The notes below the pieces were generated by a model. That model saw only the letters and a list, made by a program, of their open reading frames with translations. It did no database searches and was not told the origin of the DNA. A stretch of 64,000 bases of DNA from Chitinophagales bacterium. GTDB lineage: Bacteria; Bacteroidota; Bacteroidia; Chitinophagales; Chitinophagaceae. Of this stretch, positions 1 through 64,000 are shown one piece after another. A program made the translations under genes and the position numbers. The stretch is taken from NCBI GenBank assembly GCA_013297995.1, contig JAAFJB010000003.1:1-64000 (forward strand). Reading direction: 5' to 3'. Positions within the stretch are counted from its first letter, which is position 1; every line of letters starts with the position of its first letter.

Positions 1-22
1 ATCCGCATAAAAGGAGTAGTTC

Positions 23-1384
23 ATGCTGACTAAAATTATTAATATGAAATTTTTCGCACTTATTTTATTTACTTCTTTTTGGGTTTCTGTAAATGCCAGT
101 CAACTCGTTACTTATGAAGCTCCTTCCGCAGCAATAGCTGCGCCAGAGTTTGAGTTGGAAGTAAATGGCAAGCGCGTTTTTGTATATCATACTAGAACAG
201 CAGCTATTGCTTATTTTTCATTTGAAGGAAGCGTAACGGTTAAAGTAAGTTTTTTATCGCCTATTTATAATTTTGACGTTCGGCCTAAAAGTAATAATAT
301 TTCAGCAGCATTGTACCGAAACCAAATTAGTTTTACTATTGATAAGCCAGAGAATTTAAGTGTAGAAATAAATAAAAATATTAAACGCCCCCTTTTTATT
401 TTTGCCAATCCTCTGGAAACTAATATTCCAGATAAAAATGATCCACAAGTTATTTTTTTTGAGAAAGGAAAAATTCACAACCCCGGTCAGGTTTTTATAA
501 AAAGCAACCAGACAGTATATATTGAGGGCGGAGCTATTGTAAGGGGTCGTTTCATGACTTCCCAAGGCAAGAATATTAAAATTATGGGCCGTGGCATTCT
601 CGATAATAGTATATATGAGAAGGGAGAATTCCGCCCCATAGAGATTAACCAGTGCGAGACTGTGCTTATAGAAGGAATTATAATTTCTGAAGCTAAGCAT
701 TGGAATTGCGCGGCCATAGCTTCTAAAAATATTATATACGAGAATTTAAAAATTGTTTCAGACAGTGATTGGGATGATGGCATTGATATTGTAGGATCGC
801 AAAACGTTTTGGTAAATAATTGTTTTATAAGAACCAAAGACGATTGTATTGCTATAAAATCTGGGGTGGACTACTATTCCAAATTTTTCAGTGGCTTCAA
901 TACCCAAAATATAGTCATTCAAAACTCTACTTTTTGGAATGGTGTTTGGGGAAATGGATTGGAGATTGGCTTTGAAACACGTTGCGATACCATTCAGAAT
1001 ATAATTTTTAGAAATTGCGATTTAATACATGTAGAAGGGCCTGAAGGCAGTTTTACCATTCACAATGGGGATAGAGCCGTTGTAAAAAATGTATTGTATG
1101 AAGATATTAGGGTTGAAGATGCCAGAGGTTGGTTAATTGACTTTAAAATTTTACATTCTGTGTATTCGAAAGATACAGTAAGGGGGAAAATTCAAGACAT
1201 ATATTTTAAAAATATTACCGTAGAAGGAGATATATATCCTTATTCACAAATGATGGGATTTGGCAGCAAGAATAATATTGATAATATTACACTCGAAAAT
1301 TTTTTCATACATGGAAAAAAAATTAATGACACTTATCAAGGAGCAATCACCCATATTTATACCAATCGGTTAATTTTTAAATAA
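23..1384 (+). CDS. Secreted GH28-like right-handed beta-helix glycosidase
   Basis: A probable exported polysaccharide-degrading enzyme. A hydrophobic stretch at residues about 8-24 is a Sec signal peptide. From about residue 145 the chain shows short repeated strands typical of a parallel beta-helix (for example IEGGAIVRG, then KIMGRGILD). The acidic cluster SDSDWDDGIDI and the Asp pair near residues 273-274 (KDDCIAIKSG) resemble the catalytic aspartates of glycoside hydrolase family 28. The Gly-His-Gly of classical polygalacturonases is Gly-Asn-Gly here (WGNGLEIG), so pectin should not be assumed as the substrate. AAGGAG lies 6 bases before this ATG, a rare good ribosome site for this phylum; an in-frame Met at residue 8 is the alternative start. 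The next gene, 41 bases downstream, is another secreted glycosidase, so the two probably share a transcript. Confidence 0.8.
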   Translation: MLTKIINMKFFALILFTSFWVSVNASQLVTYEAPSAAIAAPEFELEVNGKRVFVYHTRTAAIAYFSFEGSVTVKVSFLSPIYNFDVRPKSNNISAALYRNQISFTIDKPENLSVEINKNIKRPLFIFANPLETNIPDKNDPQVIFFEKGKIHNPGQVFIKSNQTVYIEGGAIVRGRFMTSQGKNIKIMGRGILDNSIYEKGEFRPIEINQCETVLIEGIIISEAKHWNCAAIASKNIIYENLKIVSDSDWDDGIDIVGSQNVLVNNCFIRTKDDCIAIKSGVDYYSKFFSGFNTQNIVIQNSTFWNGVWGNGLEIGFETRCDTIQNIIFRNCDLIHVEGPEGSFTIHNGDRAVVKNVLYEDIRVEDARGWLIDFKILHSVYSKDTVRGKIQDIYFKNITVEGDIYPYSQMMGFGSKNNIDNITLENFFIHGKKINDTYQGAITHIYTNRLIFK

Positions 1385-1425
1385 GTAATTTAATTTCTTA
1401 ATTATCCACCACATACATATTTCAC

Positions 1426-3858
1426 ATGAAATTTTCTTTATACTACTTCTTACTTCTATTACAGCCCATACTGTTATTTTCTCAATCCTCACCAGATACC
1501 AAAATACGAACTACCCTAAAGTTCAATAAAGACTGGAAATTTATACTAGATGATAAGTCAGGATTTGAATCAGCCTTATTAGATGATGCAGCTTGGCGTT
1601 CACTGGATTTGCCGCACGACTGGGGCGTAGAGGGTAAATTTAATCAAAGCAATCCGGCACTTGGCAACGGGGCTTTTTTACCAACGGGTATTGGTTGGTA
1701 TAGAAAAATATTTGTATTGCCCGATTCATTAAAAGGCAAGAGAATTGCTATTCAGTTTGACGGTGTTTATATGAATTCCAAAGTGTATATTAATGGACAT
1801 TTTTTGGGACAATATCCTTATGGGTATTCAAGTTTTCAGTACGACTTGACTGAATTCATAAAGCCTGGTGAAAAAAATACTTTAGCCGTAAGGGTAGATA
1901 ATTCACTTCAACCAGCATCACGCTGGTATGCGGGTTCTGGTATTTACAGAAATGTATGGTTGATAGCAACCCATCCAATTCATTTTGATAATTATGCGGG
2001 AATATTTGTTACTTATCCTTCGGTAAGTAAAGCGCAAGCAGTAGTTAAGCTGCAATATAAAATAATAGCCAACGCATTTAAAGAATCTGAATTTCATTGG
2101 TGGCGAAGAAATATAAGCGCCAACAAACGAATAACAAAAGAAGCAACAATTACCAGCACCCTTTTTAATGCTGATGGTGTTGAAGTAGCCAAAGAAACAA
2201 CCAAAGAAATGATTGGTGATTTTAACGAGTATGATTTTACGCAAACTGTTGTACTTAAGCAACCCAAACTATGGTCAACAGATAGCCCATCTTTATACAC
2301 CCTTAAAACCAAGTTGGTTTATGATGGCAATATAATGGATGATTACGCTACCAATATTGGCATAAGAAAAGTTGAATTCACGCCTGAAAAAGGGATGTTG
2401 ATAAATGGTATTCCTGAAAAAATTAAAGGGGTTTGTCTTCACCAAGATGCGGGATCAATTGGCGTAGCGGTACCCATTGGTGTATGGCAGAGCCGACTAG
2501 AAAAGCTTAAACAAATGGGCTGTAATGCAATCCGTTTAAGTCACCACCCATTTGCACCTGCCTTTTATGATTTGTGTGATAAAATGGGCTTTTATATTAT
2601 GGATGAAGCATTTGATGAATGGAATAAGGGATATCCTTGGGGTAGTACCGAGAATACGTATGGAAAAATGAAGTATAGTTATCACTTGTATTTTAACCAG
2701 TGGGCAGAAACAGATTTGAGGGCAATGATTCGTCGTGATCGCAATCATCCATCCGTAATTATGTACAGTATTGGCAACGAAATTCCCAATCAACGTACGC
2801 CAGATGGAACAGCACTGGCAAGAAAACTACAAAATATTTGTCACGAAGAAGACCCCACCCGCTTGGTTACATCTGCGGTAGATTTTATAGAAGATGCCAA
2901 TGCAAATGGGTTTCTTTCGGTACTTGATATTGCAGGGTATAATTATATTGATAGGTATAATGGCAATGCTATGTATACTCCTGAAAGAGAAAAATATCCC
3001 AAGCGTTTGTTGTTGGGCACTGAAACCTTTCACCATACGGCAAACTGGCTTGCAGTGCGAGATCATGATTATGTAATTGGAGAGTTTGTATGGGTAGGGT
3101 ATGATTATATGGGTGAATCGGGAGATTGGCCGAAGCGAGGTTGGGATGCAGGTATTATTGATATGAGTGGACATAGAAGGCCCGAATATTACTTACGAAA
3201 AAGTTATTGGTCAAAAGATCCCGTGGTTCATATAGCCATTGAAACCGCTAAATCTCCCGAAGGAGAGTGGCATCCACGTAAAGCCGTTTCACATTGGAAC
3301 CACAATTGGAATGGCGATTATTTATTGCCCATTTATATTTATTCAAATTGTGATGAAGTTGAATTGAGTATTAATGATTCAATTATTGGTAAAAAAATAG
3401 TCGATAAAAATATATACTTCGCAAAGTGGGAGCTTCCCTACAAAGCAGGTAAAATAAAAGTCACTGGTTATATAAAGGGAAAAATAGCAACTTCACAACA
3501 ATTGCTAACAGCAGGAATTGCCTCATCCATTCAACTTAAAACTGCTACAACAAAACTAAAAGCAAATGGGGAAGATATTGTAGTAGTTGATGTATTCATA
3601 ACCGACCAAAACGGCACTATTGTTCCAGACGTACAACAAGAATTAACGATTGCCGTAACTGGCCCGGCCAAGCTTATTGGAATAGACAATGGCAGTCAAT
3701 CCGATACTGCTGATTTGAAAGGAAATAAGCGAAAAACTTTTGAAGGGCATTTGTTGATTACCTTGCAGTCCACCGAAAAATTGGGTGATATAAAACTTGA
3801 AGTGAAGGGCAGCGACCTTCAATCAGCCATATTAAATAATATTATATCAGTAAGGTAG
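1426..3858 (+). CDS. Glycoside hydrolase family 2 (beta-galactosidase-like), secreted
   Basis: Family 2 glycosidase, probably releasing beta-linked galactose or a related sugar outside the cytoplasm. Residues 1-20 form a signal peptide ending near FSQS. The order is: sugar-binding jelly roll (about 25-190), immunoglobulin-like domain (about 190-310), TIM barrel (about 315-600), then C-terminal beta-sandwich domains. The acid/base Glu is E452 in YSIGNEIPN, and the nucleophile is probably E533 in LLGTETFHH. RLSHHPFAP and YIMDEAFDEW are further family signatures. A Trp/Arg-rich insert (EFHWWRRN) in the second domain is unusual. The last 12 bases overlap the convergent exopolyphosphatase gene. 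Exact substrate specificity cannot be read from sequence. Confidence 0.92.
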   Translation: MKFSLYYFLLLLQPILLFSQSSPDTKIRTTLKFNKDWKFILDDKSGFESALLDDAAWRSLDLPHDWGVEGKFNQSNPALGNGAFLPTGIGWYRKIFVLPDSLKGKRIAIQFDGVYMNSKVYINGHFLGQYPYGYSSFQYDLTEFIKPGEKNTLAVRVDNSLQPASRWYAGSGIYRNVWLIATHPIHFDNYAGIFVTYPSVSKAQAVVKLQYKIIANAFKESEFHWWRRNISANKRITKEATITSTLFNADGVEVAKETTKEMIGDFNEYDFTQTVVLKQPKLWSTDSPSLYTLKTKLVYDGNIMDDYATNIGIRKVEFTPEKGMLINGIPEKIKGVCLHQDAGSIGVAVPIGVWQSRLEKLKQMGCNAIRLSHHPFAPAFYDLCDKMGFYIMDEAFDEWNKGYPWGSTENTYGKMKYSYHLYFNQWAETDLRAMIRRDRNHPSVIMYSIGNEIPNQRTPDGTALARKLQNICHEEDPTRLVTSAVDFIEDANANGFLSVLDIAGYNYIDRYNGNAMYTPEREKYPKRLLLGTETFHHTANWLAVRDHDYVIGEFVWVGYDYMGESGDWPKRGWDAGIIDMSGHRRPEYYLRKSYWSKDPVVHIAIETAKSPEGEWHPRKAVSHWNHNWNGDYLLPIYIYSNCDEVELSINDSIIGKKIVDKNIYFAKWELPYKAGKIKVTGYIKGKIATSQQLLTAGIASSIQLKTATTKLKANGEDIVVVDVFITDQNGTIVPDVQQELTIAVTGPAKLIGIDNGSQSDTADLKGNKRKTFEGHLLITLQSTEKLGDIKLEVKGSDLQSAILNNIISVR

Positions 3859-4767
3859 GCCTGTAGATTTTAATAGGCCAGTTTGTTTATTCAAAAGTTC
3901 TGCGTATAGATGTTGCACCAATCCGTCTGCCAAGCCAATTTTTGGTACATAAATTTCATCGGCCTCGGCCCATCTCATTACATTAATATAAATCTGTAGG
4001 GCGGGCACAATTACATCGGCTCTGTCTTCTCTGAGTTTATAAGTGTTAATCCTATCTTCCAATGAAAAGCTGGAAAGTTCTTTATAATAGTCTTTCAGCA
4101 ATTCAATATTAAGTGGTTTCCCATCTTTCTTTTTGCTGAGTGAAAAAACTTTATTGATATTACCACCTGTGCCAATAGCAATCATTTTTTTATTGCCTTT
4201 TATCTTTGCTTTGATAAAGTCTTTCATTTCATTCCATTTATGGTCGTCAACCATATCTTTTAGTAAACGAATGGTGCCAATATTAAAAGATTGTTTAAAA
4301 GCCAGCTTTCCATCGGTAAGAAAGCTGAGCTCTGTACTACCACCGCCTACATCAATGTACAAGTAGCTATTGGCAGTATCCATATATTCTGCAATATGAT
4401 TTTCATAAATAATAGCCGCTTCTAGGTCGCCACTAATGATTTCAATTTCTAAACCAGTTTCTAATTTTACTTTACGAATAATATCGGCTGAATTAGTAGC
4501 ATCACGCATGGCGCTGGTGGCGCATACAATGGTATGAGTTACTTCATAGGCATTAATTAAGTGGTTATAAGCCTTCATGGTTTGAAGGATCATTCCTCTT
4601 TTCTCTTTAGATATTTCTCCTTTTTCAAAAACATCGAATCCGAGCCGCAATGGAACCCTAACTAGATTTAATTTATTGAATTGGGGTTCTCCGTTTTTGT
4701 TATTGGATATTTCCACAATCAATAATCTTGCTGCATTACTTCCTATATCAATGGCTGCTAACCGCAC
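3847..4767 (-). CDS. ppx: Exopolyphosphatase, Ppx/GppA family
   Basis: Cleaves terminal phosphate from polyphosphate (or pppGpp) in the cytoplasm. It shows the ASKHA phosphate-binding motif at the very start (RLAAIDIGSNAARLL) and the second phosphate loop YIDVGGGSTELSF. At about 306 residues it matches the short Bacteroidota form with only the two N-terminal ASKHA domains. I place the start at the GTG at 4767 because the homologous block begins right there; the open frame extends to a TTG at 4809, but those 14 extra residues overlap the upstream gene and look non-native. The gene follows ppk on the same strand with a 20-base overlap, making a polyphosphate synthesis/degradation operon. GppA-type activity remains possible. 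Confidence 0.9.
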   Translation of the reverse strand: MRLAAIDIGSNAARLLIVEISNNKNGEPQFNKLNLVRVPLRLGFDVFEKGEISKEKRGMILQTMKAYNHLINAYEVTHTIVCATSAMRDATNSADIIRKVKLETGLEIEIISGDLEAAIIYENHIAEYMDTANSYLYIDVGGGSTELSFLTDGKLAFKQSFNIGTIRLLKDMVDDHKWNEMKDFIKAKIKGNKKMIAIGTGGNINKVFSLSKKKDGKPLNIELLKDYYKELSSFSLEDRINTYKLREDRADVIVPALQIYINVMRWAEADEIYVPKIGLADGLVQHLYAELLNKQTGLLKSTGLPY

Positions 4768-6841
4768 TGGATGTATTGTTTTTCTTGTACAGGTAATGGT
4801 AAGTCTCAATTTGTGATCTTACCTTCTTTTTTCCGGCGAAAGATACGTAGTTGTTATTTAAATCGCTATTGAGTATTCTGGCTTTTACATTGTCTCTTAA
4901 TTGAATGTGGATAATATCAATTAATTCTTGTTTAATAATGGGGTCGTTAATAGGAACAGCGGCTTCTATTCTATGATTTAGGTTGCGCACCATCCAGTCA
5001 GCACTAGATATAAATACTTTTTCTTTACCTAAGTTGTGAAAAATAATTACTCGGGCGTGTTCTAAGTATTCATCTACAATACTAATGGCTTTTACGGGTT
5101 GTTTAATTTTTTTTCCTTCAATAACAGCGCAAAAAATACCCCTCACAATCATTTCAATTTTTACCCCTGCAGCACCTGCGGCGTGAAGCTTTTCAATTAG
5201 TTGTGCATCACTGAGTGAATTTACTTTTACAATAATGCCCGCAGGTTTACCCGCTTTTGCGTTTTTTATTTCTTGGTCAATCAATGCCAATAGTTGGGTG
5301 CGCATATTAACGGGACAAATCAATAATGTTTTACACATTTTTAATCCCTGCATTCCAAGTTTCCAGTTTTCTAGGTAGCGAAAGATTCTATTGATGTCCA
5401 TCATAATACTTCTATTACTGGTAAGCAAGCAATGATCACCATATACTTTAGCCGTTTTTTCATTTAAGTTGCCAGTGCTTACAAAGCCATATTGTACAGA
5501 TCGGGTGCCCTTCTTTTTGTTGATAATACATAGCTTAGCATGGATTTTCATTTTAGGAACCCCCAACAGAACAGTAACGCCTTCTTCTTCTAAAATTTTT
5601 TTCCATTCTAAATTTGCTTCCTCATCAAATCTTGCTTTTAATTCAAGCATTACAACCACTTGTTTTCCATTCCTTGAAGCATTAATAAGGGCATTGATAA
5701 TTTTTGAATTACTAGCCAATCGATAGGCGGTAATTTTTATGGAACTTACCGTTGGATCCATAGCTGCTTCTCGTAATAAATCTATTAAAGGATCAAAAGC
5801 GTGGTATGGAAAATGTAGCATTACATCTTGCTTAAGAACAATATCAGTAACCCTTTGCGCGGTTTGCAATGCGGTAGGAATGAAAGAAGCACGACGGGCA
5901 CTTTTGGTAGAAAAAACATCTGGGAAATCCATAAAATGCCTGAAGTTGTGAATCCTGCCTCCGGGTATAATATTACTTTTTCTATTAAGGCTTAATTTTC
6001 TAATGAGGTACTCGAGCAAGCCTGCGTCCATCTCTTTATCATATACAAAACGTACTGGTTTTCCTTTGCGTCTATTCTTAATTCCCTTTTCAATTTTCTC
6101 AGCGAAACTGGTGCTGATGTCATTATCTAGATCAATCTCGGCGTCTTTGGTTACCTTAAAAATATGTGATTCAAAAAATTCATAACCAAAATAGGAAAAT
6201 ATAACGGGCAGGTTAAACCTGATAACATCTTCTAAGAGTATGATTTGTTGCTCGGCAGTTTTGCTGGGTAAAATAATAAAGCGACCAATTGATTTTGCCG
6301 GTACTTCTATGAGTGCGTATTTTTGCTCATAGGCTGAATTTTTTTTGCGCATCACTACCCCAAGAAAAATACTTTTATCTCTCAAATAGGGGAGTTGAGG
6401 AAGACTTTCAATCATCAATGGGATAATATTGGTACGAACTTCTTCGTCAAAAAATTTTCTTACAAAATCTTGTTGTACTTTATTCAGTTGTTGCTCATTA
6501 ATTAAAGTAATTTTTTCTTTCTTTAACTCTTTCAAAATACCTCCCCAAATTCTGTTGAATTCATTTTGTTGTTGCAAAACAGTGGTCTGTATTTGGTCAA
6601 GAATCTGCTGAGGGCCCTCCTCCATATACATTTCTAGCTTTTTTCTTTTCTCGGAAAATTCAATCATTCGTTTGAGGGTAGCAACCCGTACCCGAAAAAA
6701 TTCATCAGAGTTATTAGAGAATATCCCCAAAAAACGAATGCGCTCTTTTAGTGGAACGGTTGGATCATTGGCTTCTTGGAGAACCCTAGCATTAAAGCTA
6801 AGCCAACTGATATCACGCTGAATTAAATTTTTTTTTGCCAT
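4748..6841 (-). CDS. ppk1: Polyphosphate kinase 1
   Basis: Polymerises ATP gamma-phosphate into inorganic polyphosphate. The 697-residue length fits PPK1. The N-terminal helical domain begins with RDISWLSFNARVLQEA, a family signature. The autophosphorylated histidine is H434 in KMKIHAKLCII, and the following loop STGNLNEKTAKVYGDHCLLT is the phospholipase-D-like motif that binds ATP phosphates. The C-terminal domain contains the second HKD-like segment around HRIEAAVPI. The downstream exopolyphosphatase gene overlaps it, so the two probably form one transcript. No phosphate-response element was recognised upstream. Confidence 0.96.
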   Translation of the reverse strand: MAKKNLIQRDISWLSFNARVLQEANDPTVPLKERIRFLGIFSNNSDEFFRVRVATLKRMIEFSEKRKKLEMYMEEGPQQILDQIQTTVLQQQNEFNRIWGGILKELKKEKITLINEQQLNKVQQDFVRKFFDEEVRTNIIPLMIESLPQLPYLRDKSIFLGVVMRKKNSAYEQKYALIEVPAKSIGRFIILPSKTAEQQIILLEDVIRFNLPVIFSYFGYEFFESHIFKVTKDAEIDLDNDISTSFAEKIEKGIKNRRKGKPVRFVYDKEMDAGLLEYLIRKLSLNRKSNIIPGGRIHNFRHFMDFPDVFSTKSARRASFIPTALQTAQRVTDIVLKQDVMLHFPYHAFDPLIDLLREAAMDPTVSSIKITAYRLASNSKIINALINASRNGKQVVVMLELKARFDEEANLEWKKILEEEGVTVLLGVPKMKIHAKLCIINKKKGTRSVQYGFVSTGNLNEKTAKVYGDHCLLTSNRSIMMDINRIFRYLENWKLGMQGLKMCKTLLICPVNMRTQLLALIDQEIKNAKAGKPAGIIVKVNSLSDAQLIEKLHAAGAAGVKIEMIVRGIFCAVIEGKKIKQPVKAISIVDEYLEHARVIIFHNLGKEKVFISSADWMVRNLNHRIEAAVPINDPIIKQELIDIIHIQLRDNVKARILNSDLNNNYVSFAGKKKVRSQIETYHYLYKKNNTSSAVSSH

Positions 6842-6891
6842 CTGTCAAATATATGAAAGCAATAAAAAAATGAATGTTAAGTATTTTGTTG

Positions 6892-7389
6892 CTAAGAAAA
6901 ACTAGATTTTATTTGCCGAATAATGCCAGTAGTAGAAAATCCGGTTACTATTGGGTTTATAACCACCCTACCACCATTGGCCAGCACTTCTTTGGCACCT
7001 GCAATTTGATCTACCGTGTAATCGCCGCCCTTAACTATTACATCGGGTAAGATAGATTTAATTAGTTCTAGTGGGGTTTGATCGTTAAAAACTACCACAG
7101 CATCAACAATAGATAAGTTGCTGAGCAGTAGGGCTCTACTGGTTTCTTTATTGATGGGGCGCTCTGGCCCCTTTAGTGCTTGCACGCTTTTATCGCTGTT
7201 AATTCCAACAATCAAGTAATCAGCTTCTTTGGCTGCTTGGGATAAGGAAAAAATATGCCCTTCATGTAAAATGTCAAAACAACCATTTGTAAATGCTACG
7301 GTTTTGTTGGTAATGCGCCAACAGGCCAGTTGTTTTAATAAATTTGAAAGGGTGAATATTTTTAGGGGAATGGTATTAATTGCTCTCAT
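6892..7389 (-). CDS. D-glycero-beta-D-manno-heptose 1-phosphate adenylyltransferase (stand-alone RfaE2 domain)
   Basis: Nucleotidyltransferase that activates heptose-1-phosphate with ATP to give ADP-heptose, a precursor of the lipopolysaccharide core. The HxGH-type signature is seen as FTNGCFDILHEGHIFSL. PDVIVKGGDYTVDQIAGA and the GFSTTGIIRQIK end are typical of the RfaE domain II. At 165 residues it is only the adenylyltransferase half; the kinase half of HldE is not in this window, as is common in Bacteroidota, where the two are separate proteins. The ATG overlaps the end of the upstream flippase-like gene by 14 bases, so the two are translationally linked. Confidence 0.9.
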   Translation of the reverse strand: MRAINTIPLKIFTLSNLLKQLACWRITNKTVAFTNGCFDILHEGHIFSLSQAAKEADYLIVGINSDKSVQALKGPERPINKETSRALLLSNLSIVDAVVVFNDQTPLELIKSILPDVIVKGGDYTVDQIAGAKEVLANGGRVVINPIVTGFSTTGIIRQIKSSFS

Positions 7390-8401
7390 GGTGTATTTTT
7401 TTTTTATTATACCAAGGTAATAATCCTAAGCAACAGAAGCCTACTATCAATACTATTAAAAATTGAGCGAACCATTGCAGGGTGCCATTGGCAAATCCTA
7501 TTTCAAAGGGGATATTGTTTTTTTCTAACACTTTTGCCATAAAAAAGGCATAAGCGCCAATTCCTCCTGGCGTGATAATCATACCGATACTGGCGAATGC
7601 CAGTGCAGATATGGCGGCTGGTAATTCCAAATGAGCAGTGCCCTTTGTAGCCATAAGGCCAATCCAAGTTCCAGCAATATACAATGCCCAAATAAGAAAA
7701 CTATAAAGTATGAAATATCCTTTTTGTTCTAAGTTTCGAATGCTGTTTAGCCCCTCTATAATACCAGTTGTGATTTTTTTTATGAGTAATGAAATCCTGT
7801 TTTGCGGGTATCGTTTAATAATGAAAGCAAATAGCAGAATGAATAAAAAAACAATACCTATTGCTAAAATAACGCCAGAGAATGCGCTGAGCGTATTGAA
7901 CCGATTGGAAAATAAGCTGTTAAAAATTTCTGACGCATAGTTGCCAATAATATCATATTGGGTAAGTAGTGCAATAATAAATACAATTCCTAATGAGATC
8001 ACATCAAAAACTCGTTCCACCAATATAGTGCCTACTAGTTTTTCAGCAGGTACTTTTTCGTATTTTGAAAGTAGGGTACATTTTAAAACTTCACCCAGTC
8101 TGGGTACCGCAAGATTTGCCAAATAACCTATCATTACTGCAAAGAACACATTGGGTAAACTAGGTTTGAAGCCCAGGGGTTGCATTAAGATTTTCCAACG
8201 GAGTGCTCTTAGTAAATGGCTGGCACTTAAAATAAAAACAACGGGGAGCATAAGCCAGTAGTTGGCCGACTTTAGCGAAAGTTTAAAATCGTTCCATTTC
8301 TCAGCAGGAATTTGTTGAAGACTCCACCAAACAAGAAAAATTCCCAATCCCAAGAAGAGCAAGTATTGAAGCAATGACAACCCTTTTTTTTGCATATTCA
8401 T
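7376..8401 (-). CDS. Flippase-like integral membrane protein (lysylphosphatidylglycerol synthase TM / UPF0104 family)
   Basis: Polytopic inner-membrane protein of 341 residues with about eight hydrophobic segments, matching the family that includes YbhN and the flippase half of MprF. Family features are the ALRWKILMQPLG loop, ARLGEVLK-like VPRLGEVLKCTLL, the LVGTILVERVFDVISL helix and the glycine-rich ITPGGIGAYAFFMAKVL near the C-terminus. A lipid or lipid-linked sugar transport role is inferred from the family; the substrate is not known. It overlaps the heptose adenylyltransferase gene by 14 bases, which hints at a cell-envelope job. A Met two codons further in is an equally possible start. 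Confidence 0.88.
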   Translation of the reverse strand: MNMQKKGLSLLQYLLFLGLGIFLVWWSLQQIPAEKWNDFKLSLKSANYWLMLPVVFILSASHLLRALRWKILMQPLGFKPSLPNVFFAVMIGYLANLAVPRLGEVLKCTLLSKYEKVPAEKLVGTILVERVFDVISLGIVFIIALLTQYDIIGNYASEIFNSLFSNRFNTLSAFSGVILAIGIVFLFILLFAFIIKRYPQNRISLLIKKITTGIIEGLNSIRNLEQKGYFILYSFLIWALYIAGTWIGLMATKGTAHLELPAAISALAFASIGMIITPGGIGAYAFFMAKVLEKNNIPFEIGFANGTLQWFAQFLIVLIVGFCCLGLLPWYNKKKIHHESN

Positions 8402-8531
8402 TAAATGAGCCGTATTAGAATTTATTACTTACCGAAGTGTTTATTAGCTAAGTAAAGTTATGAGAAGCTAATTTTATAAGGCCAAAAATCAATAAAAATG
8501 AACTCGTTAAAGCTGGTTAATACTTTTGGTA

Positions 8532-8539
8532 CAAATATA
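8532..8539 (-). promoter_or_regulatory. Bacteroidota -7 box for the flippase/heptose adenylyltransferase operon
   Basis: Read leftward the sequence is TATATTTG, an exact TAnnTTTG. A clear -33 TTTG at the expected spacing is not visible. It would give a leader of roughly 125 bases before the flippase-like gene. Confidence 0.35.
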
Positions 8540-8672
8540 TTGTTTTGTTGGGAAGAATGTGAAGGGGGGAGGAATTGGGTGCGTTTTATAGTTTTTTAAT
8601 GAAAAAATAGCTTCTAAAGTGCTGATTATCATAGTAAAACCCCTTTCTATCTCTTTTTACCTATAGATTTCC

Positions 8673-8680
8673 TACCTTTG
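8673..8680 (+). promoter_or_regulatory. Bacteroidota -7 box upstream of the short GT5 gene
   Basis: TACCTTTG matches TAnnTTTG exactly. A T-rich CTTTTT run sits about 17-20 bases upstream where a -33 element is expected. The predicted transcription start falls about 35 bases before the ATG at 8721. Confidence 0.55.
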
Positions 8681-8720
8681 CAAACTTATTCAGGTTCAGG
8701 TTTTCTAAAACGATGTGTTC

Positions 8721-9539
8721 ATGTCAATAAAAAAACGGATTTTATTCATAGCCACAGAAATGTCTCCCTACTTGGAGCTGACAGAGTTTGCGGAAGTGAT
8801 TAATAAGTTGGCGATTAAAAGCAACGACAGCGGGTTGGAAGTGAGGTGCATTATGCCACGTTTTGGTGTGATTAATGAACGCAGGCATCGGCTGCATGAA
8901 GTAGTTAGATTGTCTGGTATTAATGTTACGGTTGACAATGATGACCATCCGTTACAAATTAAAGTGGCGTCGTTACCCAATGCCCGGTTACAAGTTTATT
9001 TTCTTGAAAACGAAGACTTTTTTAAACGAAAGCAAATTTTTCATGATGAATCGGAGCAGTGGTTTGAGGATAATGACCTTAGAACTGTATTTTTCTGCAA
9101 GGGAGCATTGGAAACTGTAAAGAAGTTTGGATGGCCTCCTGATATTATTCATTGCAGTGGTTGGATGTCTGGATTAATACCTGCATATATTAAAACGGCA
9201 TACAAGAAAGAGCCTGTTTTTGGGAATAGCAAAGTGGTATTTACAATAGGGCAAAATACCTTCGAAGAAAATCTGGGGGATGCTTTCATGAAACGTGCAG
9301 TAATTAATGCAAACGTAAAGGAAAAAGATCTTGAAGTTTTTAAAGAGGGCAACAATACGGCTTTTTTTAGAGGAGGCGCACATTTTGCTGATGCCATATC
9401 TTTTGGATCGGATATGGTAGAAAAAAAATTAGTAGATGAGTTCTCAAAAGTTAAGGGGAAAAAAGTAGTTCCCTTTAAAGGTTGGGATTCTGATTTAACA
9501 GAGTATTTAGAATTGTACAACGACCTTGCAGGCAAGTAA
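8721..9539 (+). CDS. Half-length glycogen/starch synthase-like protein (GT5 N-terminal domain only)
   Basis: A 272-residue protein resembling only the N-terminal, acceptor-side Rossmann domain of glycogen synthase: FIATEMSPYLELTEFAEVI at the start and PDIIHCSGWMSGLIPAYIKT in the middle correspond to the family's Lys-x-Gly-Gly and HxHDW-like regions. The Lys-x-Gly-Gly-Leu that contacts ADP-glucose is replaced by Leu-Glu-Leu-Thr-Glu, and the whole C-terminal donor-binding domain is missing, so it is unlikely to make glycogen; a true GlgA is encoded at 34353. The start is set at the ATG at 8721; a GTG at 8715 is also in frame. The DUF4270 lipoprotein gene follows after 10 bases, suggesting a shared, probably envelope-related role. 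Confidence 0.75.
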   Translation: MSIKKRILFIATEMSPYLELTEFAEVINKLAIKSNDSGLEVRCIMPRFGVINERRHRLHEVVRLSGINVTVDNDDHPLQIKVASLPNARLQVYFLENEDFFKRKQIFHDESEQWFEDNDLRTVFFCKGALETVKKFGWPPDIIHCSGWMSGLIPAYIKTAYKKEPVFGNSKVVFTIGQNTFEENLGDAFMKRAVINANVKEKDLEVFKEGNNTAFFRGGAHFADAISFGSDMVEKKLVDEFSKVKGKKVVPFKGWDSDLTEYLELYNDLAGK

Positions 9540-9549
9540 TTTCCATAAC

Positions 9550-11037
9550 ATGTTATTTAATTTTCAACTGCGTAAAACGCATTTTTTCACACTTATTTTT
9601 TTGATGGTTACGGCATCATGCACGCGAATTACTTCTACCGAATTAGGCAGTGGGCTGATTCCAGCTGTTGATGGTGTTAATACGCTGGATACTGTAATGG
9701 AAGTAATTACTGATAGCTTTGAAGAAACAGATACTACACGCATATATCGAACAAACAAAGTAATAATAGGAGCTATTACCAATGATCCCATTTTTGGCAA
9801 AACAACTGCTTCTGTAAATTTTGAACTATATCCTAGTTCTTTTCCCTTTGCTATACCAGGTACAAAAGACAGTGTAGTGGTTGATTCGGCTGTGCTCATA
9901 CTTAGTTACAAAGGGATGTATGGCGATTCAATGCAACCGCTAAGGCTTCGGGTTGAAGAAATAAGCGGGAATACCCCTTTGAATCCATTAAGGGCTTATC
10001 CGGTGAATCATCCAAATGTGAATATAATAAATACAGTAGGGAGTCTCGCCAGTCCACTTGATTTAAATATTCGAACCATCAAAGACTCAGTAAAAAATAG
10101 GTATGAAAAAGCTACCAATCAAATCCGAATTAAATTGCGTCAAGATATTGCCAAGAGATTTATTAAAGACTACGATTCTACCAATGCTTATCGGAATGAT
10201 AGCGCATTCAGGTCTTATTTTGCAGGATTCTCTGTAAAAGTTGATGCGGTTAATCCCGCCAATGCTTTGTTGTATTTAAACTTACAAGACACCAACACCA
10301 AACTGGCACTCTACTATAATTCAAGTACAACAGGAGCTACGGTAAGAGATACCAATGTTATTTATTTTAGGTTTAGCCCGATTGTTAGCGGGATGGCAAA
10401 TTTTGTAACTCGAAATAGATCGGGCGCAGAAATAAATTCAAGGTTAACAACCACTGCAAAACCTGATTCTTTGGTTTATGTTCAGGCAGATCCGGGTACT
10501 TATGTGAGGGTGAGAATTCCTAATTTAGGAAAGTTAAGTAATAGAATTATTCACCGTGCTGAGCTGATTGCTGAGCAAGTGCCGGATGATAATCACTTAT
10601 TCACTTTTGATCGTTATTTTGAAGTGCCTAGAATTTTGCTTTTGAGCATTTATGATTCGGTTAATAAAAGAAAGCGCAGTATCCCGAACGATTATATAAT
10701 TGATGAGTCAGGCAATATCAATCTACTTACTTTTGGAGGATTTGCTAGTATAAAGTCGGTGCCCGGTTATGATAGGTTGGTAAGCTATAATTTCAACTTA
10801 AGTAGATATGTGCAGGGAATTGTTACAAGAAAAGACAGTTCTTATACACTTAGGTTGTCTGCACCTTCTAATGATTCACTCAGCTATTTCCCCCCTTATC
10901 CCAATAATTTATTTACAAAAATGGCGTACTTAAATGCTGCTCAGGGGAATGAAACAGGTTCGGGACGGGTAAGACTGGGCGGAGGTAGCCATTCGCGTTT
11001 CAGAATGCGACTTAGAATTGTTTATTCAAGAATATAG
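9550..11037 (+). CDS. DUF4270 family lipoprotein
   Basis: Surface or periplasmic lipoprotein of the Bacteroidota-specific DUF4270 family; function unknown. A signal sequence ends in the lipobox VTASC, making the Cys about residue 24 the lipidated residue. The mature part has the family-typical opening ([13 protein letters not shown] followed by a TDSFEETD segment), many Asp-Ser and beta-strand stretches, and the basic C-terminus [12 protein letters not shown] use the ATG at 9550; the frame is open to a TTG at 9526, inside the preceding gene. It is co-oriented with the half-length GT5 gene with a 10-base gap, a pairing that suggests one operon. Confidence 0.85.
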
Positions 11038-11056
11038 CTATTATTAAAGAATACAA

Positions 11057-11064
11057 TATATTTG
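11057..11064 (+). promoter_or_regulatory. Bacteroidota -7 box upstream of metK
   Basis: TATATTTG, an exact TAnnTTTG, ends 26 bases before the metK ATG. No clear -33 TTTG is present. The 53-base gap is too short to hold a SAM riboswitch. Confidence 0.5.
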
Positions 11065-11090
11065 CTTCTCTAACATTAAAACACAACTCA

Positions 11091-12344
11091 ATGCCCTATT
11101 TATTTACATCTGAGAGCGTATCGGAAGGACATCCGGACAAAGTAGCCGACCAGATTTCTGATGCCTTAATTGACAATTTTTTAGCCTTTGATGCACAGTC
11201 AAAAGTAGCTTGTGAAACCTTAGTAACTACAGGTCAAGTTGTATTGGCTGGAGAAGTAAAATCTAAAGCTTATTTAGATGTACAAGAGATAGCTCGTGGC
11301 GTTATTCGCAAGATTGGATATACCAAGAGTGAGTATATGTTTGAAGCCAATAGTTGTGGTATATTATCGGCTATTCATGAGCAGAGTGCCGATATTAATC
11401 AAGGGGTAGATCGAAAGAAAAAAGAAGAGCAGGGTGCTGGTGATCAAGGTATGATGTTTGGCTATGCCAGCAATGAAACGGATGACTATATGCCATTGGC
11501 GTTGGATTTGGCGCATAAAATTTTGATTGAATTAGCGGCTTTAAGAAGAGAAAATAAAGCCATCAAGTATTTAAGACCCGATGCTAAAAGTCAGGTTACA
11601 TTGGAGTACGATGACAATAACCGTCCCGTAAGAATTGATGCCATTGTGGTATCAACCCAGCACGATGATTTTGATACGGAAGCTAAAATGTTGGCTAAAA
11701 TTAAGGCAGACATAATTAATATCTTGATACCTAGGGTGAAAGCAAAGTACAAGAAATACGCAAAATTATTTAACAACAATATTAAATATCATATTAATCC
11801 TACTGGTAAGTTTGTAATAGGCGGGCCCCATGGTGATACGGGATTAACAGGTAGAAAAATAATTGTAGATACCTATGGTGGCAAAGGCGCACACGGTGGT
11901 GGTGCATTCAGCGGTAAGGATCCAAGTAAGGTAGATCGTTCAGCAGCTTATGCAACGCGCCATATAGCTAAGAACTTGGTTGCCGCAGGTGTTGCTGATG
12001 AAATTTTGGTACAAGTATCTTATGCTATTGGGGTAGCCCAGCCTACTTCTATCAACGTAAATACCTATGGTACTGCTAAGGTTGAGATGTCTGATGGACA
12101 AATAGCTAAGATTGTTGAAGGCGTATTTGATATGCGTCCCTACTTTATTGAGCAGCGCTTGAAACTCCGTAATCCAATGTATAGTGAAACGGCGGCATAT
12201 GGGCATATGGGTAGAAAGAATGAGATAGTAACTAAAACATTCAAAACACCCGATGGCAAAGAAAAGAAAGTAAAAGTAGAGCTATTTACTTGGGAGAAGT
12301 TAGATTATATTACCAAGGTTAAGAAAGCTTTTGGTTTGAAATAG
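11091..12344 (+). CDS. metK: S-adenosylmethionine synthetase
   Basis: Makes S-adenosylmethionine from methionine and ATP. The 417 residues show all family signatures: [15 protein letters not shown] at residues 11-25 with the catalytic His14, [11 protein letters not shown] at 115-125, the phosphate loop [13 protein letters not shown], and [19 protein letters not shown] near the C-terminal domain. The length is a little above the E. coli enzyme, as usual for Bacteroidota. It has its own promoter-like box and is followed by a strong terminator, so it is probably transcribed alone. There is no sign of SAM-dependent leader control. Confidence 0.98.
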
Positions 12345-12357
12345 GATGGAATTTTTA

Positions 12358-12395
12358 TGATAAAGCGCCCCAAAGAAATTTGGGGCGCTTTATCA
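12358..12395 (+). terminator. Strong intrinsic terminator after metK
   Basis: A perfect 17-base-pair stem (12358-12374 with 12379-12395) closed by a GAAA tetraloop, core GCGCCCC/GGGGCGC, followed by TTTT. It lies 14 bases after the metK stop. Its A/T flanks make it potentially bidirectional, which would also serve the convergent lipoprotein gene. Confidence 0.85.
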
Positions 12396-12445
12396 TTTTG
12401 GAATGCTGTACTGACCAATTACCCATTATTTTTTTTTCTACAGGT

Positions 12446-12997
12446 CTACTTAAGCTTTGAATCATTGTGGATGAAAATATTTGCAGTGCTATTAGGAGTT
12501 GAATAACCGGGTGCAGAAGTCATTCCCAATATTTTCCACTCTTGATTCACCAGTTTAAAGGTTCTGCTTTCAAGAAGTGTTTTTGTTTTGCCATCGGGCA
12601 TCCTATGTTTTTTTTGGTACCTAATATAAGCGAGGCTATCAGATAATTCAACCTGAAAATCATCTATTGTATCAAGCTGTAACAAACTGTCAGAATCGGG
12701 CACAGGATTTTCTTTCATCCAGTTACCAACAAATTGGTTCAAATCATTCCAACCAGTAGCTCTTAGGGTAATATCATCTTCCACACAAATCCAGTAAACA
12801 GAATTGGAATGAACAAAATGCTTACTCCAAGCTTGTAGGTCTTTTTTGTAAAAGTCTAGATTTTCTTGCTTTGCAATGGATTTGAAATTTTCCACTTTGG
12901 TTTTTGTGTCATCTGCCGTTTTAGGCTGACTTTTTGAGTTGCAACTGATTAGTAAAATACTTAAAACATACCATGTACCAAAGCTGTTGAATTTCAT
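12446..12997 (-). CDS. Small lipoprotein, possibly NTF2/SnoaL-like fold
   Basis: A 183-residue exported protein. The signal sequence runs to the lipobox LLISC (Cys about residue 19), followed by a polar linker rich in Lys, Thr and Asp. The remainder (SKHFVHSNSVYWICVED, then a Trp-rich helix and the closing VNQEWKILGMTSAPGY) resembles the small cone-shaped NTF2-like fold in which the last strand reads 'W+I...', but this is a weak structural guess. No catalytic motif was recognised. It converges with metK and faces away from the Nudix gene. Function unknown. Confidence 0.6.
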   Translation of the reverse strand: MKFNSFGTWYVLSILLISCNSKSQPKTADDTKTKVENFKSIAKQENLDFYKKDLQAWSKHFVHSNSVYWICVEDDITLRATGWNDLNQFVGNWMKENPVPDSDSLLQLDTIDDFQVELSDSLAYIRYQKKHRMPDGKTKTLLESRTFKLVNQEWKILGMTSAPGYSTPNSTANIFIHNDSKLK

Positions 12998-13145
12998 AAA
13001 TTTCGTTTTTTAGATAAAACCATTTTTAATACTTCTTGTACAATCCATTATATTTATTGTTGTAAAGTGTGTAAGGTTTACTGTGTTTTTTTTTGAATGA
13101 TAGCACACAAATATTTTTTAGATAAATGAATAAAGCACGCAAGCT

Positions 13146-13700
13146 ATGGAACAAAACCCGTGGAAAATAGAGCAGGAACAGCTTGTATACCAAAATAAAT
13201 GGATTAGCCTTACAGAGTATAAGGTGATAAATCCAGGAGGCGGCAAAGGCATTTACGGAAAAGTACATTTTAAAAATATAGCGGTGGGCGTATTTGTGTT
13301 AGATGAAGCATTAAACACGTATTTGGTAGGTCAATTTCGCTTTGTATTAAACCAATATAGCTGGGAAATGCCAGAAGGGGGCGGAATATTGGGAACCGAC
13401 CCATTGGAAAGTGCGAAACGAGAATTATTGGAAGAAACCGGGCTGATCGCTTCTTCTTGGAGCCCTCTGTTTAAAATGCACTTATCTAACTCAGTAAGTG
13501 ATGAGCTAGGAATCGTTTACCTAGCAAGGGAATTGCAGCAAGGGCAAGCAGCACCCGAAGAGACTGAACAACTAGTGGTAAAAAAAATAGCCTTTGCCGA
13601 AGTAGTAAATATGGTTGAGAATGGAGAAATTACTGACTCCATGACGGTAGCTGCTATTTTTAAAGTTCAACTCTTATTGCTGGAAGGGAAATTGAAATAA
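13146..13700 (+). CDS. Nudix hydrolase, ADP-ribose pyrophosphatase-like
   Basis: Hydrolyses a nucleoside diphosphate linked to another moiety, most likely ADP-ribose or a similar sugar nucleotide. The Nudix box is visible as PEGGGILGTDPLESAKRE followed by LLEETGL. The Arg-Glu-Leu-x-Glu-Glu metal-binding helix is intact, but the first Glu of the consensus Gx5Ex7REUxEE is Thr. The strand before it (VGQFRFVLNQYSWEMPEGG) is typical of the ADP-ribose/GDP-mannose pyrophosphatase group. Length 184 is normal. The stop codon is 11 bases before the rlmB ATG, so the two may be co-transcribed in part, though an rlmB promoter box sits in the gap. Confidence 0.88.
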   Translation: MEQNPWKIEQEQLVYQNKWISLTEYKVINPGGGKGIYGKVHFKNIAVGVFVLDEALNTYLVGQFRFVLNQYSWEMPEGGGILGTDPLESAKRELLEETGLIASSWSPLFKMHLSNSVSDELGIVYLARELQQGQAAPEETEQLVVKKIAFAEVVNMVENGEITDSMTVAAIFKVQLLLLEGKLK

Positions 13701-13708
13701 TATATTTG
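13701..13708 (+). promoter_or_regulatory. Bacteroidota -7 box immediately before rlmB
   Basis: TATATTTG, an exact TAnnTTTG, begins one base after the Nudix stop and ends three bases before the rlmB ATG. ATTG at 13676-13679 is 21 bases upstream, close to a -33 element. If used, the message would be leaderless or nearly so. Confidence 0.4.
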
Positions 13709-13711
13709 TAT

Positions 13712-14455
13712 ATGGCACTGAAAAAAAACTCCTTAATCATAGGAAGGCAGCCTTTAATAGAAGCACTTAATGCTGGTAGGGCAATCGATAAAATTTTATT
13801 GCAAAAAAATGCAAATGGTGAAGTAATACAGTCAATTCGTGCCCTCTCTCGAGAGTACAATATTCCCATACAAGTAGTACCAGTTGAGAAGTTAAACGGA
13901 TTAAGTAGAGCCAACCACCAAGGAGTAATTGCGATAGCTGCACTTGTTCAATACTTAGATCTGCAGCAAGTAATAGATCATATTGTATCTGCGGGTGATA
14001 CCCCTTTGTTCTTACTGTTAGATGGGGTAACTGATGTGAGAAATATTGGTGCCATTGCGCGAACTGCTGTTTGTTGCGGAGCACAAGCTATTATTATTCC
14101 CGATAAGGGTGTAGGTGCTTTAAATGAAGAAGCAATGAAAAGCAGCGCAGGAGCTTTAGAAAAAATACATATTTGCAGGGTAAATAGTCTGTTAAAAGCA
14201 GTGGACGATTTACACTTGAATGGGATAGCTGTTTTTACCAGCGAAATGCGCGCAGAAAAAAATGTATTTGAACTCAACTTTACACACCCTTGCTGTATTA
14301 TTATGGGCGATGAGGGTAGGGGTGTTCAACCGCATTTGGCAAAGTCAGCCGATGCATTTTTTAAAATTCCAATGGCTGTAAAATTTGACTCACTTAATGT
14401 ATCCGTAGCTTGTGGAATTACGCTGTATGAAGCCATGAAGCAAAGGATGCAGTAG
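13712..14455 (+). CDS. rlmB: 23S rRNA 2'-O-methyltransferase, RlmB/TrmH (SpoU) family
   Basis: SAM-dependent ribose methyltransferase with a trefoil knot, probably acting on 23S rRNA G2251. The N-terminal substrate-binding domain begins IIGRQPLIEALNAGRAIDKI. The three SPOUT motifs are present: motif 1 as VRNIGAIARTAVCCGA, motif 2 as IMGDEGRGVQP and motif 3 as DSLNVSVACGITLYEA. The start is set at the ATG at 13712 giving 247 residues; a TTG two codons earlier overlaps the promoter-like box. RlmB is preferred over TrmH because of the N-terminal domain and length. Confidence 0.9.
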   Translation: MALKKNSLIIGRQPLIEALNAGRAIDKILLQKNANGEVIQSIRALSREYNIPIQVVPVEKLNGLSRANHQGVIAIAALVQYLDLQQVIDHIVSAGDTPLFLLLDGVTDVRNIGAIARTAVCCGAQAIIIPDKGVGALNEEAMKSSAGALEKIHICRVNSLLKAVDDLHLNGIAVFTSEMRAEKNVFELNFTHPCCIIMGDEGRGVQPHLAKSADAFFKIPMAVKFDSLNVSVACGITLYEAMKQRMQ

Positions 14456-14477
14456 TTATTGAATAAAAATTTTTACC

Positions 14478-15482
14478 ATGAAATTTCACTCCGAATTTGC
14501 CATAAAAAAAATGGAGCAACCCATTACGCACCATCACTCCATTTTATTAATTGGGTCTTGTTTTACCGAAAATATTGGTGCGTTGCTCAGCCATTCTAAG
14601 TTTAAAGTTTTGGAGAATCCAAGTGGAATTTTATTTAATCCAATAAGTGTTGTGGATGCGCTTAGAATGTATATCCACAGAGAATTAATCACTGCTAATA
14701 GTCTCTTTACATGTAATGAATGCTGGCATAGTTGGCGCCACCATAGCCGATACTCTGGTATTACTGCAAATGAGGCTGTTCAAAAAATAAACCAATCAAC
14801 CCAAGCGGCACACCAATACTTAAAGCAGGCAGATTATTTATTCATAACACTGGGCTCTTCATGGGTGTATCAATTAACCAACAAAGCAGTAGGTGCTAGT
14901 GTGGGAACTACCGTAGCCAACAATCACAAAGCCCCTTCAAATTGGTTTGAAAAAAAGTTATTATGCTCCAACGAAATCATTGATTTGTTTAAAGGGCTAT
15001 TAGAGGAACTATGCGCGTTTAATCCACATTTGCAGGTGATTTTTACCATCAGTCCCGTTCGCCATTTACGCGAAGGTATGATTGAAAACAACCGGAGTAA
15101 AGCTGCCTTAATTCAAGCAGTTCATACACTTGTTGAGGACAATGAGCATCTGTATTATTTTCCGGCCTATGAACTGGTGATAGATGATTTGCGCGATTAT
15201 CGTTTTTATTCAGAAGATTTGGTGCATCCAAATTATCATGCCACACAATATGTATGGGAGAAGTTTATCCTTGCATGCATACATGCGGATACCCAAAAAT
15301 TGTTACCTAAAATTAGTGAAATTAATTTAGCCTATCAACATTTACCTTTTAATGCTGCAACCCAATTACATCAAGCATTTTTAAAGAAATATGAAGTCAT
15401 CACTAGCCAATTAATGGAGCAACACCCAGAGATTAATTTTGAAAAAACCTTGACTTATTTTAAAACAGGAGTTAAAAATTAG
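14478..15482 (+). CDS. GSCFA domain protein
   Basis: Member of the GSCFA family, named after the motif seen here as LLIGSCFTENIGALL near residue 25. The family belongs to the SGNH-hydrolase-like group; its reaction is unestablished. Further conserved blocks are NPSGILFNPISV, LFITLGSSWVYQL, FTISPVRHLREG and the His-bearing EDLVHPNYHATQYVW, consistent with an SGNH Ser and a late Asp/His pair. No signal peptide is present, so the protein should be cytoplasmic. Its length, 334 residues, is standard. The last 11 bases overlap the convergent TraB-like gene. Confidence 0.88.
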   Translation: MKFHSEFAIKKMEQPITHHHSILLIGSCFTENIGALLSHSKFKVLENPSGILFNPISVVDALRMYIHRELITANSLFTCNECWHSWRHHSRYSGITANEAVQKINQSTQAAHQYLKQADYLFITLGSSWVYQLTNKAVGASVGTTVANNHKAPSNWFEKKLLCSNEIIDLFKGLLEELCAFNPHLQVIFTISPVRHLREGMIENNRSKAALIQAVHTLVEDNEHLYYFPAYELVIDDLRDYRFYSEDLVHPNYHATQYVWEKFILACIHADTQKLLPKISEINLAYQHLPFNAATQLHQAFLKKYEVITSQLMEQHPEINFEKTLTYFKTGVKN

Positions 15483-16323
15483 GAGGGGCAATAAAAGCTT
15501 CTTCTAGGGTTAAGAGTTTACAAAGATTGGCCATTTCTTCTTTATGTAAAAACTTTTCAAGAGCGTATTTGTGCATCAAACCAGTTAAAATTAGTATGGT
15601 TCTTCCGCTATTTGCGTATAGCTCACGAGCAATTTTATGGCATATACCTGCATTTCTTTCTTCCCAAAAATTAGTATGCGATTGAAACCAATTGCCAAAA
15701 GGCTGTAGGTCATTGTATTGTTGGGTAATTTGTTTAATAATCGTTTTCTCTAATGATATTATTTGATAAATTGTATCTGAGAGTGTATTTCTATTCATCA
15801 CTTCAATACTACTATCTAGATAGCTTAGAAACGCATTATTTAAATTGCTGTACTGATTAAATTGGTCTGCATCTGAGATACTTAGTTTGTGCTCAACACT
15901 TAGTTTATTAAGTGCTTCTATGTGTAGCTTTTCCATTGTACTTGTATAAGTGATATAGTTTTTCCTATTCGGAATGTAAATATCAAAAGGGGCAATACAT
16001 ACTGTTTTTTTTTGAGCTTTATATTTTCTAGCGGCTCTATATTCTATGGGGTTATGCCATATACCTAAAAATTCTGCTGTTCTAGCACCCCTTACTGGAG
16101 TGATACTGCAATCTTTAATTATAGTAGAATCAAATTCTAATAAAATAATATCAGGGTTAATTTTTTTTAAAATGGATAGCAAGCTTTTAGCAGTGAGTTT
16201 CTTATTCCCATTGTGTTTTGTGCCCAATATCACCACACGATTGGGACTGGGACTGGGCTGCGACATACAAAGCTTGATTTGTAAAATCCCCAAAATCACT
16301 ATAATTAAACACTTATTTATCAT
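15472..16323 (-). CDS. Exported TraB/GumN-like protein
   Basis: A 283-residue protein with a signal peptide (residues 1-22, ending near LCMSQ). It shows two features of the TraB/Tiki/ChaN group of metal-dependent proteases: an N-terminal Gly-Thr-x-His (VVILGTKHNG) followed by a helix and the acidic strand DIILLEFDS, and a C-terminal Gly-x-x-His in LILTGLMHKYAL. Between them is a helical region with no recognised motif. Protease activity is an inference from these spaced residues only. The ATG at 16323 is preferred over the GTG one codon upstream. The end overlaps the GSCFA gene by 11 bases. Confidence 0.6.
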   Translation of the reverse strand: MINKCLIIVILGILQIKLCMSQPSPSPNRVVILGTKHNGNKKLTAKSLLSILKKINPDIILLEFDSTIIKDCSITPVRGARTAEFLGIWHNPIEYRAARKYKAQKKTVCIAPFDIYIPNRKNYITYTSTMEKLHIEALNKLSVEHKLSISDADQFNQYSNLNNAFLSYLDSSIEVMNRNTLSDTIYQIISLEKTIIKQITQQYNDLQPFGNWFQSHTNFWEERNAGICHKIARELYANSGRTILILTGLMHKYALEKFLHKEEMANLCKLLTLEEAFIAPPNF

Positions 16324-16328
16324 CACAT

Positions 16329-16826
16329 TTAAAAAAGAGTTTGTACACCATGGGCAATCTTAAATTCGTGTTGTAAAAGCCATTTTTTTCTCCACATACT
16401 ACCTGAATAGCCAACCAATGTTCTATCACTTCCAATTACTCGATGGCAGGGAACAATAATAGCAATATTATTTTTCCCATTGGTTGAAGCAGCAGCTCTA
16501 ATAACTTTAGGGTCCCCTAATTTTTTAGCCAAATCCATATAGCTAATAGTTCTACCGTAATCTATACTCATTAGTTCGCTCCAAACTTTAAGCTGAAATT
16601 CAGTTCCTTGTTGGTGAACGGGCAACTCAAATTTTTTTCTTTTTCCATAAAAGTATTCAATCAATTGCTCCGTACATATATGCATCAGATCTGTTATGCC
16701 TGGCAGCCCATTAATGAGTTGGTCTTTATTGTCTACAAAACTAAGTTCCCCTATATAGTTTTCGGTTCCCCCAATTTTCAACATCCCAATCGGGCTTTCA
16801 TAATAGGTATAGTGCAGTTCACTCAT
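16329..16826 (-). CDS. ogt: Methylated-DNA--protein-cysteine methyltransferase
   Basis: Suicidal DNA-repair enzyme that transfers the methyl group from O6-methylguanine to its own cysteine. The acceptor is Cys127 in IIVPCHRVIG, with the preceding helix ALGDPKVIRAAASTNGKN-like segment forming the DNA-binding wing (KLGDPKVIRAAASTNG). The downstream GYSGSMWRKKWLL matches the family's substrate-pocket region. The N-terminal part begins YTYYESPIGMLKIGG, as in Ogt. At 165 residues it is a stand-alone enzyme without an Ada regulatory domain. It lies 5 bases upstream of the TraB-like gene on the same strand. Confidence 0.95.
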   Translation of the reverse strand: MSELHYTYYESPIGMLKIGGTENYIGELSFVDNKDQLINGLPGITDLMHICTEQLIEYFYGKRKKFELPVHQQGTEFQLKVWSELMSIDYGRTISYMDLAKKLGDPKVIRAAASTNGKNNIAIIVPCHRVIGSDRTLVGYSGSMWRKKWLLQHEFKIAHGVQTLF

Positions 16827-16917
16827 TTGTTAGGCTACTTCAGTGGAGAATAAATATACTGAACTAATATGATTCTACTTTATTTTCTAATAGATTCTAA
16901 GCGTAAGTATAAAATAT

Positions 16918-17787
16918 TTACGCCAACAAGTCTGCCAGTTGAAGCAGCTCCACACGTTTGTATGCATTAGGAGGATTGTTGAAGCATTTTGCAATTTCTT
17001 CCAACAATTGTTGAATAATTTTTTTGGAAGAGACGGGTTTGAAATATTTGTTGCTTGGTGTTACATTAGATTTTTTAAAATATTGTTCTATGTCTTTTTG
17101 TGAAAATGCTTGCCCGTTGGTTGCGTCTACATAAAAGTGTATTCCATCTTGATGGTCGCCTTGATAAGTTTGATAGTCAAAATCTGACTGGTAAAACGCA
17201 ATAATACTTTGCTTTGGAATATTGATTACCCTTGCATGAATATCTAATTTTTCACATAGAATTTGGTAAATCATACCATTGGCTATTGAATTGCCTTTTT
17301 TGTTTTCCAATACTTTGTGTAAAAAAAACTCATCTGCATTATTGTAATTCACTTCTACCCCATTGAGCCTGTAATAATTGTATAAGATACTTGTTAAAAC
17401 ATTTGCTTGTTCTAAGGGAGTAAGAAAACTGTTGAGTTCAAGCCAAATATTTCGCTTTATTTTTTCAATATCTTGTAAAATAGGGGCAGTTTGTAAGTCG
17501 GGATACTGGAATTTAGAAACCAATAGAGCACCAAAGAGTAAGTCGTTGAAAGGGCTGTTCTTCCATTCAATAAAATCAGCTACCAAATCGGTATAATGCA
17601 GGCGATGAATAATTAGTTCAATTCTTTCTTGAATGGCTTCATTTGGTGTAGTTTCCCAAAGCTGTTCAAGGTTAGGAATAATCGGTTTGCCATATTCCAC
17701 AATCTTATCTGTAACGGTAGTGTAAACTTCCTCATCTGGGTCGTCAATTAGCGTAAACAGGGCATTTAATTCTTTGGTCTCCTGCAT
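16918..17787 (-). CDS. SirB1-like transglutaminase-fold protein
   Basis: A 289-residue cytoplasmic protein of the SirB1/transglutaminase-like group. The N-terminal ~90 residues are helical and HEAT-like (DDPDEEVYTTVTDKIVEYG), and the core contains the family hallmarks LNSFLTPLEQANVLTSILY, then DEFFLHKVLENKKGNSIANG, followed by ICEKLDIHARVINIPKQ and HFYVDATNGQAF. The position of the transglutaminase cysteine reads Ser/Ala here (GNSIANG), as in many members of the family, so classical protease or transferase activity is doubtful. Function unknown. It faces away from the desaturase gene. Confidence 0.8.
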   Translation of the reverse strand: MQETKELNALFTLIDDPDEEVYTTVTDKIVEYGKPIIPNLEQLWETTPNEAIQERIELIIHRLHYTDLVADFIEWKNSPFNDLLFGALLVSKFQYPDLQTAPILQDIEKIKRNIWLELNSFLTPLEQANVLTSILYNYYRLNGVEVNYNNADEFFLHKVLENKKGNSIANGMIYQILCEKLDIHARVINIPKQSIIAFYQSDFDYQTYQGDHQDGIHFYVDATNGQAFSQKDIEQYFKKSNVTPSNKYFKPVSSKKIIQQLLEEIAKCFNNPPNAYKRVELLQLADLLA

Positions 17788-17946
17788 TTTTTGGGATTAA
17801 TCTAACCCAAACTAAATTATTTTTTTTTAGATTATCCCTGATAAGTTATTCCCTGTTTGTGGATATATCTATATTTTTTTACATAATAAATTCAACAGAT
17901 CCTCGTTTCCAGCCGTTTTACAAGTTAAATTTTTGTATTTATAGTT

Positions 17947-17969
17947 GTTAGTCCCTCTGATGGACTAAC
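17947..17969 (+). promoter_or_regulatory. Palindrome at the presumed desaturase transcription start
   Basis: GTTAGTCC and GGACTAAC form a perfect 8-base inverted repeat separated by CTCTGAT. A -7-like TATAGTTG at 17940-17947, with a T-rich element about 20 bases upstream of it, would place the transcription start inside the palindrome. It fits a repressor operator; a small 5' hairpin is the alternative. Confidence 0.45.
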
Positions 17970-17994
17970 TTGCAAACATTATAAATTTTAATGC

Positions 17995-19071
17995 ATGAAC
18001 ACATTTGTAATGCCAAAATTCCCCTCCGTAAAGCAATCGCTTCACTTGGAGCTTAAAAATAGGGTTCAGAATTATTTTGATGAGCGCGGAATTGAAGCAA
18101 CGGGTACTCCCAAACTGTTTACAAAAGCAATTGTTATGGTAATTGCGTTTATTGCGGTGTACACATTTCTGGTATTTTTCACGCCTGTTTGGTACCTTTC
18201 TATTCTTGGATGTTTAGTGCTGGGGGGGCTGGTTGCGGGTATTGGATTTAATGTGATGCACGATGGAAGCCACGGAAGTTTTAGTAATAATAGATGGGTT
18301 AATCGGGTTGCTGCTTCCTCAATAAGCTTGTTAGGAGCCAATCATTTTATGTGGAATATGAAGCACAACATGATTCACCACAGCTTTACTAATGTTGATG
18401 GAGTAGATGATGATATTGAAGTTGGTGTTTTGATGAGAATGGCGCCTACCCAAAAAAAATATGCTGCTCACCGCTTTCAGCATGTATATTTTTGGGTACT
18501 GTATATGTTGCTTTATGTTTTTTGGATATTTTTTACAGATTATAAAAAGTATTTCACTCAGAAAATAGGAAATGTTCCATTAAAAAAGATGTTGCTCAAA
18601 GATCATATTGAATTTTGGGGCGTTAAAATTTATCATGCTGCCGTTTTCATTGTTATTCCAGTTGTAATTGTTGGATGGATTAACTGGATGATTGGGTTTA
18701 TAACCATGAGTTTTTTTGCAGGATTTATTCTTAGCATAGTATTTCAGTTAGCGCATACGGTAGAACATACGGCTTTTCCTGTTGCTGATATTGAAACACA
18801 TAAACTACCAGACGAATATGCGGCTCACCAAATAAAAACAACGGCTAATTTTGCTACAAAGAACAAGTTGATAAGCTGGTTAGTAGGTGGGTTGAATTTC
18901 CAAATTGAACACCATCTTTTCCCTAAAATTTCACATGTGCATTATCCCGCTATAAGCGAAATTGTGCGCACTATATGCAATGAACACCAGTTACAGTATA
19001 TTGAGTATCCTACTATGCGTAAAGCAGTAGCAGCCCATGTAAGATTCTTACGTGATATGGGGAAGTACTAA
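17995..19071 (+). CDS. Membrane fatty acid desaturase (acyl-CoA / linoleoyl-CoA desaturase type)
   Basis: Di-iron membrane enzyme that introduces a double bond into acyl chains. The three His boxes are all present: HDGSHGS near residue 84, HNMIHHSF near 123, and QIEHHLFP near 304, plus HTVEH before the last box. Hydrophobic pairs around residues 45-80, 165-185 and 218-255 give the expected membrane topology. The Gln in the last box (QIEHH) is characteristic of front-end and linoleoyl-CoA desaturases, but regioselectivity cannot be fixed. Length 358 is normal. A palindrome at the likely transcription start suggests dedicated regulation. Confidence 0.92.
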   Translation: MNTFVMPKFPSVKQSLHLELKNRVQNYFDERGIEATGTPKLFTKAIVMVIAFIAVYTFLVFFTPVWYLSILGCLVLGGLVAGIGFNVMHDGSHGSFSNNRWVNRVAASSISLLGANHFMWNMKHNMIHHSFTNVDGVDDDIEVGVLMRMAPTQKKYAAHRFQHVYFWVLYMLLYVFWIFFTDYKKYFTQKIGNVPLKKMLLKDHIEFWGVKIYHAAVFIVIPVVIVGWINWMIGFITMSFFAGFILSIVFQLAHTVEHTAFPVADIETHKLPDEYAAHQIKTTANFATKNKLISWLVGGLNFQIEHHLFPKISHVHYPAISEIVRTICNEHQLQYIEYPTMRKAVAAHVRFLRDMGKY

Positions 19072-19084
19072 TAGACGGGTGAAT

Positions 19085-21676
19085 TTAGCTTTTTTTGGTG
19101 CTTGTTTTCTGAACGGTCTTTTTTGTAACGATTTTCTTTGTTCCTGCTTTCTTAGCAGGTGCTTTCGTTTTTTTGCTAAAAGCACCTGGTATTTGGGCCT
19201 CAATCAGCTTTTTTACTAGGTCTAGTTCTAGTACTTCTAAGCTTTCAGGGGTATATTTTGTACCATCTTCTTGCCGCCCTAGCTTTAGCATTTTTTTCTG
19301 GAAACGTATAAAAGGTCCCCACCTTCCATTTTCTATGGAAATTTTTTCAGAAGGCCATTGCTTTATGAAGCGGTTGGCTTCTTTTTCCATTTTTTTCTCA
19401 ATTAGCTCATTGATCTCTTGGTGGGTTAATGAGTCAAAATTATAGGCTTTTGGTATATTTATATAAAGTTCATTCCACTTAATAAAGGGACCGAATCTAC
19501 CCTTGCCTTTGGTAACCGGCAATTCATCAAAGAATGCTATGGGAGCATCGGCTTGTTGCTTCTCTTTCAACAAAATTATAGCCCTATCTAGCTCTAACGC
19601 GTGAAGGTCTTCGCCTTTTGGGATGGAGATAAATTGCTCTCCAAGTTTTATATAAGGGCCATATCTACCAATATTAACCGAAAGTTCTAATCCATCATGC
19701 TCACCTAAAATTCTTGGTAGTGAAAACAATTCCATAGCTTCCTCCATACTAATGGTTTCAATACTTTGCGACTGCTTAAGTTTGGCAAACCGGGGTTTTT
19801 CTGTTTCGTCACTAGTTTCTCCAATTTGTACCATGGGGCCGTATCTTCCCATTCTCGCAATTACCTTTTTACCACTTACTTCATCATATCCTAATTCTCT
19901 TTCGCCTTTGGCTCGCTCAGCATTTTCTAAAGTATGTTCTATGGTGGTATGAAAAGGCTTGTAGAATCCATCAATCATATTACTCCATTTCAACTTGCCA
20001 CCAGCTATCTCATCGAATTCGGCTTCAATTTTGGCGGTAAATCCAAAATCCATTACTTTATTAAAATGCTGTTTTAAAAAATCGGTCACCACCATACCTA
20101 AATCTGTTGGAAAAAGTTTGCTTTTTTCAGCGCCGGTATTTTCCTGTATAATTTCTTTCTCAATTTCATTCTTAGTAGTAAGCGTTAAAATGGTTACTGC
20201 TCTTTTAACACCTTCCTTATCTCTCTTCTCTACATAATTTCGCTTCATAATGGTAGAGATGGTAGGCGCATAGGTGGAGGGGCGACCAATTCCCAGTTCC
20301 TCAAGTTTTTTTACCAAAGCGGCTTCTGTATATCTTGCTGCCGAGCGACTGAATTTTTCAGAAGCATTCATTTGCACAAAACTGAGTAGATTCCCTATTT
20401 TAAGCGGCGGTAAAATTCCCTCATTTGCATCCTCATCTTCTTCATCTTTGCCTTCCATATACACTTTTAAAAATCCATCAAACTGCATTACTTCACCACT
20501 GGCAGTTAGCTGATCTTGAATGGTACTTATATTGATTTTAGCGATTGTTTTTTCAAAAGCAGCATCACTCATTTGTGAAGCAATGGTTCTTTTCCAAATC
20601 AATTCATAAAGTCGCTTTGTTTCATCATCATCAGAAGTGTGATTAGCCATATAGGTTGGTCGAATGGCTTCGTGCGCTTCTTGTGCGTTTTCGTTTTTAT
20701 TTTTAAACTTACGTGGCTGGTGATATTTACTGCCGTAGCTACTATTGATTTCTTTGCTGATATCTTCTAAAGCTGTTTCACTCAGGTTAATACTGTCAGT
20801 ACGCATATAAGTGATCTTTCCACTTTCATATAATTTTTGCGCAATAAGCATTGTTTTACTCACACTATATCCCATTTTACGCGAAGCTTCTTGCTGAAGG
20901 GTAGATGTGGTAAACGGAGCGGCAGGGGTTCTTTTGGCTGGCTTTACTTGTATGTCTGCCACCGTATAGTTTGCACGCATGCAACCCGTTAAAAAAGATT
21001 CGGCTTCTTTAATTGTGCTAATTTTTAACGGGCCATCTGCTTTAAAATTTACAGGTTTACCATTTATATCCAGCGCATTAAAAATGGCTTCAATTTTAAA
21101 GGAAGGTTCAGGAATAAATTGGTTTATCTCTCGCTCTCTTTCTACAATTAGCCGAACGGCTACACTTTGAACGCGACCAGCGCTGAGGCTTCTCTGCATT
21201 CCAATTTTACGCCATAGTACGGGACTCAGTTCAAATCCTACCAAACGATCTAGCACCCTTCTAGCTTGTTGGGCATTTACCAAGTTCATATTAATGATAC
21301 GTGGGTTATTAACCGCCTTTTTAATGGCGGGTGCGGTAATTTCATGAAATACAATTCGTTTGGTTACTGCAGGGTCTAGTCCTAATACTTCCGCAAGATG
21401 CCAACTGATGCTTTCACCCTCCCGATCCTCATCCGATGCTAGCCAAACTTCACTGGCTTTATTGGCCAATAATTTAAGTTCTTTAACTACTTTTAGTTTT
21501 TCTTCGGGAACTTTGTAGCGGGGTTGATAATCGTTATTTAGGTCAATACCCATATCGTCTTTTTCTAGGTCGCGAATATGGCCATAACAGCTTCTAACTT
21601 CAAAGTCTTTGCCTAGAATTTTTTCAATGGTTTTTGCTTTAGCGGGTGACTCAACAATCAATAAATTTTTAGCCAT
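19085..21676 (-). CDS. topA: DNA topoisomerase I
   Basis: Type IA topoisomerase relaxing negative supercoils. The Toprim domain opens with LLIVESPAKAKTIEKILG and carries DEDREGESISWHL; the active-site tyrosine is Y290 in KITYMRTDSINLS. The C-terminal part has no zinc-ribbon cysteines; instead four glycine-aromatic repeats are seen (GRYGPMVQIG, GRYGPYIKLG, GRFGPFIKW, GRWGPFIRF), followed by a Lys/Thr-rich basic tail, the usual layout in Bacteroidota. At 863 residues the gene is complete. A short ACCGTTTCAACGGT palindrome lies at 21684-21697, just before the start. Confidence 0.98.
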   Translation of the reverse strand: MAKNLLIVESPAKAKTIEKILGKDFEVRSCYGHIRDLEKDDMGIDLNNDYQPRYKVPEEKLKVVKELKLLANKASEVWLASDEDREGESISWHLAEVLGLDPAVTKRIVFHEITAPAIKKAVNNPRIINMNLVNAQQARRVLDRLVGFELSPVLWRKIGMQRSLSAGRVQSVAVRLIVEREREINQFIPEPSFKIEAIFNALDINGKPVNFKADGPLKISTIKEAESFLTGCMRANYTVADIQVKPAKRTPAAPFTTSTLQQEASRKMGYSVSKTMLIAQKLYESGKITYMRTDSINLSETALEDISKEINSSYGSKYHQPRKFKNKNENAQEAHEAIRPTYMANHTSDDDETKRLYELIWKRTIASQMSDAAFEKTIAKINISTIQDQLTASGEVMQFDGFLKVYMEGKDEEDEDANEGILPPLKIGNLLSFVQMNASEKFSRSAARYTEAALVKKLEELGIGRPSTYAPTISTIMKRNYVEKRDKEGVKRAVTILTLTTKNEIEKEIIQENTGAEKSKLFPTDLGMVVTDFLKQHFNKVMDFGFTAKIEAEFDEIAGGKLKWSNMIDGFYKPFHTTIEHTLENAERAKGERELGYDEVSGKKVIARMGRYGPMVQIGETSDETEKPRFAKLKQSQSIETISMEEAMELFSLPRILGEHDGLELSVNIGRYGPYIKLGEQFISIPKGEDLHALELDRAIILLKEKQQADAPIAFFDELPVTKGKGRFGPFIKWNELYINIPKAYNFDSLTHQEINELIEKKMEKEANRFIKQWPSEKISIENGRWGPFIRFQKKMLKLGRQEDGTKYTPESLEVLELDLVKKLIEAQIPGAFSKKTKAPAKKAGTKKIVTKKTVQKTSTKKS

Positions 21677-21815
21677 GTATAAAACCGTTTCAACGGTATT
21701 TTCTTCAATTTAAAATACAATAAACTTCATACTTTGAAGTGTAAAAATAAGGGTTAGCTTAGTTTTCAATGATGCAATATTAATGGAAACCTACAAATCA
21801 TAAAAAAATGGACTG

Positions 21816-22682
21816 TTAGGATAGGGTTATATATTCAACAATATGTTTTTGTACCTGAGGGTCTAAATAGATTTTATTATGACCTAACCCATTGGTTACC
21901 AAGAATTCAGTTCCTGGGATATTATCATTTAGTAAGGCTTTTATATCTTGAAAACTGCAAATTTTATCGTCTTGGTCGTGCACCCATAAAACCGAGGAAC
22001 TAAGGGTTTTGATTATCCGAGCAACTGAAAAAAAAGCATAAGAATTACCTGTAAGTTCAAAAATATACTGCTCAAAGTCTTGAATTATTTCCTTACTAGC
22101 GGGAATTACGGCAAAAAAATTGGCAACCGCTGCACTAGTTTCTGTTAGCGGCGCAATAAGAATTAGTTTTCGATTTTCTGCATTTGGCAATGATTCAAGT
22201 GCAAGTGCTGCGGCAAGGCCTCCAAAAGAATGTGCAATAAAAGCATAAAAATTTCCAAATACCTGCTCGGCTTGCAATATCATTTCTTTATACTCAAGAA
22301 CATGAGTTCTTTTGCCATCACTTCTTCCATGAGCTGGTGCATCAAAAGCAACCACTTCTATTCCTCGGTTAATTAAAGGGGATACAAATCCTTCAAATTT
22401 ATAAGCACAACTTCCAAACCCGTGTAGGAGTAAGACTTTTTTAGGGTTGAGCAAAGGCGACTTCCATCTATTTCCCCTGATGGTTAAACCATAAAGCTCA
22501 ATAGTAATTGGTTCCGAAGATTCAAAAATAGCGGGTCTGAGTTTTTGCATACGCATTGTGAATGGAGTACAGAATGCGTTAAAAGCAATAATGGTAGCTT
22601 TTCTTATAGAGAAGAAACCTACTAAACGCAGTTTGTAGGTATAGTATTGAATAATGACCCGCTGCCATAAACTCATTTTCAT
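21816..22682 (-). CDS. Alpha/beta hydrolase
   Basis: A 288-residue alpha/beta-fold hydrolase. The oxyanion-hole strand is VLLHGFGSCAY, the nucleophile elbow is AHSFGG with Ser152, an acid is suggested by VHDQDDKICSF, and the catalytic His is in NGLGHNKIYL. The substrate is unknown; esterase or lipase-like activity is the general expectation. There is no signal peptide, although the first 40 residues are basic and hydrophobic (KLRLVGFFSIRKATIIAFN) and could associate with the membrane. It stands alone between topA and a terminator hairpin. Confidence 0.88.
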   Translation of the reverse strand: MKMSLWQRVIIQYYTYKLRLVGFFSIRKATIIAFNAFCTPFTMRMQKLRPAIFESSEPITIELYGLTIRGNRWKSPLLNPKKVLLLHGFGSCAYKFEGFVSPLINRGIEVVAFDAPAHGRSDGKRTHVLEYKEMILQAEQVFGNFYAFIAHSFGGLAAALALESLPNAENRKLILIAPLTETSAAVANFFAVIPASKEIIQDFEQYIFELTGNSYAFFSVARIIKTLSSSVLWVHDQDDKICSFQDIKALLNDNIPGTEFLVTNGLGHNKIYLDPQVQKHIVEYITLS

Positions 22683-22723
22683 AGCTCAAATATATCAATT
22701 TGATCTTGGGATATTGAATAAAT

Positions 22724-22753
22724 AAAAACTCCTGAAAATTTTCAGGAGTTTTT
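22724..22753 (-). terminator. Terminator hairpin after the LruC lipoprotein gene
   Basis: A perfect 30-base palindrome, AAAAACTCCTGAAAA facing its complement, lying 14 bases beyond the LruC stop on the leftward strand. The GC core is ACTCCTG/CAGGAGT, ending in a T-run on either strand, so it can work in both directions. Confidence 0.8.
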
Positions 22754-22767
22754 AAAAGCGATTTTAA

Positions 22768-24264
22768 CTATTTAGTAAAGAGTAAGGAGTTGCTCCTATA
22801 CCCACTGGCCGTATTTGTGTTCCAATCTCTATAGTCTCTACCTCCAGACGCTGCCCAGCCAAAGAATTTCAAATAAGCATTTCCGATGGATTGCTGTTCA
22901 ACTGGATATACAAAATTGTCCATAAAATTTAGTGCCCAAGGATAGTTCTGCTTGGTAACAAAATAAATATTACTAGCGGGAGTAGTGTTGTCAACTCCTT
23001 TGCCAAACTGTGTTCTATCAATTAAATCGGTAGGTAGCATGCCCGGAAGGTGAACTTCAAATCCTCTTTTCTTATCGCAAATAATAAAGGGATTAAATGG
23101 AGCAGCACCAAAGCTAGCATTACTAATGGGTGAAGCCAATGCAATGGTTAATCGAACGGTATCACCCGTTACTTTGGCCAAGCTCATATCAGTATTAATC
23201 ATTGGAGAAGCCGCAGAAACAGGTCTGATAAGCGACCTACAATTATCAAAAGGCACAATTACGGCATTGGTTTGACTAGCTTCGGTTCCATTTGCATTGA
23301 GTCTGATATAATTATCTGTATGTCTGTAACCCGTTACGCTTTGAATTTTATTAGCAGCAAAAGGTAATTGAACCCCAAAACCATTTTGGAAAGTGGCGCC
23401 ACTTGCAATGGGTGCAAAACTTCCGTACAAATCAACTACTTCATTACTACCACTAGAAACCCATTTGTATTGATATTTAACCACTAAATCATTTAAGTCG
23501 TAATCACCAGAAACAGGCCATTGGTCTTCAAAAGCTATGCTTGCCCAAGTGGTTTTGCTGGGGTAGTAATTGGTGTATGCTCTCCTAGAATCGTTAGGAA
23601 ACTCATCAAGCAAATCGGTAACCATTTCAGCCTCAATAGCATCATTTGGTTCCATTACAGTGGGGCGACCATCTGCATCATAAGGAGATAAATAGCTGAA
23701 CACTGTATTAGTGGTTACTCCGTTAATGGTTGCGTTGCCTCTAACTCCATTACTATTGCTGCGAACATAGTTTCTCTCAGCAGCGGGATTAGCCACACTC
23801 ATTGATCCCACAATGGCACCTGTAAACGTTTTACTTCCGCCAATAGTACCTGTAATAGAATTATTGGTAATTACTGCCTTTGCATTTTTAATCAATCCAA
23901 TATATTTGGGGTCAATTATTAATGTGTCTATGGCAGCAGGAACACTAATATTAGCAATAAAGCGGCCACTTGCATCGGAAAATCCTGTAAAAATTTTGTC
24001 GCCCAATACCCCTTTACTTTTAATGGTATAAACGCTCAAAGGAACTCCTTTTAACGGTTGGTTGGTATTGGTTTGAACTGTAATATTTACGGCTACTGTT
24101 TTGGATGTCACAAATGCAAATCCATCTGGAGCAATTTTTTCAAGTGGGGTTCCCTGTTGTAGGTCTTGTTCAATTTTTTTCTGACAAGCAAAAAAAGCTA
24201 GAGACGATATTAGAACCAGCGTCAATAGTGAGTTTAAGGTTAATGGTAAGCGGTTGTTTTTCAT
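22768..24264 (-). CDS. LruC domain lipoprotein
   Basis: Large exported lipoprotein of 498 residues. The signal sequence ends at the lipobox LAFFAC (Cys about 27). Residues about 60-130 look like a carboxypeptidase-regulatory-like beta-sandwich (VNITVQTNTNQPLKGVPLSV, then GFSDASGRF). The C-terminal half carries the LruC signature FEDQWPVSGDYDLNDLVVKY and ends with an Asp/Trp-rich strand (FFGWAASGGRDYRDW). LruC proteins are surface-associated and of unknown function. It is probably monocistronic, closed by the palindromic terminator at 22724. Confidence 0.88.
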   Translation of the reverse strand: MKNNRLPLTLNSLLTLVLISSLAFFACQKKIEQDLQQGTPLEKIAPDGFAFVTSKTVAVNITVQTNTNQPLKGVPLSVYTIKSKGVLGDKIFTGFSDASGRFIANISVPAAIDTLIIDPKYIGLIKNAKAVITNNSITGTIGGSKTFTGAIVGSMSVANPAAERNYVRSNSNGVRGNATINGVTTNTVFSYLSPYDADGRPTVMEPNDAIEAEMVTDLLDEFPNDSRRAYTNYYPSKTTWASIAFEDQWPVSGDYDLNDLVVKYQYKWVSSGSNEVVDLYGSFAPIASGATFQNGFGVQLPFAANKIQSVTGYRHTDNYIRLNANGTEASQTNAVIVPFDNCRSLIRPVSAASPMINTDMSLAKVTGDTVRLTIALASPISNASFGAAPFNPFIICDKKRGFEVHLPGMLPTDLIDRTQFGKGVDNTTPASNIYFVTKQNYPWALNFMDNFVYPVEQQSIGNAYLKFFGWAASGGRDYRDWNTNTASGYRSNSLLFTK

Positions 24265-24334
24265 TTTGTGATTATTATTATGATGTAAAATTGTGATTCT
24301 ATAATTAAACGAACAATACCGAATTGTTTGTATT

Positions 24335-24460
24335 TTAAAAAAATGCGGAATTAAGTTTTAAAATGAAAGTAGTTTTTGCATTACAAGCCCAAAGAATTAT
24401 CCCTAAAATGAGAATAATTATTAAGAAACGAATAATCTGCTTTGATTTAAAATTTGTCAT
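24335..24460 (-). CDS. Possible 41-residue single-pass membrane peptide
   Basis: A short open frame from an ATG, lying 70 bases upstream of the LruC gene on the same strand. A basic start (MTNFKSKQ) is followed by a strongly hydrophobic helix IIRFLIIILILGIILWAC and a short tail, the shape of a small membrane or lipoprotein peptide. The lipobox-like LWAC has a poor -2 residue. No homologue is recognised, and AT-rich DNA gives such frames by chance. An overlapping 50-codon frame on the other strand has no such organisation. Confidence 0.22.
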   Translation of the reverse strand: MTNFKSKQIIRFLIIILILGIILWACNAKTTFILKLNSAFF

Positions 24461-24649
24461 CGAATTATATAGTGCCATTTTTGTACCAGACGTAAATAAG
24501 TCTGTATATTATTGATAATCAACATAATATAATTTCACTCTCACCTTAAAATTATCTTCTATTGGGATGAGTTTCCCATTTTGGGAGTATTCAAAGTCCC
24601 TTTTATCACCTATTTAATAGTTTTGGCGGGGGAATACAAGTATTTAAAA

Positions 24650-24657
24650 TACTTTTG
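24650..24657 (+). promoter_or_regulatory. Bacteroidota -7 box for the ferredoxin gene
   Basis: TACTTTTG matches TAnnTTTG exactly, 18 bases before the ATG. TTTTGG at 24621-24626 could be the -33 element, though its spacing of about 24 bases is longer than ideal. Confidence 0.55.
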
Positions 24658-24675
24658 CAGCGCAAACCATAAAAA

Positions 24676-25011
24676 ATGTACACAGTATATATAGATTTTG
24701 AGCAAAAAGGATTGGAAAAGCAAGTGATATCTAATATTGAAGCAGATCAGAGTATTTTAGAAGTATGCTTGAATCATGGAATTGAACTTCACCATAATTG
24801 TGGAGCAGTTTGTGCTTGCAGCACCTGTCACGTTTATATTAATAAAGGAGCAGAATGTATTGCCGAGCTAAGTGATAGAGAAGAAGATTTTATTGATAGG
24901 GCTGTGAATCCACGAATCAATTCTCGATTGGGTTGTCAGTGCGTATTAGAACCGGGATCTGGGGAGATCCATATTTTATTGCCCGATCAAACACAATTTC
25001 TAGGTGAATAA
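24676..25011 (+). CDS. fdx: 2Fe-2S ferredoxin, adrenodoxin/ISC type
   Basis: Small electron carrier of 111 residues. The cluster ligands follow the pattern Cys-x5-Cys-x2-Cys: C42, C48 and C51 in NCGAVCACSTCHVY, with the fourth at C87 (or C89) in RLGCQC. LSDREEDFIDRAV and the closing EIHILLPDQ match the ISC-type ferredoxins that supply electrons for iron-sulfur cluster assembly. The next gene encodes IscX, which strengthens that role. The rest of the isc operon is not in the window. Confidence 0.93.
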   Translation: MYTVYIDFEQKGLEKQVISNIEADQSILEVCLNHGIELHHNCGAVCACSTCHVYINKGAECIAELSDREEDFIDRAVNPRINSRLGCQCVLEPGSGEIHILLPDQTQFLGE

Positions 25012-25036
25012 TTCATCTTAAAGCAAAAACACAATT

Positions 25037-25273
25037 ATGAACCACTTTGAACCTCCCATTTATTGGAACGATCATGAAGATATTGCCATGAAACTTTATG
25101 AGCGTTTTGGAAATGATTTTACGGAAGCAAAAATCTACCGCATAAGGTTTACCGATTTATTAAATTGGATTTTAGAAATTCCAAGATTTGAAGGTACAAA
25201 GGATCAAAGTACAGAAGGGCATCTTGAAATGATACAAAGTGCTTGGGTGTACGAATGGAGAGATAACCAGTAA
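25037..25273 (+). CDS. iscX: Iron-sulfur cluster assembly protein IscX
   Basis: A 78-residue acidic helical protein of the IscX/YfhJ family, which binds iron and modulates cysteine desulfurase IscS. The conserved opening is IYWNDHEDIAMKLYERFG, followed by FTDLLNWILEIPRF and the closing MIQSAWVYEWRD. It sits 25 bases downstream of the ferredoxin gene, as in the proteobacterial isc operon order fdx-iscX. It is complete. Confidence 0.93.
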   Translation: MNHFEPPIYWNDHEDIAMKLYERFGNDFTEAKIYRIRFTDLLNWILEIPRFEGTKDQSTEGHLEMIQSAWVYEWRDNQ

Positions 25274-25294
25274 TTTGTGTAAACTAATTTTAAT

Positions 25295-25435
25295 ATGCTT
25301 GCGCAACTGAAAAATATATTAGTGTTTGTTTTAGACGTTGATGGGGTTTTAACAGACGGTACATTATTGGTAATGCCTAATGGGGTATTGATTAGGAAAA
25401 TGAATATCAAAGATGGATACGCCCTTCAACTGGCT
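25295..25435 (+). pseudogene. kdsC: Truncated kdsC (KDO-8-phosphate phosphatase), N-terminal 47 codons only
   Basis: The first 47 codons encode the start of a HAD-type phosphatase: the nucleophile motif LDVDGVLTDG with D14 and D16, then LIRKMNIKDGYALQLA, which is typical of 3-deoxy-D-manno-octulosonate-8-phosphate phosphatase. KdsC proteins are about 165-175 residues and need later motifs (Ser/Thr, Lys and a second Asp pair); none follow. After Ala47 the reading frame enters sequence that belongs, in another frame, to a UbiA prenyltransferase, and ends at 25513. The enzyme would normally complete KDO synthesis for lipopolysaccharide. It is almost certainly inactive. Confidence 0.85.
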
Positions 25436-26187
25436 ATATTATCAATGATTATTTCGATCAAAATATTGATGAGATTAATAAGCCAGAAAAAATGGTGGTT
25501 AATCGCATTATAAAAAGGCGTTGGGTTATTTTCTGGCATTTATTATTAAGTATGGCAGGGCTATTTATTACCATGCTGGCTTTGCCCATGGCAGGTTTTT
25601 GGCACTTGGTTCTTGCGAATATGCTCGCCATTATTGCATTGTGGTTTTATTCAACCAATTTAAAAAAACAATTTCTGATTGGTAATATACTCATCTCACT
25701 GCTCACATCTTGGGTTTTATTCATATTGTTTTTTTCAAAATACCCCCTTAATTTACAGGAACTAATGCACGTAGAGCACCAGCGGGTTCGATTTTTTAGG
25801 CTCACCATTTTATATGCTGCCTTCGCATTTATTATTTCATTAATTAGGGAGGTAGTAAAAGATATGGAAGATATGGAAGGGGATAGAAAATATGGGTGTA
25901 GAACCCTCCCTATTGTATGGGGTATTCAAGCTACTAAAGTATTTGTAGCAGTCTGGATAGTAGTACTGATAGGCTTGTTACTCGCCCTTCAAATATATGC
26001 GCTAGGAATGGGGTGGTGGCAAAGCGCCTTGTATTGTGTATTATTAATTGTTATTCCACTTATTGTAGTACTTAAAAAATTATTCAGTGCCGCTTCTCCA
26101 AAAGAGTATCACCAAATGAGTAACCTCATTAAAATAGTTATGTTTACGGGTATCTTATCTATGTTTTTTTTTAGACTATACAATTAA
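25432..26187 (+). pseudogene. 5'-truncated UbiA-family prenyltransferase (geranylgeranylglycerol-phosphate geranylgeranyltransferase-like)
   Basis: From 25432 the frame reads GYIINDYFDQNIDEINKPEK, the first Asp-rich prenyl-diphosphate site of UbiA enzymes, and continues through several membrane helices to the second site DMEDMEGDRKYG and TLPIVWG. The roughly 50-65 residues normally before NDYFD, including the first membrane helix, are missing, and a stop at 25393 closes the frame upstream. The first in-frame ATG (25492, giving 231 residues) lies after the first catalytic motif, so any translated product would lack it. The 251 codons that remain are otherwise intact and show no other stops, which suggests the loss is recent. 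Confidence 0.85.
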
Positions 26188-26191
26188 TAAA

Positions 26192-26782
26192 ATGCAATTG
26201 CCTACCATAATATTAGCCTCGCAGTCGCCCCGAAGAAAACAATTGTTGGAATGGGCAGAAATACCCTTTAGAATAGTAGTACAGCCTACCGATGAAACCT
26301 ATCCTTCTGATTTATGTACCGAGCAAATTCCAATATATATAGCACAACAAAAAGCAAAAGCAGTTAAAGCGCATTTATTAGGAGCTGGCGAATGCTTGGA
26401 AAATGAAATCATACTTGCAGCAGATACAATTGTGGTGACCCACTCTGCTGTATTAAATAAGCCAAAAGATAGAGCTGATGCAATTGCCATGCTAACCCTT
26501 CTCAGTGGAAATGAACACCGAGTTATTACAGGAGTAGTACTGCACAAAAATAATATTGAAAAGCAATTTTCTGTTACAACCCATGTTCAATTTCACGCGC
26601 TTTCCCAAGCGCAAATTTGTTTTTATGTTGACCAATATAAACCTTACGACAAAGCAGGTGCTTATGCCATACAAGAATGGATTGGCGTAACGGGAATTGC
26701 AGCCATTAGAGGCGATTTTTACAATGTTATGGGCTTGCCGGTGAGCACAGTTGTTCAAGCATTGCATACATTAAATTCTTAA
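26192..26782 (+). CDS. maf: Maf family nucleotide pyrophosphatase
   Basis: House-cleaning enzyme hydrolysing dTTP/UTP or modified nucleoside triphosphates. Signatures are ILASQSPRRKQLLEW at residues 6-20, the catalytic Asp in ILAADTIV, LSGNEHRVITGV and the Lys/Asp-bearing YKPYDKAGAYAIQEW with GIRGD-like AAIRGDFYNVMGLPV. Length 196 is normal. It starts four bases after the ubiA remnant, so it was probably part of the same operon and may now depend on transcription through the damaged region. Confidence 0.95.
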   Translation: MQLPTIILASQSPRRKQLLEWAEIPFRIVVQPTDETYPSDLCTEQIPIYIAQQKAKAVKAHLLGAGECLENEIILAADTIVVTHSAVLNKPKDRADAIAMLTLLSGNEHRVITGVVLHKNNIEKQFSVTTHVQFHALSQAQICFYVDQYKPYDKAGAYAIQEWIGVTGIAAIRGDFYNVMGLPVSTVVQALHTLNS

Positions 26783-26799
26783 ATAAAAATCAGGTATTT

Positions 26800-26849
26800 A
26801 TACCATTGTATCCTGTAATAATTTTAGGTATTCAATAATGCAATGGTAT
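26800..26849 (+). promoter_or_regulatory. Inverted repeat enclosing the DUF2851 start codon
   Basis: ATACCATTGTAT (26800-26811) pairs with ATGCAATGGTAT (26838-26849) over 12 positions with one G-U pair and a 26-base loop. The right arm includes the first two bases of the ATG at 26848. Such a hairpin could mask the start codon. Confidence 0.35.
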
Positions 26850-28137
26850 GGATGAAAAGCTAATTCAATTTATTTGGTTATACAGGTATTATAGTTATAC
26901 AAACCTTTTTACTACCACGGGTAACGCTATATTGGTTCGCAAAACAGGCAGTATTAATCTCAATCAAGGCCCTGATTTTTTAGGGGCTCAAATTCAAATT
27001 GACCAAATTAATTGGGTAGGAAATATTGAAGTACATATAAAAAGTTCTGATTTTACCAAGCACAAACACCAAGATGATGCAAGATACCAGCAGCTCATTT
27101 TACACGTGGTTTGGGAAGATGATCTGCCCCTAAAGGATGCCTATGGAAATAGAGTACCAACCTTAGAACTTGCCAATTTAGTGCCTAAAATACTGCTGAA
27201 TCAATACCAGGTTTTGATGAATGCTACTCAAAAAATTCCCTGCGAAACCTTGTTAGCCAGTATAGATGATTGGGTTTGGCGTCATTGGAAAGAAAAGCTC
27301 ATTGCTGAAAGATTTTTACAAAGAACAGCCGAACTAAATGAAACTTTAAAGCAGGTAAAAGGCAACTGGGATTTGCTAATCTGGGCGTTAATAGCAAAAT
27401 ATATGGGGGGCAAAGTAAATGGTGATTTATTTGTTGCAATTATTTATAGTGTTCCGTATAAGGTATGGAAAAAATACAGCTACAATTCCATTGCTTTGGA
27501 AGGGTTATTGATGGGACAAGCGGGACTTTTATCCCAAGTTGGCGGGGATGATTTTTACCAACAATTGAAACGTGAATACAAATACCTCCAATATAAATAC
27601 CAACTGGAAAAGCCTAAGCAGCCAGCACAATTTCTAAGAATGCGACCTGCTTCTTTTCCTACCTTACGATTGTCTCAGTTGGCTGAATTCATGCAAAAAA
27701 ATCCTTCCTTGTTAAGCTTTTTTAAACAAGCGCATTCCATTAAAGCTTTTCAGCATTTATTTACCTTAACTGCAAGTGGGTATTGGAATACACATTACTT
27801 ATTTGGAGAAACCAGCGGGAATATGGCTAAAAAAACAGGTAATCAATTGCAGTATAGCCTAATCATAAATGTGGTGGTGCGGGTTTTACACTTGTATGGA
27901 AAAACACAAAACAGCAATCGCTATGCAACACAAGCATTGCAACTACTTACCGCTTTATCAGCAGAGCAAAATAAAGTACTTCGCATTTGGGCAAAAAATG
28001 GAATACTTGCCTACTCAGCATTTGATTCTCAGGCACTGATTCAACTTTATGAAAACTACTGCATTCAAAAAAAATGTTTACAATGTTCCATAGGCAACGC
28101 AATTCTACAAAAAAGTGTCTTAAAATCTACCAGTTGA
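26848..28137 (+). CDS. DUF2851 family protein
   Basis: A 429-residue member of the Bacteroidota family DUF2851, function unknown. The typical N-terminus is present: LIQFIWLYRYYSYTNLFTTTG, then GPDFLGAQIQIDQINWVGNI and EVHIKSSDF plus HVVWEDD. The family fold of this part resembles a nuclease-like core with conserved Asp and Glu, but activity is unproven. The C-terminal end has four Cys in about 20 residues (YCIQKKCLQCSIGNAILQ), possibly binding a metal. No signal peptide. A hairpin may cover its start codon, and its 3' end overlaps osmC by 11 bases. Confidence 0.85.
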   Translation: MDEKLIQFIWLYRYYSYTNLFTTTGNAILVRKTGSINLNQGPDFLGAQIQIDQINWVGNIEVHIKSSDFTKHKHQDDARYQQLILHVVWEDDLPLKDAYGNRVPTLELANLVPKILLNQYQVLMNATQKIPCETLLASIDDWVWRHWKEKLIAERFLQRTAELNETLKQVKGNWDLLIWALIAKYMGGKVNGDLFVAIIYSVPYKVWKKYSYNSIALEGLLMGQAGLLSQVGGDDFYQQLKREYKYLQYKYQLEKPKQPAQFLRMRPASFPTLRLSQLAEFMQKNPSLLSFFKQAHSIKAFQHLFTLTASGYWNTHYLFGETSGNMAKKTGNQLQYSLIINVVVRVLHLYGKTQNSNRYATQALQLLTALSAEQNKVLRIWAKNGILAYSAFDSQALIQLYENYCIQKKCLQCSIGNAILQKSVLKSTS

Positions 28138-28531
28138 ATTGGAAATCAAGTTCAACATCGGGATGTAAAGTTCTTTCTACTGGGCAGGTGCGAGCAGTGT
28201 TTTCTAAAATGGTTCTTTGTTTTTCATCGGTTTGAAGTGTTTTTGGGAAGCTGATATGAACAATCATTTTACCTATCCTTCTGGGATCACTTGCCATAAT
28301 TTTGGTTACATCAGCTGTTGTGCCGTCAAGCACAATCCCCATGCTATTGGCTTTGATTCCCATGGTGGTAAGCATACAAGTAGCTAGGGCTGTTGCCACT
28401 AAATCGGTGGGAGAAAAGCGTTCGCCTTTTCCTTGGTTGTCAGTAGGGGCATCCGTTTCAATGGTTGTGCTACTTTGAATATGGGTGGCTTGGGTTCTTA
28501 AATTGCCCGTATAAATAATTTGTGAAGTCAT
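28127..28531 (-). CDS. OsmC family peroxiredoxin-like protein
   Basis: Thiol-dependent organic hydroperoxide reductase family, 134 residues. The conserved active-site region is FSPTDLVATALATCMLTTMG, with the peroxidatic Cys, and the second Cys lies in TARTCPVERTLHPDVE. The N-terminal strand VIYTGNLRTQATHIQS-like region (TGNLRTQATH) matches the YhfA/OsmC subgroup. It is a single gene, convergent with DUF2851 and divergent from the secreted protein at 28577. Confidence 0.92.
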   Translation of the reverse strand: MTSQIIYTGNLRTQATHIQSSTTIETDAPTDNQGKGERFSPTDLVATALATCMLTTMGIKANSMGIVLDGTTADVTKIMASDPRRIGKMIVHISFPKTLQTDEKQRTILENTARTCPVERTLHPDVELDFQFNW

Positions 28532-28576
28532 TGCATCAATTTTGCCATAAATTTACACTTAACAAATCATATAAAA

Positions 28577-29401
28577 GTGAAGAAACTAATTTTTGTGATT
28601 TTTCTTGTTTCAAGTACGGCAGTTCTTGCCCAGAAAAAGCCGCTATCTGAGAAAGAAGCCATTCGTCAAGAGAAAAAAGAAGAGCGGAGAGAAAAAATCA
28701 ACCAGTTGATTAAACAAGAAGAAGAGGGGGCGCTCATTTTTCAAAAGCAAAATGCCTACGGGTTTAAACTAAATACAGATGGGTGGAGTTTCTTTTTTGA
28801 AAAAGGGAAATACAAATCTATTACCAAAACTAATTTAATATGGCTTGAGTTTGGTGAAAGAAAGCATCCCAAAGAAGAGCGCATTCCTACTCGGTCTTCC
28901 TCTGGCGGATTTGTGTTGATTTCCGAATATATTTATGGCAAGCAAAATAATTTTTATTACCTAAAAGCAGGTGTAGGAAAACAAATTCTTATTGGTGGAA
29001 AGGGAAATAAAAATGGAGTGGCAGTGTCTGCAATTGTAGGCGGGGGATTATCCCTTGGTTTGTTAAAGCCCTATTATTTAGAAATTGAAGACCCTACTAC
29101 CAGGCTTAGGCAGCAGATTAAGTATAATACTACCAATGAAAATCTTTTTTTAGATCCCAACGTAATTTTAGGTAAAGGGGGTTTATTCAAAGGGGCAGGA
29201 GAGGTGAAGCCCGCTCCAGGGGCGCATATTAGAACGGCTCTTCGATTCGATTATGGTCGCTATAACGAATTAGTTTCTGCTTTGGAGCTAGGCTTAAATG
29301 CTGAATTTTACGCCCAAAAAATGCCGATACTTTTGTTAAACAAAGAAAAAAACTTCTTCTTCAATGCTTATATTGCCATCACTTTTGGAAGAAGAAAGTA
29401 G
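28577..29401 (+). CDS. Secreted protein, probable outer-membrane beta-barrel
   Basis: A 274-residue exported protein starting at a GTG. A signal peptide (VIFLVSSTAVLAQ) is followed by a very charged helix (EKEAIRQEKKEERREK) and then alternating hydrophobic/polar strands ending in an aromatic residue-rich C-terminus (NAYIAITFGRRK), consistent with a small outer-membrane barrel. Strands such as YLKAGVGKQILIGG and VAVSAIVGGGLSLGL support this. No enzyme motif was seen. It lies 30 bases before the lipA start on the same strand, but lipA seems to have its own promoter. Function unknown. Confidence 0.65.
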   Translation: MKKLIFVIFLVSSTAVLAQKKPLSEKEAIRQEKKEERREKINQLIKQEEEGALIFQKQNAYGFKLNTDGWSFFFEKGKYKSITKTNLIWLEFGERKHPKEERIPTRSSSGGFVLISEYIYGKQNNFYYLKAGVGKQILIGGKGNKNGVAVSAIVGGGLSLGLLKPYYLEIEDPTTRLRQQIKYNTTNENLFLDPNVILGKGGLFKGAGEVKPAPGAHIRTALRFDYGRYNELVSALELGLNAEFYAQKMPILLLNKEKNFFFNAYIAITFGRRK

Positions 29402-29402
29402 T

Positions 29403-29410
29403 TAAATTTG
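29403..29410 (+). promoter_or_regulatory. Bacteroidota -7 box for lipA
   Basis: TAAATTTG, an exact TAnnTTTG, directly follows the stop of the preceding gene and ends 21 bases before the lipA ATG. TTTTGG at 29383-29388 is a possible but close-spaced upstream element. Confidence 0.45.
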
Positions 29411-29431
29411 CACTTCATTTATTTAGCTAGT

Positions 29432-30388
29432 ATGCAAGAATTGCCCGTAGTTCAGAAAATTTCAACAGATACCATTCTTTCTACCGACCAACCTCTAAAA
29501 AAGCCCAATTGGCTGAGGGTGAAATTACCATTTGGTGAAAATTATAAGCAGGTGAGGGGCTTGGTTGACACGCATAAATTACATACCATCTGCGAGAGCG
29601 GAAATTGTCCCAATATGGGCGAATGTTGGGGAGAGGGTACCGCTACATTTATGATACTGGGTAATGTGTGCACTAGAAGTTGTGGATTTTGTGCGGTGGC
29701 TACCGGGCGGCCAGGAGCCGTAGATTGGGATGAACCTCAGCGCGTTGCCGAAGCTATTCATTTGATGAAGGTAAAGCATGCGGTGATTACCAGTGTAGAC
29801 CGGGATGAGTTAAAAGATGGTGGCTCCATTGTTTGGTTCAACACCATAAAAGCTGTTAAGAGTTTAAATCCCGAGACTACTTTGGAGACCTTGATTCCTG
29901 ATTTCAGGGGATTTAAAGATCAGATTCAGCGAATAGTAGACGCGGCACCAGAAGTGGTAAGTCACAATATGGAAACCGTAGAGCGAATTACCAAACAAGT
30001 AAGAATTCAAGCAAAATATAGGAGAAGCCTGGAAGTGCTAGAGACCCTGCACAAAGGCGGTATGCGTACCAAAACAGGCATGATGCTTGGCTTGGGTGAA
30101 ACCAAGGAAGAGGTAATAGAAAGCATGCATCATTTGGTAGCAGTAGGTACTGATGTACTTACATTGGGACAATACCTTCAACCCTCAAAAAAACATTTGC
30201 CCGTTCAGCGTTTTGTTCACCCCGATGAGTTTGCGGAGCTAAGGGAAATAGGGTATTCTATTGGGTTTGATTATGTAGAAAGTGGGCCCTTAGTACGTTC
30301 ATCCTATCATAGTGAAAAACATGTAATACCCGGATATGGAAAAAATAAATGGTTAGAAGGGAAGCAATCAATTCCAGCCATTTTATAG
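29432..30388 (+). CDS. lipA: Lipoyl synthase
   Basis: Radical-SAM enzyme inserting two sulfurs into octanoyl groups to make lipoyl cofactor. The auxiliary cluster ligands are C54, C59 and C65 ([14 protein letters not shown]), and the radical-SAM triad is C80, C84 and C87 ([10 protein letters not shown]). The C-terminal RSSYHSEKH provides the conserved Ser ligand of the auxiliary cluster. The start is placed at the ATG at 29432, giving 318 residues; the open frame reaches a TTG at 29408, but that overlaps the promoter box. The stop lies six bases before the duplicated ROK-gene tail. Confidence 0.97.
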
Positions 30389-30394
30389 TTCAAC

Positions 30395-30526
30395 TTATTT
30401 CATCTCCCAAACCAACGCAGAAGCTCCTAAAATAGCTGCGTCTGATTCCTTTAAATGGCTTTTGTACTGATTGGGAATATTTGTTTGACCAGCACAGTAC
30501 GGCATAGTTACGTTGAGTTTATACAT
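30395..30526 (-). pseudogene. Detached copy of the ROK-kinase C-terminal coding end
   Basis: Positions 30396-30461 are identical to the 3' end of the ROK kinase gene at 31740-31805, and the frame still reads SHLKESDAAILGASALVWEMK before the stop. Upstream it is fused to 22 unrelated codons beginning at an ATG at 30526. A 43-residue product is possible on paper but has no promoter or known domain. It is best read as a duplication scar. Confidence 0.85.
30396..30461. repeat. 66-bp perfect direct repeat, left copy
   Basis: Identical to 31740-31805 over 66 bases; similarity stops sharply on both sides. It contains the last 21 codons of the ROK kinase gene. Starting seven bases after the lipA stop, it marks the left boundary of a 1344-base insertion (counting one repeat copy). 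Confidence 0.97.
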
Positions 30527-30607
30527 TATATTACATTTTAAGGGTTAGTCTATTTATGTAAAACAGCTAATTTTTTAATCTATAATAAAAACGATAAAAC
30601 CAAAAAC

Positions 30608-30930
30608 TATGAAAACTCTATTTTTAGTATTCGTTAATTTTTCTTTTGTTTTTATGGGGTTATCCCAGCAAAATAATATTGAATACGATTTCCCAATAAG
30701 ACCAAATACAAAAGACTGGCAGGCTATAAAATCAATTGATGAAATGTATGCTGTTTGTCAAATTCCTGAAAATATTTTATAAAATAGCTGCATTATTGGG
30801 TTCTGAAACCATTAAATCAAAGGCTCAGAATACAGATATAGCAATATTTATCACAACGGGATTGATGAGAAATCGGGTTGTTGTGAATGATATTATTTTA
30901 TTATCCTCTAAAATTTCTACCAATGACTAA
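30608..30930 (+). pseudogene. Internally deleted paralogue of the downstream lipoprotein
   Basis: The ATG at 30608 opens a secreted protein of 57 codons (signal peptide MKTLFLVFVNFSFVFMGLSQ, then YDFPIRPNTKDW and EMYAVCQIPENIL) that ends at a TAA at 30779-30781. A different frame then resumes with YKIAALLGSETIKS and LMRNRVVVNDIILLSSKIS to 30930. The first piece aligns with the N-terminal part of the downstream protein (YIYPVKPGTDAW, MYKICQVP) and the second with its C-terminus (YIAALQND, YNKIITLAQQF). The middle of about 130-170 codons is missing, with a frame change at the join near 30780. The remnant's stop overlaps the next start (ATGACTAA). Confidence 0.75.
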
Positions 30931-31720
30931 ATTATTTTATCTTATTGGGATACTATTTTTTTTTAGCATGATAGGGTGTAAAAAAAAGGAAGCCTGCATC
31001 TATCAAAATGCTTTAGAAGCTGCTGATAAATATATTTACCCTGTAAAACCGGGTACTGACGCTTGGAATGATGCAATGCTGCTTTCGGATTCTGGTGTTG
31101 GCCAACGCCACCCACTAGATCCAATGTATAAAATATGTCAAGTGCCAACCTCGCAATTACAATCTATGAGTACATTGGGCTTGATACAGAGTTTAGAAGA
31201 TAATCCATGTATGACGAATATACTATTGAGGTATAATTGGTTTCAAGGTAGAAAAGAAGTACTTCCGAGGTTGAATGTATCTTGGGCGCTGAACAAAAGA
31301 GCCAATGCAGGTACAAGCATAATGGAATACTATTCCTCGAAAGATCCAAATATTATAACTTGTATAAATACCCCCTTTGAAAGAGGCGGGTACTCAGTAA
31401 AATGGTATTTATTTGATATGATTTGCACCCAAGACTCAATTATAAACCAATTAGATCTTGTAGCTAAAAAAAGATTTGCAAAAATAGTGCTTGAGAAATA
31501 CCATACTAAACTTAAGTATCCTGAAACATATGGCCTATTTACTCCAACCATGTTGGTTCTAAGTCAATTGATGATTTTGGGAGATTATAGGCCTTATATA
31601 GCCGCTTTGCAAAATGATTTAGACCTCAGCACATTTGCAGAAACGAGTTTACTATTTAGTGATTACAGAGTTATTTACAATAAAATCATAACCCTAGCCC
31701 AACAATTTTCAAACAGCTAA
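30923..31720 (+). CDS. Secreted lipoprotein of unknown function
   Basis: A 265-residue lipoprotein with signal sequence MTKLFYLIGILFFFSMIGC and the lipobox Ser-Met-Ile-Gly-Cys. The mature part begins with a Lys-rich stretch, followed by the block YIYPVKPGTDAW, MYKICQVPTSQLQSMSTLGL and a helical remainder ending YNKIITLAQQFSNS. I do not recognise a characterised family; it has a helical, repeat-like look. The start is set at 30923 because the lipoprotein signal begins there; an ATG 12 codons earlier adds residues that spoil it. It overlaps the upstream degenerate paralogue by 8 bases, so the two were an operon. It lies wholly inside the segment bounded by the 66-bp repeats. Confidence 0.7.
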   Translation: MTKLFYLIGILFFFSMIGCKKKEACIYQNALEAADKYIYPVKPGTDAWNDAMLLSDSGVGQRHPLDPMYKICQVPTSQLQSMSTLGLIQSLEDNPCMTNILLRYNWFQGRKEVLPRLNVSWALNKRANAGTSIMEYYSSKDPNIITCINTPFERGGYSVKWYLFDMICTQDSIINQLDLVAKKRFAKIVLEKYHTKLKYPETYGLFTPTMLVLSQLMILGDYRPYIAALQNDLDLSTFAETSLLFSDYRVIYNKIITLAQQFSNS

Positions 31721-31738
31721 GTAAAATATAAAGAGCAC

Positions 31739-32734
31739 CTATTTCATCTCCCAAACCAACGCAGAAGCTCCTAAAATAGCTGCGTCTGATTCCTTTAAAT
31801 GGCTTACCAATATCTTCACTTTATTTTGAAATACTTGTACCAAATTGGCTTCCATATATTCTCGGGTGGGTTTCAAAATAAAATCACCTGCTTTGGTTAA
31901 TCCTCCAAAGAGAATAATGGCTTCGGGGCTGGAAAACATGACTGAATTTGCCAAGGCCATTCCCAATATTTTACCCGTAAATTCAAATATTTCTTTGGCC
32001 AATTCATCGCCATTCATAGCTGCTTCATACACCGCTTTTGAGTCAATTTCTTCGGCTGGAATATTTTTTAATGAGCTGGGCGTATCTGTTTTTTGTAAGA
32101 ATTCTAAGGCGGTAAGTCTCACCCCAGTAGCAGATGCATAGCTTTCTAGTGAACCTCTTTTTCCAGTGCCTTCGTGGTAACGGCCATCGGGAATAATAAT
32201 GGTATGACCTAACTCACCTGCAAAACCATCGTGACCATATACCAATCTTCCATTGGCAACTATACCACTTCCTACGCCAGTTCCAAGCGTAATCATAATA
32301 AAGTCTTGCATATCTTTTGCAGCTCCATACATCATCTCTCCAATGGCAGCAGCATTGGCATCATTGGTAAGTACAACTGGAAGCTTGAACTTTGTTTCTA
32401 TCATTTCACCCATTGGAATAATGCCTTTCCAATTTAAGTTGGCAGCATATTCAATAGTGTTCTTATAAAAATTGCCATTAGGCGCACCCACTCCAATACC
32501 TTTTATTCTACCCACACCTCCAGCCTGTTCAATAAAAGGAGAGAGGCTGCTGTACAATTCCTCAATAAATGTTTCGGGGGTAGCATGTTTTTTGGTACTC
32601 AATTTCCCTGAAAACAATAGGTTGCCTACTCGGTCTACTATTCCAAATTTGGTGCCCGTACCTCCTATATCTATGCCTACTGCCAATTGTTCTAAGGCTT
32701 GATTAGATCTGCCCATTTCTTTCTTTTTGTTCAT
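31739..32734 (-). CDS. ROK family sugar kinase (glucokinase-like)
   Basis: Phosphorylates glucose or a related hexose. The ATP-binding start is VGIDIGGTGTKFGIVDR, and the catalytic Asp is in VLTNDANAAAIGEM; LGTGVGSGIV and GELGHTII with the sugar-binding His are also seen. The zinc motif CxCGxxGCxE typical of ROK proteins is replaced by EGTGKRGSLE, so it cannot bind zinc in the usual way. The gene follows a sugar transporter on the same strand after 46 bases, giving an import-phosphorylation pair. Its last 66 bases are duplicated at 30396-30461. Confidence 0.9.
   Translation of the reverse strand: MNKKKEMGRSNQALEQLAVGIDIGGTGTKFGIVDRVGNLLFSGKLSTKKHATPETFIEELYSSLSPFIEQAGGVGRIKGIGVGAPNGNFYKNTIEYAANLNWKGIIPMGEMIETKFKLPVVLTNDANAAAIGEMMYGAAKDMQDFIMITLGTGVGSGIVANGRLVYGHDGFAGELGHTIIIPDGRYHEGTGKRGSLESYASATGVRLTALEFLQKTDTPSSLKNIPAEEIDSKAVYEAAMNGDELAKEIFEFTGKILGMALANSVMFSSPEAIILFGGLTKAGDFILKPTREYMEANLVQVFQNKVKILVSHLKESDAAILGASALVWEMK
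31740..31805. repeat. 66-bp perfect direct repeat, right copy
   Basis: Right copy of the repeat, forming the intact 3' end of the ROK kinase gene. The first base that differs is 31739 on the left and 31806 on the right. No target-site inverted repeats or recombinase gene are visible between the two copies. Confidence 0.97.
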
Positions 32735-32780
32735 TTTACAAGTGGTAAATCGTTATTTATTTGGTGTTTAATGGATATGC

Positions 32781-34223
32781 TTAATGAGATTCTCCCATTT
32801 TTACATCATAATCTATTCCTTGTGCTTTTAAGATTGATTTAGATTTAATGGCATAAAATGCAAGGTATGCAAAACAAATAACCCCAATAATATAACTGTT
32901 TTGTATCCCTAAAACAGCATCAGCAGCAAGTTCTCCTTGAAGGGTGCTAATAATACCTCCACCCATAATCATCATAATAAGTAGACTACTGCCTTGATTG
33001 GTGTTTTTTCCCAGTCCCGCCACAGCCAAAGTAAAAATACAGGGCCATAGCGTGCTACAAAACAATCCAACACTGGTAAAAGCATACACACTTAACATAC
33101 CTGTAGTAAACATTCCTATAAGGGTTGCGGTAATGCCGAATACTGAAAAAATTAAGAGCATTCGGGCGGGACTACCTTTGCTCATTATATCACCTATTAT
33201 CATTACTATAATTACAAATCCATAGGTATAAAACATGCTAATATCATGTTGGGCAATGGCATTAACAGCAAGGAAAACACCAAAAGCTAGGTAGGGCATT
33301 AAAAATTTTAAGATTTTCTTTGTGCCCATACTCACATCAAATGCACCAACAGCTCCCGTCCACCTTCCCATCATTAAACTAGCCCAGTACAAAGAAATAA
33401 AGGGTGCAATTTTCTCAGTACCTACCCCCATTTTTTGGGTCATATATTCTGGTAAGTTACTAGCAGTAGAAACTTCAACTCCCACGTACACAAATATACC
33501 AATCATCCCTAAAATCAATTGCGGATAACTAAATGCAGAACTGCGATCTGCAGTTGCTAGCTCCGTTTCATTTACTACAGGTTTAGCAGGCTCAATTTTA
33601 TTGGGAATAGAAGAGAATTTAAAAAAAACAGCTACTACTACAAACGCAATGCCCAATATTAAGTAAGGGGTTTTTACACTTTCAATACTGGCTATATTAG
33701 ATCCATTAGAAACGCTTCCAAAAATAGCAAAACTCACCAGCAATGGGCCAATGGTGGTGCCAAAATTGTTTACGCCACCACCCATACTCAGTCTTTGCGA
33801 ACCTGTTTGTGGGTCTCCAATTGCAATGGTTAAGGGGTTGGCAGCAATTTGTTGAAGCGAAAATCCAAGACCTACTATAAACAATCCTGTTATCATTAAA
33901 GTGAAGGAAGCGTTATTAGCGGCAGGATAAAATAATAAAGTACCAATAGCGGAAATGATTAAACCCAGTGCGATGCCATTTTTGTAACCTATTTTGTTCA
34001 ACAAATCATCTCCCAATATTTTAGAAACAAAAATATAAATGATGGATCCTACTGTATAAGCCACATAAAATGCAAGTTGTACGTATTGGCTTTGTGCCTG
34101 CGAAAGATTAAATGCTTTCTTAAAAACGGGAATAAGAATATCATTGCTGGCAGCAACAAATCCCCAAAAAAAGAAAACAGTAATCAGTGTTCCAAATTGT
34201 GACCATTTAGTGGGTTGACTCAT
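32781..34223 (-). CDS. Sugar:H+ symporter, FHS/FucP-type MFS transporter
   Basis: A 480-residue inner-membrane transporter with 12 hydrophobic segments, resembling the fucose/glucose/galactose symporters. The N-terminus LITVFFFWGFVAASNDILIP carries the FHS-family Trp-Gly-Phe and Asn-Asp residues, and helix 4-5 has GLGFSLQQIAANPLTIAIG. Helix 10 region shows SVGLFCSTLWPCIFTLAVAG. The substrate is probably a hexose, given the ROK kinase downstream on the same strand. A leftward TAnnTTTG box lies about 55 bases before the start. Confidence 0.92.
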   Translation of the reverse strand: MSQPTKWSQFGTLITVFFFWGFVAASNDILIPVFKKAFNLSQAQSQYVQLAFYVAYTVGSIIYIFVSKILGDDLLNKIGYKNGIALGLIISAIGTLLFYPAANNASFTLMITGLFIVGLGFSLQQIAANPLTIAIGDPQTGSQRLSMGGGVNNFGTTIGPLLVSFAIFGSVSNGSNIASIESVKTPYLILGIAFVVVAVFFKFSSIPNKIEPAKPVVNETELATADRSSAFSYPQLILGMIGIFVYVGVEVSTASNLPEYMTQKMGVGTEKIAPFISLYWASLMMGRWTGAVGAFDVSMGTKKILKFLMPYLAFGVFLAVNAIAQHDISMFYTYGFVIIVMIIGDIMSKGSPARMLLIFSVFGITATLIGMFTTGMLSVYAFTSVGLFCSTLWPCIFTLAVAGLGKNTNQGSSLLIMMIMGGGIISTLQGELAADAVLGIQNSYIIGVICFAYLAFYAIKSKSILKAQGIDYDVKMGESH

Positions 34224-34277
34224 AACAATCGTTAATTTTTAAAATAGAGGCGGTAAAATAAGAATAATTTATGGAAG

Positions 34278-34285
34278 CAAAAATA
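34278..34285 (-). promoter_or_regulatory. Bacteroidota -7 box for the sugar transporter/ROK kinase operon
   Basis: Read leftward the sequence is TATTTTTG, matching TAnnTTTG. No convincing -33 TTTG is seen. It lies between the divergent transporter and glgA genes. Confidence 0.35.
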
Positions 34286-34352
34286 TTAAATCGGTAATTT
34301 TATGGATTGATATTAATGGTTAACTTGAAGGTCAATACTGAAATCAACAAGT

Positions 34353-35768
34353 ATGGAAATAATACATATAAGTGCAGAATGTTATCCCGTAGCAAAGGCA
34401 GGCGGGTTGGGAGATGTAGTAGGTGCTTTGCCTAAGTACCAGTGTAAAGCTGGGGATATTGCCAAAGTAATCATGCCTATGTATAGAACCCAATTCTTGT
34501 ATGAGAATGATTGGCAGGTAGATTTTAAGGGGAGTGCCAATTTGGGGAACTGGTATTTTGAATTTACTATTATAAAAGAAGCTACCAATAAATTGGGGTT
34601 TGATTTATTCTTGGTTGATATTAATGGCTTGCTCGATCGTCAAAAAATTTATGGATACGAAGATGATGCAGAACGTTTTACCGCTTTTCAAATAGCTGTA
34701 GTGAGCTGGATAAGTAGTTGGGAGCATAGTCCCGATATAGTTCATTGTCACGACCATCATACCGCACTAATTCCTTTCATGATGCAGCACTGCTATGCAT
34801 TTCAGCACCTTGCTGCTATACCAACCGTGCTTACCATTCACAATGCTCAATACCAAGGTTGGATGGGATGGGATAAGAGTTTGTATATACCACGTTGGGA
34901 TTTGTGGAAACGAGGGTTATTAGATTGGGCGGGGAATATTAATCCCTTGGCTGCTGGAATTAAATGTGCAGGAAAAGTAACCACCGTGAGTACAAGTTAT
35001 AAAGATGAATTGCGCGTAAAAGCAAATGGGTTGGAGAATTTATTTGAGTTTGAGAAGGGCAAATGTGAAGGAATTTTAAATGGTATTGATACGCAAATCT
35101 GGAACCCTGCAACAGATCCTTATATACAGTTTGGATTTACGTATAGGTCTGTTGCTACAGGAAAAGCCAAAAATAAAAAAGTATTGTGTGATCAATTTGG
35201 GCTTGATATCAACCTGCCTCTTTTTGTTTTTATTGGAAGAATGGTAGGTGAAAAAGCGGCGGACTTACTACCAGATGCAATTAAAACTGCCATTTATTAT
35301 GGCAATAAAAATGCTTGTTTTCTAGTGTTAGGCAGTGGTGAATTGTTGGTAGAGCAGGCGTTTCAGCAGATGATTGGGGATTATCCAGGGGTGTTTAATG
35401 CATCTATAGGATACAATGAGGCGCTTAGCCATCAAATGTATGCTGGAGCAGATTTTTTATTAATGCCGAGCAGGGTAGAGCCCTGTGGGTTAAATCAATT
35501 GTATGCAATGCGGTATGGAACCATACCTGTGGTAAGAAGAACAGGAGGGTTAAAAGATACCGTAGTGGATATGGGGGATATTGACGGGTTTGGAATTCAA
35601 TTTAATGAGGCCAGCATCAGTGATATAAATTATTCCATTGGAAGGGGCATTTCTGTATTCCAAGATAAAGTACATTTAGCTTGGATGCGAAAATTTATGA
35701 TGCAAATTGACCATAGTTGGGAACAAACCGTTGACAAATACAAAACGGTGTATAAGAGTTTGCAATAA
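34353..35768 (+). CDS. glgA: Glycogen synthase, GT5
   Basis: Transfers glucose from ADP-glucose to the growing alpha-1,4-glucan. The ADP-glucose site Lys-x-Gly-Gly-Leu is intact in VAKAGGLGDVVGALPK at residues about 14-29. The first domain also has IVHCHDHHTALIPFMM, and the C-terminal domain has FIGRMVGEKAADLL and the Glu-bearing MPSRVEPCGLNQLYAMRYG followed by RRTGGLKDTV. The 471-residue length is normal. glgC follows 42 bases later on the same strand. This is the functional glycogen synthase, unlike the half-length protein at 8721. Confidence 0.96.
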   Translation: MEIIHISAECYPVAKAGGLGDVVGALPKYQCKAGDIAKVIMPMYRTQFLYENDWQVDFKGSANLGNWYFEFTIIKEATNKLGFDLFLVDINGLLDRQKIYGYEDDAERFTAFQIAVVSWISSWEHSPDIVHCHDHHTALIPFMMQHCYAFQHLAAIPTVLTIHNAQYQGWMGWDKSLYIPRWDLWKRGLLDWAGNINPLAAGIKCAGKVTTVSTSYKDELRVKANGLENLFEFEKGKCEGILNGIDTQIWNPATDPYIQFGFTYRSVATGKAKNKKVLCDQFGLDINLPLFVFIGRMVGEKAADLLPDAIKTAIYYGNKNACFLVLGSGELLVEQAFQQMIGDYPGVFNASIGYNEALSHQMYAGADFLLMPSRVEPCGLNQLYAMRYGTIPVVRRTGGLKDTVVDMGDIDGFGIQFNEASISDINYSIGRGISVFQDKVHLAWMRKFMMQIDHSWEQTVDKYKTVYKSLQ

Positions 35769-35810
35769 AATGACTAATTTTCAGCACCTAAAAAATTCCA
35801 ATTTAATCAT

Positions 35811-37094
35811 ATGACTAGTTTTTCAAAATCAGTTTTAGCAGTAATTCTAGGTGGTGGCGCTGGCACAAGGTTGTTTCCGCTAACAGCAAGTAGATCAAAG
35901 CCCGCAGTGCCAATAGCTGGTAAATATCGGTTGGTAGATATACCAATCAGCAACTGTATAAATAGCGGCATCAATAGAATGTTTGTACTTACCCAGTTCA
36001 ACTCGGCCTCTTTAAATAAGCATATTAAAAATACCTACCATTTTAGTGCATTTAGTACGGGCTTTGTAGATATACTTGCAGCAGAACAAACTCCAGATAA
36101 TCCGGGGTGGTTTCAAGGAACTGCCGATGCAGTGCGGCAATCACTTCGCCATATCTCTAATTTAGAATACGATTATATTCTTATTCTTAGTGGTGATCAG
36201 CTTTACCAAATGGATTTCAGTGAGATGCTTACTTCACATATAAAGAACAGTGCAGATATTTCCATTGCAACCATTCCCGTGAACGAAAGAGATGCCCCAG
36301 AATTTGGAATACTTAAAACCAATGAAGAAAATCTGATTAGTTCGTTTATTGAGAAGCCCAACAAAGAAATTCTACCAGATTGGTCCAGCGATACAGGTAT
36401 TGAGATGCAAAATTCAGGAAGAAATTACCTAGCATCAATGGGGATATATATATTCAATAAAAAAATTCTTGATAAGCTACTAAATTTGGCGCATCCAAAT
36501 GCCACCGATTTTGGCAAAGAAATTATACCAGATTCTATTGAAAACTATAAAGTATCTAGCTTTCAATATGATGGCTACTGGACTGATATTGGGAATATCT
36601 ATTCTTTTTATGAAGCCAACCTTGCACTTACGCAAGAAATGCCTCCTTTTAATTTGTTTGATAATCAAAAAACAGTGTATACCCGTGCTCGAATGTTGCC
36701 TCCTGCAAAAATTAGTGGCACTACTTTAGAGAAAACAATTATTGCAGAAGGCTCTATTATACATGCCAGTAGAATTGAGCAGAGTGTGGTTGGAATACGT
36801 TCTAGAATTGGCTTGGGCACCACAGTAGTTACTACCTATATTATGGGCAACGACTACTATGAAACCATTGATGAAATGGAGGCCAATACTAATAAAGGGT
36901 TGCCTAAGATAGGAATTGGAGAAAGGTGTTATATTAAAGACGCTATAATTGACAAGAATTGTCGCATAGGAAACGATGTAAGAATTAATGGTGGTAAGCA
37001 TCTGGCCAATACTGATCATCCATTATACACCGTTAAAGATGGAATAGTTGTGGTGAAAAAAACCGCCATTTTGCCAGATGGATTTGTAATATAA
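35811..37094 (+). CDS. glgC: Glucose-1-phosphate adenylyltransferase
   Basis: Makes ADP-glucose, the committed step of glycogen synthesis. The N-terminal pyrophosphorylase signature is AVILGGGAGTRLFPLTASRS, followed by SKPAVPIAGKYRLVDIPIS. GWFQGTADAVRQ, the catalytic SGDQLYQMD and SFIEKPNKE are further hallmarks, and the C-terminal third is a left-handed beta-helix (KDAIIDKNCRIGNDVRING). Length 427 is standard. It is downstream of glgA and probably co-transcribed; it converges with the GLPGLI gene five bases after its stop. Confidence 0.97.
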   Translation: MTSFSKSVLAVILGGGAGTRLFPLTASRSKPAVPIAGKYRLVDIPISNCINSGINRMFVLTQFNSASLNKHIKNTYHFSAFSTGFVDILAAEQTPDNPGWFQGTADAVRQSLRHISNLEYDYILILSGDQLYQMDFSEMLTSHIKNSADISIATIPVNERDAPEFGILKTNEENLISSFIEKPNKEILPDWSSDTGIEMQNSGRNYLASMGIYIFNKKILDKLLNLAHPNATDFGKEIIPDSIENYKVSSFQYDGYWTDIGNIYSFYEANLALTQEMPPFNLFDNQKTVYTRARMLPPAKISGTTLEKTIIAEGSIIHASRIEQSVVGIRSRIGLGTTVVTTYIMGNDYYETIDEMEANTNKGLPKIGIGERCYIKDAIIDKNCRIGNDVRINGGKHLANTDHPLYTVKDGIVVVKKTAILPDGFVI

Positions 37095-37099
37095 TTCCG

Positions 37100-37843
37100 T
37101 TAGAGACTGGCATTCCAAATTCGTCTTACACCATCTTTGCCCCAATCTTTTACTCCTTTTTCCAACTCGGTAATGAGTTGTGTACGGGTTACAATTTTAC
37201 CTTTTTGTTTGGGATTCATTTCTAACGGGGTAGGATTAGTTAATTCAAGTTTGGTAGCGAACCAGGTTGTGTACAGGCGAGGTATGGCCAAGCCAAGAAT
37301 TAGACCAGGTAAACCATTAAAACTTTCTGGACCGGCATTTACGGGAATTTGATCGGTATAAAATGCAACCACATACACAGAATCACAAATTTTAGTTACT
37401 GCTTTTCTACATTCAAAACCAGCAATCTCTCTAATTTCCTCAGAAATTTTCCATTCTAAATGGCGAATAGAATCTTTCACCAAATAAGTATTTTCAAAAA
37501 TATCTTTTTGGCTGCTAAAATTACTGCTAAGAAAATCTGTTACAGAAATATCAGTTTCTGAGGGCTTCCCACCCCACATCATGTATCTATTGGTTGGGTT
37601 TTCTTTTGCCAATTTGTAAACAGATTTAGTTGTGTTAAATTTCAACTCATATAAGTCACTCACAAATTTTGGAATTACTTTCATTCTTTCTGCATTCCAA
37701 ATATTATCGGCTTCATCCTCAAAAGGCTTATGCTGGTTGATTTTCTTTTCGTATTCTACTTTGCCTTGGGTAATGAATTGAACTTGTGATTTTACCAATA
37801 ATGCACAAGCAAAAAATGCGATGGTTATAATTGTTTTTTTCAT
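37100..37843 (-). CDS. GLPGLI family secreted protein
   Basis: Exported protein of 247 residues named for the motif seen here as FNGLPGLILGLAIPRLYTTW. The signal peptide is MKKTIITIAFFACALLVKSQ. GLPGLI proteins are Bacteroidota-specific, of unknown function, and commonly lie next to a TonB-dependent-receptor-like barrel, as here. I place the start at the ATG at 37843, one base beyond the stop of the upstream barrel gene; a longer frame to 37873 would overlap that gene and displace the signal peptide. The pair is therefore a tight operon. Confidence 0.9.
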   Translation of the reverse strand: MKKTIITIAFFACALLVKSQVQFITQGKVEYEKKINQHKPFEDEADNIWNAERMKVIPKFVSDLYELKFNTTKSVYKLAKENPTNRYMMWGGKPSETDISVTDFLSSNFSSQKDIFENTYLVKDSIRHLEWKISEEIREIAGFECRKAVTKICDSVYVVAFYTDQIPVNAGPESFNGLPGLILGLAIPRLYTTWFATKLELTNPTPLEMNPKQKGKIVTRTQLITELEKGVKDWGKDGVRRIWNASL

Positions 37844-37844
37844 A

Positions 37845-40628
37845 TTAAAATCCACTATTTGAAGGGTTGCCATTTTTGCTGAAATTCCAAATTAAAGAGC
37901 ATAAGAAAAATCGTTGTATATTTTGATTGGTTGTTTCAGAAACAAAGTTGCTGTTTACATTTCTATTAATGCCAAGGTTCTGGTTGAACAAATCGCTAAC
38001 GGCTGCTTTTACTTCCCATTTATCGTTTTTAGAAATCACTTTTCTAATAGAAGCTCCCACTATATAAATATCTCTTTGATCTGCAAATACAGCTGTTTTC
38101 TGGTAAATATTGGCTTCCAAATTAAAGTCGATATAGGTCTTTATTTTCTTTAGCTTAAACTGTAAGTTGGCATAAGTGGTGTAAGACCAAAATTTAGTAA
38201 TTGCGGTAGGGCGTATAGAGCTTTTTGAATGATTGTAATTGGCATCAAAATTCACATAAAAATTAATCCATTTATCGGACCAATACCCACCATTAATACT
38301 AAAATTAAAACTTGTGTTTTCTGTAATATTGTCTATCCCATTTACTCTATTGGCAAACCTATTTTTTCTAGGGCCTGCATCAAAATTCAAATTAAAAGAC
38401 GGAATTATTTCAAAACCAAAACCTGCTTCCGCACTAATACTGTAATTGCCTGCCACATTTATAGCTTGGTTAACCCTTCTTCCAATACTGTCTACAAAAC
38501 TCGAATTTGAAATGGCATTTTCTGTTTTATTATAATTAAAACTAAAATTCATTCCCCTACTTTTTAGTACTTTATAATCTGAAGCTCTAATGCTAATAGT
38601 GTGTACAAAAGCTTGGCGTAAATTTGGATTCCCTATGGCTAAATTTAACGGATCAATATTATCTATAATTGGTTGAATTTGTGCTAGGGTTGGATTTCTA
38701 GTAGTTCCTGTATAATTAAATGTAAATCTTCTTTGTTGTTTGGGGGTGAAATTTAAACTAAGGGAAGGAATAAAGTTATTGAATATAACATTTCTATCGG
38801 TTTGCTTTTCCAGGTCTTTTAATCTATAATTTACGGTACCAATTCCTGTTCCAATAGAAAAATTAAATTTCTTTACGTTGTAACGGATGTTTAAACTTCC
38901 TGTATGCCCTGTTGTATTAAAGATGAAATTATTACTTAGTGTATCTACTAGATTTTCGTATTTGCTACTTCCTAAGTTTTTTTCGAGTGTATTTCTTTGG
39001 GCTTTGTTTTGACTAAGATTTAAACGGTAATTCATTACCAAAAAAGTGTTTTTCCAAATAGGTTCTGTATAAGTAATAGCGGACGTAATATTGGAAACAT
39101 TTTGTTTATTTATTTTTTGCTGATCTATATTGTCGCGCCTTACAAGCAATCCGGATTGGTTAAAAAAACTATTATCTGCCAACAGAAATCCATTTTCTTC
39201 TCTATTATTAAAATTCAGGTCGTTATTTAGAGAAATGCTCCTTCCTGCTTTTTTGAATTTTTTTCTATAAAATACATTGGTGTTCATGGTTCGGTTATCG
39301 TCTATATTTGCGGTGCTTCTATCTGTGGCATTAATAACAATTCCCTTATCGCTAATGGCTTGTCCTAAAAATGAAGATCGGTTGTTGCTATTTACAATAG
39401 AGCCCCTGGCAGTAATTTTAAGAGAGCTGCTAGAATCAATTTGCCATTCATAAATGCTCGTGAGTTTATTCCGTTTTTTATTACTTATTTGGTCTTGAAC
39501 ACTGGTATTTACAAAGCTGGTATCGGGTAAAATATTTTGTGTTTTATTAGTAGTAACCCCTCTTACTTCTAATTGATTAAATTGATAGGTATTGTTGGTA
39601 TTATACTTGTCTTTGTTCCACTTATTACTAAAATGCAATCCTCCTGTTGTAGAATTGGGAAAACCATTCCCCCAACTAAATTCGTCTCCATTCCAGCTCA
39701 TGCTAATGCCCCCGTCGTCGTTTACATTGGTAGACATATTGGTTTCTCCACCATAGTTTCTATTTTCATCCCAGTTTAAAGATTCAAATTTGGTGTTATC
39801 GGTGGTTAAGTAGCCAGAAATTTTTCTTTTTCCTTTAAATGCATTTCCTAAGAGTTTGCCATATCTATATCGGTCAAAATCGCTTCCAGCTTCGGCTTTG
39901 CCAAAAAATCCTTTTTTCTTGTCTTCTTTTAAAGTGAGGTTTAAGGTTTTTATTTTTTGACCATCATCAATTCCCGTAAAAACAGCTTGGTCGCTTTTTT
40001 TATCAAAAGCCTGCACTTTATCAATGGCATCTGCTCGTAAATTTTTGGTAACTACCGCTGGATCATCACTAAAAAACTCTTCCCCGTCTACCAACACTTT
40101 TTGAACCCTTTCGCCTTGGGCGGTTATTTCTCCTTTACCATTTACCTGAATGCCGGGCATTTTGCGCAACAATTCCTGAACATCAGCATTGGCACTTACT
40201 TTAAAACTATCTGCTTTGTATTCTGTGGTGTCTCCTTTCATGCGAATAGCACTTATTCTCTGGCGAACAATCACTTCTTGTAAAAGGGTGGCTTTGGTAA
40301 TAACAGCAATGGTTCCTAAGTTTTTCAACTCATTTTTTTCTACCACTATAGGATCAATATAATCGGCATATTTAGGATAACTTACCATTACAAGGTATTT
40401 GCCTGGCATTAAATTATTAAGTTCAAAACTTCCATTATTTAATGTTCTTGTAAACATTACCAATACGGAATCTTTTTGTCGCAATAATGCAATTACTGCA
40501 TTGCTCAATTGTTGTTTGCTAATGGTGTCAGTTACTATGCCTTTTATTGAGGCTTTATTTTCTTGAGCAGAAAGGGTAAAATAATTGCAACAGATTAGTA
40601 CAATCAGTAAGGTTTTTCTCAGTCTCAT
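37845..40628 (-). CDS. Outer-membrane beta-barrel protein with carboxypeptidase-like N-terminal domain (TonB-receptor-like)
   Basis: A 927-residue outer-membrane protein. After a signal peptide (residues 1-21, ending LSAQ) comes a carboxypeptidase-regulatory-like domain (ASIKGIVTDTISKQQLSNAV), then a plug-like region (SANADVQELLRKMPGIQVN with VLVDGEEFFSDDP), and a long barrel of alternating strands ending in an aromatic-rich C-terminus. This layout matches the OMP_b-brl_3 group rather than SusC, and no SusD partner is nearby. No TonB box is obvious. The GLPGLI gene follows with no gap. Substrate unknown; peptide or metal uptake or secretion are possible roles. Confidence 0.88.
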   Translation of the reverse strand: MRLRKTLLIVLICCNYFTLSAQENKASIKGIVTDTISKQQLSNAVIALLRQKDSVLVMFTRTLNNGSFELNNLMPGKYLVMVSYPKYADYIDPIVVEKNELKNLGTIAVITKATLLQEVIVRQRISAIRMKGDTTEYKADSFKVSANADVQELLRKMPGIQVNGKGEITAQGERVQKVLVDGEEFFSDDPAVVTKNLRADAIDKVQAFDKKSDQAVFTGIDDGQKIKTLNLTLKEDKKKGFFGKAEAGSDFDRYRYGKLLGNAFKGKRKISGYLTTDNTKFESLNWDENRNYGGETNMSTNVNDDGGISMSWNGDEFSWGNGFPNSTTGGLHFSNKWNKDKYNTNNTYQFNQLEVRGVTTNKTQNILPDTSFVNTSVQDQISNKKRNKLTSIYEWQIDSSSSLKITARGSIVNSNNRSSFLGQAISDKGIVINATDRSTANIDDNRTMNTNVFYRKKFKKAGRSISLNNDLNFNNREENGFLLADNSFFNQSGLLVRRDNIDQQKINKQNVSNITSAITYTEPIWKNTFLVMNYRLNLSQNKAQRNTLEKNLGSSKYENLVDTLSNNFIFNTTGHTGSLNIRYNVKKFNFSIGTGIGTVNYRLKDLEKQTDRNVIFNNFIPSLSLNFTPKQQRRFTFNYTGTTRNPTLAQIQPIIDNIDPLNLAIGNPNLRQAFVHTISIRASDYKVLKSRGMNFSFNYNKTENAISNSSFVDSIGRRVNQAINVAGNYSISAEAGFGFEIIPSFNLNFDAGPRKNRFANRVNGIDNITENTSFNFSINGGYWSDKWINFYVNFDANYNHSKSSIRPTAITKFWSYTTYANLQFKLKKIKTYIDFNLEANIYQKTAVFADQRDIYIVGASIRKVISKNDKWEVKAAVSDLFNQNLGINRNVNSNFVSETTNQNIQRFFLCSLIWNFSKNGNPSNSGF

Positions 40629-40687
40629 AAGTTCTTATTCAGCAGTTAGCTGATTTTGTTGTAAATTTCAATCATCTTTCAAAATTG

Positions 40688-40716
40688 AACTAAATTTTTA
40701 GTTATAAAATTTAGTT
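40688..40716 (+). promoter_or_regulatory. 11-bp inverted repeat just upstream of glgB
   Basis: AACTAAATTTT and AAAATTTAGTT form a perfect inverted repeat around TAGTTAT, ending 12 bases before the glgB ATG. The motif TTTAGTT occurs three times here, counting both strands. It could be an operator or a weak leader hairpin; it is very AT-rich. Confidence 0.35.
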
Positions 40717-40728
40717 AAAATATGTTTT

Positions 40729-42747
40729 ATGCCGCACTCAGATGATCAAAATAAAATTAATTCTAACTTAAGAGTGTCTAAAGCGATAAAAGTTGGAAAA
40801 AAAACTGAAAAAAAATACGAAGAACTACATTTTGTAGATTCAAATGCTCCCGTTTGGAATTATTCCTTGTTTAGCGAAGCAGATATTCGAAATTTTCAGC
40901 AAGGCACCCATTATAGTCTATATAATTATTTTGGTAATAAACAAATTACAGTATTGGGTATTAAAGGAAGCTATTTTGCGGTATGGGCACCCAATGCCAC
41001 TTTTGTTTCTGTAACGGGTGATTTTAACAAATGGGATAAAACAGCACATCCATTAAAAGTGCGACTAGATAATTCAGGTATCTGGGAAGGATTCATTCCA
41101 AACCTGTACGAAGGGGAGGCTTATAAGTACCATCTACATGGATTCAATGGAATTAAACTAGATAAAGGGGATCCATTCGCTCATTATTGGGAAAAGCGTC
41201 CCCAAACTGCTTCTATCACCTGGCAAACCAATTATGATTGGAGAGACGGTGATTGGATGGCCACTCGCAAAAAACACAATTCACTCAAATCACCCTATTC
41301 TGTTTATGAAGTACACTTAGCCAGTTGGATGCGTCCTGATAAAAACAACGAAGAATCTTATAATACTTATGCACAAATTGCTGCTAGATTAGTTCCCTAT
41401 GTAAAAGAAATGGGCTTCACCCATGTAGAGTTTATGCCAGTGATGGAACACCCTTTTGATGGTAGTTGGGGGTATCAGGGAACGGGTTATTTTGCACCTA
41501 CTTCACGGTTTGGAACCCCACAGGATTATGCTGCTTTGGTAGAGGCATTTCACCAAGCTGGAATTGGGGTAATTCTCGATTGGGTGCCTTCGCATTTTCC
41601 GTATGATGCCCATGGGTTATTTATGTTTGATGGCACCCACACTTATGAGTATGCTGATATGCGCAAAGGGTATCATCCAGATTGGAATTCTTATATTTTT
41701 AACTATAAGCGAGGGGAGGTAAAATCTTTTTTAATTAGTAGTGCTAGATTTTGGTGCGATCAATTTCATGCCGATGGCATTCGAGTAGATGCGGTAAGTT
41801 CTATGTTGAAACTAGATTACAGTCGCAATTTTGGGCAATGGGAACCTAATGAATACGGGGGTAATGGGAATATAGAAGCAATTGCTTTTATTAAAGAATT
41901 AAATGAAACCCTTTACCGAGATTTTCCCGACATACAAACCATAGCAGAAGAAGCTACCGATTGGCCTAGAATTAGCAAGCCTACTTTTGAAGATGGATTG
42001 GGTTTTGGAATGAAATGGATGATGGGATGGATGCATGATACATTAGACTATTTTAAACTCGATCCAGTTTTTAGGCAGTTTCAGCAAGATAAATTTTCTT
42101 TCAGTATGATGTATTTCTACGATGAAAATTTTATGTTGCCTTTGAGTCATGATGAAGTAGTACACGGCAAGAGCCCGATGTTGTATAAAATGCCTGGCGA
42201 TGAGTGGCAGAAATTTGCCAATTTACGCATGCTGTATACGTATATGTTTACCCATCCTGGGGCTAAACTTTTATTTATGGGGAATGAGTTTGGGGCAACC
42301 AGTGAGTGGAATTATAAAAGTGAATTGCAGTGGGATCTCCTACAATTTCCAAGTCACAGTGGTATGAAGTATTGTGTTCAAAAACTAAACGAACTCTACA
42401 GATCCGAACCCGGTTTGTATGAGAAGCAGTTTGAACCAGGCGGATTTGAGTGGGTAGACTTAAACCACAGAAGTGACGCTGTACTTGTATACAAAAGGAA
42501 GGGTAAAAAAGCCAAAGATGATATGTTGATAATTTTGAACGTAACGCCAACTGTTCGGTTAGATTGGGAAATTTATGTACATGGAAAAGGCAAATGGTTC
42601 GAAGTTTTTAATAGTGATAGTAAAGTATTTTGGGGAACTGGTGATGTATTCAATCCTTCTATAAAAGTTGATTTGGTAGATAAATTGTCTAAATGTTACC
42701 AGCTAAAAATTCATTTGCCTGCTTTGGGTGCTGTTGTTCTTAAATAA
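40729..42747 (+). CDS. glgB: 1,4-alpha-glucan branching enzyme, GH13
   Basis: Introduces alpha-1,6 branches into glycogen. A CBM48 domain occupies about residues 75-175 (YFAVWAPNATFVSVTGDFN), followed by the GH13 barrel and a C-terminal beta domain. The catalytic residues are visible: nucleophile D354 in DGIRVDAVSSM, acid/base E407 in TIAEEATDW, and D475 in LSHDEVVHGK, with the same spacing as in the E. coli enzyme. Length 672 fits. It is on the same strand as glgA-glgC but separated from them by two leftward genes, so it needs its own promoter; an inverted repeat lies just before the start. Confidence 0.97.
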   Translation: MPHSDDQNKINSNLRVSKAIKVGKKTEKKYEELHFVDSNAPVWNYSLFSEADIRNFQQGTHYSLYNYFGNKQITVLGIKGSYFAVWAPNATFVSVTGDFNKWDKTAHPLKVRLDNSGIWEGFIPNLYEGEAYKYHLHGFNGIKLDKGDPFAHYWEKRPQTASITWQTNYDWRDGDWMATRKKHNSLKSPYSVYEVHLASWMRPDKNNEESYNTYAQIAARLVPYVKEMGFTHVEFMPVMEHPFDGSWGYQGTGYFAPTSRFGTPQDYAALVEAFHQAGIGVILDWVPSHFPYDAHGLFMFDGTHTYEYADMRKGYHPDWNSYIFNYKRGEVKSFLISSARFWCDQFHADGIRVDAVSSMLKLDYSRNFGQWEPNEYGGNGNIEAIAFIKELNETLYRDFPDIQTIAEEATDWPRISKPTFEDGLGFGMKWMMGWMHDTLDYFKLDPVFRQFQQDKFSFSMMYFYDENFMLPLSHDEVVHGKSPMLYKMPGDEWQKFANLRMLYTYMFTHPGAKLLFMGNEFGATSEWNYKSELQWDLLQFPSHSGMKYCVQKLNELYRSEPGLYEKQFEPGGFEWVDLNHRSDAVLVYKRKGKKAKDDMLIILNVTPTVRLDWEIYVHGKGKWFEVFNSDSKVFWGTGDVFNPSIKVDLVDKLSKCYQLKIHLPALGAVVLK

Positions 42748-42865
42748 TGGTAGTGATATATTAACGAGTTTTCCACTTCACAACTTGGGTAACAATTTAG
42801 TTACAATTAATTCATAATTTATTTACGTAGGTGTTGTTGCTTGCAACTACCTATAAAACAAGCAA

Positions 42866-43174
42866 ATGAAAAAAAGAAAACAGCAGTTATTGGTTTCTTC
42901 TGCAGGAAAATTAATGCAAGAACATGCGTTTGACCATCTTTCTGATGAAAAATTAAGCAGGATGCACAGTTGCCTAAGTAAATTGAATAAAAACGCCTTA
43001 GCCACAGAGATGACTGCGGTAGAAGATGAGTTGCTAGACTTATTTGGGGAGGCTAATTTATACAATGAAACTGCTTCTCCCGCCGCTATGCAGCAATGGG
43101 TTGCCGTGATGAGTAATTTTGGAAAAAATATTATGCCTCAACAGGGTTGGTCTTTAATGGCAGAACAATACTAA
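42866..43174 (+). CDS. Small hypothetical protein
   Basis: A 102-residue, mostly helical soluble protein with a basic start (MKKRKQQLL) and an acidic middle (MTAVEDELLDLFGEA). I do not recognise a family. Support for a real gene: an ATG after a 118-base gap following glgB, codon use like its neighbours, and no competing longer frame. Its last 44 bases overlap the end of the convergent histidine kinase gene, which is unusually long for this window. Confidence 0.55.
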   Translation: MKKRKQQLLVSSAGKLMQEHAFDHLSDEKLSRMHSCLSKLNKNALATEMTAVEDELLDLFGEANLYNETASPAAMQQWVAVMSNFGKNIMPQQGWSLMAEQY

Positions 43175-44309
43175 AAGTGGTGCCAATGCCTGGCTCACTT
43201 TTTCTGATAAATAGTTTGCCTTTATGCGATTGTTCCATAATTTTTTTGCTCAGTGAAAGCCCAATTCCCCACCCTCTTTTTTTGGTAGTGAATCCAGGCT
43301 TGAATACTTTTTTAAATAAGTAAGTAGGTATGCCTTTGCCGGTATCGCTAATATTTATGATGAGTTGATTGGCGTTTTGTTGCATGGTAATGGTGATTTT
43401 TCCTTTTCCTTCTAAAGCATCTAGTGCGTTTTTTATTAAATTTTCTAGTACCCAATTAAAGAGGGTGGGCGACAAAAATGTGATTGTTTGCATCGTATTC
43501 CCCCCTTGAATACTAAACAATATATGTTCACTACTTCGTTTTTTCATATAATCAACTACCGATACTATTTGCAGGTAAGGATTGCCCAATTCTAATTTTG
43601 GGCTACTCCCAATTTTTCCAAATCGATCGGTAACCAATAACAATCGCTTTACATCTTTTTCTATTTCAAGCGCTATAGATTGATTTTCCTGTTTTTCTTT
43701 TAAAATTTCCAGCCAACCCTCAAGGCTAGAAACAGGTGTGCCCAGTTGATGGGCTGTTTCCTTTGCCATAGAAGCCCATAGCTGATTTTGATTGCTTTTA
43801 AAATTGGTTTGGAGGCTAAAAAAAGCAATTACAACAAATAATGCCACTATTATTAATTGAATAATTGGGTACCACATTACTTCCCTTAATAATGTACTAG
43901 GTCCATAATAATATTTCATAATGGTACCCAATGAATCGTTTAATATAAATTCAATTGGTTTTGGATTGTATTTTTTAAAAAGTTGAAGTTGTTCTTTTAA
44001 GAAGTTGGGATGTGCTGCTATTTTTTTTTCATTTAAATTGATATGGTTTCCCGTAATACTATCAGTGATACTGGTTTCTATAATGGGAATATCTTTATTT
44101 TCTGTGGATATTTTTGTGGCTAAAACAATACTAGCCGAGTCAGTTGATTGGATTATGGTTTTTTCTGCCTCCACCCAAGCTTCTACTTGCTGGCGTTCCT
44201 TTATTGCGATCTGTTTGGCTACATATTGTGAATATACAATGGTGCCGCAAACAATTGTAATGGCAATAAGTACCAAAACTGTTTTCCAATTGAAAAGAGA
44301 TGCAAACAT
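43131..44309 (-). CDS. Sensor histidine kinase
   Basis: Membrane-bound two-component sensor of 392 residues. There is one membrane helix at about residues 8-28, an exported sensor segment (about 30-140), a second helix near 146-166, then the dimerisation domain with the phospho-acceptor H187 in KETAHQLGTPVSSLEGW. The ATPase domain carries the N box (ENLIKNALDALEG), the G1 box DTGKGIP, an F-box-like FKPGFTTKKRGWGIGLSLS and a final GIGTTFSIVLPL. No response regulator gene is adjacent, so the partner and signal are unknown. Confidence 0.93.
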   Translation of the reverse strand: MFASLFNWKTVLVLIAITIVCGTIVYSQYVAKQIAIKERQQVEAWVEAEKTIIQSTDSASIVLATKISTENKDIPIIETSITDSITGNHINLNEKKIAAHPNFLKEQLQLFKKYNPKPIEFILNDSLGTIMKYYYGPSTLLREVMWYPIIQLIIVALFVVIAFFSLQTNFKSNQNQLWASMAKETAHQLGTPVSSLEGWLEILKEKQENQSIALEIEKDVKRLLLVTDRFGKIGSSPKLELGNPYLQIVSVVDYMKKRSSEHILFSIQGGNTMQTITFLSPTLFNWVLENLIKNALDALEGKGKITITMQQNANQLIINISDTGKGIPTYLFKKVFKPGFTTKKRGWGIGLSLSKKIMEQSHKGKLFIRKSEPGIGTTFSIVLPLKTNPVEA

Positions 44310-44335
44310 TTGTCTAAAATAAGCTTATTGCTATA

Positions 44336-44369
44336 AAAAAGAACAGCCCCTTGCGGAGCTGTTCTTTTT
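44336..44369 (-). terminator. Terminator hairpin after the coiled-coil gene
   Basis: AAAAAGAACAGC and GCTGTTCTTTTT form a 12-base-pair stem around a 10-base loop, 20 bases beyond the stop of the coiled-coil protein gene (leftward). Both flanks are A/T runs, so it could act in either direction. Confidence 0.75.
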
Positions 44370-44388
44370 GTAATTTTTTTTAAGCAAT

Positions 44389-45360
44389 TTAGCTGAATAA
44401 ACCACCTCTTTTTAAGGTTTTTGCGCTTTGCCCTATTTTAAATCCATTATTGTAAATCTCAATTCTGTATTCTCCATCTTTGTATGCGTCTTTCTGCCTC
44501 CAATCGAAGCTTACTGGAATATTTTTATTTTGTTCATAATTAACCGATACTTTGCTGGTATAAATGCGAGAACCTTCTTCTCTTGCATTAAAAGTACTTC
44601 CTTCTGAAATTACTTTTCCATCAGGTCCTGTAACTATTACATAGAATTCTTTTGTGCCAGAAGGCGTAATTCTATTTTCATCTATGTTAAAAGAAACCCT
44701 TATTAAATCGGCACGTTTTGCAGTGGTGGTTTCTTTTTCTTTACCACTATTTTTTACGTTGATGGCATTAATGCCAATATTTGAAGCATGCAAGGTAGAA
44801 GCTATATCTACTTTTTCTTCCAATTGTTTTTTCTCTGTACTGGTTTTATTAAGGTTGTCTTCTAATCCTGCTTTATCAGCTGTTAGCTGGGTTTTTTCGG
44901 TATTCAATTGTTCATTGGCATTGGTTAATTGTTTGTTTTCGCCCTTCAGTTGTTCTATTTCAGCAAAAAGACCTTCTACTTTACCATTCAATTCGCCAAT
45001 CATTCTTTTGGCTTCTGCCAATTCAGATTTGGTGGCATTGCTCTTTTTAAGGATGCTGCCAATATTTGATTTTAGTTTTTGAATATCGTTGTTTTTGTCG
45101 GCCAAATCACCTTGTAATTGTAAGTTATCTTGCGTTAATGAATCTGCTTTTGAAGACACATCCATGAATTCTTGTTGAATGGCTAAGCGAGCACTGTCTA
45201 CATTACTGATTTTTGTTTCAAGACCCATAATAGTTTCGGAGGATTTGCTTTTGTCGTAAAAGATATAGCCCCAGGTTAATACCAGTGCGCCAATTAATAC
45301 TCCATAAATGGCTTTGCGATTGTTTCCTTGCGATGCGTTGCTATTTAATTCAGTGTTCAT
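44389..45360 (-). CDS. Membrane-anchored coiled-coil protein
   Basis: A 323-residue protein with a short polar N-terminus, one membrane helix at about residues 17-36 (AIYGVLIGALVLTWGYIF) and a coiled coil from about 45 to 185 with regular Leu heptads (for example ELNGKVEGLFAEIEQLKG). The C-terminal ~115 residues form a beta-rich domain (RVSFNIDENRITPSGTKEF, VSFDWRQKDAYKDGEYRIE). The layout suggests a periplasmic rod-like protein held in the inner membrane. I recognise no characterised family. It is transcribed alone and closed by the terminator at 44336. Confidence 0.7.
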   Translation of the reverse strand: MNTELNSNASQGNNRKAIYGVLIGALVLTWGYIFYDKSKSSETIMGLETKISNVDSARLAIQQEFMDVSSKADSLTQDNLQLQGDLADKNNDIQKLKSNIGSILKKSNATKSELAEAKRMIGELNGKVEGLFAEIEQLKGENKQLTNANEQLNTEKTQLTADKAGLEDNLNKTSTEKKQLEEKVDIASTLHASNIGINAINVKNSGKEKETTTAKRADLIRVSFNIDENRITPSGTKEFYVIVTGPDGKVISEGSTFNAREEGSRIYTSKVSVNYEQNKNIPVSFDWRQKDAYKDGEYRIEIYNNGFKIGQSAKTLKRGGLFS

Positions 45361-45498
45361 TTTTTTATTTTTTAAGGTTGATAATTCATTTGTTAGTCAT
45401 TTTACTAAAACCGTGCCAAAAGAAAAAAACAGTTGATTCCCTTTACAAATCGTATTTGAGATTCCTTATTTTATCAATTTCAACACGATATTTGCAAG

Positions 45499-46503
45499 AT
45501 GTCGGTAGAAAAGATTTTAGAAGAATGGAAGAAAAGAAAATTCAACTGCATTTATTGGCTTGAAGGTGAGGAGCCGTACTTTATAGATAAGCTGGTAAAC
45601 TTTGCAGAAAAAAACATTCTTACAGCCGCTGAAGCAGATTTTAACCTAAGTGTTTTTTATGGAAAAGACGCAGATTGGGCCGATGTGTTAAATGCTTGTA
45701 AACGGCATCCAATGTTTGGCAATAGGCAGGTGGTATTGCTAAAAGAAGCTCAGCAGATGCGGGATATTGAAAAATTGGAATCTTATATTGATCATCCATT
45801 ACAGACTACTATTTTTATCGTTAGTCACAAAGAAAAGAAAGTAGATGGCCGTAAAGGGTTGGGTAAAAAGCTAAAAGATTCAAAGCAGGTAGAACTGCTG
45901 TCTACCAAAAAATTATACGATAATCAATTGCCAGAATGGACGGAGCAGATGATAAAAGCCCATGGGCTAACCATTGCACCCAAGGCACTGCATATGTTGA
46001 TAGATCATATTGGAAACGACTTAAGCAGAATTGAAAACGAAGTAGAGAAACTGATGCTGAATTTGGCTGGAAAAAAATCTATTGCTGAAGAGGAGGTAGA
46101 GCAGTTTATTGGGGTGAGCAAGGAGTTTAACGCATTTGAATTACAGGCGGCTATTGCCCAACGTGATTTATCAAAATCCATTCGAATCATACAGTATTTT
46201 GAATCCAATCCTAAGGCGGGGCCGATACAATTGGTACTTCCATCGGTATATAATTTTTTTAGTAAACTCTATGTGCTTAAGTCCCTACCCAATACCAGCG
46301 ATAGTGCTGCTGCCAGTGCATTGGGTGTGTCGCCTTATTTTATGAAAGAGTACCACGCAGCAGCTCGTAAATACGATTTTGCAGGGGTAGAAAAAGTGTT
46401 GCTTTTATTACACCAATACAATTTAAGAACTTTGGGTATATATAATGGATCTGCTAATGACGCGGCATTAATGAAGGAATTGGTGGTAAAAATTATGCAG
46501 TAA
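45499..46503 (+). CDS. holA: DNA polymerase III delta subunit
   Basis: Clamp-loader subunit that opens the sliding clamp. The 334-residue protein shows the delta-subunit layout: an N-terminal AAA-like domain starting EWKKRKFNCIYWLEGEEPYF, the strand-helix FIVSHKEKKVDGRKGLGK, a linker with LIDHIGNDLSRIENEVEKL, and the C-terminal collar domain (FNAFELQAAIAQRDLSKS). It lacks a functional Walker A motif, as expected for delta. A -7-like GATATTTG ends only four bases before the ATG, hinting at a leaderless message. It abuts ribF tail to tail with no spacer. Confidence 0.92.
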   Translation: MSVEKILEEWKKRKFNCIYWLEGEEPYFIDKLVNFAEKNILTAAEADFNLSVFYGKDADWADVLNACKRHPMFGNRQVVLLKEAQQMRDIEKLESYIDHPLQTTIFIVSHKEKKVDGRKGLGKKLKDSKQVELLSTKKLYDNQLPEWTEQMIKAHGLTIAPKALHMLIDHIGNDLSRIENEVEKLMLNLAGKKSIAEEEVEQFIGVSKEFNAFELQAAIAQRDLSKSIRIIQYFESNPKAGPIQLVLPSVYNFFSKLYVLKSLPNTSDSAAASALGVSPYFMKEYHAAARKYDFAGVEKVLLLLHQYNLRTLGIYNGSANDAALMKELVVKIMQ

Positions 46504-47454
46504 TTATTGCAGTAGTTGAATGGCTTGGTGGCGATCTTCATTCAGTTGTGCTTTTAGTGCTTCTAATCCACTAAATTTTACTTCACCCCTTAAAAAACCA
46601 ATGATAGATATGAGTAGACTTTTTCCGTAAATATCTTCATTAAAATTAAAAATATTCACTTCAATAACCCGCTTCTTTCCATCAACTGTGGGTCGCACCC
46701 CAATATTCATCATGCCAAATAGGAAGTCCTCCCCACGGTCCAAAGTCCCCAGTCCACGGTCTATCTTCACTGCGTAAACTCCATTTCCTGGAATTAATTT
46801 TTCTTCACTGCTAATATGTAGGTTGGCGGTAGGAAAACCAAGTGTTCTGCCGAGTTGATTGCCCTGCACTACTATTCCTTCAAAAAAATAGGGGTAGCCT
46901 AAAAAATGGTTTGCGGTTAGAATATCTTGTTTCAACAATGCTTCCCTAATACGTGTGGAACTTACCACTACTTCATTCAATATTTCTTCGGTTATTTCTT
47001 TTACTTCAAAGCCAAGTTCCTTGCCATAATGTTCCAAAAGGTGGTAATCACCAGCGCGATCTTTGCCAAAGCGGTGATCGTATCCAATGATAACGATGGC
47101 TGGTTTGAAATAGGCAAAAAGAAAATCTTTTACATAAGCTTCGGCAGCTTGGTTGGCAAACTGGTGAGTGAATGGGATCACTACCAAATGGTCAATACCC
47201 GCTTTTTCTAGCAGCGTAATTTTTTCGTTTAGGGTATTGAGTAGTTTAACGTCACCTGGCACTGAAGAAACAATTTTTCTAGGATGCGGGTGAAAGGTAA
47301 TTATTACAGTCTCCCCACCTATGCGTGCGGCTTCCGCTTTAATCTGTGCTAGGATCTGCTGGTGCCCTTGGTGTACGCCATCAAAAGTACCAATAGTTAC
47401 TACTGCTTGGTTGAAATTGGGAAGAGAGCTTGCCAGTTCGTGGTGTACCTTCAT
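46504..47454 (-). CDS. ribF: Bifunctional riboflavin kinase / FAD synthetase
   Basis: Converts riboflavin to FMN and then FAD. The N-terminal adenylyltransferase domain has the motif VVTIGTFDGVHQGHQQILAQ (residues about 19-38), followed by TFHPHPRKIV and the ribose-site SSTRIREALL near residue 165. The C-terminal kinase domain starts with GRTLGFPTANLHI and shows GMMNIGVRPTV and a final Arg/Glu-rich helix. At 316 residues both domains are present. It is transcribed leftward, away from the purM-like gene. Confidence 0.96.
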   Translation of the reverse strand: MKVHHELASSLPNFNQAVVTIGTFDGVHQGHQQILAQIKAEAARIGGETVIITFHPHPRKIVSSVPGDVKLLNTLNEKITLLEKAGIDHLVVIPFTHQFANQAAEAYVKDFLFAYFKPAIVIIGYDHRFGKDRAGDYHLLEHYGKELGFEVKEITEEILNEVVVSSTRIREALLKQDILTANHFLGYPYFFEGIVVQGNQLGRTLGFPTANLHISSEEKLIPGNGVYAVKIDRGLGTLDRGEDFLFGMMNIGVRPTVDGKKRVIEVNIFNFNEDIYGKSLLISIIGFLRGEVKFSGLEALKAQLNEDRHQAIQLLQ

Positions 47455-47568
47455 ATAAAGTGCGAAATTATGATTTTAGCGTGAAGAATTAAAGCAGATG
47501 AATTTTGAAGGATGATTTCAAGTTTCAGATTCCAATTGTACCTTCACGGCTCTATTAAAATTAGTTCT

Positions 47569-48744
47569 ATGTCGTTGTATGCACAAAGAGGAGTATCTGC
47601 ACAAAAAGAAGAGGTACATCAAGCCATTCAGAAGCTAGATCAAGGCTTATATCCCTATGCTTTTTGCAAAATTTATCCCGACTATCTCTGTAATGATAGT
47701 AATTGGGTGAATATTATGCACGCCGATGGTGCAGGAACCAAGAGCATTCTTGCCTACCTCTATTGGAAAGAAACGGGCGATTTGAGTGTGTGGGGAGGCA
47801 TTGCACAAGATGCAGTAGCCATGAACCTAGACGATCTATTATGCGTGGGTGTAAGCGATCAATTACTTTTTTCTTCTACCATTGATAGAAATAAATCTCG
47901 TATAACTGGAGAGGTACTCGAAGCCATTATTAATGGCACCCAATCGTTTTTTAATACACTCAAATCCTATGGGGTTAATATCCATTATTTGGGGGGAGAA
48001 ACTGCTGATGTGGGGGATGTGGTTAGAACCGTTGCAGTAAATGGAACCATGACGAGCAGATGGCCAAAGTCTAAATTAATCACCAACGATAAAATTGACG
48101 TTGGAGATGTAATTGTGGGATTTTCAAGTGCTGGCAAAGCCGATTATGAAACTGAGTACAACAGCGGCCTTGGAAGTAATGGGCTAACAAGTGCACGTCA
48201 CGATGTGTTGGAAAAATATTATGGCTTAAATTTTCCTGAGTCTTATGAGCCCTCTTTAAGCAATGAAGTAGTGTATATTGGAAAGAATAGGTTAACAGAC
48301 ACCATTGATATTGAAGGAGACACCATTTCAATTGGTAAACTGCTATTATCACCCACTAGAACTTATGCCCCGTTAATGAAGCAGTTATTAGACGTGCATT
48401 TTAATGAAATAAATGGCGTAATTCATTGCAGTGGAGGTGGGCAAACCAAGTGCATGAAATACCTGCCCCAGCCATTAAGTATTATCAAGAACAATCTTTT
48501 TACGCCCCCGCCCGTTTTCAATTTAATAAAAGATAATTCTGGGGCTGATTGGAGAGAAATGTACCAGGTATTTAACATGGGGCACCGCCTAGAAATATTT
48601 ACCAATGAGGTTTCTGCCGCTAAAATGATTTCAATTGCCGAAAACCTAGGAATTGCAGCACAAATAATTGGGAAGGTGGAACCTGCAACAACGGGCAAGT
48701 CAACCTTACGCTTGCAATCTGATTTTGGAGAAATTCTGTATTAG
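47569..48744 (+). CDS. purM: Phosphoribosylformylglycinamidine cyclo-ligase-like protein (AIR synthase family)
   Basis: AIR synthase family enzyme, expected to close the imidazole ring in purine synthesis. The start is placed at the ATG at 47569 (LYAQRGVSAQKEEVHQAIQ), which gives 391 residues, the usual Bacteroidota length; the open frame continues 19 codons upstream without family similarity. Signatures are MHADGAGTKSILAYLYW, AMNLDDLLCVGV, YLGGETADVGDVVRTVAVN and VIVGFSSAGKADYETEYNSG. The C-terminal domain has GRVIH-like NGVIHCSGGGQTKC and VFNMGHRLEIF. A near-consensus TACCTTCA lies upstream at about 47539. The family also contains relatives of other function, so the symbol is probable rather than certain. 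Confidence 0.85.
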   Translation: MSLYAQRGVSAQKEEVHQAIQKLDQGLYPYAFCKIYPDYLCNDSNWVNIMHADGAGTKSILAYLYWKETGDLSVWGGIAQDAVAMNLDDLLCVGVSDQLLFSSTIDRNKSRITGEVLEAIINGTQSFFNTLKSYGVNIHYLGGETADVGDVVRTVAVNGTMTSRWPKSKLITNDKIDVGDVIVGFSSAGKADYETEYNSGLGSNGLTSARHDVLEKYYGLNFPESYEPSLSNEVVYIGKNRLTDTIDIEGDTISIGKLLLSPTRTYAPLMKQLLDVHFNEINGVIHCSGGGQTKCMKYLPQPLSIIKNNLFTPPPVFNLIKDNSGADWREMYQVFNMGHRLEIFTNEVSAAKMISIAENLGIAAQIIGKVEPATTGKSTLRLQSDFGEILY

Positions 48745-48831
48745 AAGCGCTTTTATTATTAGGTAAAACAGCTCTAAGCAGGCACTCAAATGCAACTGAA
48801 TATTAACAGATCTACAACTTAGGCCAAAGCG

Positions 48832-48839
48832 TATATTTG
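48832..48839 (+). promoter_or_regulatory. Bacteroidota -7 box for ftsE
   Basis: TATATTTG, an exact TAnnTTTG, ends 25 bases before the ftsE ATG. No -33 TTTG is visible at the right distance. Confidence 0.5.
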
Positions 48840-48864
48840 TACATAGTTTTATTAAAGCAACCAT

Positions 48865-49551
48865 ATGTTAGAAACAGTTATATCGCTTAAAAATGTAAAT
48901 ATCTACCAAGGCAATAGCCTTATTCTGCAAGATGTTAATTTTGACATTCATAAAGGTGAGTTTGTATATTTAGTAGGCAAAACAGGAACAGGAAAAAGTA
49001 GTCTGCTTAAAACCTTGTACGGTGAATTGCAGTTGACAGAAGGATCTGCTTCGGTAGTGGGTTTTGATATTCGGCAGATGGACTGGAAAAAAGTTCCTTT
49101 CCTTCGTAGGAATTTGGGTGTTGTATTCCAAGATTTTCAGTTGCTCACCGATAGAAATGTACAAGAGAATTTAAAATTTGTGCTGAGGGCAACGGGCTGG
49201 AAAGATGAGCGACTGATTCAAGAAAAAATAAATGATGTATTAGATAAAGTGGGACTGAAAACGAAGGGCTTTAAAATGCCTTTTGAAATGAGTGGCGGTG
49301 AACAGCAGCGAGTAGATATTGCCCGGGCACTACTCAATTCACCTAAACTAATTCTGGCCGATGAGCCTACTGGCAATCTCGATCCTGAAACCAGCGATGA
49401 AATTATGCAGCTCCTCATTCAAATTGCCAAAGATTATGGTACTACAGTGGTAATGGCTACTCATGATTTTATTGTAATCAACCGATATCCTGGCAGAATG
49501 CTAAAGACTGAGAATGGAAGAGTGGCAGATAGTGCAAATTCGGGCGGATAG
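48865..49551 (+). CDS. ftsE: Cell-division ABC transporter ATPase FtsE
   Basis: ATP-binding subunit that pairs with FtsX to control septal peptidoglycan hydrolases. Walker A is [12 protein letters not shown] at residues 38-49, the Q loop is VVFQDFQLL, the signature is [16 protein letters not shown], and Walker B is [16 protein letters not shown]. The 228-residue length and the GKTGTGKS-type loop fit FtsE rather than the larger importers. No ftsX gene follows; the next gene is on the opposite strand three bases away. FtsE and the related LolD are hard to tell apart, but the [11 protein letters not shown] loop favours FtsE. Confidence 0.88.
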
Positions 49552-49554
49552 AAG

Positions 49555-50682
49555 TTAATTCCCCCAAATCCATCCCATTTGTTTAATGGCATTTTGCTCA
49601 TTGCTGTACCTGTTTTCTAATAAGCGTTTTCTCAAACTAATATCTTCCAAAGTAAAGGGTTGGTTGAAGAGTTGCGCAATCAAATCCTTAAAAGCATTGG
49701 CTGTATTGGCAAGGTAACAAGCGGTAGATAGCCCCGTTTCTGCAACCGTAGCATCATTGGCAATAATATGCTTCCCATTAAAAATAGCGTTTAGCAATTT
49801 TACTTTTGTTCCCGTATAGATATATGAGGGTATTATATTGATATGAGCTTTGGCAATCATGTCTTGCAATTCCTTTTGAGAAGGGTTGGCAACCAAACAA
49901 GAAAATTTACTAGAATAGGCCAAGGTCTCCAATTTTTTAGAAGGATTTTTGCCAGCAATTACAAATGGTATCTCCATGTTTTTAAACACATTCTCAAGCA
50001 ACCATATAACCGCTTTCTCATTTACATCTACGCCTAAATCACCATGATAAAAACAGTAAGAACCCATTCCTTCCTCAGTACTTAATGACCAATTGGGTAG
50101 GTATAATTCCAACTCTTCAATATTGGCACATCCAAATTCATTTCGGTAAACATCATTATCAGCTTCCTTGGTAGCCCAAAATGTGGCTTTGTTAGCAATC
50201 GTTTTCTCATAGCACTTTAGTAGTCTCGATTCATGCCAATAATATGCTTTCTTAAAAGGAGAACTGCTGTTCTGGTATAATTCCTTGTAATAGCGGTATT
50301 CTACATTGTGAAGGCGCACAAAACAACGGCGATTTTTAAAACGCTCATCGTGTAATAAGAAAGTACAATGCACCCCTTCCATGAAAATAGGATGGTTGTC
50401 TTTTAAAAGATTTAGGTACAGATTCTCATTAATGCGACTAGATACAATATAAGGCAGTTGGGTAGAAAACCCCTTATGTCCACTTAATCTTTTATAATAA
50501 TTAACCGTTGTACAGTATTGATTTAGTGTATCTTGTTCACCTCTCCCGTATTCAAAACAGTGTAGGTGTATTTTAATACCCAGTGCTTGAAATGCAGGGA
50601 GTTTATAAAAAACGTCACAAGCTCCACCATAATCAACCGGGTAGGGAACGTCGAATGCTATGATGTGTAAATGCTTTTCCAA
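49555..50682 (-). CDS. Glycosyltransferase, GT4/GT-B type
   Basis: A probable cytoplasmic glycosyltransferase of about 375 residues for a cell-surface polysaccharide. The N-terminal Rossmann start is HLHIIAFDVPYPVDYGGAC, with the Gly-Gly loop of the sugar-acceptor domain. The C-terminal domain has FYHGDLGVDVNEKAVIWLL, FVIAGKNPS and the late IPSYIYTGTKVKLLNAIFNG, the region that normally binds the nucleotide sugar. I place the start at the TTG at 50682, one base after the preceding gene's stop; a TTG at 50706 would overlap it by 23 bases. There is no ATG near the N-terminus. Donor and acceptor are unknown. Confidence 0.8.
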   Translation of the reverse strand: MEKHLHIIAFDVPYPVDYGGACDVFYKLPAFQALGIKIHLHCFEYGRGEQDTLNQYCTTVNYYKRLSGHKGFSTQLPYIVSSRINENLYLNLLKDNHPIFMEGVHCTFLLHDERFKNRRCFVRLHNVEYRYYKELYQNSSSPFKKAYYWHESRLLKCYEKTIANKATFWATKEADNDVYRNEFGCANIEELELYLPNWSLSTEEGMGSYCFYHGDLGVDVNEKAVIWLLENVFKNMEIPFVIAGKNPSKKLETLAYSSKFSCLVANPSQKELQDMIAKAHINIIPSYIYTGTKVKLLNAIFNGKHIIANDATVAETGLSTACYLANTANAFKDLIAQLFNQPFTLEDISLRKRLLENRYSNEQNAIKQMGWIWGN

Positions 50683-50683
50683 A

Positions 50684-51772
50684 TTATAGTTTGTGGTAAA
50701 AATCAATCAGTTTAACAGATTCGTTCTCCCAATTCAGTACGGCACCTGCCTCTAGTGCTGCGTTGCGGAGATTCTGATAGAGAACATCATCTGCCAACAA
50801 TTTGTTCAAAGCAGCTGCAATTGATTTGGGTTGAAGATCACTAATGAGAAGTGCAAAGGGGTATTGGGAAACAATTTCTGCATAAAGTGGGTAATCCACA
50901 CAAAGTTGCGGCGTTCCAGCCATCATATAATCAAAAAAACGGTTGGCCAACGAATAGTACTGGTTAACTCCCTCCCGCTCAAAAATTGTAATGCCTATAA
51001 AAGCCTGTTGGGTAATTATGCGGAGGGCTGCGGGCAAAATAGTACCCTTGAGAAATACCTTGTGAGAAAGCTGGTATTGCGCTATTAAAGCTTTGGTTTG
51101 CTCCATAAAATTACCCTCTCCCACAATCCACAATGGGGCATCTACCCATTGCATGGCTGGAATTAATTGCTCAAAACAACGACCTTTATTCACAGCCCCT
51201 TGATATAAAATATATTTACTAATTAATTGATTATCAATTTTTTCTAATGAATACTTAAACTGAATATTTCGTATTACTTTGTAATGAACCCCATAGTTTT
51301 GGTTGAATAATTGGGCGAGCCGGCTGTTCACGGTATATCCTTTTTTAAAATAAGGCACTGCAAAACTTTCAATTGCTTTCCAAAACCATTGTATTACTGG
51401 CCTCTCCCTCACTTCCTTCTGTTCGGTAAAATATTCGTGCGCGTCGTACACCCTTTTTTTACCCCTAAAAAAAGACGCAACTAATACGGGCAGAATGGTA
51501 TCAAGGTCAATGGCGCAAATGACATCACAGGGCTGAAACAGCAGAAAAAACAGCAGACGGATATTATATTCAAAGTAAAAAAGCGGCCCTTTCTGAAAGA
51601 AACAGTTTAGTCGCTTTTTACGGTATTGTTCAATTTGCAAAGGATCTGAATTGTTTCTCTCAACCCCTACTAAAATAACCGCATAGCCGATGGACTGTAA
51701 GCTGCTGCAAATACGGTGCATCCGTTGGTCGTAGTTGAGGCTGTTGGTTACTGTAAAAACAATGGTTTGCAA
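50684..51772 (-). CDS. Glycosyltransferase, GT-B type
   Basis: Second glycosyltransferase of this pair, 362 residues from a TTG start (no ATG is available upstream of the conserved N-terminus). The first domain begins TIVFTVTNSLNYDQRMHRI and includes VYDAHEYFTEQKEV, a frequent acceptor-side motif. The second has YILYQGAVNKGRCFEQLIPA, WIVGEGNF and YYSLANRFFDYMMAGTPQL, the nucleotide-sugar region with an Asn/Asp-rich loop in place of the classical Glu-x7-Glu. It runs directly into the next glycosyltransferase, so they probably act in the same glycan. Confidence 0.82.
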   Translation of the reverse strand: MQTIVFTVTNSLNYDQRMHRICSSLQSIGYAVILVGVERNNSDPLQIEQYRKKRLNCFFQKGPLFYFEYNIRLLFFLLFQPCDVICAIDLDTILPVLVASFFRGKKRVYDAHEYFTEQKEVRERPVIQWFWKAIESFAVPYFKKGYTVNSRLAQLFNQNYGVHYKVIRNIQFKYSLEKIDNQLISKYILYQGAVNKGRCFEQLIPAMQWVDAPLWIVGEGNFMEQTKALIAQYQLSHKVFLKGTILPAALRIITQQAFIGITIFEREGVNQYYSLANRFFDYMMAGTPQLCVDYPLYAEIVSQYPFALLISDLQPKSIAAALNKLLADDVLYQNLRNAALEAGAVLNWENESVKLIDFYHKL

Positions 51773-52126
51773 ATTGTTGTGGATTTAAGCTTGGTGCGTA
51801 TTGGTGAAATGGGTTTCTGCATAGCCCATCTGGCTAATTTACGAATATAGGAGCAAACTTACATTGTATCAATGCGAGTATAAGCCTAACATGGTTATTG
51901 TGATTGTTTGCCATTTAATATAATTTTAAATTACAGTAAAATCTTGTAATTAATTGATTAATATATTTTTAATGAATAAATTATTGACCAAAATATGCCA
52001 AATAATTAACCCAGGCAGTTTCTTGGTTTTAAAAGCAACTTCTACACCTGTTATCAACAGCCGTTTTTTCTTTCTATTTTTTCTTCTCCATTTAACTTAT
52101 GTTCGCAGGTACTAAACAAGCATAAC
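51773..52126. other. Intergenic region between glycosyltransferase pair and smc
   Basis: 354 bases between divergent genes, AT-rich. It holds a leftward promoter box (51854-51861) and a near-consensus rightward TATGTTCG at 52098-52105. No open frame, RNA gene or repeat was recognised. Confidence 0.5.
51854..51861 (-). promoter_or_regulatory. Bacteroidota -7 box for the glycosyltransferase operon
   Basis: Read leftward the sequence is TAAGTTTG, matching TAnnTTTG; the predicted start of transcription is about 75 bases before the first glycosyltransferase codon. No -33 element is evident. Confidence 0.4.
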
Positions 52127-55100
52127 GTGAGATTAAAATCATTAGAAATCAAGGGGTTTAAAAGTTTTGCTGACAAAACAGTGGTAAGTTTTGACGAAGG
52201 TATTACGGGTATTATTGGCCCCAATGGTTGTGGCAAGAGTAATATTATTGACAGTATTAGATGGGTAATTGGGGAGCAAAAAATATCTGCATTAAGAAGT
52301 GAAAACCTTGAAGCATTGGTTTTTAACGGAAGTAAAACAAGAAGCGCGAGTGGATTAGCCGAAGTGAGCCTTACTTTTGAAAATACCAAAAACCTCTTGC
52401 CTACTGAATTTAGTACGGTTACCGTTACTAGGCGTTTTTATAAAAATGGGGAAAGTGAATACCGCTTGAATGATGTTACTTGTCGCCTTAAAGACATCCA
52501 CAATCTTTTTCTTGATACTGGAGTAAGTACCGATAGCTACGCCATTATTGAATTGGGAATGGTAGATGATATTATTAAAGACAAGGAGAACAGCCGAAGA
52601 AAAATGTTGGAGCAGGCTGCTGGCATTACCATTTACAAGACCAGAAAAAAAGAGGCCAAGAATAAACTTGATGCCACCGAGCAGGATTTGGCACGTATTG
52701 AAGACCTTTTATTCGAAATCAATAACCAGCTTAAAACACTGGAGAGCCAAGCTCGTAAGGCAGAGAAATTCTACGAAATCAAAAAAGAATACAAGGAAAT
52801 AGCAGTTGAATTGGCCAAAGCTGCTTTGGAAGGGTTTAATATTTCTTACAAAGAACTTTCTGAGCAACAGGAGACTGAATTCGATAAAAAAATGCAACTC
52901 GAAGCAACCATTGCTATAGAAGAAGCAGCTATTGAGCAGGAGAAAGTCTCTTTTATTACCCAAGAGCGTGAATTGCAAACCCTGCAGGTTGGCTTTAATG
53001 AACTGCAACAAAATTTACGCAGCAAAGAGAATGAGAAAAACCTGGCCAGTCAGAAATTAGAATACCTCAAAGAAAAAGAAACCAACCTCAAAGATTTTTT
53101 AGTAAAAGCTACTGGTCAACTTAAAACCATTGGCGACTCAATAGAATATTCTCAGTTGCAGGTGGGAGAGGAAGAACAAAACCTGAGCCATTTACAAGAT
53201 AAAGTAGAGGCCGCTCGGGTGGCTGTAGAAACTAAGCGCAAAATATTTGATGAAAAAAGGGCTGGGGTTGACGCTGTTAGAAACCAGTATCAGCAATACC
53301 AACGAAACCAGTTTGATGCTGAGAAAAAAGTAGCGGTGGCAGATACTTCTATCCAAAACTTGCAACGCATGCAGTTGCAGTTATCTGACGAAAAAGAAAA
53401 TAGAACCCAGCAATTACAGCAATTACAAATAGAGAGTAATGATAAAGAAGAAGCACTTGATTTAAAGCGAGTTGATTTGGTGCAGTTGCAAGAGCAACAC
53501 GAAAAAACCAAGGAGCTGATATTTGAAACACAGTCGCAACTCGAAGTACTGCGAGGTGAATTGGCCAATGAAAATAGAAAACTCGATGCCAAACGGAATG
53601 AATACAATCTGCTAAAAAGCCTAATTGATTCAATGGAAGGTTATCCAGAGAGTATTAAATTCTTGCATAAAAACAGCGATTGGAACCATACAGCACCCAT
53701 TCTCTCTGATATTATTTATGTAACAGAAGCATACCGCACTGCGGTAGAAAATGTATTAGAGCCCTATCTAAATTATTATGTAGTTAATAATCTAGAAGAA
53801 GGGTTACAAGCGGTTCGCTTATTAGATACCCATCAAAAAGGAAAAGCCAATTTCTTCTTGCTCGATCAGTTTGAACAATTTAGAAACGAAAGCCATCAAC
53901 CCAATAATACCATTAAAGCCCTTGATGTAATTGAAGTAGATGAGCCCTACAGCAAACTTGCAGCATACCTATTGGGCAATGTATATATAGGCGAGAACGA
54001 AGAAGCCATTCACAACAGCAATGGCGCAGTAGTGCTGGAAAAAACGGGTAAGTACGTAAAAGGAAAATATACCCTCACTGGTGGTAGTATTGGATTGTTT
54101 GAAGGGAAGAAAATAGGCCGTGCCAAGAACCTAGAGAAATTGGCAGAAGAAATCAGCGATCAGGAATCGGTGGTGAGTCTACTCAAAGCCGATATTCAGG
54201 CAAAGCATAATGAAGTAATTACTTTTAGCGATCAGTTAAAAGAACACGCTATCCGTGCTACGGAGCAGGAAATCAATCAATTGACCAACCAGGTTTTTGC
54301 AGCTAAAAATAAAATAGAAAATCTATTGGCTGCCCAGCAGAACGGTGAACAACGACTAACGGATATTGAAGGTAGGTTAGAAGATGAGCAGGATGGAATT
54401 GCAGAAACCCGTGAACTATTAATTGAACTCAATGCTCAGTTACAAGCCACTGCCGAAGAAATGCGCAATATTGAACAGGACTATCAAACGGCTGAACAAG
54501 CCTACCATTTTGCTTCTGGTGAGTATAATGAAACCAATCTTCAACTTACACGCCAGCAAAGCAAGCTTACTACCTTAAAACAAGAGCTGGTATTTAAAGA
54601 AAACCAACTGAACGATTTGCACGAGCAAATAAAAAACAATACCGCTCAATTGGCAGAAGCGGAGGCGGATATTGTAGAAGGAAATACCGCATTGCAATCG
54701 GTAGATCAATTATTGGTAGAATTGATGCGTAATAAAGAAGCGGAAGAGTTAAAACTCAACCAAGCCGATCAGGCTTACTATAATTTCCGAAATGCATTGC
54801 AGGAAAAAGAGAGTGAACTGCGCTTGAAAGTGAAGAGCAAGGAAATGATAGATCACCTGATGAATGAGCTTAAAGACAAACTCAATGAATTGAAACTACA
54901 ACTGGCAGGAATGAAAGAACGCCTAAGTGTGGAATTTAAAATTGAACTGGATGAAATCATTGATCAGCCCAGAACCTCAGAAACACCGCTTGAAGAATTA
55001 CAGGCTTCATCTGATCGAATGCGCAAACGATTAGAAAATATGGGTGAGGTAAATCCCACTGCTATTGAAGCATATACCGAAATGAAAAAAAGGTATGAAT

Positions 55101-55645
55101 TTATTTTTGAACAGAAAAGCGATCTGGTTACTGCCAAAGAGAGCCTACTCCAAACCATATTGGAAGTAGAACTTACGGCCAACCAGCTTTTTTTAGATAC
55201 GTTTAATAAAGTAAGAGAGAATTTTCAGAAAGTGTTTAAAGCCTTATTCACCGAAGAAGACACCGCCGATATGATTTTGGTGAATCCAGACAATTTAGCC
55301 GAAACAGGTATTGAAATTGTAGCCAAGCCCAAAGGTAAACGCCCTAGTTCTATTACCCAGTTAAGTGGGGGTGAAAAAACACTTACAGCTACTGCTTTAC
55401 TCTTCTCCATCTACTTAATTAAACCGGCTCCATTCTGTATTTTAGATGAGGTAGACGCACCATTGGATGATGCCAATGTGGGCAAATTTACCCAAATGAT
55501 TAAGAAGTTTAGCGACAACTCCCAGTTTATTATTGTTACCCACAACAAACAAACCATGGGCGCAGTTGATGTGATTTACGGCGTTACCATGCAAGAGCCC
55601 GGCGTAAGTAAGCTGGTGCCGGTTGACTTTAGAAGTCTCAACTAA
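52127..55645 (+). CDS. smc: Chromosome segregation protein SMC
   Basis: Condensin ATPase of 1172 residues from a GTG start. The N-terminal head has the Walker A motif IIGPNGCGKSNIIDSIRW, followed by a coiled coil from about 165 to 500, a hinge around 510-650 (YPESIKFLHKNSDWNHTAP; LTGGSIGLFEGKKIG) and a returning coiled coil. The C-terminal head has the signature QLSGGEKTLTATALL and Walker B FCILDEVDAPLDDAN with the D-loop. All elements needed for ATP hydrolysis are present. ScpA and ScpB genes are not nearby. A terminator-like hairpin follows at 55693. Confidence 0.97.
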   Translation: MRLKSLEIKGFKSFADKTVVSFDEGITGIIGPNGCGKSNIIDSIRWVIGEQKISALRSENLEALVFNGSKTRSASGLAEVSLTFENTKNLLPTEFSTVTVTRRFYKNGESEYRLNDVTCRLKDIHNLFLDTGVSTDSYAIIELGMVDDIIKDKENSRRKMLEQAAGITIYKTRKKEAKNKLDATEQDLARIEDLLFEINNQLKTLESQARKAEKFYEIKKEYKEIAVELAKAALEGFNISYKELSEQQETEFDKKMQLEATIAIEEAAIEQEKVSFITQERELQTLQVGFNELQQNLRSKENEKNLASQKLEYLKEKETNLKDFLVKATGQLKTIGDSIEYSQLQVGEEEQNLSHLQDKVEAARVAVETKRKIFDEKRAGVDAVRNQYQQYQRNQFDAEKKVAVADTSIQNLQRMQLQLSDEKENRTQQLQQLQIESNDKEEALDLKRVDLVQLQEQHEKTKELIFETQSQLEVLRGELANENRKLDAKRNEYNLLKSLIDSMEGYPESIKFLHKNSDWNHTAPILSDIIYVTEAYRTAVENVLEPYLNYYVVNNLEEGLQAVRLLDTHQKGKANFFLLDQFEQFRNESHQPNNTIKALDVIEVDEPYSKLAAYLLGNVYIGENEEAIHNSNGAVVLEKTGKYVKGKYTLTGGSIGLFEGKKIGRAKNLEKLAEEISDQESVVSLLKADIQAKHNEVITFSDQLKEHAIRATEQEINQLTNQVFAAKNKIENLLAAQQNGEQRLTDIEGRLEDEQDGIAETRELLIELNAQLQATAEEMRNIEQDYQTAEQAYHFASGEYNETNLQLTRQQSKLTTLKQELVFKENQLNDLHEQIKNNTAQLAEAEADIVEGNTALQSVDQLLVELMRNKEAEELKLNQADQAYYNFRNALQEKESELRLKVKSKEMIDHLMNELKDKLNELKLQLAGMKERLSVEFKIELDEIIDQPRTSETPLEELQASSDRMRKRLENMGEVNPTAIEAYTEMKKRYEFIFEQKSDLVTAKESLLQTILEVELTANQLFLDTFNKVRENFQKVFKALFTEEDTADMILVNPDNLAETGIEIVAKPKGKRPSSITQLSGGEKTLTATALLFSIYLIKPAPFCILDEVDAPLDDANVGKFTQMIKKFSDNSQFIIVTHNKQTMGAVDVIYGVTMQEPGVSKLVPVDFRSLN

Positions 55646-55684
55646 ATCAATTTCAAACGGCAAGTAAATCCGTACAATATAGAT

Positions 55685-55692
55685 TACCTTTG
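55685..55692 (+). promoter_or_regulatory. Bacteroidota -7 box for prfC
   Basis: TACCTTTG, an exact TAnnTTTG, 40 bases after the smc stop and directly next to a hairpin's left arm. The predicted transcription start falls inside that arm. Confidence 0.5.
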
Positions 55693-55720
55693 CGCCTCAA
55701 ATAACCATTTGGGGCGCTTT
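55693..55720 (+). terminator. Terminator hairpin after smc, overlapping the prfC promoter
   Basis: GCGCCTCAAAT pairs with ATTTGGGGCGC (one G-U pair) around AACC, followed by TTTTAT. The right arm repeats the TTTGGGGCGCTTT of the metK terminator. Exact arm ends may shift by one or two bases. Confidence 0.7.
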
Positions 55721-55731
55721 TATTCAGCACA

Positions 55732-57318
55732 ATGAAGTACGAAAAAGAAATCAACAGAAGAAAAACATTTGCCATCATCTCTCACCCCGATGCAGGCAAG
55801 ACTACCCTCACCGAAAAACTCCTTTTATTTGGGGGTGCTATTCAGGTGGCCGGTGCCGTAAAAAGCAATAAAATTAAGAAGGGTGCCACCAGTGATTTCA
55901 TGGAAATAGAGCGCCAGCGAGGTATCTCTGTGGCTACATCGGTAATGACTTTTGAGTACCAGAATACCCTCATCAATTTATTGGATACACCTGGCCACAA
56001 AGACTTTGCTGAAGATACTTACAGAACCCTTACCGCGGTGGATAGTGTGATATTGGTGATTGACAGTGTAAATGGCGTTGAAGCCCAAACCCGCAGATTA
56101 ATGGAAGTCTGCCGCATGCGTGATACACCCGTAATTGTTTTCATCAATAAAATGGATCGCGATGGGAAAAATCGCTTTGACTTACTGGAAGAAATTGAAA
56201 AAGAATTGGGCATATCCCTCCATCCAATGACCTGGCCCATTAATAGTGGTAAGGAATTTAAAGGCGTATATAACCTAGATAATAAAAGCCTGCGCCTTTT
56301 TCAGGCCAGCACCAAAGCTGCGGAAGAAGATACCGTAGCCATCAACAACCTGAATGAAGAAATATTAGATGCAAAAGTGGGGTCGCGAGATGCAGCCCAA
56401 CTGCGTGAAGACGTAGAATTGATTGATGGCGTATATGGCGCTTTGGATGCGGCAGATTATTTAACGGGTAAAATAGCTCCTGTATTTTTTGGTTCGGCCG
56501 TAAATAATTTTGGGGTAAAAGAAATGCTTGATAGTTTTATTCGCATTGCTCCCATACCTCGAAGCAGAGAAACTACTGTAAGAACAATAGAAGTAGGGGA
56601 AGATAAGTTCAGTGGGTTTATTTTTAAAATACACGCCAACCTCGATCCCAAGCACCGCGATCGTATTGCTTTTATGCGGGTATGCAGTGGAAGGTTTGAG
56701 CGCAACAAATATTATCACCATGTGCGGAACAGTAAGGAAATGCGCTTCAGCAATCCCTATAGTTTTATGGCACGAAGTAAAGATATAATTGACGATGCTT
56801 ACGCGGGAGATGTTGTGGGCTTATTCGATACCGGAAATTTTAAAATAGGAGATACGCTAACAGAAGGCGAAAAATTCTTCTTCAGTGGCATTCCTACTTT
56901 TTCGCCCGAAATTTTTAAAGAGCTGGTGAATAAAGATCCAATGAAGACCAAGCAGTTGGAAAAAGGCATTAGTCAGCTTACAGATGAAGGCGTTGCCCAA
57001 TTATTCACCCAGTTTGGGGGGAATAAAAAAATCATAGGCTGCGTAGGAGAACTGCAATTTGAAGTAATACAATACAGACTCCTACACGAATATGGAGCTG
57101 CTTGTGAATTTAGGACCTTGCCTTTTTTCAAAGCTTGCTGGCTTACGTGCACCGATCCAAAGAAATTGGACGATTTTCTTCGCTTCAAGCAGTCCAATGC
57201 TGCGCTCGATAAAGACGAGCAGCCTGTTTATTTGGCACAGAGCGAATGGTTTTTAAATACAGAAATAAATAATAATCCTGACATAATATTTCATTTTACC
57301 AACGAAGTAAATAAATGA
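55732..57318 (+). CDS. prfC: Peptide chain release factor 3
   Basis: GTPase that recycles release factors RF1/RF2 from the ribosome. The 528-residue protein shows the G1 loop [15 protein letters not shown], the switch I region [20 protein letters not shown]3 as DTPGHKDF and G4 as [10 protein letters not shown]. The RF3-specific domains II and III follow ([19 protein letters not shown], then [19 protein letters not shown]). It is distinct from EF-G by length and by these C-terminal blocks. It appears to have its own promoter in the smc-prfC gap. Confidence 0.96.
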
Positions 57319-57390
57319 ATATAGAACAGTATACTTATCCACTTCTATTTGCGTTATAAGCAAGCCGAACAACAAGCGTAAATTCAGCCA

Positions 57391-59001
57391 ATGTCTTCCA
57401 TGCTATTCAGTAAAATTACGGTTCCTCCCATTGAGCACCTGATGCTGAATAAACTCGGCTACGGGCCTGATGAATGGTCGCTCAATCGCATCAACACCCT
57501 TGGTTATAAAGAATATATTGAGGAACAACTTTCGCCTAATTCAGCATTAGATCAGGTATTGAACCAGAAGCTGAAAACACTCGATTACAAAATACAATAC
57601 GAACGCTATACCGCAACTGGTGAAAACCTAAAAGTAAAAGAAGCGCGTCCTTATCAATTAATGGATGCGGAATTAGCCAAGCTCTGGCCCTTGAACAAGC
57701 CCGAAGTTGCTTACGAAGAAAAAATTTATCCAGCCAAACAGGTATTTGGTGCCACTTTATTAAGAGGCGTGTATAGCAAGTGGCAGTTGAAAGAATTGCT
57801 CGTAGATTTTTGGCATAATCATTTTAATATAAGTGTGAATATAGATGATCGGGTGGCTATTGCCTTTCCCATTTATGATAGGGAAGTGATTAGAAAAAAT
57901 GCATTGGGGAATTTTAGACAAATGTTGGAGGCCGTGGCTAAAAGTGTTTGTATGCAATGTTATTTAGACAATGCAAGCAGCAAAGCCAGCCCCGCTAATG
58001 AAAACTATGCAAGGGAATTATTTGAACTCCATACCATGGGTTCAGATCATTACCTCAATCACTTATACAACCGTTGGAGAGAAGTACCGGGTGCAACCGA
58101 GGGAATGCCCGAAGGATATATAGATGAAGATGTGTATGAAGCGGCAAGGGCATTTACGGGTTGGACAATAGCCGATGGTTCAGACGATTGGAAGGGGGGT
58201 AAATTTGCAAATACGGGTGAATTCTTTTATTTTGAACAATGGCATGATAATTATCAAAAGCGGGTACTTGGGGTAGAATTCAATCCCAATCAACCCCCAA
58301 TGGCCGATGGTAAAAAAGTACTCGACTTGTTGGCACAACATCCTGGCACCGCAAGAAATATTTGTAAAAAATTATGTATCAGGTTGGTATCAGACTATCC
58401 TAGTAAGGAATTAGTTGACCTTGCAGCTAGGGAGTGGATGTTGAAACTAGATGCGCCCGATCAAATAGCATCGGTAATAAGGGTGATAGCCAGATCAGAA
58501 GAATGTAGGCTTACTTGGGGAAAGAAAATAAAGCGACCATTGGAGTTGGTTATTTCCTCTTTTAGGGCAGTGAATGCACAGGTAACGCCAAATGATAATC
58601 TATTGTGGGCGTTGTTGCAGATGGGCCAGCAGCCCTTTGCTTGGCCGGCACCTACGGGCTATCCAGATCAGTCTAATTATTGGGTAAATGCAGAAATGTT
58701 GTTGCGTCGTTGGAATTTCCCCATCAACCTTTTGAATTATGATTGGCATCAGTATGCGAGTGCCGATGTGGGGAGTCAAACCCCAGATCATTTAAAATCT
58801 TGCAAGGATGTAACGGTATTTTGGCTAAAAAAAATACTGGGTTATTTGCCCGCAGAAGACACCGTACAAAACCTAAGTGTATATTTAGCAGATGGGGGAA
58901 GGGCTGAGAGAGAATTTGGCGCAAGAGGTAGTATGAGAGACCAACGAGTGGGTTGGTTGGTTACGGCAATATTGTTATTACCCGATTTTCAAATAAGATA
59001 A
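57391..59001 (+). CDS. DUF1800 family protein
   Basis: A 536-residue protein of the DUF1800 family, function unknown. The family blocks are NKLGYGPDEWSLNRINTLG near the start, LVDFWHNHFNI, ENYARELFELHTMGSD, EAARAFTGWTI and the final WPAPTGYPDQSNYWVNAEM. No signal peptide is visible. It is translationally coupled to the next gene: its TAA and the next ATG share one base (TAATG). DUF1800-DUF1501 pairs recur in several phyla, and the partner is a Tat-exported protein, so the two probably act together. Confidence 0.9.
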   Translation: MSSMLFSKITVPPIEHLMLNKLGYGPDEWSLNRINTLGYKEYIEEQLSPNSALDQVLNQKLKTLDYKIQYERYTATGENLKVKEARPYQLMDAELAKLWPLNKPEVAYEEKIYPAKQVFGATLLRGVYSKWQLKELLVDFWHNHFNISVNIDDRVAIAFPIYDREVIRKNALGNFRQMLEAVAKSVCMQCYLDNASSKASPANENYARELFELHTMGSDHYLNHLYNRWREVPGATEGMPEGYIDEDVYEAARAFTGWTIADGSDDWKGGKFANTGEFFYFEQWHDNYQKRVLGVEFNPNQPPMADGKKVLDLLAQHPGTARNICKKLCIRLVSDYPSKELVDLAAREWMLKLDAPDQIASVIRVIARSEECRLTWGKKIKRPLELVISSFRAVNAQVTPNDNLLWALLQMGQQPFAWPAPTGYPDQSNYWVNAEMLLRRWNFPINLLNYDWHQYASADVGSQTPDHLKSCKDVTVFWLKKILGYLPAEDTVQNLSVYLADGGRAEREFGARGSMRDQRVGWLVTAILLLPDFQIR

Positions 59002-60248
59002 TGCAGCGGAGAAATTTTATACAAACTTGTAGTTCTGCAACTGCGGCTATGATGCTGACTGGTATTAGTGGATTGGCCATGCGCTCCACTGCCATTGTGA
59101 ATGATGAAATATTTGTCCTCGTATTTTTAAGGGGTGGGTGTGATGGGCTACAATTGGTAGCACCTGTGAATGATCCGCATTATATAGCAGATAGAGAGCC
59201 TGCATTAAGGGTAGCAGAAAGTGGAGATAAAATGGGATGGATGCTGAAAAATGGATTGGGGCAGGTAGATTTTCGGTTACACGCAGCAGCGGAGCAGTTG
59301 AAAGAACTGTACGATGCCGATCAAATGGCCATTATACACGCTTGTGGGTTAACGAATGGAACTAGGAGTCACTTTGACGCGCAAGACATGATTGAGAAGG
59401 GAATACAGAGCAAAACCATGCAGGGAGCCAATATGAACCAAGGTTGGTTGGCTAGGTATTTGAATACATTGAGTAATAAAACAAATTTCAGTGCTATTGC
59501 AGCCGGAGCAGCTATGCCATTGAGTTTATGGGGATCACCAACGGCGGTATCAGTAAATGGACTGGGAGATTTTGCCTTGCAGGCAGATGGTAATTTCAAT
59601 AATCTTATCCGTAAATCCTATACGGATGAATCGGTATTGGGAAGAACGGCATTGCAGACTTTTTATACGATAGATTTATTACAGAAAAAAATAGCGCGAC
59701 GAGCAAATGGAGAAGCAGTGGCATACAAACCGGAGGCCAATGCTAAATATGTAGAAGATCAATTTGGTAAATCGCTCCGCAATGTGGCGCAGTTGGTAAA
59801 GCTAGATATTGGCATGCATGTGGCAACAGTAGATTATGGGGGGTGGGATACGCATGAGTACCAAGCATACCGATTTCCAGAGTTGGTAAAAAGCCTCTCT
59901 GCCAATCTGCATGCATTTTACAATGATTTAAATCGTTACCACAGCAAACTTACTGTGTTGGTAATGAGTGAATTTGGGAGGAGGGTAAAGGGCAATAAAA
60001 GCAATGGTACCGATCATGGCTATGGTAATGCAATGTTGGCATTAGGAGGAAAAGTAAAGGGCGGAAAAATGTATGGCAATTGGAAGGGTTTGGCAACGGA
60101 GCAATTAGACAATGGGGTGGATCTGGCAGTAACCACCGATTACAGAACTATTTTGCAAGAAGTATTAACAAAGCGAATGAATGCAAGCAAAGATTTAAAA
60201 TATATATTGCCCGGATTTAATCAAACTGCTGGGTTGGATTTTTTGTAG
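59001..60248 (+). CDS. DUF1501 family protein with Tat signal
   Basis: A 415-residue protein of the DUF1501 family (sulfatase/alkaline-phosphatase-like superfamily). It starts MQRRNFIQTCSSATAAMM, a twin-arginine signal with RRNFIQ, so it should be exported folded. Conserved blocks are VLVFLRGGCDGLQLVAPVND, ACGLTNGTRSHFDAQDMIE, VDYGGWDTHEYQ and VMSEFGRRVKGNKSNGTDHG, whose His and Asp residues resemble a metal-binding hydrolase site. I use the ATG at 59001, which overlaps the DUF1800 stop; an upstream frame from 58953 would displace the Tat motif. Activity is unproven. Confidence 0.9.
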   Translation: MQRRNFIQTCSSATAAMMLTGISGLAMRSTAIVNDEIFVLVFLRGGCDGLQLVAPVNDPHYIADREPALRVAESGDKMGWMLKNGLGQVDFRLHAAAEQLKELYDADQMAIIHACGLTNGTRSHFDAQDMIEKGIQSKTMQGANMNQGWLARYLNTLSNKTNFSAIAAGAAMPLSLWGSPTAVSVNGLGDFALQADGNFNNLIRKSYTDESVLGRTALQTFYTIDLLQKKIARRANGEAVAYKPEANAKYVEDQFGKSLRNVAQLVKLDIGMHVATVDYGGWDTHEYQAYRFPELVKSLSANLHAFYNDLNRYHSKLTVLVMSEFGRRVKGNKSNGTDHGYGNAMLALGGKVKGGKMYGNWKGLATEQLDNGVDLAVTTDYRTILQEVLTKRMNASKDLKYILPGFNQTAGLDFL

Positions 60249-60392
60249 GTACTGTTATGCATTGAAAATCCCAGTCAAAATTAAATTCAAATACAAAATT
60301 ACAATTACACGTTTCAATAATTTTAAAGTGTCTATTTAACGCTCCAGATTTTGTTTTTTAGGGTTCAAAATTCCTCCCATTTTGCGCTCCGA

Positions 60393-63300
60393 TCATTCCA
60401 TTATTCTCAGGTTCATCCCCTTAGAAGTACTGGAAAACTCAGGTGCATACATACTTTGAATGCTGCCAATGCCTACCGAAAAATCACCAATATGCGTTGC
60501 CATCAATTCATACGTAAAAATATAAGTGCCTTTGGGTAAGAAGGGGATGAAAAAATTACTACTCACGTCTTTGGTACTTTCATAATAACCAAGGCCATCT
60601 TGCCATTTATAGCCACTAAGTGTATTCAGTGGCTCTGTAGCCGCTGCACGAAGGTCTTTCAGGTGTAGGTATTCCATATCTCTATCTGCCTTCAATACCA
60701 TTCGCACCATTATTTTAGTGCCTATTTTCACTCCTTCATTTTCAGTAAGCACCATCCAAATTTTACCAGTGCTGTCTTTACGTTCTACCAATAATTCTTT
60801 ACTGAGTAATAAGGGAGAAGCAGCTGGTGTAATTTTATTTAGGTCTTCAAAATACTGCCAATAAACGGCTCCATAAGAAGGCTGGGTAGATGGTTCAGTA
60901 GTTTTTACAGTGATTTTTATATTTCCCATTTGAGGAATTACTTGCGCCCCATCTACTCTTTTTTTGAAATAACCGCTGCCAGCTTCTGTATTTTCTATAT
61001 TGCTGTTGATATTCAATTTGCCCAACTGAACACTTACCGTTCTGCCGTTATTTAACCATTCAGTTCCAGCTAGTAAAAGCGCATAACAGGCGTCTGCTGT
61101 GGCAATAGTGGTGTTCCAATGATTGGTATGTTTGTTCAATATCAGCCAACCACGCATTGAGTTGATGGATTGAGTAGTGGCTTTATTTTTTTCCTGTTCA
61201 TTTATTTCACTAAAGCAACTGATCATCATAGCTTGGTGTATAATGGGCGATTGGTACCAACTGTTTGCATGGCTTGTTTTCCAATACATACCTAGTTCTG
61301 GGTTGATGATGGACTGTTCTAATAAAGAAGGAAGTATATTTTGCATGACCATTTTTTCTTCTTTATTGCGATAATAGATCAGTGCCAGCATTGCTTGATA
61401 ATAAGTGTTCTGTTTGTTCCAATATTTTTTTCCTTGTTCGTAAAAGAATTGGTGCGCCTCTGTGGATTGATTGGCGATATCGCTAAAAAAACTTCGCATG
61501 AAAAGATACTCAATGGTTGGTCCGTAAAGGGATTGCTGTGTTCGGAAATTTTTATATTGTTTGAGCGCATTAAAATCGGTCGCAATTTGATGATCCATGA
61601 ACTGAATGGCTTTTACCAATATCGGTCTCAAACGCAATGCAATATTGGGTGATAATGCCCCCAGCCTTTTTAATTTGCCAATACCTGTAAGTATATAGTT
61701 GGTAATATATTTATCGGTATTGCCACCTTTAAACCAAGGAAATCCACCATCGGTGAGCTGTAATTGTTCTAGTTGTTGAATCCATTTATCGGTTTGCTCA
61801 TCTAGCCGACTGGCATTGAATAGCATCGCAATTTGTTGCTTTTGTGTGGCTTCATTTTCTGCTTCTAATGCCCAAGGCGTTTCTTGTAAAATAATTTGTT
61901 TGAGTGTTTCGTTTTTTTCGAGTTCGCTTTTTAAGGCACTTGAATTGTTCTTCCATTCTGCAAAAACAGATTTGATGCGGCTGTTTTTATCAACAATATA
62001 AGCCCCTAATAAGTTGGCATAAAGTCGATTGAAATTTTGTTCTGCGCATTCATACGGATATTCCATTAAATAGGGCAGGGCTTGCACCGCATTCCAGATT
62101 GGGTGGGTAGTATATTCAACCGTGAGGGATTGATGCACCAAACTTTCGCTTTTGTTGTTGATGAGTTTGGTAAATGAAAATAGTTGGGTGGTATCTTTTG
62201 ATAAAAAAATTGGGAGACTTTCGGTAACCAATTGTCGGTTAGTAAGCACGGGTAAGGTATTTTCTTCTCCATCGCTGTAATTGCCTGTTCTCGCAATGAT
62301 TCGCCAAGTAAGCGGTTTATTAAAGCTGTAAGGGATTTGTATGGGGAATTTAACAACAGAAGATTCCCCTGCTGCTGCTGTAAAATATTGTTGTGGAAAT
62401 ACATTTTGAAACCAACCATCAACCGATTTATTAGTGGCAGCATCTAGTAATTCCAGTGTAATGGTGCCCGTTAATTCTGTATTGCTTAGGTTGGCAATTT
62501 TGGTGCTGAATTCCATTTGATCGCCTTCTTTCAAAAAACGAGGAGCATTGGGTTGTACCATCAGTGTTTTTTGGGTAAGAATGGTCTCGCTATTACTGCC
62601 AAAAGCAAGGTCTTTGGTATGCGCTATACTCATCCATTTCCATTGAGACACTGCATCTGGTAGCGTAAAATTAAAGCTGAATTTACCGGTACTGTCGGCT
62701 TGTAATTGCGGAAAAAAGAAAGCAGTTTCGTTAAAGTTTTTTCTAATTTGTACGGGCGGCATTTCTGCTTCATCTTTTTCAATAACGACGCCGTTTTCGT
62801 TTTCTCCATTTATTAGTGATGCAGCTTTTTCACTATTGGATACGGTATTGACACCCCTTATTTGGATAGATTTTTGTTTGATTCCTTCTTCACTTTTAGT
62901 ACTGAATGCAAACCGCTCGTTTTCAATCATTTTAGTATCAGCCATTGCCATATTAAACGGTGTATGGCGACTTCCACCCCAAAGTTCTTCACCCGAAGAT
63001 GCCAATATATTTCTGCTAAAATAGTCTTCGGGAATATTGGGATAGAGCCAACCATTTTGTCGCGTTTCTCCAATTGCAAAGAGATTGCTTACAAAGCTGC
63101 TGCTCCAATTCAATGACTCCCATAAATTGGGATAGAGCCAACCATGCGGTTTTAGGGCGTCTAAGCTGGCATCATACATGCCTGTTAATAATTCCGCAGC
63201 ATGCTGTAAACTGTTTTCACCGCTTAGTTCCATGCTGAATTTTTCTTTGCTGCCCGGTTCATAACTACTGCGATGGGTGCTGTATTTTATTTGTAATTCC

Positions 63301-64000
63301 TTATTAGAAAAGGGTACAATTACTCGGTATTGATTGGTGTAAAAGCGACCATGATAAACGTATGCATCTGTTATAATAATATTACCCCTGTCTTTTTCTT
63401 GGGGAATAAATTTGAGTGCTTCTAGTGTACCTGTTTTAAAATAAATATACTCATCACTTTTTTGGTATTCTCTTTTTATTTTTCTAATAGTGGGTATATT
63501 GGTGAATGAAGTGCCATTCATAAAAACGGCGGTATCCCCAGGTTTTGCGGTACTTGAAACAGCCGTATGAAACTGATAAGCAGGGAATGGTATTTTTTTA
63601 AGTGCGCTGTCGTAAACCGCTACAAATAGTTCACTGCTTATTTTTTTTCCAATTGAGTCTGTTGCGGTCGCCATAATTTTATACATACCCGCTTCTATGA
63701 TTCCCTCCTGAATTGGAATGGTATCAGTATCGGTAGTCTGCTGCATTAACTGCGTAAGTGGCCAACTGGTTTGATCCAGTTCATTGTTGTATTCGTCGTA
63801 AGGAAAAAGCTGGTGGTATTCGGGTTGGGTAAATATAAATTGATCGGGTTTGCTCCAATAACGTTTTCTAATAGCTTTTTCAGGTGGTTTTGTTTTAAAA
63901 AGTGTGAGGGTGATTGCTTTTTTTTCTTTGTAGCCATTGTTGTTGAATGCAGTAGCAATAATATGTTTGAATGCATTTTTTTCTACAAGGCCAGCATTTT
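60393..64000 (-). CDS. Alpha-2-macroglobulin family protein, partial (5' end beyond the window)
   Basis: The 3' part of a large bacterial alpha-2-macroglobulin gene, read leftward. The frame stays open from 63746 through to the window edge at 64000 (LVEKNAFKHIIATAFNNNG, then FKTKPPEKAIRKRYWSKPD), so the ATG at 63746 is not the true start. The thioester motif Cys-Ala-Glu-Gln is intact (codons 62037-62048, in YPYECAEQNFNRLY), preceded by the A2M signature around QLQADSTGKFSFNFTLPDA. The terpenoid-cyclase-like helical domain and a C-terminal receptor-like domain follow. Such proteins are thought to trap proteases in the periplasm or at the cell surface. About 1200 residues are visible; the family reaches 1800-2000. 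Confidence 0.93.
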   Translation of the reverse strand, partial: NAGLVEKNAFKHIIATAFNNNGYKEKKAITLTLFKTKPPEKAIRKRYWSKPDQFIFTQPEYHQLFPYDEYNNELDQTSWPLTQLMQQTTDTDTIPIQEGIIEAGMYKIMATATDSIGKKISSELFVAVYDSALKKIPFPAYQFHTAVSSTAKPGDTAVFMNGTSFTNIPTIRKIKREYQKSDEYIYFKTGTLEALKFIPQEKDRGNIIITDAYVYHGRFYTNQYRVIVPFSNKELQIKYSTHRSSYEPGSKEKFSMELSGENSLQHAAELLTGMYDASLDALKPHGWLYPNLWESLNWSSSFVSNLFAIGETRQNGWLYPNIPEDYFSRNILASSGEELWGGSRHTPFNMAMADTKMIENERFAFSTKSEEGIKQKSIQIRGVNTVSNSEKAASLINGENENGVVIEKDEAEMPPVQIRKNFNETAFFFPQLQADSTGKFSFNFTLPDAVSQWKWMSIAHTKDLAFGSNSETILTQKTLMVQPNAPRFLKEGDQMEFSTKIANLSNTELTGTITLELLDAATNKSVDGWFQNVFPQQYFTAAAGESSVVKFPIQIPYSFNKPLTWRIIARTGNYSDGEENTLPVLTNRQLVTESLPIFLSKDTTQLFSFTKLINNKSESLVHQSLTVEYTTHPIWNAVQALPYLMEYPYECAEQNFNRLYANLLGAYIVDKNSRIKSVFAEWKNNSSALKSELEKNETLKQIILQETPWALEAENEATQKQQIAMLFNASRLDEQTDKWIQQLEQLQLTDGGFPWFKGGNTDKYITNYILTGIGKLKRLGALSPNIALRLRPILVKAIQFMDHQIATDFNALKQYKNFRTQQSLYGPTIEYLFMRSFFSDIANQSTEAHQFFYEQGKKYWNKQNTYYQAMLALIYYRNKEEKMVMQNILPSLLEQSIINPELGMYWKTSHANSWYQSPIIHQAMMISCFSEINEQEKNKATTQSINSMRGWLILNKHTNHWNTTIATADACYALLLAGTEWLNNGRTVSVQLGKLNINSNIENTEAGSGYFKKRVDGAQVIPQMGNIKITVKTTEPSTQPSYGAVYWQYFEDLNKITPAASPLLLSKELLVERKDSTGKIWMVLTENEGVKIGTKIMVRMVLKADRDMEYLHLKDLRAAATEPLNTLSGYKWQDGLGYYESTKDVSSNFFIPFLPKGTYIFTYELMATHIGDFSVGIGSIQSMYAPEFSSTSKGMNLRIME

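Follow-up and report, generated by a model that had tools for sequence, protein, structure and literature searches.

A join between the head of kdsC and the tail of ubiA, probably left by a short-repeat deletion, in a Sediminibacterium-like Chitinophagaceae genome

In the window, the whole 64,000-nucleotide stretch of DNA analysed here (C109:1-64000), genes are arranged in the order ferredoxin, iscX, kdsC head, ubiA tail and maf, and the two in the middle are each only a part of a gene. This locus raises the question of whether the join was made by a deletion in living cells, by the assembly, or by a rearrangement that left a working product. The window belongs to a draft of 3.23 Mb in 185 contigs, rated at 98.77% completeness and 0.87% contamination. 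Sediminibacterium sp. C3 and S. salmoneum are among the best-matching named organisms for its UbiA tail, and we therefore regard the source as a Sediminibacterium-like member of the Chitinophagaceae. A search of 147 genomes for the genus, with the source genome counted among them, gave G079 as the one with the closest UbiA tail; this relative is used for most comparisons below.

Structure of the join

At 25430-25437, kdsC breaks off after its first 47 codons and is followed by the tail of a gene for a UbiA-family prenyltransferase, read in a different frame (Table 1). The alignment of the window to G079 falls into two pieces that overlap at these positions, and on either side the match extends as far as the join. 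G079 has an intact iscX-kdsC-ubiA-maf arrangement, relative to which the window is 607 bp shorter. The initial annotation had described a deletion scar fusing kdsC to ubiA, with approximately 0.55-0.65 kb missing; the place, the frame break, the short overlap and the size of the missing segment are all confirmed against G079. The kdsC head (25295-25437) and the ubiA tail (25430-26187) have the 8 bases CTGGCTAT in common. The intact G079, a relative and not a known ancestor, has TTGGCCAT and CTGGCTAT, two short stretches resembling each other, and the deletion ends there form only an imperfect repeat of 7/8 bases or fewer.

The kdsC frame starts with an ATG at 25295 and continues out of the family to a stop at 25513, giving 72 codons. 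As the initial annotation had it, the frame is clear up to codon 47 (DGYALQLA); it departs from the family after codon 47-48, and the later motifs of the HAD scheme are absent. The window thereby resembles the KdsC/YrbI-family KDO 8-phosphate phosphatases (TIGR01670) in the head, including LDVDGVLTDG, and in the operon neighbours, whereas the last two thirds of the enzyme are missing. The segment DVDG is presumably the first HAD motif. The whole-protein score of the remnant against TIGR01670 is 35.6-38.5 bits, under the curated cut-off of 106.95.

In the case of ubiA, the frame (GYIINDYFDQNID...) matches the family from 25432 to its stop at 26187. Its first ATG, GTG or TTG, at 25492, is located downstream of NDYFDQNID, which we take to be the first Asp-rich motif of UbiA enzymes, so that there is no usual start ahead of this motif; the initial annotation had made the same point. 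The tail occupies profile positions 69-293 of 293 in NF009513 and scores 235.8 bits, under the cut-off of 288. Its 251 C-terminal residues, 84% identical to G079, are those of a UbiA-family GGGP geranylgeranyltransferase-like prenyltransferase (NF009513, NF009512), from which the remnant differs in lacking the first ~60-66 codons and in scoring under the curated cut-offs. Upstream, the ferredoxin gene is full length in comparison with G079 and three other relatives (G017, G037 and G011).

Table 1. Features around the kdsC-ubiA join, with window coordinates
Feature	Coordinates	Strand	Evidence
ISC-type 2Fe-2S ferredoxin gene, intact, upstream	24676..25011	+	best NCBIfam match TIGR02007, 76.7 bits, under cut-off 132.1
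iscX, intact	25037..25273	+	TIGR03412, 62.8 bits, over cut-off 40.4
kdsC remnant (first 47 codons)	25295..25437	+	TIGR01670 profile positions 3-49 of 154; codons 1-48 of intact KdsC matched by tblastn
junction	25430..25437	+	8 bases CTGGCTAT, overlap of left and right alignments to G079; 607 bp missing in the window
ubiA remnant (251-codon tail)	25432..26187	+	best models prenyltransferase NF009513 and GGGP geranylgeranyltransferase NF009512
the one ORF in the ubiA remnant with an ATG, GTG or TTG start (231 aa, without NDYFDQNID)	25492..26187	+	PF01040, 59.6 bits
maf, intact, downstream	26192..26782	+	TIGR00172, 140.9 bits, over cut-off 117.15

The locus in relatives and the rest of the assembly

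The distance from the GYALQLA end in KdsC to GY.IND in UbiA is 579-604 bp in 7 relative loci and -4 in the window, as obtained by a pattern search that counted loci with both motifs and missed those on the opposite strand, which the comparison of 37 congener loci covers. The join is absent from all 80 named loci, which are the best 80 among the matches listed, and from all 37 congener loci; the two sets overlap and have some genomes in common. This agrees with the expectation in the initial annotation that relatives keep the iscX-kdsC-ubiA-maf order intact. Among these best 80 named loci, 73 have a KdsC match over at least 159 of the 171 query positions, situated 12-193 bp upstream of the UbiA match, and in four more KdsC is truncated where the contig ends (L070, L081, L093 and L115). 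The other three (L106, L109 and L124) have no KdsC in the examined stretch by UbiA; hence, the kdsC-ubiA pairing is not universal. KdsC is present in 36 of the 37 congener loci, being cut at a contig end in L015 and L021, and the remaining locus (L010) starts at a contig end inside UbiA. Across the sampled congeners, this UbiA is found in 58 of 60 genomes and KdsC in 55 of 60, those without them being 56-78% complete, and both genes are present in all 35 other good-quality sampled congeners. No examined relative shares the join, which as far as seen is private to the source genome. Given the presence of both genes in those 35 congeners, their simultaneous loss is unusual.

The initial annotation had proposed a search for a second homologue of each gene. 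For kdsC, neither a second family member nor an intact allele was found in the assembly, the family profile search retrieving only the remnant; a full-length KdsC query gave one additional match, of 43 residues with an E value of 0.097. The assembly contains three other UbiA-family genes, none of which, scanned by its matched stretch and not as a whole ORF, fits the same subfamily models strongly; one of them is a heme O synthase over its cut-off (220.7 vs 210.3 bits). The remaining two were considered as a substitute UbiA and rejected, since no NCBIfam model gives either of them more than 47.0 bits, vs 235.8 bits for the broken ubiA. No UbiA gene of the assembly other than the broken one matches the GGGP-transferase-like models strongly. 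UbiA-family matches number 1-5 per genome in the sampled congeners and 4 in the source genome.

KdsA and GGGP synthase are both over their cut-offs in the assembly, and a WaaA-type N-terminal domain is found. The heptose adenylyltransferase that the initial annotation placed at 6892 scores 185.0 bits against TIGR02199 (cut-off 181.5). The kdsB gene is split over two contig ends (C121:1-463 and C114:1-355; L140 and L141), neither piece being over the family cut-off, with exactly 125 bases shared between the ends. For the start of C109, the contig end examined, no overlap partner was found.

Age of the event and soundness of the surrounding sequence

Among alignment columns with at least 95% conservation in relatives, 0/65 in the ubiA tail and 0/15 in the kdsC head are changed in the window, a weak test, as the median relative also has 0 changes. 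In the neighbours, the corresponding counts are 0/50 in ferredoxin, 1/51 in iscX and 1/69 in maf. Relative to G079, pN and pS are 0.092 and 0.696 in the ubiA tail and 0.117 and 0.720 in the kdsC head, and the pN of the neighbours ranges from 0.035 to 0.216; pS is near saturation, so that the ratios of pN to pS are rough, and most of that divergence is older than the deletion. An old, decayed scar was rejected, with no conserved-column changes in the remnants and pN far below pS. Since neither remnant has decayed, the event is either recent, unfixed or an artefact.

A generally error-ridden contig was likewise considered and was not seen in a comparison of 50 non-overlapping window ORFs of at least 100 codons, a set that leaves out the shorter kdsC remnant, with the corresponding stretches of G079, G017, G037 and G011. 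A match was obtained for 43 of them, including ORF 1402-3855 with a remote match only (23%), and 7 had none. Among these 43 comparable ORFs, the ubiA tail is the only headless or frame-broken one in the window, and the gene cut by the window end is a complete ORF of 2033 aa on the contig.

Several length differences of other kinds were observed along the window. The presumably glycosyltransferase-like protein of 50684-51772 is shorter than its matches in G017, G037 and G011 by ~40 residues, in frame. The product of 32781-34223 is full length relative to G079; in G017, G037 and G011, 44%-identical proteins that are perhaps not orthologues exceed it by ~53 residues, again in frame. On the minus strand, the gene at 22768-24264, whose protein we assume to be LruC-like, has ~200 residues fewer than in G079, in frame, as an internal gap on a 205-residue scale, with a DNA offset of 615 bp at 23607-23623. 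G079 also possesses an extra open frame of 327 codons that separates the lipA-like gene from the one that follows, absent from the window (30388-30887). These two places at which the window is shorter than G079 (22768-24264 and after 30388) look older than the kdsC-ubiA join, their flanks appearing blurred. Downstream of the lipA-like gene, both the window and G079 carry a partial copy, ~70 bp long, of the 3' end of another gene (30393-30461 and 31739-31808), which we take to be ROK-kinase-like. Synteny with G079 stops inside a putatively receptor-like gene at ~37845-40634, which is cut short in G079 and full length in three other relatives.

Origin of the join and its meaning

Taken together, the deletion-scar interpretation of the initial annotation is supported at the sequence level, and the join probably originated in a short-repeat deletion, recent and specific to this lineage, by which both kdsC and ubiA were inactivated. 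Such an event would have removed ~607 bp, comprising approximately the last 124 kdsC codons, the spacer and the first ~60-66 ubiA codons, most likely via slippage or end-joining between the two short similar stretches. The out-of-frame join would leave a 72-codon KdsC-headed ORF and a headless UbiA ORF. Judging from the missing parts, neither product is expected to be a working enzyme, as the initial annotation had also supposed. Short-repeat deletions, by slippage or microhomology, make pseudogenes, and the present case resembles them in its sharp join, up to 8 shared bases, restriction to one lineage, intact relatives and out-of-frame fusion; nothing distinctive sets it apart, and it happens to strike two genes together. 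Weighing against this origin are the retention of both genes in the 35 good-quality congeners, the imperfect repeat in G079 and the three named loci in which KdsC does not adjoin UbiA. As a type of event, the deletion is ordinary and not a new genetic system.

Considerably less probable is a join that is an artefact or a minority variant, generated by a chimeric library molecule, by a gap-closing merge on a short overlap or by a deletion in part of a mixed population. The fragmentation of the draft and the conservation of both genes in the good-quality congeners are consistent with such an origin, and the split kdsB, in the same pathway, indicates that the assembly breaks genes elsewhere. Furthermore, the remnants look as constrained as the intact neighbours, and their undecayed state fits an artefact equally well. 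However, the 125-base overlap of the kdsB contig ends suggests, from this one contig pair, a long-word graph assembler. Assemblers of this type do not join on 8 bases; hence, some reads probably carry the junction. The absence of a second allele from the assembly and of any other comparable break among the 43 ORFs also argues against an artefact, and living cells presumably carry the deletion. It is very improbable that the rearranged locus is still functional, producing a 231-aa UbiA from the ATG at 25492, possibly with its translation coupled to that of the short ORF upstream. The ORF is open and still matches PF01040, its start overlaps the end of the upstream ORF, and its conserved columns are unchanged; but this product would have lost the initial helices together with the first Asp-rich motif, and a recent loss accounts for the conservation equally well.

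With regard to viability, one report discusses kdsC of E. coli as dispensable, with possible isozymes or a nonspecific phosphatase (PMC4086706), and another describes lowered LPS in a Keio kdsC mutant (PMC7327039). Because kdsC can be lost in E. coli, going by these two reports, its loss in the window genome need not be lethal. The initial annotation had named three outcomes, a replacement phosphatase, an altered lipopolysaccharide or an assembly error, each of which may apply. For UbiA, PMC9235831 concerns that of the ebo cluster, a different locus.

The organism may tentatively be regarded as a natural knock-out, although this is doubtful: it would have KDO-containing LPS without any KdsC-family phosphatase and would live without the GGGP-transferase-like UbiA of its congeners while retaining GGGP synthase. 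If real, this natural double loss would bear on whether Bacteroidota, like E. coli, can dispense with KdsC, and on the role of the conserved GGGP-transferase-like UbiA, given that GGGP synthase is still encoded.
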